The notes beneath the pieces are model-generated. The model saw only the letters and a program-made list of their open reading frames with translations. It made no database searches and had not been told where the DNA came from. Below are positions 1 to 64,000 of a stretch of DNA of 64,000 bases, piece after piece. Origin of the DNA: Phytohabitans rumicis (GTDB lineage Bacteria; Actinomycetota; Actinomycetes; Mycobacteriales; Micromonosporaceae); contig NZ_BLPG01000002.1 of assembly GCF_011764445.1 (NCBI RefSeq), positions 248,001 to 312,000 of the forward strand, written 5' to 3'. The translations under genes were made by a program, and so were the position numbers. How positions within the stretch are numbered: the stretch's first letter is position 1; each line of letters starts with the position of its first letter.

Positions 1-494
1 CCGGCGGCCAGCTCCGGACGCAGGTCGCGGGCGGGATCGAGGCCGAGCCGCCGGCCCAGCTCGGCGGCGAGGTCGTGGCGCCACTGGGCCTGCCGTTCGA
101 GATAGCGGCCGAGCAGGGACGGCGTGTCCAGCACGACCTTGGTGAGGCGCAGCGACTTTTCCGGGTGCTCGCGGCAGTGGGCGATGAACACCGACACCGT
201 CGCGCGCAGGGCGGCAGCGGGGGGCTCGTCGGCTGGCCGGGCGGCGAGTGCGGCGCAGAGCTGGGCGCCGGTCTCGGCGAGGGAATGGACGACCACGTCC
301 TCTTTCGACCCGAAGTATCGGAAAAAGGTCCGCTGCGAAACCCCGGCCGAGGCCACCATCTGGTCGATCGTGGTGTCCTCGAACCCCTGGTAGGCCAGCA
401 GCCTCAACGCGGCCTCGGCCAGCTCGTCGCGGACCAGCTGGCGCTTGCGCTCGGCCAGGCTGCTCGTACGGGCGGGCGGGTTCGCATCGGTCAC
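1..494 (-). CDS. TetR-family transcriptional regulator, 3' end cut by window edge
   Basis: Read on the minus strand from GTG at 494, the protein begins VTDANPPARTSSLAERKR and has a typical TetR helix-turn-helix: a first helix around RDELAEAALRLLAYQGFEDTT, then DQMVASAGVSQRTFFRYF (about residues 44-61). The Phe-Phe-Arg-Tyr-Phe recognition helix and following GSKEDVV are characteristic of the family. The ligand-binding half runs off position 1, so the C-terminus is missing. The gene is divergent from the short-chain dehydrogenase at 575 with only 80 bp between starts, and a near-palindrome lies in that gap at 540-554. Repression of the dehydrogenase, and autoregulation, is therefore the likely role. 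The ligand is unknown. Family assignment is firm; target is inferred. Confidence 0.88.
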   Translation of the reverse strand, partial: MTDANPPARTSSLAERKRQLVRDELAEAALRLLAYQGFEDTTIDQMVASAGVSQRTFFRYFGSKEDVVVHSLAETGAQLCAALAARPADEPPAAALRATVSVFIAHCREHPEKSLRLTKVVLDTPSLLGRYLERQAQWRHDLAAELGRRLGLDPARDLRPELAA

Positions 495-538
495 CCCGTG
501 ATGCTACCCCCTGTCGTCGACGACACAAAAAGCCGCCC

Positions 539-567
539 TTGACGGTAACTGTCACCGAGGGCATGCT
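539..567 (+). promoter_or_regulatory. Promoter of the SDR gene overlapped by a TetR-type operator
   Basis: TTGACG at 539-544 and CATGCT at 562-567 are spaced 17 bp, placing transcription start close to ATG 575, so the message could be leaderless; no well-spaced Shine-Dalgarno precedes that ATG. The imperfect palindrome TGACGGTAACTGTCA (540-554, 12 of 15 positions symmetric) covers the -35 and part of the spacer, where a repressor would block RNA polymerase. The hexamers and palindrome are seen; their use is inferred. Confidence 0.45.
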
Positions 568-574
568 CGGCCAT

Positions 575-1510
575 ATGAGCGAGAACAGGTGGACCGCCGA
601 CCGGATCCCCGACCAGACCGGCCGGACCGTCATCGTGACCGGGGCCAACAGCGGCCTCGGTCTGGCCACGACGAGGCAGCTCGCCAAGCGTGGCGCGCAC
701 GTCATCATGGCCGTGCGCAACGAGACCAAAGGCCGGCAGGCCCTGGCCAGCCTCGCCGACACCCAGCCCGGCGCCAGCCTCGAGCTGCGCCACCTCGACC
801 TGGCCGACCTCGACTCGGTGCGAGCGTTCGCCGAGCGCCTGCACGCCGACGGCGCGCGGGTCGACGTCCTGGTCAACAACGCCGGCGTCATGATGCCGCC
901 GCGATCGCTGAGCCCGCAGGGCCAGGAGAGCCAGTTCGCCAGCAACCACCTCGGCCACTTCGCCCTCACCGGCCTGCTGCTGGACCTGCTCGAGGCCGGC
1001 ACCGACCCGCGCGTGGTCACGGTCAGCTCGTCGCTGCACCGGCGCGGCACCATCCACTTCGACGACCTGACCGGCGCGAGGAAGTACTCGCCGTCCGCGT
1101 ACTACGCGCAGTCCAAGTTCGCCAACGTCCTGTTTGGACTGGAGCTGCACCGCAGGCTCAGCGCGAAGGGCAGCCCGGTGCGCAGCCTCCTGGCCCATCC
1201 CGGCTACGCCGCCACCAACTTGCAGACCACCGGACCAACCGGGCTGGCCAAGACACTGGGCGGCATCGGCAACCGCCTCCTTGCCCAGGACGCCGAGATG
1301 GGCGCGCTGCCACAGCTCTACGCGGCCACCGCCGCATCCGCCCAGAGCGGCCAGTTCATCGGGCCAGGCGGCATGGCCGAGATGCGCGGCTACCCGAAGG
1401 TCGTGCGGCCCGTCCCGTCCGCCGAGGACCCGGCCACCGCGGCCCGGCTGTGGACACTGTCGCAGGAGCTCACCGGCGTGAGCTACCTGGAGCGCGTCCC
1501 GGGCAGGTGA
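575..1510 (+). CDS. Short-chain dehydrogenase/reductase (SDR)
   Basis: A 311-residue classical SDR, probably NADP(H)-dependent. The Rossmann signature TGANSGLGLA sits near residue 21, the NNAG motif in VLVNNAGVMMPP near residue 103, the catalytic Ser in VTVSSSLHRRG and the catalytic pair in YYAQSKFA (YxxxK). The N-terminus and long C-terminal arm resemble the WW-oxidoreductase/retinol dehydrogenase-like group common in actinobacteria; the substrate cannot be told. ATG 575 is chosen because it starts just ahead of the usual family N-terminus and matches a leaderless promoter; ATG 563 is the alternative. It is divergent from the TetR gene, suggesting induction by a small molecule that this enzyme may reduce. 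Confidence 0.88.
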   Translation: MSENRWTADRIPDQTGRTVIVTGANSGLGLATTRQLAKRGAHVIMAVRNETKGRQALASLADTQPGASLELRHLDLADLDSVRAFAERLHADGARVDVLVNNAGVMMPPRSLSPQGQESQFASNHLGHFALTGLLLDLLEAGTDPRVVTVSSSLHRRGTIHFDDLTGARKYSPSAYYAQSKFANVLFGLELHRRLSAKGSPVRSLLAHPGYAATNLQTTGPTGLAKTLGGIGNRLLAQDAEMGALPQLYAATAASAQSGQFIGPGGMAEMRGYPKVVRPVPSAEDPATAARLWTLSQELTGVSYLERVPGR

Positions 1511-1528
1511 GCTGTTAGCGTCGATGGC

Positions 1529-2856
1529 GTGTTCCGGTCGGCTGCGCGGCAGTCCACGGGCGGCACGCTGCCGCGGGGCCTGCGTGCGGCCCGACAGGTG
1601 GCGGCGCAGCCGGACGCCGGGCAGCCCCTGGCCGGGGCAGACCGGCGGCGATGAGCGCTCGCTTCGGGTTCGACTTCAGCCAGGTGCGGATCCATCCAGA
1701 CAGCGCGGCGGCCCGGGCCGCGGGCGCGCGGGCGTTCACCAGTGGCCGGCACGTCTGGTTCGCGCCGGGGCGCGGACCGGCCGACCGACGGTTGCTCGCG
1801 CACGAGCTCACCCACGTGGTGCAGCAGGCCGGCGGGGCGCCCGCCGTCCAGTTCGACTTCGAGGACGACGTGCTGCGGGAGTTGGTCCGGCTGCCCGCGA
1901 TCGAGGAGGAGGGCATCTCCGAGCCGGAGCGGGTGCGCCGCACCCAGGTCCTCGCGGCCCGGCGGGATCGGCTCCTCACCCTCTTCGCGGCCCAGCCCGC
2001 TGGCCGGGCCGACGAGATTTTCGACCGCCTGCGTACCCGGCGGGGCGGCGACGTGTTGTCCGAACGCTTCTACGACATCTTGTCCACGCCCACCCGCAAG
2101 CTGTTGCTGGAGGTCCTCGGGTTCAAGGAGCGCACGCGCCTCGTCCCGAACCCTGCTGACTTCTGCCGGCCGTTCAGCCAACGCGAGATCGCGCAGTTCG
2201 TTGACTTCGAGATGGCGAACGACATGGAACGCTTCGTCAACGACCTCCTGCGCGACGTGCACGGCGACGAGGTGGCCGACCTCTACATGACCTTCCTGGA
2301 GGGCACCGCCCCGAACACCACGCCGAGGGTCTTCGACAATCTCGCCAGCCCGCTGGTCCAGGCGTTCGTCGCGCACGAGGCGACGGCCCGGCGGCAGCGG
2401 GAGCTGGCCGCGGTCATCGAGCGGAACCTTCCGGGCAACTGCGGTCATCTTCCCGCTGACACGTGGGTCGACGCCCGCCTCTCGGCGATCGTCGCGCCGG
2501 CGGACCTGTCCGCCCCGTTCTCCTTCGGCGGGGTGACCACGATCCCCGGCATCGTCGCCGGTGGGGTCAGCCCGGCGCCGGGCCGGCCGGAGTCCCGCAC
2601 GTTGTCGGTCAAGCGGATGGAGCTGCGCCGCGGCACCGGACTGCGCATGCGGGTGCAGTTCCGGTTCGTGGTGAAGGATTCGATCGACTTCTGCCCGGGC
2701 AACATGGGCGGGATGCTGGCCAGCACGATCACCGTCCCGCTAAGTCGCCTGGAGGCCAGCGGCATGGCGTTCGCGGTGCCGTTCGAAGTGCGCTACGACG
2801 GGCCGGTTCTGGAGGTCGACCTCGGCCCTGCCGCGCAGTACGCGTGCGCCCAGTGA
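1529..2856 (+). CDS. DUF4157 (eCIS-core) domain protein, frame broken near the N-terminus
   Basis: The intact downstream part starts at ATG 1651 and opens with RFGFDFSQVRIHPD, followed by LLAHELTHVVQQ. This is the DUF4157 (extracellular contractile injection system core) signature with its metalloprotease-like HELTH. In this family a G-x-P-L motif precedes the Met by seven residues. That motif (AGQPL) is encoded just upstream, but in the frame opened by GTG 1529. One missing base in the C4 at 1625-1628 or G4 at 1634-1637 would restore a 442-residue protein, a length divisible by three only after that repair. Residues beyond about 140 match nothing I recognise. No signal peptide or other injection-system genes are nearby, so the role is unknown. 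Uncorrected, translation would start at 1651 by ATGA coupling. Confidence 0.7.
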
Positions 2857-3077
2857 GGTCAGCGGCGGTCGGGCATGGTGCGGGGCTCTGCGCTGGCGAC
2901 GGCGGCGAACCGGCGGCCCGTAGAAGAGATTGAAACGTCTCATTGACACGGCGACGAAGCAGTAGCACCATCGGACCCAACTCTTAATGAAGTTAACTGA
3001 TTCGTGAGCCCGGCCCGCGGCGACCTCACCCGCGACCGATGCACGTCGATCACCCCTGCCCTACCTTGGAGGCGACA

Positions 3078-5936
3078 TTGCGAACGCCAATCCAACCGCC
3101 CCTGCGTCGCCTGAGCGCGCTGCTCGTCGTCGTGCTGGCCGGCGCCGGGGCGATTCCGCCGTTGACCCGCACGGGGGCGGCGGAGGCCGCCGCAGCCGCC
3201 ACACTCGCCGCAACGAACTACTCCCCGACATCCCGTACGGTGCTGCCGGTGGCGGTCTTCCGGACCACCGGCTCGGTGGCCAACCCGCAGGGCGTGCTCA
3301 CCAACGAGGCGACCCGGCTGTCGGGCGTCAATGCCGCGATCACGCTGGACTTCGGGAAAGAGACCGGCGGCCTGGTAACGCTCTCGTTCGGTGCCACCTC
3401 CGGTGGCCAGCAACTCGGACTGTCCTTCACCGAATCTTCGCTGTACGTCGGAACGGCCAGCGACATCAGCGCCAACTGGGGTCAGCCGGAGGGAGCCCTG
3501 ACCGCGTCGGCGACGTCCGGCGGCTCGTACACCATGCCTCGCGAACGGCTACGCGGCGGCTTCCGCTACCTGACGATCTTCCTGCGTACCACCGGATGGG
3601 TCGACCTCACCGGCGTCTCGCTGGCATTTACCGCGGCACCCGGAAAGGCGAACCCGGCCGACTACGCCAACTACTTCACCTCGAACGACGAACTGCTCAA
3701 CCGCATCTGGTACGCCGGCGCCTACACCGTGCAGTTGAACACGATCGCCTCGAGCGAGGGCCGGGTGTGGCCGCCGCCGTCAGAACTGTGGAACAACAGC
3801 GCCACCGTGGGCGTCGGCGAGAGCGTCCTCGTCGACGGGGCGAAGCGCGACCGCACCGTGTGGCCAGCCGACCTGGGCATCGCGACGCCGAGCGCCTACG
3901 CGTCGACCGGCGAGCTGGTTTCCACCCGCAACGCGCTGACCACCATGTTCCAGGCGCAGTCGAGTGCCGGCGAGATCCCCTGGTCCGGGCCGCCGTTCAA
4001 CCTGACCGGCTCTGACACGTACCACCTCTGGACGCTGCTGATGTCGTCCACCTACTACAGCTACACCGGCGACGGCGCTTGGCTGAGCTCCATCTGGCCA
4101 CGGTTCACCCTGGCCATGAACTTCATCACCACAAAGATCAACGGCAACAACCTGCTGAACGTGACGCGCACCCAGGACTGGGCACGCAGCGGCCAGGGCG
4201 GCGAGAACATCTCGGCCAACGCCTTGATGTACGGCACTCTGGTCGGTGCCAGCCGGCTCGCCGCGGTGCGCGGCGACACCAACCTGGCCGCCACCTGGTC
4301 GCAGCGGGCCGCCGCGGTGAAGGCCGCGGTGAACGCCCGGCTCTGGGTTCCGGGCCAGGGCATGTACCGCGACAACCCCGGTAGTGACGTCTACCCGCAG
4401 GACGGCAACTCCCTCGCCGTCACCCTCGGCCTGACCGACTCCGACGCCAAGTCCACCAGCATCGTGCGGAAGATGGCCGCCCGCTGGGGTTACCTCGGCG
4501 CCACCACTCCGGAGTGGAGCGTCAACGGTTTCCATCCGTTCACCAGCGCGCTCGAGGTCAACGCCCACTTCACCGCCGGTCAGGACAACGCCGGCCTCGC
4601 CGAGATCCGCAAGCTCTGGGGATACATGCTCGACAGCCCGATCGGAACGGCGAGCACCTTCTGGGAGGGCCTCAACTCGGACGGCGGCTTCGGCTACAGC
4701 GGCGAGTTCACCAGCCTGGCGCACGGTTGGTCCGCTGGCCCCACATCGGCCTTGACCTTCCACGTCCTGGGCACCGCACCGGAACCGGTCGTCGGGCAGT
4801 ACCGCTTCGTGCCGCACCCGGGTGATCTCACCAGCGTCGCCGGCCGGATCACCATGCCGCAAGGCCGGGTCGAGGCTTCGTGGTCGCGTGATCCCACCGC
4901 TGGCACGTACAACGCACAACTGACGGCGCCGCCCGGCACCACCGGAAGGGTCGGCATTCCCAAGCTGGGTGGCAACCCGACGGTCACGGTGGCAGGCGCG
5001 ACGGTCTGGAGCAACGGAACCTTCACCGCCCGCCCTGGTATCACCGGCGGCAGCCAGGATGCGAACTACGTCTATCTCACCGGGGTCGCTCCGGGCAGCC
5101 ACAGCATCGCCGCCACGGGCCTCGGCAACCCACCCCCGCCCCCGGCGATGGACGCCGGCCTGCCCGCCGGTTTCACCCGCTGCGCCGGCGAGGGCGGCCA
5201 ATGCGCGTTGACCGGCAACCGGGTCGTCGCCTACGGCGCCGGCACCTACATATACAAGATCGTCAACTCGGGTACGGCCTGCACGACCGCATCATTCGGC
5301 GGGAACGACCCGGCGGCCAACCTGGTCAAGTCCTGCTACGTCGCGCCGGAAGGCGGACCGGTCGGCTGGACCCGATGTGCCGAGGAGAACCAGACCTGCG
5401 GCAACCTGTCGAACGGCCGGAACGTCGCCTACGGAACCAACGGCGCCTACTACACGATGGTCGCCAAGACGAGCATCGCCTGTTCGAACGCGGCCTTCGG
5501 CGACCCGTTCGACAAGCTCGGCAAGGCGTGCTACACCGCGCCGGCCGGGGCGCCCGCGGGCGGATGGACCCAGTGCGCGACCGAGGGTGGAGCCTGCTCC
5601 GCCGCCAGCGGCCAACCCGTGGCGTACGGCGCGTACGGCTCCTTCATCTACAAGACCGTCACGGGCACCGTGAACTGCAACAATGCGAGCTTCGGTGAGC
5701 CAGTCTCGGGTGAGGTCAAAGCCTGCTACACCAAGACGGGCGGGCCCAACGGCTTCGCCGCCGGATGCGCCACCGAGGCCGGCACCTGCACCTTTACCGG
5801 CATGCAGACCGTCGCCTACGGCGCCCGCGGTGCCTACCTCTTCAAGACCTTCACCGGCGGCGCACCGTGCACCACCGCGGCGTTCGGGTCGGATCCGCTC
5901 TACGGCGTGCAGAAGTCCTGCTACCTCACCTCCTGA
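3078..5936 (+). CDS. Secreted six-hairpin (alpha-L-rhamnosidase-like) glycosidase with four Cys-rich C-terminal repeats
   Basis: TTG 3078 is preferred to ATG 3039 because GGAGG at 3068-3072 lies five bases before it and the product then starts directly with a signal peptide (RTPIQPPLRRLSALLVVVL, cleavage after a run of Ala). A beta-rich N-terminal part is followed by an (alpha/alpha)6-type domain, with acidic residues in TRTQDWARSGQGG and STFWEGLNSDGGF as possible catalytic sites. After a proline linker (NPPPPPA) come four tandem repeats of about 60 residues, each with W/F-x-x-C-A-x-E-x-x-x-C, V-A-Y-G, C-x-x-A-x-F-G and K-x-C-Y. They look like carbohydrate-binding modules with two disulfides. 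The GH78-like assignment rests on overall pattern; the sugar substrate is unknown. The GH64 gene follows on the same strand. Confidence 0.75.
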   Translation: MRTPIQPPLRRLSALLVVVLAGAGAIPPLTRTGAAEAAAAATLAATNYSPTSRTVLPVAVFRTTGSVANPQGVLTNEATRLSGVNAAITLDFGKETGGLVTLSFGATSGGQQLGLSFTESSLYVGTASDISANWGQPEGALTASATSGGSYTMPRERLRGGFRYLTIFLRTTGWVDLTGVSLAFTAAPGKANPADYANYFTSNDELLNRIWYAGAYTVQLNTIASSEGRVWPPPSELWNNSATVGVGESVLVDGAKRDRTVWPADLGIATPSAYASTGELVSTRNALTTMFQAQSSAGEIPWSGPPFNLTGSDTYHLWTLLMSSTYYSYTGDGAWLSSIWPRFTLAMNFITTKINGNNLLNVTRTQDWARSGQGGENISANALMYGTLVGASRLAAVRGDTNLAATWSQRAAAVKAAVNARLWVPGQGMYRDNPGSDVYPQDGNSLAVTLGLTDSDAKSTSIVRKMAARWGYLGATTPEWSVNGFHPFTSALEVNAHFTAGQDNAGLAEIRKLWGYMLDSPIGTASTFWEGLNSDGGFGYSGEFTSLAHGWSAGPTSALTFHVLGTAPEPVVGQYRFVPHPGDLTSVAGRITMPQGRVEASWSRDPTAGTYNAQLTAPPGTTGRVGIPKLGGNPTVTVAGATVWSNGTFTARPGITGGSQDANYVYLTGVAPGSHSIAATGLGNPPPPPAMDAGLPAGFTRCAGEGGQCALTGNRVVAYGAGTYIYKIVNSGTACTTASFGGNDPAANLVKSCYVAPEGGPVGWTRCAEENQTCGNLSNGRNVAYGTNGAYYTMVAKTSIACSNAAFGDPFDKLGKACYTAPAGAPAGGWTQCATEGGACSAASGQPVAYGAYGSFIYKTVTGTVNCNNASFGEPVSGEVKACYTKTGGPNGFAAGCATEAGTCTFTGMQTVAYGARGAYLFKTFTGGAPCTTAAFGSDPLYGVQKSCYLTS

Positions 5937-5949
5937 CGCATCGACGGTC

Positions 5950-5978
5950 TTGACAGACCACCATACTGGAAAGACACT
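5950..5978 (+). promoter_or_regulatory. Candidate sigma-70-type promoter of the GH64 gene
   Basis: A perfect TTGACA at 5950-5955 is followed 17 bp later by GACACT (5973-5978, three of six -10 consensus bases). This would start transcription near 5985, immediately upstream of the palindrome at 5991-6006. The position just after the upstream gene stop and before the strong ribosome site fits a dedicated promoter. Confidence 0.45.
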
Positions 5979-5990
5979 TTACCAATACGC

Positions 5991-6006
5991 GAGAGAGCGC
6001 TCTCTC
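5991..6006. promoter_or_regulatory. 16-bp perfect palindrome, LacI-type operator
   Basis: GAGAGAGCGCTCTCTC is a perfect palindrome with the central GCGC typical of LacI/CebR-type sugar-responsive repressors (the related CebR/CelR box is TGGGAGCGCTCCCA). It sits 21 bp before the GH64 start codon and just after the predicted transcription start, where a bound repressor would block early elongation. The cognate repressor is not adjacent. A glucan-oligosaccharide-sensing LacI regulator elsewhere in the genome is inferred. Confidence 0.65.
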
Positions 6007-6027
6007 CGCTGGCGAGGAGTCCCCACT

Positions 6028-7629
6028 ATGGTCAGAAGACGAACACTGCTAGCCGGCACGGCGATCGCTGCGGGCGCTCCCGTACTGGCCCTGGCGGCCC
6101 GGGCCGACGCCGCGACGGTGCTGCCCCTGACGATCGTCAACCACACCTACCGGTACGCCAACAGCGCGATCTACGTCTATATTGTCGGGACCGACCTGGC
6201 CAGTGGGCAGCAAGTCTACGTCCGGGCCGACGGCACACGGGTGCCGGTCTCCCCCTCGCTCAACGGGCCGGACGGCTTCGCCGACCTGTCCATTCCGCTC
6301 GCCGCCGACGGCGACACCCACCTCACCCTGCCGTGGATGTCCGGACGCATCTACGTCTCCATCGGAGCGAAGGTGCGGTTCAAGGTGGTCACCGACGGCA
6401 ACGGCCGGCCGGCATTGCAGCACCCGGCCGGCTGGGTCAGCAGCGACGCCAACTACAGCGTGCTGCACGACTTCATGGAGTTCACGTTCACCGACGCCGG
6501 AATGTTCTGCAACACCACGATGGTCGACATGTTCAGCATCCCCATGGCGCTGCGGCTCGACGGGCAAGCCAGCCAGACCATCGGCACCCTCGTCACGAAC
6601 GGCCGCGACAACATCTTCGCCGCCATCGCCGCCAACGCCGACTTCCGATCCCTCATCCTCGGCAACAACCTGCGGGTGATCGCTCCGGGACACGGCATCA
6701 ACGCCGGCCTGTTCCCCGCCGGATACCTCGACTCCTATGTCAACGAGGTGTGGAACAGGTACGCCTCGACCGACCTGCGGGTACGGATCGGCGGCACCAC
6801 CCACACCGGCCGGGTGTCCGGCGGCCAACTCGCCTTCAACAACGGCATCCGGGCGTTCGCACGACCGACCACCCGGGACGTCTTCTTCTGCGACGGCGCC
6901 CTGAACGCCGGCGGCCCCTCAGGCCCGATCGCGGCGATCCTCGGCGCCGCGTTCAACCGCTCGACGCTGCGCGACCACGCCGACCAGCCCACCACCGACC
7001 CGGGCACCTTCTACCGCACACCGATCAGCAACCACTACGCACGCGTCCTGCACGAGAACACCGTGGACGGCAAAGCGTACGGGTTCGCCTTCGACGACGT
7101 CGTAAGCTTCGCGTCCTATGTGGAGGACCACACGCCGACGTCAATGACACTGCGGCTCACGCCATTCGGCCCGCAGGCCCCGGGCCCGGGACCCAGCCCG
7201 ACGCCGCCGGGAGGTGCGGTGAACGCGTACGCCACCATCCAGGCCGAGAGCTTCAACGCACAGTCCGGCACCCAGACCGAAGCGTGCCAGGACAGCGGCG
7301 GCGGCAGCGATGTCGGATACATCGCGAACGGCGACTGGCTGCGGTACAACCAGGTCGACTTCGGTTCCGCGCCGGCCACCCAGTTCCAGGCCCGGGTCGC
7401 CTCGGGCGCGGCAGCCGGGGTCAGCGGCCTGGTCCAGGTGCGCCTCGACAACCCGACCACCGCGCCGGTCGGTTCGTTCGCGATCGCCAACACCGGCGGC
7501 TGGCAGAGCTGGCGCACCGTACCGGCCAGCATCGCCGGGGTCACCGGCGTACACACCGTCTACGTCACCTTCGCCAGCGGTCAACCCGCCGACTTCGTCA
7601 ACCTCAACTGGTTAACCTTCTCGCGCTAG
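6028..7629 (+). CDS. GH64 endo-beta-1,3-glucanase with C-terminal CBM6, Tat-exported
   Basis: A 533-residue secreted enzyme that should cut beta-1,3-glucan (laminarin, curdlan, fungal wall glucan), probably releasing laminaripentaose as characterised GH64 members do. The Tat-like signal is MVRRRTLLAGTAIAAGA with cleavage near residue 29. The GH64 domain covers about residues 30-385; the catalytic pair is Glu151 in HDFMEFTF and Asp167 in NTTMVDMF, with the 16-residue spacing of the family. A Pro-rich linker (GPGPSPTPPGG) leads to a CBM6 domain (about 400-533; IQAESF at its start). The start has GAGGAG eight bases upstream. Operator and promoter lie directly in front. Confidence 0.92.
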   Translation: MVRRRTLLAGTAIAAGAPVLALAARADAATVLPLTIVNHTYRYANSAIYVYIVGTDLASGQQVYVRADGTRVPVSPSLNGPDGFADLSIPLAADGDTHLTLPWMSGRIYVSIGAKVRFKVVTDGNGRPALQHPAGWVSSDANYSVLHDFMEFTFTDAGMFCNTTMVDMFSIPMALRLDGQASQTIGTLVTNGRDNIFAAIAANADFRSLILGNNLRVIAPGHGINAGLFPAGYLDSYVNEVWNRYASTDLRVRIGGTTHTGRVSGGQLAFNNGIRAFARPTTRDVFFCDGALNAGGPSGPIAAILGAAFNRSTLRDHADQPTTDPGTFYRTPISNHYARVLHENTVDGKAYGFAFDDVVSFASYVEDHTPTSMTLRLTPFGPQAPGPGPSPTPPGGAVNAYATIQAESFNAQSGTQTEACQDSGGGSDVGYIANGDWLRYNQVDFGSAPATQFQARVASGAAAGVSGLVQVRLDNPTTAPVGSFAIANTGGWQSWRTVPASIAGVTGVHTVYVTFASGQPADFVNLNWLTFSR

Positions 7630-7689
7630 TCCATTATCGTTTGCCGGGTTTGCCGGGTTGCCCGCTGCCGCAATCGTCGTAGCCGACGT

Positions 7690-8317
7690 CGTGACTCCTC
7701 GCACGGCCTACGCGGCCTCGGCCCGTCGTTGGCGCAGCAGTTCGGCAGCGATCGGGGAGGGGAAGGTCGAGGTCGTCCTCAACCGGATGTACGTCGACGA
7801 CGGCGACATCCTCAGCTCCGCCGGCGTGACCGCGGGGCTCGACCTCTGCCTGCACCTGATCCGCCGCGACCACGGCCCCGCCGCGGCCAACACCCGCGCA
7901 CGCGCCCTCGTCGCCCCGCCGCGGCGCACCGGCGGGCAGGCACAGTACATCGAACGGCTCCGCCCCCAGGCCACCGGAGACCACCTCGCCCCGCTGCGGA
8001 AATGGATGCTCGACAACCCCGCCGACGAACTCACCATCGACGTTCTCGCCACCTACGCTCACGTGTCCCGCCGGACTCTCATCCGCCGATTCCGCCAGGA
8101 GACCGGCACCTCACCGATGGCCTGGCTCGCCGACGCCCGCATCGACCGCGCCCGCGAACTGCTGGAGACGACCACCATGCCCGTAGAACACATCGGTCGC
8201 CTCACCGGACTCGGCGCACCTTCCTCCGTGCGAGCCGCCTTCCACCGGCACATCGGCACCTCACCCCAGGAATATCGGGCACTGTTCCGGCACAGCACCA
8301 CGACCGCAAACCCCTGA
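7690..8317 (+). pseudogene. 5'-truncated GlxA-type (DJ-1/PfpI + AraC) transcriptional regulator
   Basis: Codons from about 7690 to 8317 match only the last part of the DJ-1/PfpI-like domain (RRW near the start, then MYVDDGDILSSAGVTAGLDL) plus a complete AraC-type DNA-binding domain. The latter has two helix-turn-helices: LTIDVLATYAHVSRRTLIRRF, and MPVEHIGRLTGLGAPSSVRAAFHRHIGTSPQEYR. Family members are about 320 residues; roughly 110-120 N-terminal residues, including the start of the amidase-like fold, are absent, and nothing upstream in any frame supplies them. No convincing start or ribosome site is visible. The DNA-binding half could still be translated from an internal start, but a truncated remnant is the simplest reading. 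Confidence 0.7.
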
Positions 8318-8322
8318 CAGCG

Positions 8323-9507
8323 TCAACGTTCGCGATCCATCCACGGCGGTATGCCGCGGTACGCCCGGCCGATCATCGTCACCCACTGGTGGACGGCGTC
8401 CTCGTTGGGCGCGAACGGACCCGGACGAAAGTGCGGCGAGTTCAGGCCGCGCTGCACCGACTCGCACGCCGCCCAGTCCTGCCGGTTGGTGCGATCCCAA
8501 AACTCCACCGCGTACGTCGCGTCGTGCACCGGCTCTGGCATGTACCAGGAACACTCCACCCACGTCACGCCCGGTGCCAACGGCTGGAGCTGGTGCGCCA
8601 TGACGTAGTCCGGGTGCAGCGACAGCAACAGGTTCGGCGACAACCCGACGTAGCCCACGCTGCGTCGGTCCACACCGGACAGAAACTGTCCGGCCGACCG
8701 CCCGGACAACGACATCGTCTCGACGCCGTCGCGCAGCGCCATCGTGCCACCCACCCAGGCACCGGGCAGGTCGTAGTTGTCGCCGCTGGTCGGCGGCGAC
8801 ACCTGGCACAACTCCGGATGGATGAGCGGGCAGTGGTAGCACTCGTGATAGTTCTCCACGATGACCTTCCAATTGGCCGCCACCTCGTACGTGTGCCGGG
8901 CGGCGAGCCGCAGCCGTTCCGGGGCGTACGGCTCGACCAGCTGGGCCAATCCGCCGACGTAGTCGGCCAGCGGGGCGGCGTCCCCGGTCGCGTTGACGAG
9001 CAGCCAGCCGTGCCAGTCACACGCTGGCAACGTGACCAGGCCGTGCGCCGCCGAATCGAAGCTGGCCACATCGCGGAAGCCGGGCGCGGCACGCAAGGCC
9101 CCGTCAAGTTGGTACGTCCACGCGTGGTACGGGCACACGACGCTCTGCCGGTCGGTCGTGGCGCCCTCGGGCAGCAACTCGTGACCGCGATGCCGGCAGG
9201 TATTCGCGAACGCGGCCACCGAGCCATCCCCGGACCGGGTCAGCAACACGGACACGTCCCCGACCAGGCGAGCCCGCTGCGCCGCCCCGTCCGCAAAGAT
9301 GTCCTCGACACGTCCGAGGCAGGCCCAGCCACCGGCGAACAGGTGGCGCCGCTCCCAGGCCAGAACCTCGGCACCGGTGTACGCCTCGGCCGGCAACATG
9401 GTGGCCTCCCCGAGCGGCCGCAGCGCCCGGTCCAAACCCGCCGCCGGCACCGGAGCCGGCGGCCACGACGGCGACGCCAACGCGCCGGCCATCCTCGTCG
9501 ACACCAT
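8323..9507 (-). CDS. Rieske non-heme iron oxygenase alpha subunit
   Basis: About 394 residues. The Rieske [2Fe-2S] ligands are CRHRGH (C104, H106) and CPYHAW (C125, H128); the mononuclear iron site lies in NWKVIVENYHECYHCPLIHPE near residues 215-235. The Glu in ENYHECYH and overall layout resemble choline/quaternary-amine monooxygenases (CMO, GbcA) more than naphthalene-type dioxygenases. Reaction: O2-dependent hydroxylation using electrons from a separate reductase, which is not encoded nearby. The start is uncertain: GTG 9522, ATG 9507 and ATG 9492 are in frame and none has a good ribosome site. It is convergent with the truncated regulator and stands alone, so the substrate cannot be inferred. 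Confidence 0.85.
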   Translation of the reverse strand: MVSTRMAGALASPSWPPAPVPAAGLDRALRPLGEATMLPAEAYTGAEVLAWERRHLFAGGWACLGRVEDIFADGAAQRARLVGDVSVLLTRSGDGSVAAFANTCRHRGHELLPEGATTDRQSVVCPYHAWTYQLDGALRAAPGFRDVASFDSAAHGLVTLPACDWHGWLLVNATGDAAPLADYVGGLAQLVEPYAPERLRLAARHTYEVAANWKVIVENYHECYHCPLIHPELCQVSPPTSGDNYDLPGAWVGGTMALRDGVETMSLSGRSAGQFLSGVDRRSVGYVGLSPNLLLSLHPDYVMAHQLQPLAPGVTWVECSWYMPEPVHDATYAVEFWDRTNRQDWAACESVQRGLNSPHFRPGPFAPNEDAVHQWVTMIGRAYRGIPPWMDRER

Positions 9508-9554
9508 TCCCCAATGTCTCACAGCTCGCCCGCGCGTCCGCCTTAAGGGATCCG

Positions 9555-9821
9555 TTAGGACGCCTGGCGGATGGGCATGTCGGCCAGCCAGACGTCGGCC
9601 AGGTCGCTGAGGGGGACGTCGAGGGCCTGGCTGAGGCAGACCACAGTGCCGAACGCCGGTGCGGGAAGGCGGCCCGCCTCGATCTTGCGCAGCGTCTCGG
9701 GGGAGATGCCGGCGGCCAGCGCCACCTCGACGAGGCTGCGGCCGACCCGCGCGGCCCGCAGGGCGGCTCCGAGGCGCTGGCCCGCGGCGATCTGTTCGGC
9801 GGTCAGTGGGTGGCGAACCAT
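9555..9821 (-). CDS. Small XRE-family regulator paired with map
   Basis: An 88-residue helix-turn-helix protein, essentially a single XRE/Cro-type domain: LGAALRAARVGRSLVEVALAAGISPETLRKIEAGRLPAPAF (about residues 16-56) and a short C-terminal helix. ATG 9821 gives MVRHPLTAEQ, the usual length for this family. It is divergent from the methionine aminopeptidase gene (GTG 9898). The 76-bp gap holds the palindrome GGTAT-AAAA-ATACC, so it most likely represses map and itself. Being only a DNA-binding domain, it has no obvious ligand site. Confidence 0.82.
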   Translation of the reverse strand: MVRHPLTAEQIAAGQRLGAALRAARVGRSLVEVALAAGISPETLRKIEAGRLPAPAFGTVVCLSQALDVPLSDLADVWLADMPIRQAS

Positions 9822-9861
9822 GCCAGCAGGATATCCCTGCGGAGCATCCCCCAACCGACGT

Positions 9862-9875
9862 GGTATAAAAATACC
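9862..9875. promoter_or_regulatory. Palindromic operator between XRE gene and map
   Basis: GGTATAAAAATACC has 5-bp arms GGTAT/ATACC around AAAA. It contains a TATAAA hexamer that can serve as the -10 of the map promoter, so a bound XRE dimer would occlude RNA polymerase. AT-rich sequence is conspicuous in this GC-rich background. The palindrome is seen; binding by the adjacent regulator is inferred. Confidence 0.6.
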
Positions 9876-9897
9876 GCAGACGGAGAGGGAGGCTGTC

Positions 9898-10749
9898 GTG
9901 ATCGAGCTCAAGTCCGCCGAGGAGATCGGCCGGATGGCGGTGACCGGCCAGTTCGTCGGCGAGCTACTCGCCGAGCTGAGCGGTGTCGCCGCGGTCGGCG
10001 TCAACCTGATGGACGTCGAACACCACGCCCGCCGCCGGATCAAGGAACGCGGCGCCGAATCCTGCTACTGGGACTACGCCCCTTCGTTCGGCCGCGGCCC
10101 GTTCCGCAACGTGCTGTGCCTGTCGGTCAACGACGCGGTGCTGCACGGCCTGCCACACGACTATGTTCTGCGGGACGGTGACCTGCTCAGCATCGACATG
10201 GCCGCCGGCATCGACGGCTGGGTCGCCGACTCCGCGCTGTCCTTCATCGTCGGCTCCCCCGACCCGGCCGACCTGAAGCTGATCGAGGCCACCGAGGTCG
10301 CCCTGGAGGCCGGCATCACCGCCGCCCAGCCCGGCGGCCGCCTCGGCGACATCTCCGCCGCGATCGGCGAGGTCGCCCACTCCTACGGCTACCGCGTCAA
10401 CGCCGAGTTCGGCGGCCACGGCATCGGCCGCACCATGCACGAGGCCCCACACGTCTCCAACAACGGCCGCGCCCACCGCGGCATGAAACTCGACCCCGGC
10501 CTCACCATCGCCATCGAGCCCTGGTTCTGCCGCACCACCGACAAGATCAAGTACGACAGCGACGGCTGGACGATCCGCTCCGCCGACGGCTCCCGCACCG
10601 CCCACTCCGAACACACGGTCGCCGTCACCGCTTCCGGTCCCCAGGTCCTGACTCGCCGCCCGCCCTTTCGAGCGGGCTCACCCCCTTCCAGCGAGAAGCG
10701 TGCCTCGATCGTGTCCATCAACTCGCCGAACAGCTCAGACCATCGCTGA
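9898..10749 (+). CDS. map: Type I methionine aminopeptidase
   Basis: Removes the initiator methionine from nascent proteins using a dinuclear metal site. The metal-binding residues are visible: Asp in LLSIDMAAGIDGWVADSA (two Asp), His in GGHGIGRTMHEAP, and Glu in IAIEPWFC and HSEHTVAV. GTG 9898 is chosen because GGGAGG ends six bases upstream. The core enzyme ends near VLTRRP (about residue 255). The last roughly 28 residues (from PPFRAGS) are an unconserved tail reading into the 3' end of the convergent hydrolase, which may mean a lost stop or another frame error. Pairing with a dedicated XRE regulator suggests an accessory, conditionally expressed MAP rather than the housekeeping copy. Confidence 0.88.
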   Translation: MIELKSAEEIGRMAVTGQFVGELLAELSGVAAVGVNLMDVEHHARRRIKERGAESCYWDYAPSFGRGPFRNVLCLSVNDAVLHGLPHDYVLRDGDLLSIDMAAGIDGWVADSALSFIVGSPDPADLKLIEATEVALEAGITAAQPGGRLGDISAAIGEVAHSYGYRVNAEFGGHGIGRTMHEAPHVSNNGRAHRGMKLDPGLTIAIEPWFCRTTDKIKYDSDGWTIRSADGSRTAHSEHTVAVTASGPQVLTRRPPFRAGSPPSSEKRASIVSINSPNSSDHR

Positions 10750-11637
10750 CTCCCAGCCGCCGGCGCCGCCGAGGTGACCGTGCAGGAAGGTCGCGGCCGC
10801 ATCGGCGGCCTGCCCAACGTACGGCTCTACGTCGTAGAGATCGATGTGCCGCTTGGCGTCGAGCCAGCGAATCTCCTTCGGTCCTACCGCGTCGGCGTAG
10901 AGCGCCTCGGCGAGTTCCGGCGCGCAGTAGGCGTCGGTCCGGCCGTGCACGACCAGCAGCGGGGTGCCGGCGAGCAACGGCGCCGCGCCGAGCGCGTCGA
11001 AAGTCATGAGGGCATGCAGGGAGCCGTAGGTGACCCGGTTCTCCCAGTGTGCCGCTGCCGAGCGCTGCGTGCCGTAGTAGGCGAACGGCTCGTCGCCGCC
11101 CATCGCGGCGATCGCGCCGTCGGGGGCGACCGCCGGCACTTCGTCGTCGTAGCGCTCAAGGAAGGAGCCAAGCGCCTGGCGGTAGCCGTCGGGGTCGCCT
11201 GCGCTGAAGCGGACGGGACTGTTGTAGGCGCCCGCGATGCCGACGACCGCGCGGATTCTCGGGTCGGTAGCGGCCGCGCGGACCGCGTAGCCGCCGCCGA
11301 GACAGATCCCGACAGCCGCTACCCGGGCGGCGTCCACGGCCGGGTGCGCGGCGAGCAGGCTCACGGCCGCGCGAAGGTCGGCGAGCTTGCCCTGGCTGTC
11401 CTCGTGCGCACGGCGCCCACCGCTCTCGCCGAAGCCGCGGTGGTCGATGGCGAGTGTGGTCAGACCGCGCTCGTGCAACCGGGCGGCATAGGTGCCGACG
11501 ACCTGTTCCTTGACACCGGTGAACGGCCCGGTCAGCACGACGGCGGGCGCTCCGTCGGCGGCCACGGCGAGGTTGCCGACCAGTGTGACGCCGTCGGCGG
11601 TGAACGTGACGCGGTACTCGGACGTGCGGTCGGACAT
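10735..11637 (-). CDS. Alpha/beta hydrolase, dienelactone-hydrolase-like
   Basis: 300 residues from ATG 11637 (MSDRTSEYRVTF). The nucleophile elbow is GICLGGGYA (Cys in place of the usual Ser, as in dienelactone hydrolases); DHRGFGESGGR upstream supplies the oxyanion region, and the Asp and His are probably in VHGRTDAYC and AKRHIDLYD. The family includes cytoplasmic esterases and DLH-like enzymes acting on lactones or xenobiotic esters. It is divergent from an HxlR regulator at 11768, a common pairing for redox- or electrophile-inducible enzymes. Its stop overlaps the tail of map by 15 bp in convergent orientation. Confidence 0.82.
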   Translation of the reverse strand: MSDRTSEYRVTFTADGVTLVGNLAVAADGAPAVVLTGPFTGVKEQVVGTYAARLHERGLTTLAIDHRGFGESGGRRAHEDSQGKLADLRAAVSLLAAHPAVDAARVAAVGICLGGGYAVRAAATDPRIRAVVGIAGAYNSPVRFSAGDPDGYRQALGSFLERYDDEVPAVAPDGAIAAMGGDEPFAYYGTQRSAAAHWENRVTYGSLHALMTFDALGAAPLLAGTPLLVVHGRTDAYCAPELAEALYADAVGPKEIRWLDAKRHIDLYDVEPYVGQAADAAATFLHGHLGGAGGWESAMV

Positions 11638-11703
11638 GTCGGCGGTGTTCCTCTCAGCGTCTATCGTTGGCTCGACGCTAGGTCGCCCGGCGTTCGTCGC
11701 ACA

Positions 11704-11726
11704 GAAGGCACTTTGCGGTGCCCTTC
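11704..11726. promoter_or_regulatory. Inverted repeat in hydrolase/HxlR divergent region
   Basis: GAAGGCAC (11704-11711) and GTGCCCTTC (11718-11726) form an imperfect palindrome around TTTGCG; one arm has an extra C. It lies in the 130-bp gap between the divergent hydrolase and HxlR genes and is the best operator candidate there. Confidence 0.35.
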
Positions 11727-11767
11727 GACGAGCCCGGGCGGCGCTGTCCGATCCGCGGGGGGTGCGC

Positions 11768-12097
11768 ATGTCGCTGGTGGTTCCGGACGTACTCGAGGAG
11801 GGTTGCACGACACGGCAGGCGCTCGAACGACTCGCCTCGAAGTGGCGGGTCCTGCTCATCTACGCGCTACTGGCCGGTCCCCAACGCCACGCCGAGCTGC
11901 GTCGCCGGATCCAAGGGATCACTCAGAAGGTCCTGACCGAGACACTGCGCGACATGGAGCGTGACGGGTTGGTGCAGCGACGCGTGCTCAAGCAGACTCC
12001 GCCGCAGCACGTCGAGTACGCGTTGACCGCGCTCGGCAAGACGCTGCAGGAACCACTCGCCGCGATCTGCGCCTGGGCAACGGACCACACAGAGTAG
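11768..12097 (+). CDS. HxlR-family transcriptional regulator
   Basis: 109 residues, nearly all winged helix: the family pattern C-x7-L-x3-W is present as CTTRQALERLASKWRVLLIYALL, followed by RHAELRRRIQGITQKVLTETLRDMERDGLVQR and the wing HVEYALTALGK. The N-terminal Cys at about residue 12 is the conserved, potentially redox-sensing position. ATG 11768 is used; GTG 11762 is two codons upstream. Divergent orientation implies control of the DLH-like hydrolase. Confidence 0.88.
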   Translation: MSLVVPDVLEEGCTTRQALERLASKWRVLLIYALLAGPQRHAELRRRIQGITQKVLTETLRDMERDGLVQRRVLKQTPPQHVEYALTALGKTLQEPLAAICAWATDHTE

Positions 12098-12114
12098 ACC
12101 CCCGCCGGGGCGCG

Positions 12115-12621
12115 CTATGTGCTCGCGGTGCCCGCTTGTGCGCGGCTCCAGATGTCGTTGCAGTCGGCACAGACCGTCTCGGGTATCCAGCCGATCCGCA
12201 TCAGCCCAGCGAAGATCTTGCAGCCCACGCAGAACGCGAACACCGACTCCAGGGTGGCCGCCGCGATGACCAGGCCGAGGACCGCGTACGCGGCGCCCTC
12301 CTGCCCGAACCCGAGAGCCAGCACGGCCGCCGTCACGGTCAGCACCGCCCCGATGCCCTGGGCGAACCGCTTGGGCGGCCCAGCCACGAGCTTGGGCCGT
12401 GCCGGCAGCCGCGGCGTGATCACGCGGGTGACCAGTTGACCCAGCGGGCTCAGCGTCGGGCCGGTCAGCACCCGGGCGACGAAGCCGTACGCGATGACCG
12501 CCGTCAGCCAGGGCTGGTCGAGCACGATCGCGGCCGCGGACAGGATGACGACTCCTCCGGCGACGAGGCGCGCTGACACCTCGTTCACCGGGTTCGGGAA
12601 GCTGAACAGCGTTCCGGCCAC
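12115..12621 (-). CDS. DUF4395 integral membrane protein with C-terminal CxxC pairs
   Basis: 168 residues with about four hydrophobic segments (starting at RLVAGGVVILSAAAIVL). Near the C-terminus there are two Cys pairs, CVGC and CADC, in FAFCVGCKIF and ETVCADCNDIW. This combination is the DUF4395 signature. The cysteines could bind metal or form a thiol-redox pair at the membrane face; DUF4395 proteins often accompany thiosulfate/rhodanese-type genes, but none is adjacent here. Function unknown. Transcribed alone, convergent with the HxlR gene. Confidence 0.8.
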   Translation of the reverse strand: MAGTLFSFPNPVNEVSARLVAGGVVILSAAAIVLDQPWLTAVIAYGFVARVLTGPTLSPLGQLVTRVITPRLPARPKLVAGPPKRFAQGIGAVLTVTAAVLALGFGQEGAAYAVLGLVIAAATLESVFAFCVGCKIFAGLMRIGWIPETVCADCNDIWSRAQAGTAST

Positions 12622-12678
12622 GGCCGTCCCTCCTCCTCAATTGCCCCTACTACCCATTAAACCCATCGGCTCAATAGA

Positions 12679-13248
12679 CTACCAGGCGGGGGAGGTAGCG
12701 GTACGGCGTAGCCCATCGAGCATGAAGGTCAGCAGCCGCTCGGCCTGCTCGTCCGAGACGGTCTCCCGTACCCAGGCTGCCGCTGCTATCAGCGCGAAGA
12801 GGTCGGACGCGCTGGCGTCCGGCCGGATGGCCCCGGCCTCGCGCGCCCCCGCGACGAGCCGCTCCCCCGCGGCGGTCATCGCCTGGCACGCGCCGTAGAG
12901 CGGGGACGACTCGTCGTCGAAGGAGCTCATCAGCGAAGTGGCCAGCCCGCGAAACGCGGCGGTGTGGGCGGTGACGCTGCGGGCCCAGGCCGCCAGCGCT
13001 TCGTCGGCGGGCAGCTCGCCGAGCAGCTCGTCGGCCTTGGCCACCACCACGTCGTTGCGCTCCCGCAGCAGCGACTCGAGCAGCGCCTGCCGGGTCGGGA
13101 AGTGCGCGTAGAGCGTGCCGATCGCGACGCCCGCCCGGCGCGCGATGTCTTCCAGGGAGGCGTCGGTGCCGTACGTACGGAACGCCGATTCGGCCTCGGT
13201 CAGCAGCCGCTCGTAGTTGCGCCGCGCGTCCGCCCGCATCTTCCGCAT
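12679..13248 (-). CDS. TetR-family repressor of the divergent MFS efflux gene
   Basis: 189 residues from ATG 13248 (MRKMRADARRNYERL). The helix-turn-helix DIARRAGVAIGTLYAHFPTR spans about residues 34-53; the C-terminal domain (ending LLTFMLDGLRRTA) is the type with an SBD-like multidrug pocket. Divergent from an MFS exporter at 13336; two related palindromes fill the gap. Classic drug-inducible repressor/efflux arrangement; the ligand is unknown. Confidence 0.9.
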   Translation of the reverse strand: MRKMRADARRNYERLLTEAESAFRTYGTDASLEDIARRAGVAIGTLYAHFPTRQALLESLLRERNDVVVAKADELLGELPADEALAAWARSVTAHTAAFRGLATSLMSSFDDESSPLYGACQAMTAAGERLVAGAREAGAIRPDASASDLFALIAAAAWVRETVSDEQAERLLTFMLDGLRRTATSPAW

Positions 13249-13271
13249 GTCACATCCCCTCTTGCTAAGTC

Positions 13272-13308
13272 GAGGTAGCCTCACTATCTTTTCCTGAGGC
13301 AACCTCAG
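13272..13308. promoter_or_regulatory. Two related TetR operator palindromes
   Basis: GAGGTAGCCTC (13272-13282) and CTGAGGCAACCTCAG (13294-13308) share the core GAGG-N3-CCTC with centres 24 bp apart, about two helical turns. Both are between the divergent TetR and MFS genes, so two repressor dimers could bind the same DNA face and shut both promoters. Confidence 0.65.
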
Positions 13309-13335
13309 CTTATCGCATCGAAGGGGTACCACCCG

Positions 13336-14697
13336 ATGTCGCTCACCACCGCACCTCCCCACCAGAGCCAACGGCGCTCCGTCGCCGCATTGGCGATCAT
13401 CGCGGCCTGCCAGCTGATGGTGGTGCTGGACGGGACCGTCGTCTACGTGGCGCTTCCCAAGATCCAGGCCGACCTGGGCTTCTCCACCGCGAACCTGTCC
13501 TGGGTGGTCAACGCGTACACGCTGGCGTTCGGCGGGCTGCTCCTGCTGGGCGGCCGCGCCGGCGACATCCTCGGCCACCGGCGGATCTTCGTCGCCGGCA
13601 TCGCCCTCTTCGGCCTGGCCTCGCTGGCGGGCGGGCTGGCCACCGCGGAGTGGCTGCTGCTCGCGGCCCGCACGGCCCAGGGCGTCGGCGCCGCGCTGGC
13701 CGCCCCGACCGCACTGGCCCTGATCCCCGCCAACTTCGACGAAGGGCCGGCCCGCACCCGCGCGATCGGCGTCTACACGGCCGTCGCGGCGGCCGGCGGC
13801 GCGGTCGGGCTCATCCTCGGCGGCGTGCTCAGCGACTGGGCGTCCTGGCGGTGGGTGCTGTTCATCAACGTGCCGATCGCGCTCGCCGTCCTGCTCGCCG
13901 CCCCGGCGGCGATCAGGGAAACCCCGCGGCGCCCCGGCCACTTCGACCTCGCCGGCGCGCTGGCCTCCACCGGTGGCATGACCGCCCTGGTGTACGGCTT
14001 GATTCGCACCTCCGCGCCCGCGCTCGCCGCCGCCGGCGTACTCCTGATCGTTTTCCTCTTGCGCGAGGCCCGCGCCCGGCAGCCGATCCTGCCGCTGCGC
14101 CTGCTCGCCGACCGCACCCGAGCCGCCGGGTACGCCACGATGCTGGCGTTTCCGGCGGCGATGTTCGGGATGTTCTTCTTCCTGACGCAGTTCCTGCAGC
14201 AGACGCACGAGTACAGCGCACTGCGGACCGGCTTCGCATTCCTGCCGCTGACGCTCCTGGTGCTGGTCTCCTCGGCGCTGGCCGCCAAACTGATACCCCG
14301 CTTCGGCGCCAGCCCGCTCGCGGCGACCGGCGCGGCCGTGGTCACCGCCGGCATGCTCTGGGTCGCCCAGATCTCCCCGGACACCGACTACGCGACCGGC
14401 GTACTCGGTCCCGTGGTCCTCTTCGGCCTCGGGGCCGGCCTGCTCTTCGCGCCGCTGACCGGCGCGATCCTGTCCGGGGTCGAGCCGGCCGACTCCGGCG
14501 CCGCGGCCAGCCTCCTCAATGCGATGCAGCAGGTGGGCGGCGCCCTGGGCCTGGCCGTTCTGGTGACCGTGGCCGACACCGCCAGCACGCCCATCGACGG
14601 CATGTCCCGCGCGTTCTGGGTAGCGGCGGCCTTCACCGCGACGGCCGCGATTCTCGCGCTCATCGCCCGCCGAAGGCAGCCTCGTAACCCGCTATGA
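13336..14697 (+). CDS. MFS drug-efflux transporter, DHA2 (EmrB/QacA) type
   Basis: 453 residues with about 12-14 membrane segments. Motif A-like GGRAGDILGHRR follows the third segment; the N-terminal MVVLDGTVVYVALPKIQADLGF and LSWVVNAYTLAFG are typical of proton-driven DHA2 exporters. No periplasmic or fusion domains. It is controlled by the divergent TetR gene through the paired palindromes, implying inducible export of a toxic compound. Its stop overlaps the convergent STAS gene by six bases. Confidence 0.88.
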   Translation: MSLTTAPPHQSQRRSVAALAIIAACQLMVVLDGTVVYVALPKIQADLGFSTANLSWVVNAYTLAFGGLLLLGGRAGDILGHRRIFVAGIALFGLASLAGGLATAEWLLLAARTAQGVGAALAAPTALALIPANFDEGPARTRAIGVYTAVAAAGGAVGLILGGVLSDWASWRWVLFINVPIALAVLLAAPAAIRETPRRPGHFDLAGALASTGGMTALVYGLIRTSAPALAAAGVLLIVFLLREARARQPILPLRLLADRTRAAGYATMLAFPAAMFGMFFFLTQFLQQTHEYSALRTGFAFLPLTLLVLVSSALAAKLIPRFGASPLAATGAAVVTAGMLWVAQISPDTDYATGVLGPVVLFGLGAGLLFAPLTGAILSGVEPADSGAAASLLNAMQQVGGALGLAVLVTVADTASTPIDGMSRAFWVAAAFTATAAILALIARRRQPRNPL

Positions 14698-15099
14698 CCG
14701 TTTCGGGCCAGGGTCCGGTGGAACCACCAAGTGCGTGGAGTCCGCCTGGCACGCGGCCTCCACACTGTCGTACACGGACAGCCGGTGGAGCACCCCGACC
14801 ACGCCCAGCAGCCGCAGCAGGAAAGGTGTCGGGGCCGCCAACCGCAGATATCCGCCCGCCCCGGCGCAAGCAGCGCCGGCAACGGTGAACGTGGACAGCC
14901 CGACGGAGTCGCAAAAGCTCAACCCGGCCAGGTCGACCACGATACGGGTGGCATCACGGGCGAGCAGACCGTCGACGGCCGACCGCAACTGCGCCGCCGT
15001 ATCAAGGTCCAACTCACCACGCAGACTCACGACCATGACCTGGTCTGCGACAGCCTCGAGCGCAACGTCCAACAGCAGGCGTTCTGGCCGCCAATTCAC
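14692..15099 (-). CDS. STAS-domain anti-sigma factor antagonist
   Basis: 135 residues forming one STAS domain. The phospho-acceptor Ser lies in LAGLSFCDSVGLS, preceded by the strand RIVVDLAGLSF. Such proteins (SpoIIAA/RsbV/BldG type) switch partner: dephosphorylated they bind an anti-sigma kinase and free a sigma factor. No anti-sigma factor or sigma gene is adjacent, so this is an orphan antagonist. The start is GTG 15099. Confidence 0.85.
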   Translation of the reverse strand: MNWRPERLLLDVALEAVADQVMVVSLRGELDLDTAAQLRSAVDGLLARDATRIVVDLAGLSFCDSVGLSTFTVAGAACAGAGGYLRLAAPTPFLLRLLGVVGVLHRLSVYDSVEAACQADSTHLVVPPDPGPKRS

Positions 15100-15136
15100 C
15101 CGCTGAGTCTATGCGCGAATCGAGGATCAGGCGGCG

Positions 15137-15718
15137 GTGGTTGCGGCCTACGATTCGGCGGTGGGTTCCTCGCTGACTGTTCGCCCGGCTCGGGTGGAGG
15201 ACGTCGCGCAGATGGCACACGTGATTGTGCGGTGCTGGCAGGAGACGTATCGGGGAATCATGTCGGACGCGGTGCTCGACGACCCGGGCTTGCCCGCTGC
15301 TCGGGAGCGGTTTTGGACTGCCGCGTTGACCGACGAGCGCTATCGCGAGAACCGCGTGGCTGTCGCTGAGCGGGATGGCGAGCTGGTCGGGATCGCCATG
15401 TCAGGCCCGCCCTTGGACGCCGCGGCGACGTGGGCGAGGCAGCTGTATGTGCTCTATGTATACGCGGCCGATCACGGCACGGGTGCCGGGCCGGCGCTGC
15501 TGGAGGCGGTCGTCGATCCGCAGGAGTCGGCGGCGCTGTGGGTGGCCGACCCGAACCCTCGCGCGCAGGCGTTCTACCGCAAGCATGGCTTCGTCGCCGA
15601 CGGGACGGCCCAGGTCGAGGGCGGGGTACGGGAGATCCGCATGGTCCGCGGCACACCGGGCAGCATGAAACCAGGCTTTCAACGTCCCACGAATTGTGGA
15701 CGCCGCGACGCGGGCTGA
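15137..15718 (+). CDS. GNAT-family N-acetyltransferase
   Basis: 193 residues, acetyl-CoA-dependent. The acetyl-CoA loop is degenerate but recognisable in LYVLYVYAADHGTGAGPALLEAV (Q/R-x-x-G-x-G/A), followed by WVADPNPRAQAFYRKHGFVADG, the standard beta5-alpha4 signature. GTG 15137 has GAGG eleven bases upstream; GTG 15161 is the alternative and fits the fold better (VGSSLTVRPA). The last 20 residues are unconserved. The substrate is unknown. Confidence 0.82.
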   Translation: MVAAYDSAVGSSLTVRPARVEDVAQMAHVIVRCWQETYRGIMSDAVLDDPGLPAARERFWTAALTDERYRENRVAVAERDGELVGIAMSGPPLDAAATWARQLYVLYVYAADHGTGAGPALLEAVVDPQESAALWVADPNPRAQAFYRKHGFVADGTAQVEGGVREIRMVRGTPGSMKPGFQRPTNCGRRDAG

Positions 15719-15728
15719 TGATGACGTC

Positions 15729-16226
15729 ATGGCTACCACGACCGCTGCTCCTCCCCGGTTCCGGACCGTGTCGGCCGCCGGCACCATCGTGGCGCTGCTG
15801 TTGGTGCTCGCGTTCGGCAACTCCGTCTACCGCAACTGGGTGGATGACCACACCAGCGCCACCGATGCCGGCGGCTTCTTCCTGCGCCAGCTGGCCTGGC
15901 CCGGCTGGTCCTTCGACACCGACCAGTCACTACGCGACCTGATCGCCGCCGATCTCAAGGCGATCCTGGTGGTGGTGCTCACCGCCGTGTTCCTCGGCCT
16001 GCTGGCCGTCGCACCGGGATGGGGACTGCGGGGCATCCTCAGCGCGGTGGTCACCGGCTGGGCGGGCTTCATGTTCGCCGCCGCCATCGCCGGCCTGCTG
16101 GCCGCGTTTGTCGCCACGAACGCGACCGTCGTTTCCGCCTTCTCCCAGGCGGGCGGCGGCGCCGTCTACGGCCTCTTCGTCGGGTGGATTGTCGGCCTGG
16201 TGAGCCTCGCCTTCCGTAGTCGCTGA
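15729..16226 (+). CDS. Small integral membrane protein of unknown function
   Basis: 165 residues with four predicted membrane helices: about 17-33 (AAGTIVALLLVLAFG), 73-92 (ILVVVLTAVFLGLLAV), 100-128 (a long Ala-rich segment) and 140-162 (AVYGLFVGWIVGLVSLAF). Between helices 1 and 2 is a polar loop rich in Asp and Trp. No family recognised. Its stop codon is directly followed, in the same frame, by the tail of a gas vesicle gvpO gene, so it lies at the deletion edge of the old gas vesicle cluster and could itself have belonged to it. Confidence 0.6.
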   Translation: MATTTAAPPRFRTVSAAGTIVALLLVLAFGNSVYRNWVDDHTSATDAGGFFLRQLAWPGWSFDTDQSLRDLIAADLKAILVVVLTAVFLGLLAVAPGWGLRGILSAVVTGWAGFMFAAAIAGLLAAFVATNATVVSAFSQAGGGAVYGLFVGWIVGLVSLAFRSR

Positions 16227-16241
16227 CCGTCCTCGAGCATC

Positions 16242-16337
16242 CTCGCCACGTACGAGGTGGACGCCGACGGCGGCGGTAACGTCACGTCCTACCGGCGGGT
16301 TCGGCGCTATCTGCGATCCGAGGCGGGAGAGCTGTGA
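16242..16337 (+). pseudogene. gvpO: gvpO 3' fragment
   Basis: The 31 codons before TGA 16335-16337 read LATYEVDADGGGNVTSYRRVRRYLRSEAGEL (given in parts: LATYEVDADGG, then TSYRRVRRYLR). This matches the conserved C-terminus of gas vesicle protein GvpO. There is no start; the preceding in-frame codon block ends at the stop of the upstream membrane protein. Overlap of its TGA with GTG 16334 is the normal coupling to the next gvp gene. Confidence 0.75.
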
Positions 16338-16915
16338 CGCAACCGATCCGTACCGGCGACTCACTGGCCGACATCCTCGAACGGGTGCTGGACAAGGGCG
16401 TCGTGATAGGTCCGGCTACTCATCGCGTCCGTCGACACCGCGCGGGAGATGGGCATCGACTGGTGGAGCCGCGACCAGTTCCTGACCGGGGGCACCACCA
16501 CCGCCCTCGCGCGGGAGAACCGCCGCTGCGGTTCGGTGCGCTGTGCGCGAGCCGCGACGACGTACTGCTGGTGCTGGACTCCCTGCGCCCGCGCCTGCGC
16601 GCGGGCCTCGCGCGGGTCGCTGGAGCGGGCGAATGGACGGTCCGGCTCGTCGGCGCCGAGCCCCGTACCGAGGCCGAGGCCGCCGCAACGGCAGCCACAT
16701 CGGGTACGGCGTGGATGCTGAGCCGCCGCGCGGGCGTACGCGCCCGGGAGCGGTGGTCGAAGGCGGCGACGGCGGTGTGCGGGGCGCTCGCCCAGCACGC
16801 CCGGGAGACGTGCGTGGCCAAGGCCGGCATGCGCTACCTGGTCGGGCGCACGCTTGAGGATGAGCGTCCGCGCCGACGGGTCGCCGCCGCTGCCGACGGT
16901 CCTGATGGTGGTTGA
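16334..16915 (+). pseudogene. Decayed gvpJ/gvpA-like gene joined to a gvpF/L remnant
   Basis: From GTG 16334 the product begins with SLADILERVLDKGVVI, the first helix of a GvpA/J/S-type shell protein. About 17 codons of the core are then missing. The next conserved block RLLIASVDTAREMGIDWW is encoded from 16413 in another frame, ending at LTGG and LARENRRC. Returning to the first frame from about 16545, DDVLLVLDSLRPRLRAGLAR and EWTVRLVGAEP followed by SGTAWMLSRRAG match the GvpF/GvpL family. Thus a shell gene and an accessory gene were fused by deletion. Gas vesicle formation from this locus is not possible. Confidence 0.72.
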
Positions 16916-17032
16916 TCATGCGACGCACGTCACCATAGCGACATTCGCTCATTCTGTGGGACAGGTTTCCCGATGATCGGGACAGCCGGCGGCAATTGTC
17001 GGCCGGTGGCGGAAGTGATCGGCACTCTCGGG

Positions 17033-17881
17033 TCAGGGAGTGAGTTGCTGGTGTCCTATGACGGAGAGTAGTTGGAGCTTGGTGTGGCTCTCCGTGCCGG
17101 GACGCGTGGTCAGCACGATGAGGGTCTGGGCGCGGTTCTCGGCGTACAGGACCTCGCAGTCGACGTCGATACGGCCGAGTTCGGGATGGACGAGGGTCTT
17201 GCGGTCCTCGTAGCGCTGGGCGACCTCCTGCAGTTCCCAGAGGGAGACGAATTCGGGGCTGCGTTCGTGGAGTTCGGCGACGATCCGGGCGGCTCTGTGG
17301 GTGTCGCTGCCGGTCGTGAGCGCCGCTCGTAGGCGGGCCGCCTGGGCGCGGCTGTGGCGCGGGTGGTCTTCTTCGGGGTAGCACAGGCGTTCGGCCGGGT
17401 CGGTGAACCAGCGGTGGTAGGCGCTGCGCGCCAGGCCGTCGTGGCGGGTCTGGTCGCCCATCAGCACGGTGGCGAGGGGGTTCTGCGCCAGGGTGTCAGC
17501 CAGGTCGGACAACACCAGAGCCGGGCAGTCGTTGAGCCGGTCGAGGACTCGCATCAGGGTGGGGCTGACGTGCTCGGCGTGGTGGAAACGGGCGGGGGCG
17601 TTGTGGCCGATGAGGGCGAAGAGGTGGTCCCGTTCGTCAAGCGTCAGACGCAGCGCCCGGGCGAGGGCGGCGGCGATTTGTACGGAGGGCTGCGGGCCGC
17701 GCTGCTGTTCGAGCCGGGTGTAGTAGTCGGTGGACATGCCGGCGAGCCCGGCGATCTCTTCGCGGCGTAGCCCTTCGGTACGCCGTCGCGGGCCCTGCAG
17801 CAGCCCGACGTCGCCGGGTTGCAGCGTCTCGCGCCGCCGGCGTAGGAATTCCGCCAGCTCTTTCCTGTGCATGATCTCCAT
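17033..17881 (-). CDS. XRE-family regulator with MmyB-like ligand-binding domain
   Basis: 282 residues. An N-terminal helix-turn-helix (LRREEIAGLAGMSTDYYTRLEQQRG, about residues 38-62) is followed by an MmyB-type domain, recognisable by ALVLSDLADTLAQNPLA, YHRWFTDPAER, and the C-terminal HPELGRIDVDCEVL with LIVLTTRPGT. These regulators typically bind fatty-acid-like or other small ligands and control an adjacent SDR. That is the arrangement here: the dehydrogenase at 18022 is divergent with a 140-bp gap. ATG 17881 is used; ATG 17872 is equally possible. Confidence 0.88.
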   Translation of the reverse strand: MEIMHRKELAEFLRRRRETLQPGDVGLLQGPRRRTEGLRREEIAGLAGMSTDYYTRLEQQRGPQPSVQIAAALARALRLTLDERDHLFALIGHNAPARFHHAEHVSPTLMRVLDRLNDCPALVLSDLADTLAQNPLATVLMGDQTRHDGLARSAYHRWFTDPAERLCYPEEDHPRHSRAQAARLRAALTTGSDTHRAARIVAELHERSPEFVSLWELQEVAQRYEDRKTLVHPELGRIDVDCEVLYAENRAQTLIVLTTRPGTESHTKLQLLSVIGHQQLTP

Positions 17882-18021
17882 GGTGCCCTCCCGCCGGCGC
17901 TTCTAGCCAGGGATCACCGCTCCATGGATAAGCCGTCCTCTCCCGCCCCCGCCGAGGCGTCCGCATAGTCGGGGCTGCCGGGCCCACACCGGCCCGCTGC
18001 GGCAAAGGAGAGAACACCCCT

Positions 18022-18771
18022 ATGAAGACCACCGGCAACACGATCCTGATCACGGGCGGCACCTCGGGCATCGGGCACGGTCTGGCCGTGCGGTTCCACG
18101 AGGCCGGCAACAAGGTGATCATCGCCGGTCGGCGTAAGGAACTGCTCGATCAGATCGCCACCGAGCACCCAGGCATCGAGTCGATCGTGCTGGACGTCGC
18201 GGACCCGGCGTCGATCACCCGCGCCGCCGACACCCTGGCGGCTACGCACCCCCGGCTTAACGTCCTGGTCAACAACGCCGGCATCATGCTGCCGGAGAAC
18301 CTGCTCGACCCGGCCTCGCTGCCGGTCGCCGAGGACCACGTCACGACGAACCTGCTCGGCACGATCCGGATGACGTACGCCTTCCTGCCGCACCTGGTGA
18401 CCAGGGACGACGCGGTTGTCATGAACATCACCTCGGCGCTGGCGTTCGTGCCGCTGCCGATCACCCCGACCTACAACGCGACCAAGGCCGCCCTGCGCTC
18501 GTTCTCCGAGAGCCTGCGCGTCCAACTCGCCGGCACACCCGTCCAGGTCATCGAGGTGGCCCCACCGGGCGTGCGGACCACCCTGATGGGCCAGCAGGAC
18601 GCCGAGAACGCCATGCCACTCGATGAGTTCCTGACCGAGACCCTGACGCTGCTGAGCACCCAGCCCGACGCCAAGGAAATCGTCGTCGAACGCGCCAAGT
18701 TCGTCCGCTACGCCGAGGCCAACGGCACCTACGACCAGGTCCTGGCCATGCTCAGCGGCGTCGGCGCCTGA
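18022..18771 (+). CDS. Short-chain dehydrogenase (DltE/YqjQ-like)
   Basis: 249 residues. TGGTSGIGHGLA is the cofactor loop, VLVNNAGIMLP the NNAG motif, MNITSALAFVP carries the catalytic Ser, and YNATKAAL is YxxxK. The shortened C-terminus and VAPPGVRTTLMG are typical of the DltE-like subgroup. The ribosome site AAAGGAGAG lies shortly before ATG 18022. Divergent from an MmyB-type regulator, which presumably represses it until its ligand, or the enzyme's substrate, is present. Confidence 0.88.
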   Translation: MKTTGNTILITGGTSGIGHGLAVRFHEAGNKVIIAGRRKELLDQIATEHPGIESIVLDVADPASITRAADTLAATHPRLNVLVNNAGIMLPENLLDPASLPVAEDHVTTNLLGTIRMTYAFLPHLVTRDDAVVMNITSALAFVPLPITPTYNATKAALRSFSESLRVQLAGTPVQVIEVAPPGVRTTLMGQQDAENAMPLDEFLTETLTLLSTQPDAKEIVVERAKFVRYAEANGTYDQVLAMLSGVGA

Positions 18772-18912
18772 AATCCGCAACCCGGCCTGGCCGTGCCCTT
18801 AGGGCCGGTGGCCGGCTTCGCGGGCGCATGCCCGACAAAACATATCGGGTTAGTAGGTAAGCTTGATCACAATGACGGGATCGACGCGGCCCTGACCGAT
18901 ACGTTTCAGTGC

Positions 18913-19944
18913 GTGAACAGGAAGAACGGCAGCCCGCTCCGGCTGCGCCACATAGCCGCCATCACGTCCGCCGTGCTCGTCCTGGCCGCGTGCGGCGACG
19001 GCGGCGGCACAGACGACGCCAGCGACGCCCCGTCGTCGACGCAGAAGGTCAAGGTCGCGCTCGACTGGACGCCGAACACCAACCACACCGGGCTCTACGT
19101 GGCCCAGGCCAAGGGCTTCTTCGCCCAGCACGGCCTGGACGTGGAGATCGTCCAGCCGGGCGACGCGGACGCCGCGTCGCTGCTCGCCGCCGGCAAGGTG
19201 CAGTTCGCGATCAGCGCCCAGGAGTCGCTGACCCAGGCCCGCGCGCAGAACGTCCCGCTCGTCTCGGTGGCCGCGATCGTCCAGCACAACACCTCCGGCT
19301 TCGCCTCACCGAAGGCCAAGGACATCACCCGGCCGGCGCAGTACGCCGGCAAGACCTACGGCGGGTACGGCGGGCCGGTCGAGGAGGCGCTGCTGCGTAC
19401 CCTCGTCGCGGCCGACGGCGGCGACGCCAGCGCGGTGAAGGTGGTGAACGTCGGCAACGCCGACTTCTTCACCGCCACCAAGAAGGACATCGACTTCGAG
19501 TGGATCTTCTACGGCTGGACCGGCGTCGAGGCCGAGTTGCGCGGCGAGCCCGTCAACATCCAGTACGTCAAGGACTACGACAAGGCGCTGGATTTCTACA
19601 CGCCGATCCTCATCACCAGCGAGAACCAGATCTCCAGCAGCCCCGACGTCGTCAAGTCGTTCGTCGCGGCGACCTCCGAGGGGTACACGTACGCGGCCGA
19701 CCACTCGGCCGAGTCCGCCGACGTCCTGCTGAAGGCGGCCCCGGACCTGGACAAGGACCTGGTCACCAAGAGCCAGGAGTGGCTCGGGCCGAAGTACAAG
19801 GACGACGCGCCCCGCTGGGGCGAGCAGTCCGCACAGGTCTGGACCGACTTCACCGCTTGGCTGTACGAGCACAAGGTGATCACCACCCAGGTCGACGCGA
19901 CCAAGGCGTACACCAACGATTTCCTGCCAACGGCGAATGGCTGA
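18913..19944 (+). CDS. NMT1/SsuA-type ABC substrate-binding lipoprotein
   Basis: 343 residues from GTG 18913, chosen because it gives a proper lipoprotein signal: basic VNRKNGSPLRLRH, hydrophobic stretch, and lipobox LAAC with Cys27. KVALDWTPNTNHTGLYVAQAKGFF is the NMT1/THI5 domain start, also found in aliphatic sulfonate, taurine and pyrimidine binders. It is first in a run of seven overlapping same-strand genes; permease start and this stop overlap by eight bases. The companions (rhodanese, FMN monooxygenase) favour an organosulfur ligand over a thiamine precursor. The ribosome site is poor; the upstream 140 bp hold no clear operator. Confidence 0.85.
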   Translation: MNRKNGSPLRLRHIAAITSAVLVLAACGDGGGTDDASDAPSSTQKVKVALDWTPNTNHTGLYVAQAKGFFAQHGLDVEIVQPGDADAASLLAAGKVQFAISAQESLTQARAQNVPLVSVAAIVQHNTSGFASPKAKDITRPAQYAGKTYGGYGGPVEEALLRTLVAADGGDASAVKVVNVGNADFFTATKKDIDFEWIFYGWTGVEAELRGEPVNIQYVKDYDKALDFYTPILITSENQISSSPDVVKSFVAATSEGYTYAADHSAESADVLLKAAPDLDKDLVTKSQEWLGPKYKDDAPRWGEQSAQVWTDFTAWLYEHKVITTQVDATKAYTNDFLPTANG

Positions 19945-20731
19945 CGGCTCTCTCGCGGGCCGGCGGGGACGGCGGGTGCGGCGCTGGGCCGCGCCCGCCG
20001 CGGCCATCGTGCTGCTGGTGGCGGCCTGGCAGGTGTTCACGGCGGTGTCCGGGACCGAGCAGTGGCTGCTGCCCAGCCCGACCGACGCGCTCGCGGCCGG
20101 CCGCGAGGACCACGCCTCGCTGGCCACCCACACGCTGGCCACCGCCAAGCTGGCGCTGATCGGCTTCGCCGCCGGCGTGGTCACCGGGTTGGCCATCGCG
20201 GTTGTGCTGCACCTGGTGCCGCTGCTGCGCGCCGCGCTCTACCCGCTGCTGGTGGTCAGCCAGAACATCCCGACGATCGCGCTCGCGCCGCTGCTCGTGG
20301 TGTGGCTCGGCTTCGGCCTCCTGCCCAAGGTGGTGGTCATCGTGCTGGTGTGCTTCTTCCCGCTCACCGTGGCCACATTGGACGGCCTGCGCCGCACCGA
20401 CCCGGCCATCGAGGACTACCTGCTGATGAGCGGCGCCAACCGCCGGCAGCTGTTCCTCAAGCTGGAGCTGCCGCACGCCCTGCCACCGATGTTCTCCGGC
20501 CTGAAGATCGCCGCCACGTACAGCGTCGTGGGCGCCATCATCGCGGAGTGGATGGGCGCCGACGAAGGACTCGGCAAGTACATGATCGTGGCGAAGTCGG
20601 CGTTCCGGGCCGACAAGATCTTCGTAGCGATCGCCATCGTGGTGGTGCTGAGCCTGGCCGTGCTGGGCGCCGTGCTGCTGCTCGAACGCCTGCTGATCCG
20701 CGGCCGTACACCGAGGGACGCCGATGTCTGA
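19937..20731 (+). CDS. ABC transporter permease (SsuC/TauC/ThiX type)
   Basis: 264 residues, about six membrane helices. The EAA loop that contacts the ATPase is LLMSGANRRQLFLKLELPHALPPMFSGLK (about residues 158-186). It pairs with the lipoprotein and ATPase on either side: its start overlaps the upstream stop and its stop overlaps the ATPase start by eight bases. Imports the ligand captured by the lipoprotein, inferred to be an organosulfonate-like compound. Confidence 0.9.
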   Translation: MADGSLAGRRGRRVRRWAAPAAAIVLLVAAWQVFTAVSGTEQWLLPSPTDALAAGREDHASLATHTLATAKLALIGFAAGVVTGLAIAVVLHLVPLLRAALYPLLVVSQNIPTIALAPLLVVWLGFGLLPKVVVIVLVCFFPLTVATLDGLRRTDPAIEDYLLMSGANRRQLFLKLELPHALPPMFSGLKIAATYSVVGAIIAEWMGADEGLGKYMIVAKSAFRADKIFVAIAIVVVLSLAVLGAVLLLERLLIRGRTPRDADV

Positions 20732-21493
20732 ACCGGCTCTGGAGGTATCGGGCCTGCACAAGTCGTTCGGCGCCCTCGACGTGCTGGACGGGGTCTCGTT
20801 GCGCGTCGACGACGGCGAGTTCGTGTCCATTGTGGGCCCGTCCGGCAGTGGCAAGAGCACGCTGTTCCACATCGTCGGCGGCCTGATCGCGCCCGACCGC
20901 GGTTCGGTGCGGGTCAACGGCCGCCAGGCGAACGGCCGGCGCGGGCTCATCGGGTACATGCCGCAGCAACCGGCGCTGCTGCCGTGGCGCACCGTCGAGG
21001 ACAACGTCGTGCTCGCGCGGGAACTCGCCGGCACGCCCCGCCGCAAATCCCGTGCGCTGGCCCGGCAGTGGCTGGGCAACGTCGGGCTCGGCGACTTCGC
21101 GCGGGCGTACCCGGACGCGCTGTCCGGCGGGATGCGGCAGCGCGTGGCGTTCCTGCGGGCCCTGCTCAGCGACCGCGACCTGCTCTGCCTGGACGAGCCG
21201 TTCAGCGCGCTGGACGCGATGTTGCGCGCCGAGATGCACCGCTGGCTGCTGGACATGTGGGAGGAGCACCGCCGCTCCGTGCTGTTCGTGACCCACAACA
21301 TCGAGGAGGCGCTGCTGCTCTCCTCCACCGTGTACGTCTTCACCCGCCGCCCAGCCCGCGTGCTGGAACGCGTCGAGGTGCCCTTCCCCGCCCGCGCCGC
21401 GACGAGGTCGTCGACGACCCCGAGTTCGTCCGGCTCCGGCGCCGCCTCACCAACCTGCTCAAGACAGCAACGCTCAAGGACCGTGCGACATGA
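20724..21493 (+). CDS. ABC transporter ATPase (SsuB/TauB type), one frame break near the 3' end
   Basis: Walker A GPSGSGKST (about residues 38-46), Q-loop YMPQQPALLPWR, signature LSGGMRQRV, Walker B LLCLDEPFSALD and the H-loop VTHNIEEAL are all intact. After VEVPFP the frame is lost. Adding one C to the run at 21386-21389 restores RPRRDEVVDDPEFVRLRRRL and a stop at 21491-21493 that overlaps the next ATG as ATGA, giving 256 residues, the normal length. Without repair the frame runs on through two downstream genes to 23621, a chimera that cannot be real. Confidence 0.85.
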
Positions 21494-22398
21494 CCCACCT
21501 GCGCCTGATGCTCGAGTACTACCACCCGTGGCCCAACGCGGCCGGCTTCCACCTCGCCAGCAGCGAGGGCTGGTACCGCGACGCCGGCCTCGACGTCGAG
21601 ATCACCGTCTTCGACCCGCTGCGCGGGGACACGCTGGAACACCTGGTACGCGCCGAGGCCGACCTCGGCGTCTTTCCCACCAACCGCCTGCTGGTACGCC
21701 GGCTGGCGGGCCAGCCGCTGGCGGCGGTGGCCGCGGTCAACCACCGCGGCATGGAGACGATCCAGACGGTGGTCGGCCGGGGCATCGAACGTCCCAGGGA
21801 CCTGGCCGGGCGGCGGATCGCGCTCAACCCGACCCCGCGCGGGGTGGCGATGGTGCGCCACCTCGTCGCGGCCGACGGCGGCGACCCCGACGCCGTGGTG
21901 CTGGTCGACAGTGGACACCGCGAGCTGAGCGTGGACGACATCGCCGCGGGCGAGGTGGACGCGACCTTCGGCGGGTACTGGGCGTGGGATGCGCTCATGG
22001 GCGACCTGCCGGCCGAGCAGCGTCTCATGTGGCCGGTCGACGAGATCGGCGCACCGCCGTACCACAGCTACCTGCTCGGGATCGGGCCCAGCCTGCTGGA
22101 CCGGCCCGAGGTGGTACGGACCTTCCTGGAGGTGACCGCCCGCGGCTACCACGCGGTCGTCCAGCGTCCCGAGCACGCGCTCGCCGTCCTGGACCGCGTC
22201 ATCCCGTACTTCCCGCGCCGCCTGCTGGCCCGGTCGCTGGAGCTGATCGCGTCCACCTGGCTGCACCAGGGCCGGTGGGGTGCGATCCGCGACGACCTGA
22301 TGCAGCCGTACGCGGACTGGCTGGCCCGGTACGGCGTGCTGGCCAGCGGAGACCGGTGGCGGGACGCGGTCGCCACCGACCTGGCAGGCAGCTGGTGA
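21490..22398 (+). CDS. NMT1-like substrate-binding-fold protein without export signal
   Basis: 302 residues starting MTHLRLMLEYYHPWPNAAGF. It has the periplasmic-binding-protein fold of the NMT1/ThiY group: the first strand comes at residue 4, then GWYRDAGLDVEITVFD, TNRLLVRRLAGQPLAAVAAV and VDATFGGYWAWDAL. There is no signal peptide, lipobox or membrane segment, unlike the lipoprotein that opens the operon. It may bind the imported compound inside the cell, or act as an enzyme as THI5 does. It overlaps the ATPase (ATGA) and the rhodanese gene (GTGA), so it is translationally coupled to both. Confidence 0.72.
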   Translation: MTHLRLMLEYYHPWPNAAGFHLASSEGWYRDAGLDVEITVFDPLRGDTLEHLVRAEADLGVFPTNRLLVRRLAGQPLAAVAAVNHRGMETIQTVVGRGIERPRDLAGRRIALNPTPRGVAMVRHLVAADGGDPDAVVLVDSGHRELSVDDIAAGEVDATFGGYWAWDALMGDLPAEQRLMWPVDEIGAPPYHSYLLGIGPSLLDRPEVVRTFLEVTARGYHAVVQRPEHALAVLDRVIPYFPRRLLARSLELIASTWLHQGRWGAIRDDLMQPYADWLARYGVLASGDRWRDAVATDLAGSW

Positions 22399-23621
22399 GC
22401 GTGCGCCCGCTCATCGACGCCGACGGGCTCGCGGCTCAGCCCGGCGCGGTGGTGCTGGACGCCACGGTCGCGCTGCCGGCCCCCGCGCACGACGGCGACC
22501 ACCGGGCCGCCAGCGGCCGGGATGCCTGGGAGCGGGCGCACATCCCCGGCTCGGTGCACGCGGACCTGCTCCACGAACTGAGCGATCAGTCAGCGCCGTA
22601 CCACTTCGCGCGGCCGGACCCGGACACGCTCGCGCGCCAGCTGGGCGCGCTGGGCGTGACCGACGGCGCCACGGTGGTCGTCTACGACACCGGCGGTGGC
22701 ATCTGGGCCGCCCGGCTGTGGTGGCTGCTGCGCTGGATAGGTGTGGACGCGGCGGTCCTGGACGGCGGCCTGGCGGCCTGGGCGGCGGCCGGCCACCCGG
22801 TCGCGTCCGGCCCGGCCACGCCCGAGCCCGGCACGCTGACCCCACGCGTCCGCGGTGGACTGTGGGTGGACCGGCCGGACCTGGAAGGCTGGATGGCCGG
22901 TGACGCGGCCGCGACCGTCGTCTGCGCCCTCTCCCCCGAGGTGTTCCGCGGCGACGTGCCGACCCGGTACGCCCGCCGCGGCCACATCCCAGGCAGCATC
23001 AACCTGCCCGCTCGTGCCCTGGCCGAGCTCCTCCTGTCGCCGGCTGAACTCCGATCGGCGTTGGACCCACTGGTGGAGAGCCCGGACCCGGTGTGGGTGT
23101 ACTGCGGCGGCGGCATCTCCGCGGCCAGCCTCGCGCTCGCGCTCGCCCTCGCCGGCCGCGACGACGTCGCCGTGTACGACGGGTCGTTGGAGGAGTGGGC
23201 GGCCGACCCGGAGCTGCCACTCTCGTCCGACAAGCTCTCTCCGGCGGTGCGGGCGCTCCTGGACGCCCCCGAGTTCGCCGTGCTGTCCACACTGGATCCG
23301 GACGGCAGCCCGCACGCGACCGTCATGTGGGTCGGGCGCGACGGCGACGCGCTCGTCCTGGCCTCCAAGAACGGGCGCCGGCAGGTGCGCAACCTGCGCC
23401 GCGACCCGCGCGCCACCGTCCTGGTCTACGAGCGCGCCAAGCCCACCCGGTACGTCGAGGTCCGCGGCACCGCGACGCTCCACGAGGACGGCGCGAGGGA
23501 CGTCGTGGACCGGCTCGCCCGCGCCTACATCGGGGCCGACCACGCCGCCGGCCCGGCCGACCAGGAGCGCGACCGGGTGGTCATCCGGATCGCGCCCGAG
23601 CGCGTCTACCACCGGGGTTGA
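22395..23621 (+). CDS. Two-domain rhodanese fused to a PPOX (flavin/F420-type) domain
   Basis: 408 residues from GTG 22395. Domain 1 (about 1-135) is a rhodanese fold whose active-site loop reads YDTGGGIW with Asp98 where Cys would be, so it is inactive. Domain 2 (about 155-275) has the sulfurtransferase loop CGGGISA with Cys237, as in SseA/3-mercaptopyruvate sulfurtransferases. Domain 3 (about 281-408; FAVLSTLDPDGSPHATVMW, then NGRRQVRNLRRDPRATVLV) is a PPOX-class split-barrel that binds FMN or F420. The fusion suggests sulfur transfer coupled to a redox step on the same substrate. It overlaps the previous gene by GTGA. Confidence 0.83.
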   Translation: MSVRPLIDADGLAAQPGAVVLDATVALPAPAHDGDHRAASGRDAWERAHIPGSVHADLLHELSDQSAPYHFARPDPDTLARQLGALGVTDGATVVVYDTGGGIWAARLWWLLRWIGVDAAVLDGGLAAWAAAGHPVASGPATPEPGTLTPRVRGGLWVDRPDLEGWMAGDAAATVVCALSPEVFRGDVPTRYARRGHIPGSINLPARALAELLLSPAELRSALDPLVESPDPVWVYCGGGISAASLALALALAGRDDVAVYDGSLEEWAADPELPLSSDKLSPAVRALLDAPEFAVLSTLDPDGSPHATVMWVGRDGDALVLASKNGRRQVRNLRRDPRATVLVYERAKPTRYVEVRGTATLHEDGARDVVDRLARAYIGADHAAGPADQERDRVVIRIAPERVYHRG

Positions 23622-23629
23622 GCGCAGAG

Positions 23630-24241
23630 GTGAGGCAACGGCCGGAGCCACGACGGCGGACGAGCGCCGAGCCTCGGAGCGAACATCAGGCTCTGAGCGA
23701 CGTTGCCGACCTGCTCAGCGCCCGGCCACCGCGCGCCGGCCGGGTGAAGGTGCTGGCCGTCGAGGGCCGCTCCGGCGCGGGCAAGTCCACCCTGGCCACC
23801 GCGCTCGCGGCCGAACTGGACGCGCCGGTGATCCGGATGGACGACCTGTACGCCGGCTGGGACGGCCTGCTCGCCGGCGTCGACGCGCTGGTGGACTGGG
23901 TGCTGGCCCCGCTGGGTCGCGGCGAGCCGGCACGCTGGCGGCGGTACGACTGGCACCTGGGCCGGTACGCCGAATGGCACCCGGTGCCCGCCACGGACGT
24001 GCTCGTCGTGGAGGGGGTCGGCGCCGGCGCCCGCCCGGTCGCCCCGTACCTGAGCACCCTGGTGTGGCTGGACGCCCCCGACGACGTGCGCCGGGAGCGC
24101 GCCCTGGCCCGCGACGGCGACACCTACGCGCCGCACTGGGACCGCTGGGCGCGGCACGAGAACGACTTCTACGCGCAGGACGATGTCCGCTCCCGGGCCG
24201 ACGTCCTCATCTCCGTCCCGACCCCTGGAGGGCCCGCATGA
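23630..24241 (+). CDS. Uridine-kinase-like P-loop ATPase
   Basis: About 203 residues. Walker A is EGRSGAGKSTLA; RMDDLYAGWDGL is the substrate-side loop, VLVVEGVGAGAR the Walker B-like strand, and DAPDDVRRERALARDGDTY the lid region. The family (AAA/UDK-like) phosphorylates small hydroxyl compounds; in a sulfur-acquisition operon its substrate is not obvious and may not be uridine. Start choice is open: GTG 23630, or TTG 23618, which overlaps the preceding stop. Its own stop overlaps the monooxygenase start as ATGA, so it is a true operon member. Confidence 0.75.
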   Translation: MRQRPEPRRRTSAEPRSEHQALSDVADLLSARPPRAGRVKVLAVEGRSGAGKSTLATALAAELDAPVIRMDDLYAGWDGLLAGVDALVDWVLAPLGRGEPARWRRYDWHLGRYAEWHPVPATDVLVVEGVGAGARPVAPYLSTLVWLDAPDDVRRERALARDGDTYAPHWDRWARHENDFYAQDDVRSRADVLISVPTPGGPA

Positions 24242-25622
24242 CCGCCAAGCGCATCCGGCTGCACGGGCTGCGGCAGTCCACTGTGGGCCACACCGCCATC
24301 GGGCTGTGGCGCCACCCGGACAGCCAGGCGCACCGGTACCGGGAGCTGGACTACTGGCTGGAGACCGCGCGGATCCTCGAACGCGGCCGGTTCGACGCGC
24401 TGTTCATCGCCGACGCGCTCGGCCCCTTGGAGGTCTACCAGGGGCGGGTCGACGCGGCTCTGCGCGACGGCATCCAGACCCCCACCGACGACCCGCTGCT
24501 GGCCATCTCGGCGATGGCCGCGGTGACCGAGCACCTCGGCTTCGCCGCGACGGTCTCGTCCACGTACGAGCGGCCGTACGCGTTCGCCCGCAAGATGGCC
24601 ACTTTGGACCACCTGACCGGCGGCCGGATCGGCTGGAACATCGTGACCTCCGCGCTGGACAGCGCCGCCCGCAACCTCGGCCTGGACCGGCAGTTGCCGC
24701 ACGACGAGCGGTACGCCGTCGCCGAGGAGTTCATGGAGGTGGTCTACAAGCTGTGGGAGGGCAGCTGGGAGGACGGCGCGGTGGTGCGGGACGCCGACGC
24801 GGGCGTCTTCGTCGACCCCGCCAAGGTGCACCCGGTGGCCCACGACGGCACCCACTACCGGGTGCCGGGCATCGCCCTGTTCGAGCCGTCGGTCCAGCGC
24901 ACCCCGGTGCTGTACCAGGCCGGCACGTCGCCGGTCGGCCGGGCCTTCGCGGCCCGCCACGCCGAGGGCGTCTTCCTCAGCACGTACCGGGCGGACATGG
25001 CCCGCAAGCTCGTCGACGACGTACGCGAACGGGCCCGCCAAGCCGGGCGGGACCCCGAGTCGCTGAAGTTCTTCGCGATCGCCACGGTCATCGTGGCCGA
25101 CACCGACGCCGAGGCCCAAGCCAAGCTGGCCGACTACCAGCGATACGCCAGCGTCGAGGGCGGCCTGGCCCGGTGGAGCGCGCTCATGCACATCGACCTG
25201 TCCACACTCGACCCCGACCGGCCGCTGGAGTACGTCGACACCGACGGCATCCGCGGCATGGTGGAACTGTTCACCACGCTGGATCCGACCCGGCGCTGGA
25301 CGCCGCGCGCGATCGCCGAGTTCGTGGGGGTCGGTGGCGGCGGGCCGGTCATCGTCGGCTCCCCCGCACGGTCGCCGACGAGCTCGAACGCTGGGTCGAG
25401 GAGTCCGATGTGGACGGCTTCAACATCGCCGACCCGGTGCCGCCGGTCACCTTCCGCGACTTCGCCGACCTCGCCGTACCCGAATTGCAGGCCCGGGGCC
25501 GGGTCTGGACCGACTACCCCGGACGGACCCTGCGGGAGAGCTTCTACGGCCCGGGCCGGACGCGGGTCCGGGCCGACCACCCGGCGGCCGCGTACCGTCC
25601 ACAGCGGGATGGTGATTCATGA
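24238..25622 (+). CDS. FMN-dependent monooxygenase, NtaA/SnaA/DszA (LLM) family, one frame break
   Basis: About 461 residues after correction. GRFDALFIADALG, YERPYAFARKMATLDHLTGGRIGWNIVTS and the SWEDGAV-FVDPAKVHPV-DGTHYRVPG blocks are the family hallmarks. It uses FMNH2 from a separate reductase and O2, typically cleaving C-S bonds (DszA-like) or C-N bonds (NtaA-like). After VIVGSP the frame breaks. One extra C in the run at 25361-25365 restores RTVADELERWVEESDVDGFN and the normal C-terminus to TGA 25620-25622. Operon context with transporter and rhodanese suggests desulfurisation of an imported organosulfur compound. Its stop overlaps the start of a truncated second monooxygenase. Confidence 0.85.
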
Positions 25623-25765
25623 CCGCGCGACCGTTGCGGAAGCTGGGCTTCATGACGATTGGCCTGTCTTGTCCAGTTGGACGCGGCCTGTCCTGGGCAG
25701 GTCCGGCCGACCCGCGCGGAGAGTGTCCGGTCTCGAGCCTGACCGGGGTCGTTACCATCCACTAA
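25619..25765 (+). pseudogene. N-terminal stub of a second LLM-class monooxygenase
   Basis: ATG 25619 overlaps the preceding stop as ATGA and encodes MTARPLRKLGFMTIGL, the typical N-terminus of the alkanal/LLM monooxygenase group that often follows NtaA/SnaA-type genes. After residue 16 the sequence loses all similarity and ends at TAA 25763-25765. The rest of the gene, over 300 codons, has been deleted, with the junction at about 25667. The next gene, an amine oxidase, belongs to a different unit. The match is short but sits exactly where an operon gene should start. Confidence 0.6.
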
Positions 25766-25850
25766 CGTCACTGAAACACCGCGTTGAAAGCGTTTCCTTG
25801 CTGATCTTGATCTCCCCGTTCCGGGGATGTTCGATCGAGAGGAGACACAG

Positions 25851-27463
25851 GTGGCTACACCAGCAACCCGCCGGCAGTTCCTGCAAGCTGTCGGGGTAAC
25901 CGGCGGCGCGGGCACCCTCTACAGCACAATGGGTGCGCTCGGCCTCGCGCCCGCGGCACAGGCGGCACCACCGTTCCATGCGCCACGCGAATCCGACTTC
26001 ACGCTGACCGGGCGGGCGCGTAAATCCGTCCTCATCCTGGGTGGCGGCATCGCCGGGCTCGCGACAGCGTACGAGCTCGGCAAGGCTGGCTACCGCGTGC
26101 GGATCCTGGAGGCCCGCCAGCGCCCCGGCGGTCGCAACTGGACGGTGCGCGGCGGCACCACCGAGACCGACCTGGACGGCCACACCCAGCGCGCCGCGTT
26201 CGCGCCCGGTCAGTACCTCAACGCCGGACCGGCACGAATCGCGCAGCACATGGTCACCCTCGACTACTGCCGCGAGCTGGGCGTGCCGATCGAGATCTTC
26301 GGCAACCAGAACGCGGACGGCTACTACTACAACGAAAACGTCGGCGCGCTGTCCGGTACGGCCATCCGGCACCGCACCGCGAAGGCGGACGTGTACGGCT
26401 ACGTCTCGGAGCTGCTGGCGAAGGCGACCGACCAGGGCGCGCTCGACGGCTACCTGACCGCCGACGACAAGGAGCGGCTGCTGGCGTTCCTACGCAACTT
26501 CGGCGCGATCGGCCCTCGGGTCACCGAGAATCCGGCCGCGAGCTGGAGGTACACCGGCAGCAACCGGCGCGGATACCTGGTCGACCCGGGCGCCGGCCTG
26601 GAGGCGGGCACGCCGAACCTGCCGCCGTACGCCCTCTCCGACGTCATCGCCAGCGGCGTCGGGCAGTACCTCTCCTTCGAGTTCGGCTGGGACCAGGCGA
26701 TGCTGATGTTCCAGCCGGTCGGCGGCATGGACCGCATCCCGTACGCGCTGGAACGCGCCGTCGGCCGCGGCTCCATCACGTACGGCGCCCAGGTCAGCTC
26801 CATCACCAACACGACGGCCGGGGTGGAGGTGGTCTACACCGGACCGGACGGCTCCTCGAAGGTCGCCACCGCGGACTTCTGCGTGTGCACCATCCCGCCC
26901 CAGGTACTCGTCAACATCCCGTCCAACCTCACCCAGGCGGTCAAAGACGCCCTCGCGTACGCGGTCCCGGTGAGCACCGGGAAGATCGGGCTCCAGTACG
27001 GCCGGCGGTGGTGGGAGCGGGAGGAGAACATCTACGCCGGCATCACGAACACCAACATGGACCTGTCGACGATCTGGTACCCGTCGTACGGCTACCACGG
27101 CGCCAAGGGCGTACTCGTCGGCTACTACAACTTCGGCGCCAACGCGGACCTGTACGCCGCGCTCACCCCGCCGAGCGGCAGGCGCGGGCCATCGCGCAGG
27201 GCGTGAAGATCCACGGGGAGAGGTACCGGACCGAGCTGGAGAACGCGTTCTCGGTCGCCTGGCGGCGCACCCGCTACAGCGAGGGCGGCTGGGTCTCCTG
27301 GCCGTCGCGAACGAGCGGCCAGTACGCACGGCTTCTGGAGCCGGACCGCAACGTGTACTTCGCCGGCGACCACCTCAGCTACTACATCGCCTGGCAGGCA
27401 GGCGCTTTCGAGTCGGCCCGGAAGGTCGTCACCGACCTGCACGCCCGCGTCATGGCCAGTTAG
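25851..27463 (+). CDS. Tat-exported flavin amine oxidase / L-amino-acid oxidase, one frame break
   Basis: GTG 25851 follows AGGAG by six bases and starts a twin-arginine signal (TRRQFLQAVGVTGG). The FAD-binding motif is LILGGGIAGLATAYELGKAG (residues 61-80) followed by EARQRPGGR; the C-terminal FAD contact VYFAGDHLSYYIAWQAGAFESA is intact. The enzyme should oxidise an amine or amino acid to an imine with H2O2 release outside the cell. After LYAALTP the frame is lost. One extra C in the run at 27166-27169 restores AERQARAIAQGVKIHG and a 537-residue protein. The exported Rid protein 11 bp downstream probably acts on its imine product. Confidence 0.86.
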
Positions 27464-27474
27464 GAGACGACACC

Positions 27475-28143
27475 ATGTCCGCACGCCTCACCCGCCGCCG
27501 CATCGCGAGGGCGCTCGCCGTCGCACTGCCGGGCGCCGCCGTTTCGGCGGCCGCCGCAGCGCCGGCCAGCGCCACTGGCGGTACGCACCGCCTGCACCCG
27601 ACCGCGGTCAAACCGAACCTACCCGCCGGGCAGAGCAACCCGCTCATCGCCAGCGGTGTGAGCGTCGGCGGGCTCGTCGCGCTCTACCGCAGCAGCGGCA
27701 CCGGACCCGCCGCGCGCAACACCGGTGCGCCCGCCGGCAGCCCGGAGCTCTACATCGACCCGGCCCAGTTCCCCGGAGCCGCGCTGCCCGCTGGAGTGAC
27801 GCTGACCGAGGCGCAGGCGATGAACGCCCTGGCCCGCATCGGCGAGAACCTCGCGTCGGTCGGCCTCGGGTACGACGACGTCATCTCGATGCGCGTCTTC
27901 CTCGACAACCCACCCGCGGCCGCGAGCGCCGACTACACCGGCTGGAACCGCGCGTACCGGCAGTACTTCGCCAACATCGACCTGGTCAACGGCGCTGTCG
28001 TTCCGGTGCCGCTGGGCAGCGCCCCACCCGCGCCGCCGCTCGTGGCCAACCGGGCACGGCCGTCGCGCACCACCATCGAGGTCGCCAGCCTCCCGGTCGC
28101 CGGATGGCTCGTCGAGGTCGAGGTGGAGGCGGTCATCCGCTGA
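27475..28143 (+). CDS. Exported Rid (YjgF/RidA-like) protein
   Basis: 222 residues. An N-terminal twin-arginine-like signal (LTRRRIARALAVALPGAAV, Ala-rich to ASATGG) precedes a Rid domain: GVSVGGLVALYRSSGTGP, LTEAQAMNALARIGENLASVGLGYDDVISMRVFL and the final strand RTTIEVASLPVAGWLVEVEVEAV. Cytoplasmic RidA hydrolyses reactive imines or enamines; export is unusual. It lies directly behind an exported amine oxidase (AGGAG eight bases before ATG), so the two likely form a unit in which Rid speeds breakdown of the oxidase's imine product. Some residues of the canonical Arg pocket cannot be aligned with confidence. Confidence 0.82.
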   Translation: MSARLTRRRIARALAVALPGAAVSAAAAAPASATGGTHRLHPTAVKPNLPAGQSNPLIASGVSVGGLVALYRSSGTGPAARNTGAPAGSPELYIDPAQFPGAALPAGVTLTEAQAMNALARIGENLASVGLGYDDVISMRVFLDNPPAAASADYTGWNRAYRQYFANIDLVNGAVVPVPLGSAPPAPPLVANRARPSRTTIEVASLPVAGWLVEVEVEAVIR

Positions 28144-28422
28144 TCCTTCAGGGCACCAGGGCGGACTCATCCAGGAAAATGGCAGACGGCGACGCAGCCC
28201 GCACCGCCGCTCACTGCCAATCCGCCATAGACGGTTCCACGCGTCCCGCCCGTGCTGCGCGGCGCGGCGCCCGGGACTGGCTCCGGCCGGTCGCCGTCCT
28301 ACACACGTCGCGAACCTGATCTACCGCGGACAAAAGACCTCAGTACACTGCTTGCCCCGCGGGTCGGCTGGATGGCAGGACCTGCGGCACTACAGACAGG
28401 ACCTCAGGAAGGCACGCGTTTC

Positions 28423-29772
28423 GTGGGCCGCACACGGCAGGCAGAGCGGAGCTCGTTGAGGCGAGTGGCGATCGCCGGACTTGTTGGTACGACGATTGAG
28501 TACTACGACTTCTTCATCTATGGCACGGCCGCCGCGCTGGTCTTCTCCGACGTCTTCTTTCCGGCTCTCGGGGACGTTGCCGGCTCCGTGGCATCTTTCG
28601 CCACGTCCGCCGTCGCCTTTGTCGCCCGGCCGCTGGGAGCGATTGTCTTCGGGCACTACGGCGACCGGTGGGGACGCAAACGCACCCTGGTCACAACGCT
28701 GCTGATGATGGGCTTATCGACCATTGCGATCGGATTGCTTCCGCCGGCGGAAGCTATCGGTGTCGCCGCTCCGGTCGCCCTCGTAGTTCTGCGCCTTGTG
28801 CAGGGTCTGGCCCTCGGCGGTGAGTGGCCGGGCGCCAACCTACTGACAGCAGAGTACGCACCGCAAGGCCGTCGTGGCTTCTACGCCGTCTTCCCGCAGG
28901 TGGGCGGCGCGATCGGCTTCGCCCTATCGAGCGCGACGTTCCTGGCGACCGACGTCATCGTCGGAAACAGCGACGATGCCTTCCTCTCCTACGGCTGGCG
29001 CATCCCGTTCCTTGCCAGCGCGGTCCTCGTGCTGGTCGGTCTGTGGGCACGGGGCTCAATTGACGAGACTCCGGTCTTCCGCGCCGCGAGTACGAAGGCG
29101 CTTTCGACGCCTCGCCGATCGCCGTTTGCCGGTGTTGTTCGCGAACAGTGGCGCGAGGTGCTGCTCTGTGGTGGCGTCACCGGCGTCGTATTTGCGCTTT
29201 TCTACATAGGCGCCACCTACTTGACGACCTACGGCACAGCGACCTTGGGCATCGAACGGCAGATCGTTCTCTCGCTCGGGATCGTTGCCGCCGCCGTGGT
29301 GGCGCTCTTCGTCTTCCTGGGTGGCAGGCTCTCCGACCGCTACGGCCGGCGCAACATCATCATCGTGACGGGTGTACTCGCGGTCGTCTGGTCGATAGGC
29401 GTTTTCCCTTTGCTCAGCACCGGCAGTCCGCTCGCGTTCGGGCTCGGGCTCGCTGGCGCCTTCGCCCTCAACGGCCTGGCATTCGGGCCGGTCGGTGCCT
29501 TTCTTCCGGAGCTTTTCGCGACGCGATACCGATACACCGGAGCGGGAGTGAGTTTCAACCTCGGTGGCATCATCGGCGGTGCCGTGCCACCACTGCTCGC
29601 CCCTGTTCTGGCGGACTCTTTCGGCGCTATGGCCGTCGGCGCCATGATCGCATTGTTGGCGGTAACCAGCGTTGTCTGTACCTGGGCGCTTACCGAGACG
29701 TCAAATCGTAGTAGCCTCCACGACCAGCATCTCCCTCGTGTACGGAGAGCAAGCGAACAGCCCGTGCCGTGA
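28423..29772 (+). CDS. MFS transporter, metabolite:H+ symporter (MHS) family
   Basis: About 449 residues, 12 membrane helices. VGTTIEYYDFFIYGTAAAL opens the first helix, GHYGDRWGRKRTL is motif A after helix 2, and RLVQGLALGGEWPGANLL and FPQVGGAIGFALSS follow; all are typical of MHS members such as shikimate, alpha-ketoglutarate and proline/betaine symporters. GTG 28423 has AGGAAGG ten bases upstream; in-frame ATG 28372 is the alternative. Third-position GC looks lower than in neighbours (many gtt, ctt, ttg, tct codons), which could mean horizontal acquisition. Being next to an extracellular amine/amino-acid oxidase, uptake of a related acid is possible but unproven. Confidence 0.85.
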   Translation: MGRTRQAERSSLRRVAIAGLVGTTIEYYDFFIYGTAAALVFSDVFFPALGDVAGSVASFATSAVAFVARPLGAIVFGHYGDRWGRKRTLVTTLLMMGLSTIAIGLLPPAEAIGVAAPVALVVLRLVQGLALGGEWPGANLLTAEYAPQGRRGFYAVFPQVGGAIGFALSSATFLATDVIVGNSDDAFLSYGWRIPFLASAVLVLVGLWARGSIDETPVFRAASTKALSTPRRSPFAGVVREQWREVLLCGGVTGVVFALFYIGATYLTTYGTATLGIERQIVLSLGIVAAAVVALFVFLGGRLSDRYGRRNIIIVTGVLAVVWSIGVFPLLSTGSPLAFGLGLAGAFALNGLAFGPVGAFLPELFATRYRYTGAGVSFNLGGIIGGAVPPLLAPVLADSFGAMAVGAMIALLAVTSVVCTWALTETSNRSSLHDQHLPRVRRASEQPVP

Positions 29773-29885
29773 AACCTGTCGCGCCGGTTCACCGGGTGTC
29801 TCGCCAGCGAGGTCCCGAGTGGCTCTACTCGCAACTCCCGGCCTCGGCCTCCCCGCCGATGCTTGCCCGGCGGGAAGACAGAGGT

Positions 29886-30685
29886 TCATCGGGCGTGGCG
29901 CAGGGCCCAGTCGAGGGCGATGTCAGCGATCTCCTCCCAGCCCTTCTGCGCCGGGAGCAGATGGGCATAGCCGTCGTACTCGACGTGTTCGGTGATGGTG
30001 TTCGACTTGTAGTGCTTGAGGTTGGAGCGTTGCACGGCAGGGGCATGATGTGGTCCTCGCTGCCGGAGATGAACAGCAGCGGTGCCCGGTTGTCGTTGCG
30101 GTAGTCGACCCAGGTGTCTTGGTGGCCGGGTTGGAAGTTGGCCAGGACGCTGCCCCACAGGATGCCGCCGTTGGCCGGGATGTGGTACCGCTCGTACAGC
30201 GCCTTGGCTTCCTCGTCGCTGAACGTGTTGGTGAAGGCGTACTTCCACTCGTCCAGCGTCAGGCCGATGGCCTTGTGCCGGTTCGCCGGTGATCGCAGCA
30301 CCGGTAGCGTCGATTTCACCTGGGAGAACGGGACCACGTGGACGCCCTCGGTCGGGGCGGAGTTGAGCGCCACGGCGGAAGCGCCGTAGCCGTGGTCGAG
30401 CAGGATCTGGGTGAAGGCGCCGCCGGCGGAGTGGCCGATGATGATCGGCGGTTTCGGCAGCGGCCGGATGATCGCTTCGAGGTGTTCGATGATGGCCGGG
30501 ACGGTGAGTGCGGTGATGATGTCGGGGTTGGCGTTGAGGGCCTCGACCTCGACCTCGAAGCCGGGGTAGCCGGGGGCGAGGACCCGGAAGCCCTTCTGCT
30601 CGTAGTGGGTGATCCAGTGTTCCCAGCTGCGGGGGGTGACCCAGAAGCCGTGGACCAGGACGATGGTGTCAGGGGTGCTGGTCAT
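29886..30685 (-). CDS. Alpha/beta hydrolase, one frame break
   Basis: 266 residues after correction, beginning MTSTPDTIVLVHGFWVTPRSWEH. The nucleophile elbow is IIGHSAGGAFTQ (Ser near residue 97); the acid is in FISGSEDHIMP and the His in YDGYAHLLPAQKGWEEIAD. After HIMP the frame breaks. One extra G (plus strand) in the run at 30040-30043 restores PAVQRSNLKHYKSNT and a stop at 29886. It starts two bases after the stop of the preceding hydrolase and is the last of three hydrolases on this strand. The substrate is unknown; the fold resembles small lipases/esterases. Confidence 0.82.
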
Positions 30686-30687
30686 GG

Positions 30688-31521
30688 TCAGGCTCCGTGC
30701 GTGTTGAGGAAGGCGAGCAGGTCGTCGCCGAGCTGCTGCTTGTGGGTGTCGGTGATGCCGTGCGGCGCGCCCGGGTAGACGATCAGCTCCGCGCCCTTGA
30801 CGAGGGCGGCGGAGGCCTTGCCGCCGACCTCGAACGGCACGACCTGGTCGTCGTCGCCGTGGATGACGAGGGTCGGGATGTCGAAGGTGGCGAGGTCGTC
30901 GCGGAAGTCGGTGGCCGAGAACGCGGCGATCGACTCGTAGGCGTTGCGGTGCCCGGCGGCCATCGACTGCAACCAGAACGCGTCCCGGATGCCCTGCGAC
31001 ACGTTCGCGCCCGGCCGGTTGTTGCCGAAGAACGGCCCGCCGGCGAGGTCCTTGTACAGCTGGGACCGGTCGGCGGCCGACCCGGCGCGGATGCCGTCGA
31101 ACACCTCGACGGGCACGCCGTGCGGGTTGTCGTCGCGGCGCACCATTAGCGGCGGGACCGCGGAGACGAGGACGGCTTGCGCGACCCGGCTGGTGCCGTG
31201 CCGGCCGATGTACCGGGTGATCTCGCCCCCGCCGGTGGAGAACCCGACGAGTGTCACGTCGCGCAGGTCGAGGTGCTCGATCAGGGCGGCGAGGTCGTCG
31301 GCGTAGGTGTCCATCTCGTTGCCGTGCCAGGTCTGGGTGGAGCGGCCGTGGCCGCGCCGGTCGTGGGCGATGGCCCGGTAGCCGTTGGCGGCCAGGAACA
31401 GCTGCTGGGCCTCCCAGCTGTCGGAGTTGAGCGGCCAGCCGTGGCTGAGCACGACAGGGCGGCCGGCGCCCCAGTCCTTGAAGAAGATGTCGGTGCCGTC
31501 GGAGGTGGTGACGAATGGCAT
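30688..31521 (-). CDS. Alpha/beta hydrolase, cofactor-free haloperoxidase/esterase type
   Basis: 277 residues. [24 protein letters not shown] gives the oxyanion region, the elbow is [11 protein letters not shown] (Ser near residue 97), Asp lies in [13 protein letters not shown] and His in [11 protein letters not shown]. These are the signatures of non-heme chloroperoxidase/arylesterase proteins. They hydrolyse esters and, with acetate and peroxide, can form peracid; in vivo the ester role is more likely. It lies in the middle of a three-hydrolase block below the LAL regulator. Confidence 0.88.
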
Positions 31522-31539
31522 GACGGCTCCTTTCTGGTG

Positions 31540-32367
31540 TCAGTCGCGGGTGGTGCGGGCGGCGAGCGTGATGAGGTCGGCGGTGAGCTGCGGGTGCGAC
31601 ATCATGGCGACGTGCGAGGCACTGGCCTCGACGGTGCGGGAGCCGGCCCGCCGCGCCATGTACCGCTGCGCGGCGGCGGGGATGAGGTTGTCGTCGCGGG
31701 CCACCAGGTACCACGACCGGATCTGCTTCCAGGCCGGCGGTCCGGACGGCTGCTGCAGGGTGTGCACGTCGCCGGGCCGCTGGGTGGCGGCCATGACCTG
31801 GGTCGTGGAGCGGGGCAGGTCACCGGCGAAGATGTCGCGAAACACGTCCGCCTTGACGTAGCCGTCGGCGCTGGGCTTGCCGTCCGGCAGCAGGTACGGC
31901 CGGAGGTCCAGCTGCGGCTCGCCGAGCTTGGTGCCGGGAAACTTCGTCTGCAGGCCGAGCACTGTGTCGCCGGCGTCCGGCGCGAACGCGGCGACGTAGA
32001 CCAGCGCCTTGACGTTCGGGTTACCGGTGGCGGCGTTGGTGATGATCACGCCGCCGTACGAGTGCCCGACGAGGACGATCGGGCCGGTGATCGTGGCCAG
32101 GATGCTGGCCAGGTAGGCGGAGTCGCCGCTGACGCCGCGCAGCGGGTTCGCCGGGGCCAGGACGGGGTACCCGGCGCGGACGAGCCGCCGGATGACGTCG
32201 TTCCAGCCGGAGGCGTCCGCGAACGCGCCGTGGACCAGTACGACGGTCGGCCTCGGCCCGGATGTTGGGTGGGCGGCGGCGGGTGCGGCTGTCGCCGTGG
32301 TGACGACACCCGCGGCGGCGAGGGCCGCGGATCCGGCCAGGATCGTGCGGCGGGAGACGGCAGGCAT
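31540..32367 (-). CDS. Tat-exported alpha/beta hydrolase
   Basis: 275 residues from ATG 32367. SRRTILAGSAALAAAGVV is a twin-arginine signal ending near AHPTSG (about residue 33). The mature protein has VVLVHGAFADASGWNDVI, the elbow VLVGHSYGGVIITNAA and YLVARDDNLIPAAAQRYM, with a C-terminal His in SHVAMMSHP. It resembles the esterase/salicylate-esterase-like EstC group of actinobacteria. It is first of the three hydrolases and the only one exported, so the set may process a compound outside and then inside the cell. Confidence 0.85.
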   Translation of the reverse strand: MPAVSRRTILAGSAALAAAGVVTTATAAPAAAHPTSGPRPTVVLVHGAFADASGWNDVIRRLVRAGYPVLAPANPLRGVSGDSAYLASILATITGPIVLVGHSYGGVIITNAATGNPNVKALVYVAAFAPDAGDTVLGLQTKFPGTKLGEPQLDLRPYLLPDGKPSADGYVKADVFRDIFAGDLPRSTTQVMAATQRPGDVHTLQQPSGPPAWKQIRSWYLVARDDNLIPAAAQRYMARRAGSRTVEASASHVAMMSHPQLTADLITLAARTTRD

Positions 32368-32539
32368 GTGGCGCTGGTTCCTTTCGGCGAAACTGCACGG
32401 TTCACGGGGCAGGCGGCATCGGCCCACGTACTGGTGGGCGTCGTGGCCTTGACCGTGCCGGCCGCGGTACTCCCTCGCGGCCGTGCCAGGGACGTTACGG
32501 CGGTGGCGTCGTCCCGGTCGTGAGTCAAATGACTGAGGA

Positions 32540-35254
32540 TCAGCGGTCGTGTTCGGCGGCCATCCGCTGCAGCTCGCTACGCGAGGTGATGCCGAGCTTG
32601 GGGAACATCCGGTACAGGTGGCTGCCAACGGTCCGGTGCGAGACGAACAGCCGCTTGGCGATGTCCCGGTTGGTCAGCCCCTGCGCGACCATGGACGCGA
32701 TTTGGACCTCTTGGGGCGACAACGTGTCCCAGACGTCCGCCACTGGCGAGTCGCTGCGTTCCCCGGCCGCCCGCAGCTCCGCCCTGACGCGCTCCGCGAG
32801 GGGCCGCGCCCCGAGGCTGTCGAACCCGTCCCGGGCCCTGCGCAGGTAGTCGCGTGACTCGCGCACCCGCCGCCGGCGGCGCAACGACTTGCCGAACGCG
32901 AAGAGCAGGCGGTAGCGCTCGTACGGCCAGATCGTCATGTCGGCAGCCACAGCCGCGGCGAACCGTGGCTCCGACACGTCGTCGTCGGCAAGCACCGCCG
33001 CCGCGAAGCCAAGGTTCATGCGGCCAGTGGGCGAGGTTGTCTCACGCACCTCCACCGGCAGCCGGTCGACGAGCGAGCGGGCGGCGGCGACCTCGCCGCA
33101 CGCCGCGGCGGCTTCAGCCATGCTCGCCACGGACCACAGGGCATGTGCCGGGTGGTAGGCGCTGTTGGCCGGCTCGTGCAGCTGGGCCAGGCAGGTGAAC
33201 GCCTGCTCGTAGTTGCCCTGCCCCGAAGCGACCGCCGCCCGCGCGATCAGCGTCACGGCGCCGATCGTGGCGAACCGGCGGGGATTCTTGCGGTCGGCGT
33301 CAGCGATGAGATCCTCGGCGGACGGGAAGTCGCCGCGCAACGCCGCCACTACGGCATGCGCCACGAGGGAGGACGCCTCCCAAAACGGCTGGCGGGTCTC
33401 GGCGCAAAGCCGGGTGCTCTCCTCGGCGGCGGCCACGGCGTACGACCAATTCCCCCGACGCATGGCCGACCACGCGAGCAGCGACAGCGTCCTGCCGAGG
33501 GTGTTGAGGTGACCTTCGGCACGCAGCCGCTCCGCCGCGTCGGTGAGCAGGCCCTGGGAGACGTCGGACGCTCCGGCGCACGCCGCCGCGTGTGCCAGCC
33601 GGTAGCTGGTGGTGGTGTCCCGGTTCGCGGCCGGGACCTGGGCTATCAACGCGCGGATCGTGGCGTCGCTGTCGAAGGGTGAGCAGTACGCCAGCAGCTG
33701 CGCACGCGTCGGAAGGTCAACAACTGCCAGGCGGTCCGCTGCGGCGATCACCTGCTTGCCCACCGGTCGGCCAGGAGCGAGGTTCCAGCACCGCAGCGCC
33801 GACGCCCGCAGGAAGTCGGTCGCCAGTGTGTCGTCGCCGACCACGCTCGCCCGGTCGGCGAGATCGACGAGCGTGTTGATGCGCTGGTCGCCACCGCGGT
33901 CTCCGTCGGCCAGCTCATAGAGCCACTCGTACCGCAGACCGTCGTGCTCGCTGTCCACGAGATCCTGGTATTGCCTCCGGAGCCGCTCGCCGTGCTCGGG
34001 CTGCCCGACCGCGTACGCGAGGGCGGCCCCCTGATAGGCGCGGGCCGCCTTGTCACGGCCATCGACGGACAGCTGGGCGGCACGTTCCAGCGCCCGCACC
34101 GCGTTCGTCGGCGCGCCCCGCTTGATCGCCCGCTCGGCGTGCCGCTCGAGCTCCGCCGCCAGCTCGGAGTCCGGCCGCAACGCCGCGGCGGCCCAGTGCC
34201 ACACGGACCGCTCGGGCCGGTCGGGCAGGACACGTGCCAGTGCGCCGTGGCAGGCCCGTCGCCGGTCGGGTCCGAGGCGCTGGAGGATCGCTGACCGGAT
34301 GAGCGGATGCCGGAAGTGGACAGCAGCGCCGTCCACCACAATCAACCCGGCCGACACCGCCGGGTCGAGGGAGGGCACGTCGTCCTGGCCGCACAGCAGC
34401 TCGGCGGCTGCGACAATCTCGGCGACGTCGTCGGAGTCGCTGAGCGCGGCCACCTCCAGGACTGTCGTCGTCGCGGCGTCGAACTCGTCAACGCGGGCCA
34501 GGAACGAAATCTCCAGGCGTGCGGTCAGCGGCAGGTGGTTGGTGTTGACGCCGGAGTACACGCCCAACGCGCGGGGCAGCTCCAGCAGGGCGAGTGGGTT
34601 GCCGCGCGCGGCGTCCAGCAGCAACGACCTCGTGCTCACGTCGAGTGCGCCGGCAACGCGGTCCAGCAGGGCCGCTGCGGACTCCGCGTCGAGCGGGGCG
34701 AGGCTCATGGCGGGGACGGCCGCATCGAGGAGCAACCCGGCCTCGTTCTCGCGGTGCGTGGCAAGCAGCACGATGCGGTCGGACGCGACCCTGCGCGCGA
34801 GGAAGGCCAGGGCCTGCTGGCTGGCCGGGTCCATCCACTGGGCGTCGTCGGCCAGGAGCAGGACCGGCCGCTCGACCGCCACCTCCGCCAGCAGCTCAAG
34901 CGCCGCCATCGCCACCGTGGACACGTCCGGCGCCGCACCCGACGCCCGGCCGAAGGCGACATCCAGGGCTCGCCGATACTGTCCGGTGAGCCGATTACGG
35001 TGGCCGAGGACCGGACGCATGACCTGGTGCAGCGCGGCGTACGGCAAGCCGAACTCGGTGACCGAACCGACAGCCCGCAACACCCGCAACTTGTCGCCGG
35101 CCGTCGCGGCGGCCCACTCCAGCAGCGCCGACTTGCCCACACCGGGCATGCCCCGGATCACCAGCGCAGCGCCACCCTCAGCGGCACCGTCCAGCAACGT
35201 GCCGATGGCCGTCTGCTCCGGCGCACGCCCGACCAGCAAACGTCGTGCATCCAC
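32540..35254 (-). CDS. LAL-type LuxR-family ATP-binding regulator
   Basis: 904 residues. The N-terminal STAND-like ATPase has Walker A IRGMPGVGKSALLEW (about residues 34-48) and Walker B VLLLADDAQWMD (about 129-140). A long helical, TPR-like middle follows, and a C-terminal LuxR helix-turn-helix: LSPQEVQIASMVAQGLTNRDIAKRLFVSHRTVGSHLYRMFPKLG. LAL proteins activate nearby catabolic or biosynthetic genes in response to an inducer. Directly below it on the same strand, after 172 bp, are three alpha/beta hydrolases, the best target candidates. Frame is intact over the full length. Confidence 0.9.
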   Translation of the reverse strand: MDARRLLVGRAPEQTAIGTLLDGAAEGGAALVIRGMPGVGKSALLEWAAATAGDKLRVLRAVGSVTEFGLPYAALHQVMRPVLGHRNRLTGQYRRALDVAFGRASGAAPDVSTVAMAALELLAEVAVERPVLLLADDAQWMDPASQQALAFLARRVASDRIVLLATHRENEAGLLLDAAVPAMSLAPLDAESAAALLDRVAGALDVSTRSLLLDAARGNPLALLELPRALGVYSGVNTNHLPLTARLEISFLARVDEFDAATTTVLEVAALSDSDDVAEIVAAAELLCGQDDVPSLDPAVSAGLIVVDGAAVHFRHPLIRSAILQRLGPDRRRACHGALARVLPDRPERSVWHWAAAALRPDSELAAELERHAERAIKRGAPTNAVRALERAAQLSVDGRDKAARAYQGAALAYAVGQPEHGERLRRQYQDLVDSEHDGLRYEWLYELADGDRGGDQRINTLVDLADRASVVGDDTLATDFLRASALRCWNLAPGRPVGKQVIAAADRLAVVDLPTRAQLLAYCSPFDSDATIRALIAQVPAANRDTTTSYRLAHAAACAGASDVSQGLLTDAAERLRAEGHLNTLGRTLSLLAWSAMRRGNWSYAVAAAEESTRLCAETRQPFWEASSLVAHAVVAALRGDFPSAEDLIADADRKNPRRFATIGAVTLIARAAVASGQGNYEQAFTCLAQLHEPANSAYHPAHALWSVASMAEAAAACGEVAAARSLVDRLPVEVRETTSPTGRMNLGFAAAVLADDDVSEPRFAAAVAADMTIWPYERYRLLFAFGKSLRRRRRVRESRDYLRRARDGFDSLGARPLAERVRAELRAAGERSDSPVADVWDTLSPQEVQIASMVAQGLTNRDIAKRLFVSHRTVGSHLYRMFPKLGITSRSELQRMAAEHDR

Positions 35255-35513
35255 GCCTACCCCCGTCGTACGCCGCGATACCGGGTTCGTGCGGCATCAA
35301 CGCTATTGGACCGAAGCGGCTAAGCCGATGGGCCATTCGGGCTTGATCAACACTGAGACGGTTCGCCCCTGTGCTAGGCCGGAAGCTTTCTCCGCGCTTC
35401 CGGTGAAGCACCCTGTTCACGCACGAGATCACAGAGCCGCCAGCAGGCTGGACCGACGCAGCGCCTGCCTCAGTCGGGCATTCCAAGGGTCTTGATATCC
35501 CACGTTGCCCGCG
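35255..35513. other. Non-coding upstream region of the LAL gene with a short hairpin
   Basis: No coding sequence is supported here on either strand. It contains the hairpin CCGGAAGC (35379-35386)/GCTTCCGG (35396-35403) with a 9-base loop. The LAL promoter presumably lies near 35255-35340, but no convincing hexamer pair was found. Confidence 0.4.
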
Positions 35514-35776
35514 CCCTTGATCGACGGGCAAACCCTTGATCGACGGGCAGCGGGACGGTGCGCGAGCGCCGGGGTCTTGATGTGCGGAGGGTGCGGCCGC
35601 GGGAGCAACGGTCGGGACCACGACGCACATCGCGGTAGCTCGCATCTGTCCCTTGAACGTGCCGGCGCCCGGCACGTCGATCAAGGCTTTCTGCGTCGAT
35701 CAAGGGCATATGGCCGTGGTTCGATCTCCAACCCACGGCCATATGCCCTTGATCGACGGACAAGCCCTTGATCGGC
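35514..35776. repeat. Dispersed GATCAAGGG hairpin repeat cluster, copy 1
   Basis: The unit CCCTTGATCGACGGGCA occurs at 35514-35530 and again at 35533-35549. It is followed by inverted units near 35677-35686 and by a perfect 26-bp inverted repeat (35694-35719 with 35733-35758; arms run CGTCGATCAAGGG to GCCGTGG) around a 13-base loop. Further partial units end at 35776. A related structure occurs at 60848-60955. This looks like a REP/BIME-like or small palindromic mobile element family. It contains no open frame of its own. Confidence 0.75.
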
Positions 35777-35805
35777 GCGGATCGCGGAGCGTGCGGTGGT
35801 TGTCT

Positions 35806-36035
35806 CTAGGCTTGGGACAGGCTGGGCGGAGGGGTCAACCGAGGGCCGTACCGGCGGGCCAGCTCGTTCGCCCGCGCCACGAAGGCACCGATGCCCCGCC
35901 GGTCCAGCGGGGAAAGCCGATACCCCGGATGGAGCCGACGTTGGCGTCCGGCACCGACCGGAGCACTCCCTCGTCGATGCACCGAACGCTGTCGATGACC
36001 TCGGTGAAGAGCAGGCGGAGATGGGCTTGCTCCTC
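35806..36035 (-). pseudogene. 3' fragment of a FadB-like 3-hydroxyacyl-CoA dehydrogenase
   Basis: On the minus strand EEQAHLRLLFTEVIDSVRCI, then DEGVLRSVPDANVGS and GIGFPRWTGG match the conserved C-terminal domain of the beta-oxidation multifunctional enzyme (consensus DEGVL, DANIGS, GIGFPxWTGG). After WTGG the frame shifts. Adding one base in the C4 run 35894-35897 restores GIGAFVARANELARRYGPRL and the usual end before TAG at 35806-35808. Only about 77 codons of a roughly 700-codon gene remain. No fadA or other beta-oxidation gene is adjacent. Confidence 0.72.
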
Positions 36036-36109
36036 ACGGATTGGCCTGCTCCGGGCCCTCAAGCCCGGCGACCTGCTCGCGCTGCGCTGAGGCGCCCGGG
36101 TCAGGCTGG

Positions 36110-36862
36110 TCACCATCCGCTCGACTCGACATGGACGACGGTTACCAGGGGCGGCGCCCCGCGCACCGCTTCCAGGAATGCGACGATCTCCGCGGCGACG
36201 GCGCGGTGCTGCAGGTCGTTGAGGACGTCGTGGTGGCCCCCGCGGACGACCGACAGCCGCACCGACGGCAGCGACTTGACCAGCCGGGCCAGCTCGGCGC
36301 GGCTGGCCAGGGGGTCGGCGTCGCCGATCAGCAACAGGTGGGGTTGCTCGGCCGTGCTGCCGTACGCGGCGTCGAGCAACGCGGGCGGGACGCTCTCAGC
36401 GAGCGCACCCGGCCGCACCGAAGGGTCGTCGGTGAGCACGCCTCGGTGCACGGGACAGTGCGTCCGGGCGTCCAGTTCGCCGTCCCAGCCGTCGGTCCGG
36501 TGTGCGTCGTACCCGGGCAGGCCGGCGAGCACGACGGCGTCCGGCCACCAGGCGGCCACCGGTTCCGGCCTCGCGACGAGCGCGCCCAGCGCGGCCGCGC
36601 CGATGTCGGCGCCCACCAGCACGAGCGGGCGTACCAGCTCCGCGATGCCGGCGACCGCCTCGGTCAGGGTCGCGCCGACGTCGGCAAGCGAGGTCCGCGG
36701 ATCCGGCGCCGGTAGCACGCGTACGCGGTAGGAGTCGGCGGCCAGCCGTGCGCCGAAGCGCGCGTAGCTCGCCGGCGTCTCGCCGCGACCGGCGACGACG
36801 AGGACGGTGCCCCGGGTACGGAGCGCGGGCGGGCCGGTGTGGTCACCGTATTGCGTAGTCAT
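36110..36862 (-). CDS. Alpha/beta hydrolase of unknown substrate
   Basis: 250 residues from ATG 36862. RGTVLVVAGRGETPASYARFG is the first strand and oxyanion loop; LVLVGADIGAAALGALV occupies the nucleophile-elbow position, but Asp replaces Ser, so classical ester hydrolysis is doubtful. HLLLIGDADPLAS and VRGGHHDVLNDLQHRAVAAEI supply Asp and His. It is the last gene of the monooxygenase/ABC operon read from 43326, with its ATG overlapping the stop of a relic frame (ATGA). A haloalkane-dehalogenase-like Asp nucleophile is conceivable. Confidence 0.7.
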   Translation of the reverse strand: MTTQYGDHTGPPALRTRGTVLVVAGRGETPASYARFGARLAADSYRVRVLPAPDPRTSLADVGATLTEAVAGIAELVRPLVLVGADIGAAALGALVARPEPVAAWWPDAVVLAGLPGYDAHRTDGWDGELDARTHCPVHRGVLTDDPSVRPGALAESVPPALLDAAYGSTAEQPHLLLIGDADPLASRAELARLVKSLPSVRLSVVRGGHHDVLNDLQHRAVAAEIVAFLEAVRGAPPLVTVVHVESSGW

Positions 36863-37035
36863 GAGCGGCCCCTTTCGCGGGTGCGGCGATGGTTGGCGTG
36901 CCGTGGGGAAGCCACATCGTGAACGCTCATCGCAGCGCCTCCGCGGTCGTCCAGCGGTTCGACGTCCGGGAACGGCGCGTCGAGGTCGTGCCGGGAGAAG
37001 TCGTACGCCCCGAAGACCCGGTTGTATTTGACGGG
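36863..37035 (-). pseudogene. Internal remnant of an LLM-class monooxygenase
   Basis: Directly after the ATPase stop, in the same frame, the sequence reads PVKYNRVFGAYDFSRHDLDA then PFPDVEPLDDR. This aligns with FGRPFGWHDFTQYDLDAPFPELGDLGDR of the intact monooxygenase at 41977-43326. The remaining codons (to RTRERGRS, overlapping the next start) show no similarity. It is about 30 recognisable codons from the middle of a gene otherwise deleted. A second monooxygenase once lay between the ATPase and the hydrolase. Confidence 0.62.
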
Positions 37036-37869
37036 TCATTGTGCTGGTCCTCCGATGGTCTGTAGCAGCTCGCGCAGCGCCTCGCGGTCGGCGCGCGCGG
37101 CCGCCGCCGAGCGCAGTGTCGGTGCGGAGCCGACGAGCAGGCGGGTGTACGCGTGCTTCGGCGCGTTCACGATGGCGCGGGCCGGACCGTCCTCGACGAT
37201 CTCGCCCTGGTAGAGCACGGCGATGCGGTCGGCGACGCCGGCGACCGAACCGAGGTCGTGCGAGATGAACAGCAGGGAGGTGCCGGCGTCGCGCAGCTCC
37301 TGGAAGAACCTCAGCGCCCGGACCCGGTTGGCCGCGTCGAGCGCGCTGACCGGCTCGTCCAGGATGAGGACGCGCGGGTCGGTCACGAGCGCGCGGGCGA
37401 CCGTGACCCGCTGGCGCTGCCCGCCGGACAGCTCGCCGGGCAGCCGGGACAGCAGCGCCTCGTCGAGGTGCACCCGGGCGACGAGTTCCCGCGCCCGGTC
37501 GGCCGCCTCGCGCCGCGACCGGCCCCGGATCAGCAGTGGCTCCACAATGGACTCCTCCACGGTGAGGTCGGGGTCGAGGCTGCGCAGCGGGTCCTGGAAG
37601 ACGTACTGGACGATGCCGCGGCGGCGCAGCTCACGCCATTGCCGGGCCCGATACCTGGTTGTCTCCTCGCCGTCGATGGCGATCCGGCCGGCCGACGGTC
37701 GGACCAGGCCGACGATGGCACGGGCCAATGTGGACTTGCCGGACCCGGTCTCGCCGATGACGCCGACGGCCTCGCCCGGACCCACCGACAGCGAGACGCC
37801 GCGCAGCGCGTGCGTACGGCCGTAGTGCACGTCCAGGTTGGACACGTTTAGGATGCGCTCAGGCGACAT
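37036..37869 (-). CDS. Oligopeptide-type ABC transporter ATPase (DppF/OppF-like)
   Basis: 277 residues from ATG 37869, overlapping the upstream ATPase by 11 bases. Walker A GETGSGKSTLARAI, Q-loop VQYVFQDPLRSLDPDLTVEE, signature LSGGQRQRV, Walker B VLILDEPVSALD and FISHDLGSVAGVADRIAVL are complete. The C-terminal NAPKHAYTRLLVGSAP is the peptide/nickel-family tail. It works as a heterodimer with the next ATPase to drive import through the two permeases. Confidence 0.92.
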   Translation of the reverse strand: MSPERILNVSNLDVHYGRTHALRGVSLSVGPGEAVGVIGETGSGKSTLARAIVGLVRPSAGRIAIDGEETTRYRARQWRELRRRGIVQYVFQDPLRSLDPDLTVEESIVEPLLIRGRSRREAADRARELVARVHLDEALLSRLPGELSGGQRQRVTVARALVTDPRVLILDEPVSALDAANRVRALRFFQELRDAGTSLLFISHDLGSVAGVADRIAVLYQGEIVEDGPARAIVNAPKHAYTRLLVGSAPTLRSAAAARADREALRELLQTIGGPAQ

Positions 37870-38680
37870 TTTCCAGCTCCTTCTCATCCAGGAAGTGGTC
37901 CAGGCCGTACTGCTCGTGCGCCTCGATGAGCAGGCGGGTGTACTCGTGCCGGGGTTCGTAGAGGATCTGTTGCACCGGGCCCTGCTCGACCGTCTCGCCG
38001 GCCCGCAGCACCAGCACCTCGTCGCACAGCTGCGCGACGACGGCGAGGTCGTGCGAGACCACGATGAGCGCCAGGCCGGTGCGCTCGCGCAGGTCGGCGA
38101 GCAGGTCGAGGATTTCCGCCTGCACCGTGACGTCGAGGGCCGTCGTGGCCTCGTCGGCGATGAGCAGTTGGGGGTCGGCGGCGATGGCCGTGGCGATGAG
38201 GACCCGCTGGAGCATGCCCCCGGACAGCTCGTGCGGGTACTGCTGGAAGACCCGCTCGGCGTCGCGCAGCCGGACCGCGTCGAGCAGCTCGATCGCGCGC
38301 CGCTTCGCCTCGCGCCGGCCCAGCCCTTTCTTGACCCGGACCACCTCGGCGATCTGCGCGCCCACCTTGAGCGACGGGTTGAGGTACGAGGCTGGGTCCT
38401 GGAAGACCGCGCCGACCGTCGTGCCGCGCGTCGCGGTCCACTCCTTCTGGGTCAGCTCGGCGACGTCACGGCCGGCGAGCTCGATGGCGCCGCCGGCCAC
38501 GGTGAAGTGCTCCGGCAGGATGCCCAGCACCGCCCGGCAGGTGAGGGTCTTGCCGCTGCCCGACTCCCCCACGATGCCGATGGCCTTCCCCTCGGCCAGC
38601 TCGAACGAGACCCCGTGCACGAGGTCGCGGCCGCTGACGGCGTCGTGAATCCGTACGTCACGGAGCGACAGGAGAGCCAT
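37859..38680 (-). CDS. Oligopeptide-type ABC transporter ATPase (DppD/OppD-like)
   Basis: 273 residues. Walker A GESGSGKTLTCRAVLG, Q-loop VGAVFQDPASYLNPSLKVG, signature LSGGMLQRV, Walker B LLIADEATTALDVTVQAEIL and VVSHDLAVVAQLCDEVLVL are intact, with the family tail EPRHEYTRLLIEAHEQ. It follows the permease by overlapping its 3' end. The pair with DppF-like 37036-37869 and the DppB/C-like permeases makes a complete importer. Confidence 0.92.
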   Translation of the reverse strand: MALLSLRDVRIHDAVSGRDLVHGVSFELAEGKAIGIVGESGSGKTLTCRAVLGILPEHFTVAGGAIELAGRDVAELTQKEWTATRGTTVGAVFQDPASYLNPSLKVGAQIAEVVRVKKGLGRREAKRRAIELLDAVRLRDAERVFQQYPHELSGGMLQRVLIATAIAADPQLLIADEATTALDVTVQAEILDLLADLRERTGLALIVVSHDLAVVAQLCDEVLVLRAGETVEQGPVQQILYEPRHEYTRLLIEAHEQYGLDHFLDEKELENVA

Positions 38681-39521
38681 TGGCCACCTTCCTTCTGTTG
38701 AGCAGCGCCTGGCCGGCCTCGCCGGTGACGTCGCGGATCGCGTCGGCGAGCAGGTTGCAGGCCCAGACCGTCGCCATGATCAGCGCGGTCGGTGCGAGCG
38801 GCGCCCACGGCTGGAAGCTGAGGTAGCCCAGGTCGGAGGCGAGCACGCCGCCCCAGGTCGGCGCTGGCGGCTGCACGCCGATGCCGAGGAACGTCAGGCT
38901 CGACACGATGACGAAGCCGACGCCGGTGGTGTTCGCGAGTGCCACCGCGATGGGTGGCAGCACCTTGACCCAGACGTGCTTGCGCACCACCCAGCCGACC
39001 GAGGCGCCGGCCACGATCGCCGCCTCGACGTACGGCGAGCGGGCGACCGAGAGCGTGGCGGCCCGGGCCACCCGGTAGAACAGCGGCGAGACCATGATGC
39101 CGACGACAAACATCGCCTGCGGGATGCCGTTGCCGAGCAGCGCGGTCACCGCGACGGCGAACACCAGGAACGGCAGCGCGACCAGCGTGTCCGCGAGCCG
39201 CAGCGTGACCCACTCGAACGGCCGGCCCAGGTAGACGGACAGGATCCCGGGCACCACGCCGACGACCAGCGCGATGAGCGCCACCTGGACGGCGCCGAGC
39301 ACGCTGACCCGGGACCCGTCGAGCAGCCGGCTGAGCACGTCCCGCCCGAGGTAGTCGGTGCCGAGCAGGTGCGCGCCGGACGGCGAGGCGAGGATGTCGG
39401 CGGTGCCTTCGAGGGGGTCCTGCGGGGCGAGGAGGGGTCCGAACACCGCGAGCAGCGCGACGGCGGCGAGCAGGCCCAGCGCGATGCGGCCCGAGGTCAG
39501 GGCGAGGATCCGGCGGATCAC
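38658..39521 (-). CDS. Oligopeptide-type ABC permease (DppC-like)
   Basis: 287 residues from GTG 39521, one base after the stop of the upstream permease and with GAGAGGAG six bases ahead. About six membrane helices; the N-terminal pattern LLAPQDPLEGTADILASPSGAHLLGTDYLGRDVLSRLLDGSR is typical of DppC/OppC. The EAA loop is VEAAIVAGASVGWVVRKHVWVKVLPP. Partner of the DppB-like permease. Confidence 0.9.
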   Translation of the reverse strand: MIRRILALTSGRIALGLLAAVALLAVFGPLLAPQDPLEGTADILASPSGAHLLGTDYLGRDVLSRLLDGSRVSVLGAVQVALIALVVGVVPGILSVYLGRPFEWVTLRLADTLVALPFLVFAVAVTALLGNGIPQAMFVVGIMVSPLFYRVARAATLSVARSPYVEAAIVAGASVGWVVRKHVWVKVLPPIAVALANTTGVGFVIVSSLTFLGIGVQPPAPTWGGVLASDLGYLSFQPWAPLAPTALIMATVWACNLLADAIRDVTGEAGQALLNRRKVANGSPVAP

Positions 39522-39522
39522 C

Positions 39523-40478
39523 TCATACTCCTCTCGCCGAGGCCGGCGCGACCCGGCCGAGGACGATGTTGACCAGCAGGTTGAAGACCACGACGAGCAC
39601 GACCGAGACGACCAGCACGCCCTGGACGGCCGGGACGTCGCCGCGCTGGGCCGAGCCGGCGGCGAACTGCCCGAACCCCGGCATCCCGAAGATCGCCTCG
39701 GTGACGACCGCGCCACCGAGGAGGTTCGGGAACTTCAGCCCGAGGACGGCCACGGACGGCCCGATGCCGTTGCGCAGGACATGCCGGAAGAAGATCCGCC
39801 GCGGGCTCAGCCCGCGCACGACCGCGCCGGTCACATAGTTCTCCCGGTACGCCGCGACCAGGCCGGCCCGCAGCTGGCGGGCGACGTCGGAGACCGTGTC
39901 GAAGCTCAGCGCGATCGCGGGCAGCGTGATGTGCGCCAGCCACGCGCCGATCCCCGCTCCGCCGGCGGGTAGCCGGCGGAGGGGAACCAGCCGAGCCCGA
40001 CGGCGAAGACGCCGACGAGCGCGATGCCGACCACGAACGGCGGCATCACCGAGACGACCGTCATGAACCCGGTGATCGCGCGGTCGACCCAGGTCGTGCG
40101 GCGCAGCGCCGCGAGGATGCCGAACCCGAACCCGAACACCACGCCGATCGCCAGCGCCAGCCCGGCCACGGAGAGGCTGATGACCGCCCCCTCGGCCAGC
40201 AGCCGGGAGATGTCCGCGCCGTTGTACCAGCTCTTGCCGAGGTCGCCGGAGAGCATGTCGCCGAACCAGTCGAAGTACTGGGTCAGGAACGGGCGATCCA
40301 ACCCCCACTGGTGCTCGATCTGCGCGATCGCCTCCGGCGTGGCCGACTCGCCGAGCTGGATGCTCGCCGGGCTCAGCCCGGACAGTGCCCGCAGCGCGAA
40401 GGTCACGAACGTGGCGACCAGGAAGACCGGTACGAAGATCGCGATCGAACGGGCGAGGATCGACAGCGCCCGCCTCAC
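39523..40478 (-). CDS. Oligopeptide-type ABC permease (DppB-like), one frame break
   Basis: 318 residues after correction, from GTG 40478, which overlaps the binding-protein stop (GTGA). The N-terminus MRRALSILARSIAIFVPVFLV and ATPEAIAQIEHQWGLDRPFLTQYFDWFGDMLSGDLGKSW are typical of DppB. After FPSAGYPPA the frame breaks. One more C at 39959-39960 (plus strand) restores GAGIGAWLAHITLPAIALSF and the EAA loop YRENYVTGAVVRGLSPRRIFFRHVLRN, ending at TGA 39523-39525. Uncorrected, the protein would stop after about 190 residues and the transporter would be dead. Confidence 0.85.
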
Positions 40479-41980
40479 GGCTCCACCTTGAGACCCGCCC
40501 AGTGGATCTGACCCGGGATCGGCGTGATCGCGGAGACCTTCTTGCTCTTCACGAAGACGTTCGGCTGCGAGTACGTGAACACCAGCGCCCGGCTCTCCAG
40601 CCCGGCTCGGGTGGCGGCCCGCAGGTTCTTCTGATAGTCGGGCGAGTCGAGCGGGGTGCTCCGGGCCAGCGCGACCGCCTGCTGGAAGCCCGCCGGTTCG
40701 TACGGCGTGCTGAGGTTCAGCGGGCCGTTCGGGCCGAAGTGCGCGGTGAGCGTCTGCACCGGCGACTCGCGGCCGGTCGTGCCGTACAGGGAGAGGGTGA
40801 GCTCCTTGGCGAAGAATGGCTTGTCCCAGTTGGGGTCGACCTTGATGGTCACGGTGATGCCCACGGCGCCGAGTTGGGACTGCACGATCTCGGACGCCGT
40901 CTGGTAGGTGGCCCCGGCCACGACCAGGTCGATCTTGAGCTGGCCGGGCCCGAAACCGGCCTCCGCCAGCAACTGCTTGGCCTTCACCGGGTCATACGGG
41001 TACAGGTTCGCCGACTGCTTGTCGTACGCCAGGTACTCCGGCGGGAACGGCTGGTCGGTCGCCTTGCCGTACCCGAAGGTGACCTTGTCGACGAACTCCT
41101 GGCGGTTGACCGCGTGGCGCACGGCGTCGACGACCTTGGGGTTGTCGAACGGCTTCTTGTTGATGTTGATGCTGATGTTCGCCGCGTTGAAGCCGGGTTG
41201 GAAGACCACGTCGAGCCCGGCGCCCTCGGCCGCCTTGACCTGGTTGGCGGGGAGGTTCGCGAGGTCGTACACGCCGGTCTTGATGCCCGACACGATCGTG
41301 GCGGCGTCGGGCGCCGACTGCAGTTCGACGCGGTCGATGTGGATGTTCGCGGCGTCCCAGTAGTCCGGGTTCTTCTTCAGGTAGGCGTGCGAGCCGGGCA
41401 CGAGGTCGGTGACGACGAACGGTCCGGCGCCCACCGGTGACTGGTCCAGCTTGGCCGGGTCCTGGGCCGCCTTGGGGCTGGTGATCTGCGCGACGCGCTC
41501 GCCGAGCAGCAGCGGAATCTGGTAGTCGACCTGGGTCAGCGCGATGACGACGTCGAGGTCGCCCTGCGTGGTCACCGACTTGATGGAGGTGAGGTCGCCG
41601 AAGAGCGCGGAGTTCTTCTGGGTCTTGGCGCGTTCCAGGTACGCCTTGACGGCCGCGGCGTTCAGCGGCTCGCCGTCGCTGAACTTCAGGTTGGGCCGCA
41701 GGTGGAACGTCACCTGGTCGCCCTTGTCGTTGTAGTCCCAGCTCTGCGCGAGGCTCGGTACGGCCTTGCCCTGCTCGTCGATCTCGGTCAGCGAGGCGTA
41801 CGCGAGCGACAGGATGCGGAACTGCGCGCCGCTGCCGCTGACCACCGGGTCCCAGTGGGCGGGCAGGGTCACGGCCCAGCGCAGCGTGGACTCGCCGGCC
41901 GCCCCGGCACCGTCGTCCCCGGCGCAGCCGGCCAGGCCCAGCGCGACCGCGGTGACGACGGCCCATGTTTTCAGTCTCAT
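40475..41980 (-). CDS. Oligopeptide-type ABC substrate-binding lipoprotein (SBP family 5)
   Basis: 501 residues. The lipoprotein signal MRLKTWAVVTAVALGLAGC places the lipid Cys at 19. SBP_bac_5 features follow: LRWAVTLPAHWDP, YASLTEIDEQGKAVPSLAQSWDYNDKGDQVTFHLRPNLKFSDGEPL, and VDAVRHAVNRQEFVDKVTFGYG. ATG 41980 overlaps the monooxygenase stop (ATGA). Members bind peptides, nickel chelates, or sulfur compounds such as glutathione; next to an FMN monooxygenase an organosulfur or amine-containing substrate is plausible. Confidence 0.9.
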   Translation of the reverse strand: MRLKTWAVVTAVALGLAGCAGDDGAGAAGESTLRWAVTLPAHWDPVVSGSGAQFRILSLAYASLTEIDEQGKAVPSLAQSWDYNDKGDQVTFHLRPNLKFSDGEPLNAAAVKAYLERAKTQKNSALFGDLTSIKSVTTQGDLDVVIALTQVDYQIPLLLGERVAQITSPKAAQDPAKLDQSPVGAGPFVVTDLVPGSHAYLKKNPDYWDAANIHIDRVELQSAPDAATIVSGIKTGVYDLANLPANQVKAAEGAGLDVVFQPGFNAANISININKKPFDNPKVVDAVRHAVNRQEFVDKVTFGYGKATDQPFPPEYLAYDKQSANLYPYDPVKAKQLLAEAGFGPGQLKIDLVVAGATYQTASEIVQSQLGAVGITVTIKVDPNWDKPFFAKELTLSLYGTTGRESPVQTLTAHFGPNGPLNLSTPYEPAGFQQAVALARSTPLDSPDYQKNLRAATRAGLESRALVFTYSQPNVFVKSKKVSAITPIPGQIHWAGLKVEP

Positions 41981-43326
41981 CGTCCTGCCTCCGAGGTGAC
42001 CAAGCGCGCGGCGGTGTGGACGTTTTCCGGGATGGGGAGGCCGAGGTTGCCGCGCAGCGTGGTCGCCTCGTACTCGCTGCGGACGACGCCGCGCTCGCGC
42101 AGGATCGGCAGCACGCCCTCGGTGAAGCGGGCGAACTCGCTGGGCGCGTTGACGGTGACGTTGATGCCGTCGAACGCGCCGGCCTCGAACCACCGCTGGA
42201 TCTCGTCCGCCACGGTCCGCGGCGAGCCCACGAACGGCGAGCGCCGGGAGCCCAGCGCGTGCTCCACGGTCTGGCGGAGCGTGAACCCGTTGTCCCGGGC
42301 CAGTTTCTTGATCCGCTCGGCCTGGGTACGGAAGCTGCGGTCGCCGAGGTCGCCCAGTTCGGGGAAGGGCGCGTCCAGGTCGTACTGGGTGAAGTCGTGC
42401 CAGCCGAAGGGGCGGCCGAACTCCTTCAGCGCCCGGTGGAAATCCTTGCCGCCAAGGATCTGGCGCTCCTTCTGGCGCGCCTCCTCGTCGGTGTCGGCGA
42501 TCACCAGGCCGATCCCGGGGACGATCAGGACGTTCTCCGGATCCCGTCCCTTGGCCGCGGCCCGCGCCCGGATGTCCTTCGCGAACGCCTGACCCTGCTC
42601 GATGGTCTGGGCGTGCGTGAAGATCGCGTCGGCGATGCTCGCGCCCAGGTCGCGGCCCTCGTCGGAGTCGCCGGCCTGGAAGATGACCGGCTGCCCCTGC
42701 GGCGATCGCTGCAGGTTGAGCGGCCCGACGACGGAGAAGTGCTCGCCGACGTGGCCCAGGGCGTGCTGCTTGGACGGGTCGAAGAACACGCCGCGCTCCT
42801 TGTCGCGCGGGAACGCGTCGTCCTCGTACGAGTCCCACAGCCCCTGCACGACCCGTACGTGCTCCAGCGCCCGGCCGTACCGGGTGGCGTAGTCGTAGTG
42901 CTCGGCGCGGCCATAGTTGCCGGCCGTGCCGCCGTCGCCGGTCGCCACGACGTTCCAGCCGGCGCGGCCGCCGCTGATGGCGTCGAGCGAGGCGAGCCGC
43001 CGGGCGATGTTGAACGGGTCGTTGTACGAGGTGGTGAGCGTGCCGACCAGGCCGATGTGTGTGGTGTGCACCGCGACCGCGGACAGCAGGGTGAGCGGTT
43101 CGAGCCGGTTGAGGTAGTGGTGGGGCGAGTCCGGGGTGATGAACTGGCTGTCCACGATGAACACGTGGTCGAACTTGGCGGCCTCGGCCTGCTGGGCGCG
43201 GGCGATGTACCAGCGGATGTCGACGCTGGCGTCGCCGGGTATCTCCGGGTCGAGCCAGGTGTGGTGCTGTCCCGGCCCGCCGACCCCGAGGAGGACGGCG
43301 CCGAGCTTGAGGTTTCTACGGGTCAC
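41977..43326 (-). CDS. FMN-dependent monooxygenase, NtaA/SnaA/DszA (LLM) family
   Basis: 449 residues, frame intact. Family blocks: MTRRNLKLGAVLLGVGGPGQH, AEAAKFDHVFIVDSQFI, NDPFNIARRLASLDAISGGRAGWNVVATGD and EHFSVVGPLNLQRSPQGQPVIFQAGDSDEGRDLG. Substrate is oxidised with FMNH2 and O2; no flavin reductase is adjacent. First gene of an operon with a complete peptide-type ABC importer and an alpha/beta hydrolase. Divergent from LysR at 43487, which probably activates it. It shares only family-level similarity with the copy at 24238. Confidence 0.9.
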   Translation of the reverse strand: MTRRNLKLGAVLLGVGGPGQHHTWLDPEIPGDASVDIRWYIARAQQAEAAKFDHVFIVDSQFITPDSPHHYLNRLEPLTLLSAVAVHTTHIGLVGTLTTSYNDPFNIARRLASLDAISGGRAGWNVVATGDGGTAGNYGRAEHYDYATRYGRALEHVRVVQGLWDSYEDDAFPRDKERGVFFDPSKQHALGHVGEHFSVVGPLNLQRSPQGQPVIFQAGDSDEGRDLGASIADAIFTHAQTIEQGQAFAKDIRARAAAKGRDPENVLIVPGIGLVIADTDEEARQKERQILGGKDFHRALKEFGRPFGWHDFTQYDLDAPFPELGDLGDRSFRTQAERIKKLARDNGFTLRQTVEHALGSRRSPFVGSPRTVADEIQRWFEAGAFDGINVTVNAPSEFARFTEGVLPILRERGVVRSEYEATTLRGNLGLPIPENVHTAARLVTSEAGR

Positions 43327-43468
43327 TGAGGCCCTCCCATATTTTGGGCACGCTGAAGTGGGCGATGTCGAGCAGGGGATTGGCTGGTTGATCCGAGAGT
43401 ATGGGCGGCCAACAGGGCATGTCCAACGAAGGATCGTGATACAGATCCATTACCGCCGCTAATCAATT

Positions 43469-43485
43469 CCTAGTAAACTGCTAGG
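43469..43485. promoter_or_regulatory. LysR-type binding palindrome
   Basis: CCTAGTAAACTGCTAGG has CCTAG/CTAGG arms around seven bases and contains a T-N11-A core (CTAG...CTAG). It ends one base before the LysR start codon and lies about 145 bp upstream of the divergent monooxygenase start. That is the normal site for LysR autoregulation with activation of the divergent operon. Confidence 0.6.
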
Positions 43486-43486
43486 C

Positions 43487-44361
43487 GTGGCCAGGAATCT
43501 CGACATCGTCACGCTACGGAGCTTCGTGGCCGTCGCGGACTGTGGCGGCTTCCAGCGCGCGGCCACCTCGCTGCACCTCAGCCAGGGTGCGGTCAGCCAG
43601 CACGTACGCCGGCTGGAGGAGGCGCTCGGCCGTACCCTGGTCGAGCGGCAGGGCCGCGGCTCCCGGTTCACCGCCGACGGCGAGGCGCTGCTCACCCACG
43701 CCCGGCGGATCCTCGGCGTCCACGACGAGACGCTCCGCGACTTCGGCGTGGAGCCGGGACAGACGCTGGTGATCGGGTCGACCGAGCACGCCGCCGCCCA
43801 ACTGCTGCCCGACCTGGCCGCCGCCCTCAGCGCGACGTTCCCACATTGCCGGATCCGGTTCCGCATCGACCGCGGTACCCAGCTGCGGTCCCGGTTGACC
43901 GAGGGCCGCATCGACCTCGCGCTGCTCCTCGGGCCGCCGGATGAGCCCGACGCGCGCGCCGTCGGCGAACTGGACCTCACCTGGTACGCGGCGCCGGGCT
44001 GGACCCGGCCCGCGCGAGGCCAGCCGATCTCGCTCGTCGCCTTCGACGCCCCGTGCGCACTGCGTACCCGGGCCCTGGAGACGCTGGCCGCGCACGGCGT
44101 CCCGGCCGAGGTCGGCTGCGAGGCGCCGCACCTGGCCGGCGTGCAGGCGGCCGTCCGCGCCGGCCTCGGCATCGGCCTGATGGCCACCCTCGGCAAGCCC
44201 CCGAAGGTCTGGTCGCCCGCCAGGACCTCCCCTTCGCGCGGCCGCTGGCCCTGTTCGCGGCCCCGCGGCGCGGGCTGCCCGCCGACCTCGCCGACGGGGC
44301 GACCGCGTCCCTGATCCGCCTACTGGAAACGTCCGCGACGCCTCTGTTGGGAGCAGCCTGA
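43487..44361 (+). CDS. LysR-family transcriptional regulator, one frame break
   Basis: About 291 residues after correction, from GTG 43487. The helix-turn-helix is LRSFVAVADCGGFQRAATSLHLSQGAVSQHVRRLEEALGRTLVERQGRG; the effector domain begins near LVIGSTEHAAAQLLPDLAAAL. After MATLGKPP the frame breaks. One extra C in the run at 44198-44202 restores EGLVARQDLPFARPLALFAAPRR and a stop at 44359-44361 overlapping the cupin ATG (TGATG). Controls the divergent monooxygenase/ABC operon by position. Confidence 0.87.
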
Positions 44362-44872
44362 TGCCCGCGCTACACCTTCCCGCCGACTCCGGCGGCGCCC
44401 CTGTCCGTACGCCCAGCGGCGTCGTGCTGCCGGCCGGCATCGACCCGTTCCACCGGCGGCTGCACCGGATCGCACCCGCCTCGCTCGTCGAGCAGACCAC
44501 GCAGACGTCCGGCATGAAGCGACGCGAGGCCATCAGCGGCAAGACGGTCGGCGCCCGGCACCTGTGGATGGGACAGACCCACGTACCGGGCGCCACGAAC
44601 TCCGGAAACCACCACCACGGCGCCTCGGAGACCGCGATCTTCGTCGTCTCCGGCACGCCCGTCTTCGTCTTCGTGGACCTCGAGGGCGACGAGCCGGTGG
44701 AGACGCGCATCCAGACCGGTCCCGGCGACTACATATTCGTGCCGCCGTACGTGCCGCACCGCGAGGAGAACCCGGACCCCGACACCGAGGCGGTCGTCGT
44801 CATCGCCCGGACGACCCAGGAGGCGATCGTGGTCAACCTCGACACGCTCGCCTGGCCCCAGGTCAGTTATGA
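44361..44872 (+). CDS. Cupin-domain protein; 3' end uncertain
   Basis: A single cupin barrel: HLWMGQTHVPGATNSGNHHHGASETAIFVVSG holds the metal ligands (HHH and Glu of motif 1), and GPGDYIFVPPYVPHREENPD is motif 2 with its His. As sequenced, the frame continues antisense to the AfsR gene until 45143 (260 residues), losing similarity after about residue 160. One more C in the run at 44856-44859 would end it at TGA 44870-44872 after LAWPPGQL, 170 residues, the likelier form. It is coupled to LysR. Possibly a small-molecule dioxygenase or isomerase acting on the same substrate class as the monooxygenase. Confidence 0.7.
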
Positions 44873-47800
44873 TCCACTAACCCATAGGGCCTGCTCGGAT
44901 AGTTGCTGTGCCTGGCGCGCGCACGCGTCCGCGGCACGGATCTGTCCAGAATGGTGGTACGCGTGGGCGAGAATGCCGAGCGTGCGGGCTTGGGCGAGCC
45001 GCTGGCCAGCGCGCCGCTGGGTACGCAGTGCACGGCGGGCGTGCTCGAAGCATCGATCGATGTCGCCTAGGTGCAGTGCCGCGGCCGCGGTGGCGGCGTG
45101 TGCGTGCCCAATGGCCACTATGGATCCCGATCGGTTCGCCTGAGCGAGTGCGTCTGCCGCGTGCCGGTGGGCTAGTGCGTATTCACCACTCAGACGGTGG
45201 GTTTCGGACAGTGCGATGAGCGCCTCGACATGTCCGCGGAGAAAGCCGGTGCGGTTGGCGACGCTCAGGGCCGTGTCCAGCTTCGCGATGGCCTCGGCCG
45301 GCCGGCCGAGCAGGGTGTCCAGGGTGGCCAGGCCGTTGAGGGCCAGCACCTCGACCCGGGAGTCGGATGTCTGGCACGCGATCTCCAGCGCGGCGGCGAG
45401 CACGCGGGCAGCCACCGGTAGCCGGCCGGCGTCGCGGTGGACCGCGCCGAGCGTGGTGAGCACCATCGCCTCCCGGTGGCGCGCACCGATGCTCCGGCAT
45501 ATCGCCAGCGCCGCTTCCAACACCTCGTGTGCCTCGGCGAGCCGCCCCTGCAACAGCCGCAACAAGCCCAGGTTGCCAAGTGCCATCGCCCGGTTCTGCG
45601 GCCAGTCGCTGACCGTCGCGAGCACCGCGGTGAGCGCCCGTTCGGCCTGCCTGAGCTCACCGAGTTCCTCGTACGCCGCCGACAGGTTGACCAGGCAAGC
45701 GGCCTCGCCGGCCCGATCGTCGACCTCACGGTCTATCGCCAACGCCTGGCGAAAGCGCTCAATCGCCTCCCGCGACCGGCCCAGATAGGCCAGTGCCACG
45801 CCCGCGCTGCGCAGCGAGACCGACTGACCCGGCCGCCAACCGACCTGCCGGTACAGGACGATTGCCTGTTCAAGCTGGTCGAGTGCGTCCCGGAACTGGC
45901 CGGTGCGCGAGTGCAGCAGACCGTAGCAGTACCGCATCGCCGCCTCGGCGAGAGGATTCGCCTCCCGGTGCGCGATGTCCAGGCCGATCTCGACGACGAG
46001 CTGCCATGCCGGCCGTGCCGCGAGATACAGGTTGCTGGTCATCGTGTCGACGAGATACCAGACCATCTCGGCGGGTCCGGTCGCCGCGGCGTGTCGCAGC
46101 GCGGCGACCAGGTTGTCCCACTCGGCGTCGAGCCACTCACCCGCCGAGCCGGGCTCGCGGAAGTCCACCTCGGGTACGTCAACCCCCGCCGACCGAGCCG
46201 GCAGCCGGGCCATCGGCGCGGCCCGCACCGCGGCGGCGCGCTCCGCCGCGCGAAGGTAGAAGTCGAGCAGCCGGCGGACGGCCGCGTCCCGCTCGGCAGC
46301 CGAGTCGTGGGCCGCGGTCAGCTCGGCCGCGTACTCCAGGAGCAGGTCGTGACAGGCGTATCGGCCATCCGCCGTCGCCTTTGCCAGATGGAGGCGAGCG
46401 ATGGTGTCGAGCGCGCCTGCCGCCTCCGCTGCCGAGACGTTGGCCAGCGCCGCGCCCGCTTGGGTGGATAACCCGCCCGGCGCTGGCACGAGGCTGAGCA
46501 GTCGGAACATTCGGCGCGCGGGCGCCGGCAAGGCGCGGTATGACAGCCCGAACGCGTCGCTGGCGTTGGCGCGCTCGTCGCCGTCCACCCGCAGACCGGC
46601 CAGCCGTCCGATCGACGCGAGCTCGGTGACGTAACTACGCACCGTCCGGTGCGGTTGATCGGCCAACCGCGCACCCGCGATCCGCAGCACCAGTGGAAGG
46701 AACGCGCACAGGCGCGCCAGGTCCTGCGCCGCCTCGGGATCCGCGCGGGTGCGCTCGCTACCGGCGACACGGGCCAAGACGGCGACCGCGTCAGCGGGCG
46801 CAAGCACATCAAGCGTCATCCTGTACGCGTCATCCAGCGCGACAAGTCCGCTGAGCCGATCCCTGCTGGTCAGCACGACCAGACAGCCGGCCGAACCGGG
46901 AAGCAGCGGACGCACCTGCGCCGCGTCGGCCACGTTGTCCAGCACCACCAGCACGCGCCGGGTGGCCATCAACGAGCGGTACAGCGCCGCCTGCGCGTCC
47001 GGGCTGATCGGGATCTGTTCGGCCGGTACCCCGAGCGCGGCCAGGAGCAGTGGCAGTGCCTCCGCGGGCGCCATCTCTGGTCCACTGTGGAAGCCGCGCA
47101 TGTCCAGGTAGATCTGGCCGTCCGGAAACCGGTCGGCGACACGGTGCGCCCAATGCACGGCCAGGCTCGTCTTGCCCACCCCGGCGGTGCCGACGACCAC
47201 GCAGACGACCGGAGCGGTGGCCGTGGATCGCTCGGCGAGAAACGCGTCGAGTTGACCCAGGTACGCGGTCCGGCCGACAAACCCCGTCAGATCAGCCGGA
47301 AGCTGGGCCGGCACCGGCACCGGCACCGGCACGGTGTCCGGTGCGACATCGGAATCTGCAATGCCCAGGCGCACTCTGGCCAGGGCCGTGCGCGCTGACG
47401 GCGAACCGTTCAGGGACGGGTCGTCGCTCAGTACAGCCGCGTGCAACCGTTGCAGCTCGGGGCTGGGCTCGATACCGAGCTCGTCGACCAGGACCTTGCG
47501 GGCCCGCTGGTAGGTGTCCAGGGCTTCGCTTCGCCGGCGGGCCAGGTGCAGGGCCAGGATGAGCTGGTCCCAGATACGCTCGCGCAGCGGCTTGGCCTGC
47601 GCCGCCACCCGGAGCTCGCCGATCAACCGGTCGTAGTCGCCCAGCGCGAGACGCACCTCCACCCATTCCGTCCACACCTGGTCGAGCCGTTCCTCGACCG
47701 CGGTCAGGCGCGGCCGTGCGGCGTCACTGAGCCGAACATCCTCCAGCGGTCGGCCGCGGCACAGCGCCATCGCACGTCCCAGGTACCGCCGGGCGCCGGT

Positions 47801-48174
47801 CAAGTCTCCGCCGTCGACGCTCTGCCGGCCCCGGCGGGACCACTCGGCAAACGTGAGGAGGTCGACCTGTTCCTGCTCCACGTTCAGCCGGTAACCCCAC
47901 GTGCGGGTCTCCAGCCGGGTCGGGTTGTCCGGTGCCACCTCCCCGAGGGCGCGCCGCAGTCCCGCGACGTAGGTCTGGAGGTTCGAGACGGCCGAGCGCG
48001 GCGGATCGTTCCACAGCGCGTCCACGATCTCGTCCCGCGTGACGGTGGCGTTGGCGGAAAGCAGGAGGACGCCGAGCAGGTCTCGATGCTTGCCGGTCAG
48101 CTGGACAAGCTGGCCGTCGCGGCGGACCTCCAGCGGCCCAGAGCGGCGAAACTGACTCCCTGCGCACCATCCAC
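44867..48174 (-). CDS. AfsR/SARP-type regulator with NB-ARC ATPase and TPR repeats, one frame break at the N-terminus
   Basis: Seen from GTG 48174 (GGGAGG six bases upstream) the product starts VDGAQGVSFAAL. One added G in the run at 48137-48139 gives GPLEVRRDGQLVQLTGKHRDLL and TRDEIVDALWNDPPRSAVSNLQTYVAGLR, the SARP winged helix. A bacterial transcriptional activation domain follows (about 100-250), then an NB-ARC ATPase with Walker A VVGTAGVGKTSLAVHWAH and Walker B RVLVVLDNVADAAQV, then many TPR units to residue 1102. Without repair translation would start at GTG 48025 and lack half the DNA-binding domain. No biosynthetic cluster is adjacent, so targets may be distant. Confidence 0.88.
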
Positions 48175-48333
48175 GACGGAACCTCCCGGGTCACGTCCGC
48201 TCGCGTCTGTGGTGTCGATATGGCGATCTTGTGGCGCCCGCCTCGATTGTCGCCCCGGAAGGCGTAGAAGGTCGAGAGGATGTGCCATGAGGGCCGAGAA
48301 CACCAACCCCGAAGCTGCGGGTGCCGACGTCCC

Positions 48334-48387
48334 GTGATCAAGGCGTCCCTCATGTCGCTGGGACGACATGAGGGACGCCTGGATCAC
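48334..48387. terminator. Long hairpin at the end of the glycosidase operon
   Basis: 24-base arms 48334-48357 and 48364-48387 (arm core GGCGTCCCTCATGTCG) pair with a single mismatch around a six-base loop. The stop codon of the last operon gene lies within the right arm at 48384-48386. There is no U-tract, as is usual in GC-rich actinobacteria. It should act as a bidirectional terminator between the glycosidase and AfsR genes, or be one copy of a dispersed palindrome. Confidence 0.65.
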
Positions 48388-51064
48388 CGGGTGGGGGAGG
48401 TCGTGGGCGTACCCACCGTGAGGGGGGCGATGACCACCTTGTCGATGTCGGGGGCGTACGCCGTCGGGTTGCCGAAGACCAGCGACCCGCCCGCCGTGGT
48501 CAGCCGCACCGGGATCGTCCGCTCCAGGAAGCTGTTCCATGCGTACGTGTACCGGAAGTAGGCGTACGCGCTGCCGCCGCCGGTCTCGGTGACCTCCAGG
48601 CGGCGGTCGACGACCTGGGGGTTGTAGTCGTGCCGGCCACTGAGCTCCGCGTTCGCGTACGTCACGGCGATGTTGTAGTCGCCGGGCTTGTCGAAGCCGG
48701 GCCCACGCGGCACCTCGAACGTGTTGCCCGCGCCGTTGCCGACGAAGCCGACTCCCTTGAGGCCCGATGCGTTGCTGCCGGAGCCGTCCGGGTACGTGTT
48801 GACCACGGCGGTGCCGTGCCGGATCGTGTCCTCGCCCTGGACGGTGACCGCGGCGGTGTCGGCCTGCGGCGTCCGGGTCGTGGTGAGCTCCCGCAGCAGG
48901 ATGCCGGTCTTCGAGCGCACCTCGACCTCGTTGATGCCCTGGCTCAGGTGCACCCGCACGGTCGAGCGCCAGGCGCCCGCACCCTTGGCCTTGACCGTGG
49001 CGACCGGGCGGCCGTTCACCGTGATCTGGGCGTCCGTCGCGCACAGGCTGCGGTAGTCGAGCGAGAGGTCGTGGTAACCGGTCTCCCACGCCTGGACGTA
49101 CGCGTCGGCGCGGCCACCACTGCCCGGATCGACGCGTACCCGCGGGCACCCGGCACGTCGTACGTGACGCGCGCGCCGCCGGCGTACCGCAGGGTCGAGG
49201 CGGGGTACGCGGTCGGCTCGCCGTCGGTGACGTCGGTGAGCAGGAACTTGTCCAGCGTGATGTCGGAGTTCGGCAGGACGGCGGCACCGTCCACACTCGA
49301 CCGCAGCGAGAGCGTGTGCTGGCCGGCGGCCAGCGGGATCGTCACCTCGGCGCTACCCCGGTACTGCCACCGCTGGTATGAGGTGAGCGCCAGGTCGGCG
49401 GTGTACTGGACGATGGCCGGGTTGGCACCGTCCACGAAAAGGGCGTGCCGGCCCGGGGTGCCGGGCGTGCCGCCGATGACCTGGAAGCGGTACCGGCCGG
49501 CGCGCGGCACGGTGACCGTCCACTCCGCCTTCGAGGTCGGCCGGTTGAACGAGCCGACGTCGCGGCTGCCGGAGGCGAGGAACTTCCAGCCGCCGCCGGC
49601 CTGCGGGTCCTGGAAGTAGACGGTGGCGTCGGTCAGCGCGGTGTTCTCCGCCTCGACGCTGGCCGTCCACACCGGGCTGACCACGACGGGCCGGTCCTGC
49701 GCCGGGGTGACGAGCACCTGGTACGCGGCGTACCGGTCGTAGGTGGGCACGTCGAGACTGAGTGCCCCGCCGGTCGCGGCCACGCCGTCGAGTGCCTTGA
49801 TGACCCGCGGCGTGCCGGAGACGCCTTCGGCCCCGGAGAGGGTGATCTCCCGCACCTCCACGTCGACCCGTTTACCCAAGAGTCCCAGGCCGGTCAGGCG
49901 CAGCGAGACCGGCTTGTCGCCGCCGCCGTACAGCACGGTGGCCCGCTTGTTGCGGGCGTCGACCGCGCCGATGCCCTGCAGGGTGTCCACTGTGTTCAGG
50001 GCGGGCGGGGTGAGCCTGACGGTCTGGCTGCCCTCCAGGTCGCCGTACCACTTGTACATCCACCAGCCGGCGTTGGCCGCGTTGGCGCGGGCGCTGTTGT
50101 CGTTGAAGTTGCCGGCGTAGTTCCAGTACGCGGTCTGCCCGTCGATCTTCAGGTCCTCCATGATGGACAGCCACTGGATGAGCTGTCCCGGGGTGCCCAT
50201 GTCGCGCAGCATCCCGTACTCGGTGACGTTGACGTGCAGCGGACCGATGCCGAGGTCCTTCTCCAGCTGCCGGTACGCGGCGTAGTTGGCGCGGAACGTG
50301 CCGAGGTTGTTGATGCCCAGCTCGTGCCAGATGAACACGTCGGGCAGGACGTTGTTGGCCTTGGCGTACGTGAGGATGTCGGCGGAGCGGGCCGGCTGCC
50401 AGCGGGTGTCGCCGGGGCCGCCGATCCGGGCGTGGCCGAGGCCGTGCCGGGCGTACACCTCCTGGATCTTGTCGTACGTGGCCTTCCAGTCGGCCAGGAA
50501 CGTGTCCTTCAGCGTGCCCCAGTTGTTGTACCAGTTGCCGCCGTCCGGCTCGTTGAACGGGATGAACACGTAGTCCCGCGGGCGGGCCGAGGTGGTGGCG
50601 ACGGCCTCGGTGACGAACTCGACGACCTCCAGGTAGTCCCAGATGCCGTTCGGCGTCGACGTGTACGTGCCGTCGGCCTGGTTGTAGGTGCGGTCGTCGC
50701 CCGGCCGGCGACCCCCGTTGTACGACCAGTCCGGGTAGTAGTCCTGGACGTAGATGTACATGTCCTTGCCGTGCTTGGCGAAGAAGCCGCCCTCCACCTT
50801 GATCGCGTCACCGCTGGGGTGCTGGGTGCCGTACGGCGCCTTCTGCGAGGTGTTGGTGATGTGCGCACCGTTGATCAGCGCCTGGGTGGGAGCCCCGTCG
50901 TCGCCGAAGCCGTACAGGGTGCCGGTGGCACCGCCCCGGAACGCGCCGGTCGTCTGTGCGAAGTCGACGCTCAGCACGTCGTTGGTGTCGGCCTGGGCGG
51001 GCGTCGACAATGTGCCTCCCAGCACAAGAGCGGCGGCGGTCAGGACGGCTAACTTTCGCTTCAA
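48384..51064 (-). CDS. Secreted clan GH-A glycosidase with CBM35-like modules, one frame break
   Basis: About 893 residues after correction. A Sec signal MKRKLAVLTAAALVLGGTL is cut near QADTND. The catalytic barrel (about 30-400) has the probable acid/base Glu in VFIPFNEPDGGNW and nucleophile Glu in LHVNVTEYGMLRD, GH39-like. Beta-sandwich modules follow: SVEAENTALTDATVYFQDP, and at the C-terminus FRYTYAWNSFLERTIPVRL with APDIDKVVI. After GYASIR the frame breaks; one base added at 49123-49125 restores GSGGRADAYVQAWETGYHDL. Paralogue of the operon's first gene. Last gene of the LacI-controlled operon. Confidence 0.8.
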
Positions 51065-51074
51065 GTCTTCTCTC

Positions 51075-51908
51075 CTACTTCACGGCACCGCTGGTGATGC
51101 CCGAAATGATCTTGCGTTGGGCGACGGCGAAGACGACAACGAGCGGCAGACTCATCAAGATCACGTACGCGAAGATGAGGTGCCAGTTGTTGAGGTACAG
51201 GCCGGCGCTGGCCACCCGGAAGAGGTTGAGCGGCAGCGTGTCCATGCGCCCGCCGATGACGAAGAACGCATAGAAGACGTCGTTCCAGACGTACAGGCAG
51301 ATCAGGATCGTGGCGGTGGCGAGCACCGGGCGCAGCATCGGCAGCACCACCCGGCGGTAGACCATGAACGGCCCGGCGCCGTCGATCTGCGCGGCCTCCT
51401 CCAGTGACGTGGGGATCGTCCGCACGAACCCGGTCACGAAGAAGACCACAGTGGACATGTAGATGCCCATGTAGACGCCGATCATCCCGACCGCGGTGCC
51501 GGCGAGGCCGAGCTGGCGCAGCAGCAGCACGACCGTGACCACGGCCGGCGGCAGCACGATGCCGCTGATCGCCAGGGCGTACAGCATCGCGTTGAGGCGG
51601 GTGGCCCGGCGGGCCAGCACCCAGGCGGCCATGGAGCCGACGGTGAGCACGCCGGCGACCGTCGGCACGACGATCAGCAGGCTGCCGAAGAACGCGCCCG
51701 GCACGTCGCCCTCCGTCCACACCTGGCGCAGGTTGTCCCACAGCTGCCAGTGCGACGGCAGCGAGAGGTCCGGGTTGAGGGCCTCCCCCTGCGACTTGCC
51801 GGCGGTCACCACGACCAGCCAGAGCGGGATCCCGATCACCGTCACCACCAGCAGCGTGGCGACGATCGGCTGCAGCCGGGTCCAGATGCGCGCGTCGCTG
51901 AGTCTCAC
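51075..51908 (-). CDS. Sugar ABC permease (MalG/CUT1 type)
   Basis: 277 residues, six membrane helices; EAA loop EEAAQIDGAGPFMVYRRVVLPMLRPVLAT. It starts four bases inside the stop of the partner permease. No ATPase is encoded in the operon, so the importer must use a shared MsiK-type ATPase, usual for actinobacterial CUT1 systems. Confidence 0.9.
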   Translation of the reverse strand: MRLSDARIWTRLQPIVATLLVVTVIGIPLWLVVVTAGKSQGEALNPDLSLPSHWQLWDNLRQVWTEGDVPGAFFGSLLIVVPTVAGVLTVGSMAAWVLARRATRLNAMLYALAISGIVLPPAVVTVVLLLRQLGLAGTAVGMIGVYMGIYMSTVVFFVTGFVRTIPTSLEEAAQIDGAGPFMVYRRVVLPMLRPVLATATILICLYVWNDVFYAFFVIGGRMDTLPLNLFRVASAGLYLNNWHLIFAYVILMSLPLVVVFAVAQRKIISGITSGAVK

Positions 51909-52798
51909 AGGATCTCCTCACGCTTGCGCAGGAAGTAGATGACCGGGAACGCCATCAGCGCGACCAGCAGGAAGAGCACCAGGCTCATCGTGGTGGCCTG
52001 GGCGAACAGGCCCTGCCCGAAGGTCCGGTAGATGAAGATGTTGAGGATCTCCGTGGTCCGGGCCGGGCCGCCGCCGGTGGTGGCCTGCACGATGTCGAAG
52101 CCGTTCATCGAGCCGAGCAGCGCGGTGGCGACGTTGAACGTGACGGCCGGCGCCAGCAGCGGCGACCGGATCCGCCAGAACGTGCGCCAGCGGGACGCCC
52201 CGTCGATCGTCGCGGCCTCCATGATGTCCTCGGGGATCGTCTTGAGGCCGGCCAGGTAGATCAGCATGGACAGGCCCATCCACTTCCACCCGTGGATGAC
52301 GGCGACCACGACGATCGTCCAGGTGGTGTCGCCGAGCCACTCGGGCGGCAGCAAGGCACGGAAGATGTAGCCGACGGCGAGCGCCGACATCAGCACCGGG
52401 ATCAGGAAGAAGACCCGGGCCAGCCGGTTGAACCAGGTGTCCCGTTCCAGCAGCACCGCCAGGGCGAACCCGAACACGTTCTGGAAGATCGCCACGAGCA
52501 CCGCGTACACCACGGTGATGCGCAGCGCCCGGAACAGCGTGCCGTTGCCCGCGAGGTCGGTGAAGTTGTCGAACCCGACGGGGTTGATCTGCGCCTTGAA
52601 CCCGGACCAGTCGGTGAACGCGTAGATGAAGTTGAAGACGGTCGGCAGGAAGAAGAAGACCAGCAGGATCGCGAACGCCGGCGCCAGGAACCACATCGGG
52701 TGGGTGCTGCGGTTGATCGCGCCGCGCCGGGCCCGCGGCGGCGCGGGGTGCGCCGCCGCGGGCCGGTCGAGCACCGGCGTGGGTGAGGCCGTGGACAT
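51905..52798 (-). CDS. Sugar ABC permease (MalF/CUT1 type)
   Basis: 297 residues. A basic, Pro-rich cytoplasmic N-terminus (to INRSTHPMW) precedes six helices; the EAA loop is MEAATIDGASRWRTFWRIRSPLLAPAVTFN. ATG 52798 shares a base with the binding-protein stop (TGATG). Forms the channel with the MalG-type permease for uptake of oligosaccharides released by the operon's enzymes. Confidence 0.9.
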   Translation of the reverse strand: MSTASPTPVLDRPAAAHPAPPRARRGAINRSTHPMWFLAPAFAILLVFFFLPTVFNFIYAFTDWSGFKAQINPVGFDNFTDLAGNGTLFRALRITVVYAVLVAIFQNVFGFALAVLLERDTWFNRLARVFFLIPVLMSALAVGYIFRALLPPEWLGDTTWTIVVVAVIHGWKWMGLSMLIYLAGLKTIPEDIMEAATIDGASRWRTFWRIRSPLLAPAVTFNVATALLGSMNGFDIVQATTGGGPARTTEILNIFIYRTFGQGLFAQATTMSLVLFLLVALMAFPVIYFLRKREEIL

Positions 52799-54108
52799 CA
52801 GAACCCGGGCGCCCCGGCCGCCTTGGCCAGCTGCGCGAACTGGTCCTGGGTGGCCTTGGCGACCTGCTCCGGGGACATCGTGCCCGTGATCATGTCGGCC
52901 AGGTTGATGTACAGGTCGGGGTTGGCGACGGCCAGGGCCTGCATGGACCCGACCGAGGTGGCCAGGGCGGCGTGCACGTCCTGCAGGGCCTGCGGGACGC
53001 CGGCCGGGTTCGGCACCGCGGTCTGGAGCGAGACCGTCTTGCGGTCCGTGACGAAGTCCTGGTAGCCGGGGCCCATCCAGTACGCCATCAGCTGCCGGGC
53101 GGCGGCCTCCCGCTTGGCGTCACCGGTCTTGAACGCGACCAGCGCGTTGGACTGGTCCGGGATGAACGTGCCGACGTTGCCGGACGGCGAGATCGGGAAG
53201 AAGCCGATCTTGGAGTCCAGGGTGGCGGTGTCGGCCTTGGCCTGGAGCTGGCCGAAGAACGAGTTGACCTGGACCACCATGGCGGCCTCGCCGTTCAGCA
53301 GCGCGGCGCCCTGGTCCTCGAACTTGGCGGTCTTGATGTTCTTGTTGAACAGGCCCTCGTCGATCAGCGACTTGTAGTTCTTGATCGCGTCGAGCACCAC
53401 CGGGCTGTTGAACGTCTCCTTACCCGTGTTGATCTTGTCCCAGAGCCCGTCCTTGGCGGCGTCGGCGAGCTGCACCTGCACCCACCACTGGGTCGCCCAC
53501 CGGTCGGCGGCCATCTCGTAGAACGGCGTGACGCCCTTGCCCTTGAGCTGCCGGGCCAGGGTGACCATCTCGTTGAAGTTCTTCGGCGTCGCGGTGATGC
53601 CGTTCTTGGCGAAGACCTCCTTGTTGTAGTAGACGCCCTCCACGGCCGGGCTGGTGATCAGCGCGGCATACCGGGTGCCGTCCAGGATGCCGGTGATGTC
53701 CTTCAGGTCCGGCGACAGCTTGGACAGCCACGGCGCGTCGGTCAGCGGCTGCAGGTTGGTCTTCGCGTTGATCGCGGTCAGCATCGACGCGGTCGGCTGC
53801 CAGAACGCGATGTCCGGCTTGTCGCCCGTGGCCACCTTCGTCTGGATGCCCTGCTCGTACGGGTCGGGGATGGTGACCACCTCGACGGTGGCGCCGGTGG
53901 CCTGCTGGAACCCGGCGATGACCTTGCTGGGCACGGTGTTGCTGTTCTGCGCGGCCCAGATCGTCAGCTTGACGCCGTCCAGCTTGGCGGTCGGGTCGGC
54001 CCAGGTGGCGGTGGTGTCGCCGGAGGAGGTCTCCGCGGCGGGGTCGCTGCAGGCCGCGAGCCCGAGCGTGAGCGCCGCCGCGGCGGCGAGGGCGGTCCAT
54101 CTTTTCAT
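52798..54108 (-). CDS. Sugar ABC substrate-binding lipoprotein (SBP family 1)
   Basis: 436 residues from ATG 54108; lipobox LAAC with Cys20. KLTIWAAQNSNTVPSKVIAGFQQATG and YEQGIQTKVATGDKPDIAFWQP are typical of the extracellular solute-binding family 1, with RYAALITSPAVEGVYYNKEVFAKNGI in the ligand lobe. Part of the LacI-controlled operon; probably binds galactose- or other oligosaccharides made by the neighbouring glycosidases. Confidence 0.92.
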   Translation of the reverse strand: MKRWTALAAAAALTLGLAACSDPAAETSSGDTTATWADPTAKLDGVKLTIWAAQNSNTVPSKVIAGFQQATGATVEVVTIPDPYEQGIQTKVATGDKPDIAFWQPTASMLTAINAKTNLQPLTDAPWLSKLSPDLKDITGILDGTRYAALITSPAVEGVYYNKEVFAKNGITATPKNFNEMVTLARQLKGKGVTPFYEMAADRWATQWWVQVQLADAAKDGLWDKINTGKETFNSPVVLDAIKNYKSLIDEGLFNKNIKTAKFEDQGAALLNGEAAMVVQVNSFFGQLQAKADTATLDSKIGFFPISPSGNVGTFIPDQSNALVAFKTGDAKREAAARQLMAYWMGPGYQDFVTDRKTVSLQTAVPNPAGVPQALQDVHAALATSVGSMQALAVANPDLYINLADMITGTMSPEQVAKATQDQFAQLAKAAGAPGF

Positions 54109-54122
54109 CGGGGTGATCCTTA

Positions 54123-56239
54123 TCAGATGTGGGGACAATACGGAAGAGTCGGGCGGCAGGAGTCTCCGCGCCGGCGGGGGTGGTCAGGGTCAGCGACCCG
54201 GTGTCGGGATCCCATGCCCCGCCCAGGCGGGCAGGTGCCGGGGGTACAGGACGTCGATGTCGATCTCGCGCCCACGCAGGTGCGGCAGGGCGAGCGTGCG
54301 GGCTGTGCTTGCTGGCTGGGCCGGGGTGGCGCCCCCGCGCCGCCACGCCGCCAGGTAGGTGACGTCCCCGCGCGCAGCGCGAGGGCGAGCCACGGGTCGT
54401 CCCATCCGGGCAGGCCGAGCGGCCACAGCGGCACCGCGCCCGCCAGGTCGGCCCGGATGGACTGGTGCGTGCGCACCGCGGTGCGCACCGAGTCCAGCTG
54501 GCCGGCGTCCATCTGGTCCAGCCGGCCGGACAGGTACAGGCGGCCCAGCATCCCGGTGCACATCGCGTACGCGATCTGCTCGTCGGTCATGTCCGGTTGC
54601 GGGTACGCCCAGCTGGCCGACTGCTCCGGCAGCACCGACATCGGCGCCGCCACGGCGATCGGCGGGTAGCGCAGGAAGTCCTGCTGGTCGCTGGTGGACT
54701 GCAGCTGCATCCGGGACAGCAGCGCGTAGTCCATGCGCATCCCGCCGGACGCGCAGTTCTCCAGGACCAGGTCGGGGTGCCGGTCCAGGAGCCGGTCCAG
54801 CCACTGCAGGTGCGCGCGGTTGTGGTCGAGCAGCCCGGCGCCCACGCTGCCGGCGGAAAGGTCCGTACCGGGGCCGGGGTCGATGTTGTAGTCGAGCTTG
54901 AAGTAGCCGACGCCGAGCTGCTCGACCAGCCGGTCGACCACCTCGTCCAGGTGCGCGACCGCCCGCGGGTGGCGCAGGTCCAGGTGGTACCGGTTGGCCT
55001 CGACCAGCCGCTCGCCGCCGCGCTGCAGGAACGCCTCGTCCGGCAGCTTGTCGGCCATCGGGCTGCGGACGCCGATCACCTCCGGCTCCAGCCACAGACC
55101 GGGCACCATGCCGCGCTCGCGGATCCGGGCCAGCACCTCCTCGATGCCGCGCGGGAAGCGGGTCTGCGACGGCTGCCACTCCCCGACGCTGTCCCACCAG
55201 TCGGAGCCGTTGTCGTACCAGCCGGCGTCGACGCAGAACACCTCCGCGCCGGCCGCGGCCGCGGCGTCGATCAACGGCAGCAGCTTTGCCGTCGTCGGGT
55301 CGCCCATCAGCGTGTTCATGTAGTCGTTGAAGACCACCGGCAGCGCGGACCGGTCCGGGTGCGGGCGCCGCAGCGCGCGCCGGTGGGCGGTCAGCGCCGC
55401 GACCGCGCCGTCCAGCCCGTCGCCGGACACCGCCACCGACACGGGTACGGAGGTGAAGCTCTCCCCCGGTTCGAGGCGGTGCTGCCACTGGTGGTCGAGG
55501 TCGGTCGGACCGAGCAGCGCCAGGTACGCGCCGCCGAGCCGCTCCCCACCTCCCACCGCCACGCGCCGTTGTGCTCGACCTGCCACAGCCAGGCCGCGCC
55601 GCCGGCCCGGTCGACGAGCCCGCCGGTCGGCAGGTGCGCCCCGGTCGACCACGTACCCGTGCTGGTGACCGCGACCCGGCCGCGACCGTCCTGATGGTGC
55701 ACCGGCAGGCTCAGGTCCGGCACCCCGTCGCGCAGCCGCTGCCGGGTCCACCGGCCCTCGCCGAGCCACTCGCTGTCGCCCCGTACCAGGTCGAGGTCGT
55801 CGACCCGGTGCCCGGCGAGCCCGGCGGCGAACGACGTCACGCCCAGCAGGACCACCGGCGCCACGCCCTGGTTGGTCACCCGGGTGCGGACCTGGCAGGC
55901 CCCCACCCCGTCGGCCGACCGGACGTACACCTGGGCGGCCAGCCCGGTCCGCTCGTCGCGCAGGTCGACGCGCAGCTCGCGCCACGCCCCGTCCCGGGTC
56001 TGCTCGCTGCCGGCGTAGGTCAGCCGCCGGCCGACGGTGGTCTCGGAGAAGCGCTGCGAGGTGCGCACCCGGCCCTCGCCGGCGACCAGCAGCTCCACCA
56101 GCGGCTGCGCCGCCCGGAGCGGATCCTGCCGGCCGCCGGGGCCGGTCAGTGCCCGCACGGCCACCGGGCCGTCCGGGGACACGTCGACGACGAGCTTGAG
56201 CGCCGAGTGTCCCCACACCAGGCTGGTACCGGATTCCAT
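54123..56239 (-). CDS. GH36 alpha-galactosidase with about four frame breaks
   Basis: The conserved protein is spread over three frames. Frame 1 starts MESGTSLVWGHSALKLVV and ends at WRWEV. One added base at 55544-55547 leads to GERLGGAYLALLGPTDLDHQW and the catalytic barrel: GYFKLDYNIDPG (nucleophile Asp), QSTSDQQDFLRYPP (acid/base Asp), plus FCVDAGWYDN. One base at 54366-54369 restores DVTYLAAWRRGG, another at 54217-54220 restores AWDPDTGSLTL, and one at 54131-54134 ends it with VPHI. The total is then 706 residues, normal for GH36. No signal peptide: it acts in the cytoplasm on imported oligosaccharides. Confidence 0.85.
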
Positions 56240-56267
56240 GGTTCTCCTGTCAGTTCTTTACGGGGTG

Positions 56268-58423
56268 CTAGCCGACGGGTGCGGCGATCTGGATCAGGTC
56301 GATGTTCGGCGCGTAGCCGGTGGAGGCGTTGGCGAACGTGATGGTGTTCGCGCCGGCCGCCAGGTCGACGTCGACGACCGTGGTGCGGTAGATCGACCAG
56401 CCCAGCGTGTTGCGGAAGTAGTGCCGGCGGGCGGTGCCGCCGTTGACGCTGATGTCGGCGTACCGGTCGACGATGTTGCTGTTGTAGTTCGTGGCGCCGC
56501 TGCCGAGCTCGCCGTTGGCGTACCCGATGACCAGCCGGTAGCGGCCGGCGGTGGCCGCGGTGACGCTGTTGAACCGCAGGGTGTTGGCGGCGCCGGCGCC
56601 GATCCAGCCGACGTACTGGCCGCCGGAGGCGGCCGAGTCGCTCACCACGACCGCGGTGCCGCCGCGCGTGTTGCCGGACGCCTCGGCCTGGTACGTGGTG
56701 ACCGTGCCGGTGGTGGCCGCGACGTCCAGGTAGTCGAGGTTGACGGCGTCCCGGTCGTCGGTGGCGTAGGCGTTGGCCTCGACCCGGCTGATGCCGGCGG
56801 GCAGGAAGACCTTGGTGGTGACGGTGTTCCAGGTGTTCCAGTTGGCGGTGCCGGGCAGCGCGACGTCGGCCAGGTCCGACCCGTTAAGCCGCAGCCGGAC
56901 CGACCGGTTGGCGGACGCCCCGGTGTACGGGCCGGCCGAGTAGCGCAGGCCCAGGTTGTAGTAGCCGTCGGACGGCACCGTGACGACGAACTTGGTGCTG
57001 GCGGTGGTGCTCGCCCCGTACCCCTCGACGAAGTAGGTGCCCGAGTAGCCGGTGTTGGTGCCGTACGTGACCCGCGCGGTGCCGTCGATGCGGGCGTACT
57101 CGGCCTGGTAGCGCGAGGCCGCGCCGGCCACCGACAGGTCGGTGTTCGGCGTGACGATCACCTGGTACGCCGAGGCGCCCTTGAGCGCGGTCAGCGGGAT
57201 GGTGACCTGCCCGCCGCTGGACACGTAGTCCCCCTCGGCCACCAGGTACGGCCCGGTCGAGGGGTTGAGGCCGGAGTTGTCCACGCCCCACACCGTCGCG
57301 TGCACGGTGGTGCCGAGGTACGACGCCGAGCCGAGGCCCTGGACGACGACGTTGGTGTCGTACGTGCCGGAGGCCGGGTTGTTGCCGCCGAAGACGATCC
57401 GGGCCTGCTTCTTGGCCGCGTCCAGCGCCGCCACGCCCTGCAACGAGCCGCCCGGCGCCGGCGGGGTGACGGCCACCGTGTTGCCGGTCAGCTCGCCGTA
57501 CCACTTGTAGAGCCACCAGCCGCCGGTCGCCTGGTTGTTGCGGGTCACCAGGTCGTTGAGCCCGCCCGCGGTCGTCCAGTACGCCAGGCAACCGTCCACC
57601 TTGGACGCCTCGAACTTGGCGACGTACTGCACCAGGTTGCCCGGCACGCCCAGGTCGCCGGAGGAGCGGCCGTACTCGTTGATGTTGATCGGTCTGGGGC
57701 TGATGCCCAGGCTGGTCTCGATGGCCCGGTAGTCGCTGTAGTGGTTGTGCCAGTCGGTGTAGAAGTCGTTGCCCAGTTCGTGCCAGGTCATGACGTCCGG
57801 CAGGACGCCGTTGTCGCGGGCGTAGGTGAGGAACGTGCGCAGGTCGGCCGAGCGGTAGCTGGCGAAGTTGGGGCCGGCGATCCGGGCGGCGGAGTCGATG
57901 GAGCGGATCCTCTGGAAGACGGTCCGCCAGTCGGCGAGCAGCCCGCTGAGGTTGCCCGAGTACCACATCAGGTCGGGCTCGTTGAACGGCACGTACACGT
58001 ACGAGGAGCGGTACGGGTCGGCGACCACCTTGCGGGTCATCGTGTCGACCTTGGCCAGGTAGTCGGCGATGCCGAGGTTCTCGTACGGCCACTGCTGGTA
58101 GATGTCCTGCATGTAGATCTGGATCTCGCGGCCGCCGGCCCGCTTGAACATCGGCGCGATCTTCAGCGCGTCGCCGTTCGGGTGCTGCAGGCCGTCCGGC
58201 GCCTTCTGCGCGGTCACCTGCGGTCGCAGCGCCGCCAGCATCGTCTCGGTGGGAATGCCCTCGTCCCCCAGCCCGTACAGGAACCCGGTCGCCCCGTACC
58301 GCAACGCCCCGTGCCCGCCGCCAAATCGACCAGCAACGTCGAGGGCGCCGCGTGGGCCGGCGAACCCACCAACCCCAGCCCCACCACGAGCCCCGCAACC
58401 ACCAGGACCGTTCTCGCCCTCAT
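56268..58423 (-). CDS. Secreted clan GH-A glycosidase with two CBM35-like modules, one frame break
   Basis: About 718 residues after correction, from ATG 58423 with GGGGAGG just upstream. The signal peptide is MRARTVLVVAGLVVGLGLV, cut after AHA. After LLVDLAAGTG one added G at 58307-58310 (plus-strand C run) restores ALRYGATGFLYGLGDEG, parallel to GAFRGGATGTLYGFGDDG of the paralogue at 48384. Catalytic candidates: acid/base Glu in VYVPFNEPDLMWYS, nucleophile Glu in ININEYGRSSGD. Two sugar-binding sandwiches follow (YQAEYARIDGTARVTYG and YQAEASGNTRGGTAVVV). First gene of the operon behind the tandem operator. Confidence 0.82.
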
Positions 58424-58442
58424 AGCCCTCCCCACTCGTTGA

Positions 58443-58471
58443 TGTGACCGGTCACACTGTGACCGGTCACA
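58443..58471. promoter_or_regulatory. Tandem LacI operators upstream of the glycosidase operon
   Basis: TGTGACCGGTCACA, a perfect 14-bp palindrome with central CG, occurs twice (58443-58456 and 58458-58471) with one base between, so the centres are 15 bp apart. The pair lies just upstream of the first operon gene (ATG 58423) and downstream of the LacI gene. It probably covers the operon promoter. Binding by the adjacent LacI protein is inferred. Confidence 0.75.
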
Positions 58472-58587
58472 TCGGTGCTTGAGAAGCCCTCGTTACCAAG
58501 TTGTTACGCGCCCTATGCGCCCGCTATCCCCGGTGATCAGGGAGTAACTCGGGTGTGTTGCGGCGTGCCGAGGGAGCGGGTCCCTGA

Positions 58588-59608
58588 TCACCGCGACCTT
58601 GGGGGTGCCGTGGACTCGCGGATCACCAGGCGGGGCGGGGCGAGCGGCGCCTGCTCCACCGCCCCGGTCACGGCGGCCAGGCAGGCCCGGCCCAGGGCCA
58701 CGAAGTCCATCCGCACGGTGGTCAGCGCCGGCGTCCAGTACGCCGCGCCCGGCACGTCGTCGAAGCCCACCAGGCTCACGTCGCCGGGCACGTCCCGGCC
58801 CGCCTCGTACAGGGCGCGGCGCACCGCGAGGGCGGTGTCGTCGTTGCCGCACAGGATGGCCGTGGCCCCCGGGTCGGCCGCCAGCCGCTGCCCCGCCCGG
58901 TGCGCCGACGCCGGATCCCAACCGCCGTGCACGATCTCCGGCACCGGGGCGCCGGCCTCCGCCAGCACCCCCGCCAGCCCGCCTCGCGCGCGCTCGTCCC
59001 GGTCTCCGACGGGATCGCGACGTGGTACACGGTGCGGTGCCCAGCGCGAGCAGGTGCCGGGTCGCGTCGGCAGCCGCCTGCCGCTCGTCCAGGAAGATCA
59101 TCGTGCGCGGGGTGCCGGGCAGCCCACCGGCCTCCGTCGCCGCCACCGCCGGCACGTCCGCCGGCAGCGCCCGCAGCACCCCGGCGCCGGCCGCGTCGAA
59201 GGCGACCACGATCACGTTGCCCGCACTCGGGTCGGTGACGTACTCGACCGCGTGCCGCACGTCGTCGGCCCGGTCCGACTCGACCACCCGGACGCCGACC
59301 GCCAGCCCTTTGAGCCGGGCCGCCTCCTCGATGCCCTGCAACGTCGCGGCGTACCCGTAGAGCATCGTGTCCGCCGTGACCACGGTGACCGCCGACGCCC
59401 GGCCCGCGCCGAGCGCCCGCGCGGCCCGGTTCGGCCGGTAGTCCAGCCGCCCGATGACCTCCTGCACCAGCTGCCGGGTGTCCGGGCTGACGTTGGGTGA
59501 GTCGTTCAGCACCCGCGACACGGTCTGGTACGAGACCCCCGCCGCGGCCGCCACGTCACGGATGCTCGGCGGGGCCTCGCCCCGCCGCCGTCCCGGCGAT
59601 CTCGTCAC
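58588..59608 (-). CDS. LacI-family repressor of the glycosidase operon, two frame breaks
   Basis: About 340 residues after correction, from GTG 59608. The DNA-binding domain is SIRDVAAAAGVSYQTVSRVLNDSPNVSPDTRQLVQEVIGRLDYRPNRAARAL. The periplasmic-binding fold breaks after HLLALG; one base near 59037-59041 restores HRTVYHVAIPSETGTSAREAGW. One more in the run 58968-58972 restores VLAEAGAPVPEIVHGGWDP, then AILCGNDDTALAVRRALYEAG and the C-terminal VRMDFVALGRACLA. Directly upstream of the tandem operator and operon on the same strand; divergent from chrA. It should release DNA on binding an oligosaccharide. Confidence 0.87.
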
Positions 59609-59625
59609 AGGTCAGAATGGTAGCG

Positions 59626-60795
59626 ATGACTGATCGCCCGCACGTCAGCGTCGCCACCGTGGTCAAGGAGTGGGGACGGATCGGCTGCATCGGCTTCGGC
59701 GGACCACCGACCCACATCGCGCTGCTGCGCCAGCTGTGCGTCGACCGCCGTAAGTGGCTCGACGGCAAGGCGTTCGAGGACGCGGTCGCCGCGTGCAACC
59801 TGCTGCCCGGGCCGGCCTCCACCCAGCTGGCCATCTTCTGCGCCTGGCACGTGCGCGGGCGGCTGGGGGCGCTCGCCGGCGGGATCGCGTTCATCGTCCC
59901 GGGCCTCGTGGTGATCCTCGCCCTGGCCACGCTCTTCCTCGCCGGCTCCCCGCCGCCGTGGGTGGCCGGCGCCGGCGCCGGGGCGGGCGCCGCGGTGGCG
60001 GCGGTCGCCGTCCACGCCGGCGCCGGCCTGATCCCGGCCAGCTGGCAACGCGCCACCAGCCGACCGCGCCGGATGCGTTGGGTTGGGTACCTGCTCGCCG
60101 GGCTCGCCGCCGCGGCCACCGTCGGCCCGTGGCTGGTGCTGGTGCTGCTCGGCTGCGGCCTAATCGAGGTCACCACCCAGCGGGTACGCGCCCGCACCGG
60201 CACCGCGAACGCCCACGTACCCCTGCCCGTGCTCGCCGCCGCCACCGGCGCGGGCGGCGGCGTCCTGCTCTCGCTCGCGTGGGTGGCCCTGAAGGTCGGC
60301 GCCCTCTCGTACGGCGGCGGCTTCGTGATCATCCCGCTGATGCAGGCCGACGCCGTGGACCGCTACCACTGGATGACCGACGGGCAGTTCCTCAACGCCG
60401 TCGCCCTCGGCCAGATCACGCCCGGCCCGGTGGTACAGACCGTCGCCGTGGTCGGCTACGCCGCTGCGGGCATCGGCGGCGGCGTGCTCGCCTCGGCGAT
60501 CGCGTTCAGCCCGTCGTTCGCGTTCGTGCTGCTGGGCGCGCACCGCTTCGACCGCCTGCGCGGCAACCCGGGCGTACGCGCGTTCCTCGACGGCGCGGGC
60601 CCGGCCGCGATCGGCGCAATCCTCGGCTCGGCCATCCCGCTCGCCCTCGCCCTCGCCGAGCCCTGGCAGTACGCCGTCCTCGCCGGCGCCGCGGTCCTGC
60701 TGCTGGCCCTACGCCGCGGCGTGGTCACGACCCTGCTGGCCGCGGCCGCGGTCGGTATATCACTCGCCTTGGCCGGCGCTCCCCTCCCCACCTAA
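59626..60795 (+). CDS. chrA: Chromate transporter ChrA, two-domain form
   Basis: 389 residues with two CHR halves: WGRIGCIGFGGPPTHIALLRQLCV with AVAACNLLPGPASTQLAIFCAW in the first, and VGALSYGGGFVIIPLMQADAV with AVALGQITPGPVVQTVAVVGY in the second. The duplicated FGG/PGP motifs are diagnostic of the long-chain ChrA family, which exports chromate or transports sulfate-like oxyanions. ATG 59626 is used; ATG 59617 is in frame. Only 17 bp separates it from the divergent LacI gene, so promoters overlap. No chrB regulator is present. Confidence 0.9.
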   Translation: MTDRPHVSVATVVKEWGRIGCIGFGGPPTHIALLRQLCVDRRKWLDGKAFEDAVAACNLLPGPASTQLAIFCAWHVRGRLGALAGGIAFIVPGLVVILALATLFLAGSPPPWVAGAGAGAGAAVAAVAVHAGAGLIPASWQRATSRPRRMRWVGYLLAGLAAAATVGPWLVLVLLGCGLIEVTTQRVRARTGTANAHVPLPVLAAATGAGGGVLLSLAWVALKVGALSYGGGFVIIPLMQADAVDRYHWMTDGQFLNAVALGQITPGPVVQTVAVVGYAAAGIGGGVLASAIAFSPSFAFVLLGAHRFDRLRGNPGVRAFLDGAGPAAIGAILGSAIPLALALAEPWQYAVLAGAAVLLLALRRGVVTTLLAAAAVGISLALAGAPLPT

Positions 60796-60847
60796 GCGAG
60801 CACCCCCGCCCGCTGTCCGCCGGCGCGGTAGCGCGCCCTTTGGCGCG

Positions 60848-60955
60848 CCGATCAAGGACTTGCCCGTCGATCAAGGGCATATGGTCGCGCTTCGATCTCC
60901 AAACCACGGCCGTATGCCCTTGATCGACGCGGAATCCCTTGATCGACGCGCCAAG
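60848..60955. repeat. Dispersed GATCAAGGG hairpin repeat, copy 2
   Basis: The inverted repeat 60865-60890 / 60904-60929 has a perfect outer 17-bp stem (CGTCGATCAAGGGCATA) and a diverged inner part, and matches copy 1 at 35694-35758 over most of its length including the loop TTCGATCTCCAA. Partial units flank it (ATCAAGGAC before; CCCTTGATCGACGC after). Found between chrA and the NAD-binding gene. Confidence 0.75.
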
Positions 60956-60960
60956 GGCGC

Positions 60961-61020
60961 GCCGCGCGCCACCGCGCCGCGCGCCACCGCGCCGCGCGCC
61001 ACCGCGCCGCGCATGACCGC
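60961..61020. repeat. 15-bp tandem repeat
   Basis: GCCGCGCGCCACCGC occurs three times exactly (60961-61005), with a fourth degenerate copy at 61006-61020. It adjoins the hairpin repeat and the end of the NAD-binding gene and lies in no coding sequence. Confidence 0.8.
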
Positions 61021-61042
61021 GGCGGGCGGCGGGCGGGGGTGG

Positions 61043-61687
61043 TTACGGTGCGACGGCGACCAGCGCGCGGTGGTGTCTCGGGGTGTCGATTTCGTCGACG
61101 AGTGCGGCGGCCAGGTCGGCGTACGAGAACGCCTCCGCGCCCGGCAACACCGCCGCGCCGCCGGTGCGGTACCGGCCGGTGCGTGCGGCCGTGTCGTCGA
61201 GCACGACGGGCGGCGGGACCAGGAGGACCCAGTCGAGCCGGGGGTCGGCGGCCTCCAGCACCGCGAACTGGGCCGCGTGGCCGACCGAGAAGTCCCGGTA
61301 CTCCGCGGGGAAGTCCGGCGCGTCGTGCACCGCCACGCCGGGCGCGGTCTCCAGGGTGCTGCCGACGCCGACGGCCACCAGGCGGCCGACGCCAGCGCGG
61401 AGCAGGCCCTCGGTCAGGGCGCGCGCCGCCGCCGGAAAGAACTCCTCCGCCGGTACGTCCATCCGCGCCGCCGTGTTGACCGCCGCGCGGTGGCCGGCGG
61501 CGAGCTCCGCGACCGCGACGGCGTCGGTGACGTCACCGGTGACCACGGTCACGCCGGGGCCGCGCAGGTCCTCGTGCCTGGCCGGATCGCGGACCACGGC
61601 GGTGACCTGGTGACCTCGGGCGACCGCCTCGGCGACGGTACGCCGACCGGCCCGCCCACCGGCGCCAAAGACGACGATTCTGTCCAC
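61043..61687 (-). CDS. NAD(P)-binding atypical SDR (NmrA/azoreductase-like)
   Basis: 214 residues from GTG 61687 (VDRIVVFGAGGRAGRRTVAEA), GGAG nine bases upstream. The dinucleotide loop is FGAGGRAG; VTAVVRDPARHEDLRGPGVTVVTGDVTDA is the typical second strand and loop of NmrA-like atypical SDRs, and the C-terminus has SYADLAAALVDEID. The catalytic YxxxK is absent, so it may sense redox state or reduce quinone-like compounds. Divergent from an HxlR regulator at 61796, a frequent partner. Confidence 0.85.
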   Translation of the reverse strand: MDRIVVFGAGGRAGRRTVAEAVARGHQVTAVVRDPARHEDLRGPGVTVVTGDVTDAVAVAELAAGHRAAVNTAARMDVPAEEFFPAAARALTEGLLRAGVGRLVAVGVGSTLETAPGVAVHDAPDFPAEYRDFSVGHAAQFAVLEAADPRLDWVLLVPPPVVLDDTAARTGRYRTGGAAVLPGAEAFSYADLAAALVDEIDTPRHHRALVAVAP

Positions 61688-61795
61688 TGTGCTCGCTCCG
61701 TTCCACCCGGGCCGGCGGTGGTCGCCGGCGGCTGTGGCGGACGGTAGCGGGTAAGCCCCTGGTTCCCGCAACGATAGTTACGTACGGTGGGGCCG

Positions 61796-62154
61796 GTGAG
61801 GCAGCCACTCGACCCGGACATGTTCGCCGGGTGCACCACCGACAGCACGCCGATCCGGATCGGCGACAAGTGGACCGCGAAGATCATCACCTGCTTGCGG
61901 GACGGCCCCGCCGCTTCTCCGAGCTCCAGGTGCCCCTGGGCAGCGTCACCCCGAAGGTGCTCACCGAGTCCCTGCGAGCCATGTGCCGCGACGGCCTGGT
62001 CACCCGCACCGCGTACGACGAGATCCCGCCCCGCGTCGAGTACGAGCTGACCCCGCTCGGCCGCTCGCTGCTGGAGCCGATGGCCGCCGGCTGCGCGTGG
62101 AACCGGGAACACCTGGCCGAGCTGCTGGCCGCCCGCACCGCGTCGGCCCGTTAG
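61796..62154 (+). CDS. HxlR-family regulator, one frame break
   Basis: About 119 residues after correction. VRQPLDPDMFAGCTTDSTPIRIGDKWTAKIITCLRDGP has the conserved Cys and Trp. The frame then breaks; one C added to the run 61906-61909 restores RRFSELQVPLGSVTPKVLTESLRAMCRDGLVTR and the wing RVEYELTPLGRSLLEPM. GTG 61796 is used, GTG 61787 being the alternative. Divergent from the NAD-binding protein it presumably represses. Its TAG overlaps the TAA of the convergent DnaN-like gene. Confidence 0.85.
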
Positions 62155-63254
62155 GCGTCCTCGGCCCGCATCGGCACGACCAGGTAGGTGAGGTCGCCGC
62201 CGGCCGCGCTGAACGCCGTGGCGCGCATCCCGGCCTGGATCCGCATCCGGACGGTCTCGCCGGCGAACGGGCGCAGCGCGTCAACCAGGTAGCGCGCCTG
62301 GTAGTGGGCGGTGACGTGGTCGCCGCGCACGCTCGCCTTGACCGCCTCCTCCGACTCGCCGTGCAGCGGGTCGCGGCCGCACACCTGGAGCGCGCCGTCA
62401 CCCGGCCGGACGGTCACCCGCCCGTGCGGCCCCGCGTACGGCGAGGCGCGCTGCACCGCCGCGGTAAGAACGTCGGCGTCCGCCTCGACCGTGCACTGTG
62501 GATCGACGGCGAGCAGCTGGTCGAGCTGGCGGTCGGGGAACGGCCCTGCCAGCGAGGCGGTGACGACCGTGCACCCGGCCCAGGACAGCCCGAAGCGGTC
62601 GCCGCCGGCGTACACCAGAAGGGTCTCGGCCCGGGCAGCCTGCCGGCAGATCTCGGCGAGCGACGCGGCCGGCACCAGGGCCGCGACGTCGCCGCCGCCC
62701 GGCTCCGGCGTCCACGGGACGGCGGCGGCCGCCATCCGGTAGCGGTCGGTCGCCACCAGTGTGAGCCGCCCATCCCGGGACACGATCCGGACGCCGGTGA
62801 AGATGGGCAGCGCGCCGTCGCGGGACGCCGCGCCGCACACCGCCCCGGCGGCGGCCAAGGCGGCACCGGGGATCGCGCCGGCCAGCGGAGGCGGCTCCGG
62901 TAGCTCCGGCCGGGCGGCGGCCAGCGACGGCAGCGCGAACCGGGCACCGGGAGTGCGCACCGCGAGCCGGGAGCCCTCCACCGCCAGCCGCGCCTCGGGC
63001 GCGTCCAGCCCGGCGAGGGTGTCGGCGAGCCCATGCCGGGACACCACCGCCTCGCCGTCGACGTGGACGGTCGCGGGCACCAGCACCCGCACCGACGTCT
63101 CGCCGTCGGTGGCGGACAGCGCCAACCCGGCGGCGCCGCCGCGCAGATGGACCGTGGCCATGCCCGGTTGCAGGGAGCGGGCGGGCAGCAGGCGGGCGAC
63201 CCGCGCGGCGGCCTCGGCCAGCGGCGCGGTCGGCGTGGTCAGCTCCAGCGACAT
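62151..63254 (-). CDS. DNA polymerase III beta-clamp paralogue (DnaN-like)
   Basis: 367 residues from ATG 63254. Three clamp-type domains: LAEAAARVARLLPARS with GLALSATDGETSVRVLV (domain 1), IFTGVRIVSRDGRLTLVATDRYRMA (domain 2, the most conserved clamp motif) and the final HYQARYLVDALRPF with DLTYLVVPMRAEDA (C-terminal strand). Housekeeping dnaN normally lies beside dnaA and recF, which are absent, so this is an extra clamp, probably for specialised polymerases or as a divergent homologue. The hydrophobic cleft cannot be judged without a structure alignment. Confidence 0.83.
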   Translation of the reverse strand: MSLELTTPTAPLAEAAARVARLLPARSLQPGMATVHLRGGAAGLALSATDGETSVRVLVPATVHVDGEAVVSRHGLADTLAGLDAPEARLAVEGSRLAVRTPGARFALPSLAAARPELPEPPPLAGAIPGAALAAAGAVCGAASRDGALPIFTGVRIVSRDGRLTLVATDRYRMAAAAVPWTPEPGGGDVAALVPAASLAEICRQAARAETLLVYAGGDRFGLSWAGCTVVTASLAGPFPDRQLDQLLAVDPQCTVEADADVLTAAVQRASPYAGPHGRVTVRPGDGALQVCGRDPLHGESEEAVKASVRGDHVTAHYQARYLVDALRPFAGETVRMRIQAGMRATAFSAAGGDLTYLVVPMRAEDA

Positions 63255-63358
63255 GCCCGGCACGCTATCCGCCACCCCCGACACTTTCCGCCGCCCGGCT
63301 GTGGCCCGCGGCACACATGCCCGCGGCACACAGGTGACGTCCAGGAATCCGACCTACC

Positions 63359-64000
63359 GTGCGAGCCGTGGAGTACCAAGAAGTTCCTGGTAGCGGCGGT
63401 TTGTACGGCAGATCGCGGACCCGCCGGCGGCGCCGGCTGCGCCGTACCCTGGTGGTCGCCCTCGCGGCGGTGTTGTTGATCGCGGGCGGCGGCCTGGGCG
63501 CCGCGTGGGCCTATGGGCGGTCGCTGAACCACGACCTGGCCCGGACCAACGCGTTCGCCGGGCTGCCCACCGACCGGCCGACGCAGACCGTCACCGGGGC
63601 GCTGAACATCCTGGTGCTCGGCAGCGACTCCCGCGATCCGGACAATACCGCTGATTCGCGCACCGACACCATTATGTTGGTGCACGTCGACGCCGACCAC
63701 CAGCACGCGTACTCGATCTCCATCCCGCGCGACAGCTGGGTGTACGTGCCGGCGTCCGCCGACGGCACGCACGGCGACACCAAGGCGAAGATCAATGCCG
63801 CGTACGCCTGGGGCGGCACGCCGCTCGTGGTGCAGACGGTGGAGAAGTTCACCGGGGTGCGCATCGACCACGTCGTGCTCATCGACTTCGCCGGCTTCGC
63901 GCGGGTGACCGACGCGCTCGGCGGCGTGGACATGTACGTCGAGCAGACCATCACCTCGATCCACGGGCAGCACCGCACGTTCACCAAGGGCGAGCACCAC
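63359..64000 (+). CDS. LytR-CpsA-Psr (LCP) family protein, 3' end beyond window
   Basis: The visible 214 codons encode a basic cytoplasmic tail (RSRTRRRRRLRRTLV), one membrane helix (VALAAVLLIAGGGLGAAWAY) and the start of an LCP domain: NILVLGSDSRDPDN, SRTDTIMLVHVDADH, YSISIPRDSWVYV, KINAAYAWGG and DFAGFARVTDALGGVDMYV. The Asp and Arg residues in these blocks bind polyprenyl phosphate and metal. LCP enzymes attach teichoic acids or arabinogalactan-like polymers to peptidoglycan on the outer face. Start is GTG 63359 or 63368; neither has a good ribosome site. Confidence 0.88.
   Translation, partial: MRAVEYQEVPGSGGLYGRSRTRRRRRLRRTLVVALAAVLLIAGGGLGAAWAYGRSLNHDLARTNAFAGLPTDRPTQTVTGALNILVLGSDSRDPDNTADSRTDTIMLVHVDADHQHAYSISIPRDSWVYVPASADGTHGDTKAKINAAYAWGGTPLVVQTVEKFTGVRIDHVVLIDFAGFARVTDALGGVDMYVEQTITSIHGQHRTFTKGEHH

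What the first reader, a model, noticed from the sequence alone, without database searches (positions are those of the whole stretch)
18913..25765. Seven-gene overlapping operon combining NMT1-type uptake, rhodanese-PPOX fusion, kinase and FMN monooxygenase
Genes overlap by 4-8 bases, implying strict co-translation. Lipoprotein, permease and ATPase import a ligand; a second, unexported NMT1-like protein, a sulfurtransferase fused to a flavin/F420 split-barrel, a uridine-kinase-like enzyme and a DszA/NtaA-type monooxygenase follow. The kinase in particular does not belong to known ssu/tau/dsz pathways, so this may be an undescribed route for an organosulfur (or sulfur-containing nucleoside-like) compound.
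Basis: partly seen in the sequence, partly recalled or inferred. Interest (0 to 1): 0.72.

Follow-up and report, generated by a model that had tools for sequence, protein, structure and literature searches.

The report
Probable thiamine uptake-and-breakdown gene module
A set of seven adjoining bacterial genes, kept together across distant bacteria, probably imports vitamin B1 (or a close relative of it) and takes it apart, removing its sulfur; what it really acts on still has to be tested.

Summary
The seven genes are real, but ATPase and monooxygenase are frame-broken in this assembly, probably by sequencing error. The module is conserved: a public-genome scan for the unexported NMT1-like protein gave 55 loci. 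In the 53 that I counted (window plus 52), rhodanese is found in 50, the window's P-loop kinase in 22, an unrelated APH-family kinase in 28, never both; the three with neither are contig-cut. Twelve loci, window included, share one gene order. Rhodanese is fused to PPOX here and to either kinase elsewhere. Pseudomonas-type genomes keep NMT1-like protein, kinase and rhodanese but have a TonB receptor and a PnuC-family transporter instead of the ABC importer.

The importer's closest solved relative is a thiamin-bound protein; the predicted fold of the unexported protein ranks nearest to that same structure, then the FAMP-binding protein and Thi5, ahead of sulfonate binders. The ligand is best read as thiamine or a thiamine-derived compound. 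Favoured mechanism: uptake, phosphorylation, thiazole-ring breakdown, sulfur removal by the rhodanese. Substrate and chemistry are inferred, not shown; salvage rather than breakdown remains a serious rival.

The parts
18913..19944 (+). Lipoprotein substrate-binding protein (NMT1 family, thiamin-type)
   Evidence: PF09084 238 bits; best solved relative 4nmy, E 5e-99, thiamin-bound; lipobox-like LAAC seen in the translation
19937..20731 (+). ABC permease
   Evidence: PF00528 104.5 bits
20724..21493 (+). ABC ATPase, frame changes at about 21383-21386; stop of the second frame at 21493
   Evidence: PF00005; two-frame match to L065 protein
21490..22398 (+). Unexported NMT1-like protein (called NMT1b here), family marker of the module
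   Evidence: PF09084 160.5 bits; 52 further homologous loci counted; predicted fold pLDDT 93.6, nearest by Foldseek E-value to 4nmy
22395..23621 (+). MST-like two-domain rhodanese (about residues 1-278) fused to Rv1155-type PPOX split barrel (about 281-408)
   Evidence: PF00581 and PF01243; TIGR03618 126.6 bits over its cut-off; active-site loop YCGGGISA
23618..24241 (+). P-loop kinase (PRK06547-like; uridine-cytidine kinase/phosphoribulokinase fold)
   Evidence: NF005115 168 bits, just under its cut-off of 173; fold search
24238..25622 (+). FMN-dependent monooxygenase of the NtaA/DmoA family, frame changes between about 25323 and 25362
   Evidence: TIGR03860 457 bits over its cut-off; closest solved chain 6ak1, dimethyl-sulfide monooxygenase; two-frame match to L065
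25619..25765 (+). 48-residue frame overlapping the end of the monooxygenase gene; not convincingly a gene
   Evidence: no Pfam match, no clear relative in the loci

Best explanation
A co-inherited module that imports thiamine or a thiamine-derived compound and breaks it down, probably to release its sulfur. SHOWN by sequence and comparison: one conserved module of importer, NMT1b, kinase and rhodanese, with PPOX and monooxygenase as an add-on in part of the family; two unrelated kinases that replace each other; two unrelated import routes that replace each other. INFERRED, in order: (1) the importer brings in thiamine. (2) The kinase phosphorylates its hydroxyethyl group (or that of a product), trapping it. 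(3) NMT1b, a cytosolic binding-protein-fold protein with many nearly invariant polar residues, binds and probably acts on the (phosphorylated) ring-opened thiol form, splitting pyrimidine from the thiazole-derived part. (4) That part would be an alpha-mercaptoketone (5-hydroxy-3-mercapto-2-pentanone, known from non-enzymatic thiamine breakdown, or its phosphate), chemically parallel to 3-mercaptopyruvate, and the MST-like rhodanese removes its sulfur as a persulfide. (5) Where present, the monooxygenase, served by the PPOX protein or another flavin reductase, oxidises one of the fragments.
For: SBP: 4nmy at E 5e-99, then the FAMP-binding 3ix1 at 5e-34; 4NMY is described as thiamin-bound (passage of PMC10586155; entry title). 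NMT1b model by Foldseek E-value: 4nmy first (TM 0.85), 3ix1 second (0.82), then Thi5 chains (0.69-0.79), then TauA (0.65-0.67) and SsuA (0.70-0.72). In 4 loci of the genome scan (three Pseudomonas, one [Pseudomonas] boreopolis) and 10 more from a search of 149 genomes of the genus around L041 (11 with a hit, L041's own among them), NMT1b-kinase-rhodanese is followed by a TonB receptor and a PnuC-family transporter in 14 of 14, with an e(P4)-like acid phosphatase in 4 of 14. Recalled, from no call: the PnuC family includes thiamine transporters; so the overlap of the two import routes points to thiamine. Kinase types mutually exclusive, 22/28/0, none in 3 contig-cut loci. Fusions P-loop kinase-rhodanese in L060 (498 aa) and APH kinase-rhodanese in L087 (676 aa). 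GntR-FCD genes in 8 of 53 loci, GntR-UTRA in 4 of 53 and in 8 of the 10 new Pseudomonas-type loci; such repressors often serve catabolic genes (recalled). No TPP riboswitch in the window or in 18 scanned loci, whereas the same tool finds one in front of this genome's own thiamine-synthesis operon, so the module is not controlled as TPP supply. 5-hydroxy-3-mercapto-2-pentanone as a thiamine breakdown intermediate: passages of PMC6270652.
Against: I found no ligand, activity or expression evidence for these proteins. 7 of 18 module-bearing genomes searched show no ThiC, and 4 of those also lack ThiE and a strong ThiG hit (two Sanguibacter isolates and two MAGs); destroying thiamine would be odd in an auxotroph and fits salvage better. 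The rhodanese falls below the curated MST cut-off (122.4 against 250), and its CGGG loop is not special to the module: related rhodaneses outside it have YCGGGIAA too (L072-L074). The ordinary importer loci of the same SBP family (L002-L005) and L012 carry no TPP riboswitch either, so the importer family is not tied to thiamine by that route. NMT1-type genes serve other ligands: an 'NMT1 motif' riboswitch senses xanthine and uric acid (title and abstract start only, PMC7373994). The Foldseek TM-scores of Thi5 and SsuA overlap. PPOX is in 18 of 53 and the monooxygenase in 19 of 53 loci, so the full seven-gene scheme is not general.
Confidence: 0.45

Rival explanations
1. Salvage or repair: the module imports thiamine breakdown or oxidation products and rebuilds a usable thiamine precursor, the rhodanese supplying rather than removing sulfur.
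For: Same SBP clade as the FAMP-binding protein 3ix1; module present in genomes without ThiC (7 of 18) and in apparent full auxotrophs (4 of 18); structural nearness of NMT1b to Thi5.
Against: 11 of 18 genomes, the window's own included, have ThiC; all 11 have ThiE and 10 of 11 a strong ThiG. No TPP riboswitch on the module. NMT1b of the window has no cysteine, so not the Thi5 cysteine stretch seen. Sanguibacter shows no ThiE, so a repaired pyrimidine could not be joined to thiazole.
Confidence: 0.22
2. One reading: a route for some other organosulfur compound, with a ThiY-like SBP of changed specificity; the monooxygenase cleaves a C-S bond as DmoA does.
For: Monooxygenase closest among solved chains to dimethyl-sulfide monooxygenase 6ak1; rhodanese in 50 of 53 loci; two further luciferase-like monooxygenase clusters (10 and 12) lie in the fetched flank of 15 of 55 loci, nearly all Streptomyces (families); cysK next to SBP-NMT1b in L063.
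Against: SBP and NMT1b rank with thiamin/pyrimidine binders, not sulfonate binders; the PnuC-type importer in Gram-negatives does not fit small sulfonates or sulfides.
Confidence: 0.18
3. A nucleoside-like or purine-like ligand: kinase of the uridine-cytidine kinase fold, PnuC importer with e(P4)-like phosphatase as for nicotinamide riboside.
For: Kinase fold; PnuC and e(P4)-like phosphatase; NMT1 genes under a xanthine riboswitch elsewhere (title and abstract start).
Against: The P-loop kinase is replaceable by an APH-family kinase; the SBP's best solved relative is thiamin-bound; an MST-like sulfurtransferase has no obvious role.
Confidence: 0.08
4. Detoxification of thiamine antivitamins (such as bacimethrin or methoxythiamine) by uptake, phosphorylation and destruction.
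For: Same ligand class; patchy distribution; antivitamin release is reported for another bacterium (abstract start of PMC12345177 in the listings).
Against: Actively importing a toxin to destroy it is uncommon; no link to antivitamin genes was looked for or seen.
Confidence: 0.05

Closest known systems
ThiXYZ / 4NMY-type thiamine or FAMP ABC importers
   Same: SBP, permease and ATPase families; SBP residues 41-339 aligned to 4nmy
   Different: co-inherited with NMT1b, kinase and rhodanese; no TPP riboswitch found
Thi5 (eukaryotic HMP-P synthase, also an NMT1-family protein)
   Same: binding-protein fold, TM 0.69-0.79
   Different: no sequence match at E 0.001, no cysteines in the window's NMT1b, sits in a gene module with kinase and rhodanese
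Riboflavin catabolism clusters (rca/lum; RcaE)
   Same: vitamin catabolism gene cluster; RcaE is a relative of the monooxygenase (passages of PMC12746152)
   Different: different vitamin; RcaE chain is more distant than the DmoA, LadA and HcbA1 chains; no NMT1b or rhodanese known to me there (recalled)
ssu / tau / dsz sulfur-scavenging operons
   Same: ABC importer with FMN monooxygenase
   Different: the Ssu and Tau models shown are all below their cut-offs; kinase, NMT1b and rhodanese have no place there (recalled)
3-mercaptopyruvate sulfurtransferase
   Same: two rhodanese domains, six-residue active loop beginning CG
   Different: below the PRK11493 cut-off; [TS]RYxRRG[HR]IP in 40 of 46 rows (another form in 6 of 46) where MST has its substrate arginines (residue roles recalled)

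Membership tests
NtaA/DmoA FMN monooxygenases (TIGR03860) | score over curated cut-off | tested here: met
   457.3 against 279.7 bits on the first 375 residues
Rv1155-type PPOX (TIGR03618) | score over curated cut-off | tested here: met
   126.6 against 79.05 bits
Rv1155-type PPOX (TIGR03618) | F420 or FMN as cofactor | not testable with these tools
   needs biochemistry
SsuA aliphatic sulfonate SBP (TIGR01728) | score over curated cut-off | tested here: not met
   62.7 (SBP) and 38.6 (NMT1b) against 163.5
SsuD alkanesulfonate monooxygenase (TIGR03565) | score over curated cut-off | tested here: not met
   77.1 against 518.2
PRK06547 kinase (NF005115) | score over curated cut-off | tested here: not met
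   168 against 173 bits: just below
Thiamin-type SBP (4NMY clade) | closest to thiamin-bound structure, ahead of other ligands | tested here: met
   4nmy 334.6 bits, next 3ix1 121.2 bits
Thiamin-type SBP (4NMY clade) | binds thiamin | not testable with these tools
   needs a binding assay
Thi5 HMP-P synthase | sequence relation and cysteine stretch | tested here: not met
   no Thi5 chain among the two matches of NMT1b at E 0.001; translation without cysteine, Thi5 Cys stretch visible
3-mercaptopyruvate sulfurtransferase (PRK11493) | score over curated cut-off | tested here: not met
   122.4 against 250
3-mercaptopyruvate sulfurtransferase (PRK11493) | catalytic Cys in a six-residue loop | tested here: met
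   YCG[GS]G[IV][SA]A in 45 of 45 rows with letters there, of 48 aligned
Riboflavin catabolism (rca/lum) | RcaE as closest relative of the monooxygenase | tested here: not met
   RcaE chain ranks fourth, 244.9 against 426.3 bits for 6ak1
TPP-riboswitch-controlled thiamine genes | TPP aptamer upstream | tested here: not met
   none at gathering score in the window or 18 loci; found at this genome's thi operon

The most novel reading that the evidence does not exclude
A first gene-level pathway for breaking down vitamin B1: import, phosphorylation by either of two interchangeable kinases, cleavage by a cytosolic binding-protein-fold enzyme (NMT1b, a new enzyme family), and sulfur removal from a mercaptoketone by a dedicated rhodanese, spread across Actinomycetota, Pseudomonas-type bacteria and a clostridial genome.
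Probability: 0.35. Interest if true: 0.82.

Novelty: new variant of a known kind. Interest (0 to 1): 0.64.

Why it matters
A 2025 paper states that only the catabolic pathways of vitamin B6, NAD+ and riboflavin are well characterised (Discussion passage of PMC12746152); my searches of an open-licence library (listings) showed no assigned gene pathway for bacterial thiamine breakdown of this kind. This module would make that question directly testable, would add a second intracellular enzyme family to the NMT1/binding-protein fold besides Thi5, and would bear on thiamine turnover in soils. Even if the substrate proves different, a module shared by distant bacteria, with two swappable kinases and two swappable importers, is a well-defined unsolved pathway.

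Tried and rejected
Thi5-type HMP synthesis by NMT1b: rejected (no cysteine, no sequence match, own genome has ThiC). ssu/tau membership: rejected on curated cut-offs. Chance neighbourhood: rejected by conservation. Reading the 48-residue frame 25619-25765 as a truncated second luciferase-like gene: no support. Riboswitch at 18600-19100: two matches far below gathering scores. Plasmid collection with NMT1b: 100 records, all under 60% identity; the 20 listed are at 23-30%, mostly annotated as ABC substrate-binding proteins. Order-level search with NMT1b: 5 of 200 genomes matched, but the 4 besides the window's own match the importer SBP better (27-29% to NMT1b). Phylum search with the rhodanese-PPOX protein: 6 of 396 genomes; the six matches outside the own genome (five genomes) cover the rhodanese part only. 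I fetched all six wider: five showed no module; one (L075) has monooxygenase-permease-ATPase-SBP-rhodanese on a short contig without NMT1b in view. TPP riboswitch search on importer loci L002-L005 and L012: none. Literature: nine searches listed no paper that I recognised as describing this module; I saw listings only, plus passages of three papers. The library holds open-licence papers only.

Dropped rows: L066, L067 and L068 (31-32% matches) were left out of the 53-locus counts. Presence was scored by tblastn within the fetched flanks, with the monooxygenase counted only at 60% identity or more. L020 was not held for the thi-gene search (18 genomes searched of 19 handles given). The NMT1b fold used 28 of 53 sequences; the kinase alignment used 17 of the 22 kinase loci.
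Full report
WHAT IS THERE. The window lies in a 10.7 Mb, three-contig genome, actinobacterial by its relatives. Seven genes run on the + strand from 18913 to 25622: lipoprotein substrate-binding protein (SBP), permease, ATPase, an NMT1-family protein without export signal (here NMT1b), a two-domain rhodanese fused to a PPOX split barrel, a P-loop kinase, and a monooxygenase of the NtaA/DmoA family. Junctions overlap by 8, 8, 4, 4, 4 and 4 bases, the ATPase/NMT1b one only across a frame change. Compared with Paractinoplanes lichenicola (L065), the ATPase and the monooxygenase each change frame once. Similar breaks appear in the next gene downstream and in the gene I read as thiO in this genome, so assembly error is the likeliest cause.

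HOW CONSERVED. Setting aside three at 31-32% identity leaves 52 plus the window. In these 53: rhodanese 50, SBP 47, permease 47, ATPase 48, P-loop kinase 22, APH-family kinase 28, PPOX 18, monooxygenase at 60% identity or more 19. No locus has both kinases; the three with neither (L023, L063, L064) are cut by contig ends. All 18 PPOX loci have the P-loop kinase; 18 of 19 monooxygenase loci do too, the other (L026) having the APH kinase. Twelve loci, the window included, share one identical order; the others show several other orders of the same genes. Within the window's own genus, only the own genome of 6 has it, so it is patchily distributed.

FUSIONS. Rhodanese-PPOX fusion is found in seven of the called proteins; in others PPOX is a separate gene. 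A P-loop kinase-rhodanese fusion (L060, 498 residues) and an APH kinase-rhodanese fusion (L087, 676 residues) occur as single open frames. Together with the exclusive pattern of the two kinases, this argues that phosphorylation and sulfur transfer are neighbouring steps and that either kinase does the same job.

GRAM-NEGATIVE VERSION. Four loci of the scan (three Pseudomonas, one [Pseudomonas] boreopolis) show no ABC importer; NMT1b, APH kinase and rhodanese are followed by a TonB receptor, a PnuC-family transporter and a GntR-UTRA gene. A search of 149 genomes of the genus around L041 found NMT1b in 11, L041's own genome included. The ten new loci, read by script, all have NMT1b-APH kinase-rhodanese-TonB receptor-PnuC; two carry the monooxygenase (71% in L087, 68% in L093), two the e(P4)-like phosphatase, and eight show the GntR gene.

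LIGAND CLUES. The SBP's best solved relative is 4nmy at E 5e-99, described as a thiamin-bound substrate-binding protein (PMC10586155, passage). The NMT1b model (pLDDT 93.6) ranks nearest to 4nmy, then the FAMP-binding protein 3ix1, then Thi5, with TauA and SsuA further down by E-value, though the TM-scores of Thi5 and SsuA overlap. 63 NMT1b positions are identical in at least 52 of 53 sequences, many of them Asp, Arg, Asn, Glu, Trp and Tyr, which looks like a kept binding or active site; I could not map them on a ligand. PnuC-family importers handle vitamins and nucleosides (recalled). Thiamine is the ligand that both import routes have in common; this is inference.

SULFUR STEP. The rhodanese has two domains and an active loop YCGGGISA, close to MST's. 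The region that in MST holds the substrate-binding arginines (recalled) reads [TS]RYxRRG[HR]IP in 40 of 46 rows and a second form in 6, so its substrate is probably not mercaptopyruvate; but the CGGG loop itself also occurs in related rhodaneses outside the module (L072-L074). Thiamine yields 5-hydroxy-3-mercapto-2-pentanone in non-enzymatic breakdown (PMC6270652, passages), an alpha-mercaptoketone to which an MST-like mechanism would apply. This is a proposal.

CONTROL. No TPP riboswitch at gathering score lies in the window or in 18 loci scanned. The same tool finds one in front of this genome's thiamine operon, which holds ThiE, ThiG and ThiC by family search and thiO, thiS and thiD as I read them by eye. 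So the genome appears to make its own thiamine and the module is not run as thiamine supply. GntR-type genes beside other copies would fit substrate-induced catabolism (recalled).

AGAINST. Of 18 module-bearing genomes, 11 have ThiC, 14 ThiE and 13 a strong ThiG; four lack all three. Those four fit salvage better than destruction, though two are MAGs. Ordinary importer loci of the same SBP family have no TPP riboswitch either. Sulfur regulation was not tested; the luciferase-like monooxygenases near 15 of 55 loci and cysK in L063 are only suggestive.

VERDICT. A real, widely kept module of which I found no description; the claim 'one pathway' is strong, 'thiamine or derivative' moderate, 'catabolic sulfur release' tentative. 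Nine searches of an open-licence library listed no account of it (named in Tried and rejected); a 2025 paper names B6, NAD+ and riboflavin as the only well-characterised catabolic pathways of this kind (PMC12746152, passage).

Noticed in passing
window 25827-27463: Flavin amine oxidase whose C-terminal part seems to lie in another frame from about 27203, followed by a Rid-family gene at 27475-28143; a further likely assembly frame error.
   Followed up: partly
L069:15942-16951 (own genome thi operon): A gene read by eye as thiO is also split into two frames, and TMP-TENI fragments in several frames lie next to thiG, supporting frequent indel errors in this assembly.
   Followed up: partly
L075:108-5275: Rhodanese, thiamin-type SBP, ATPase, permease and a monooxygenase 61% identical to the window's sit together in a genome of another class of the phylum; the short contig shows no NMT1b.
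   Followed up: partly
15 loci, nearly all Streptomyces, e.g. L032:13780-16903, L033:14018-16869: Downstream of the module lie several luciferase-like monooxygenases of different subfamilies.
   Followed up: partly
L063:5451-8933: In a clostridial MAG, cysteine synthase A (with an extra C-GCAxxG-C-C domain match) directly precedes the SBP-NMT1b pair.
   Followed up: partly
L060:3488-4984 and L087:8945-10975: Single-frame fusions of rhodanese with two unrelated kinases.
   Followed up: yes
genomes of L014, L016, L046: No ThiC found although ThiG and ThiE are present, suggesting need for an outside pyrimidine source.
   Followed up: no
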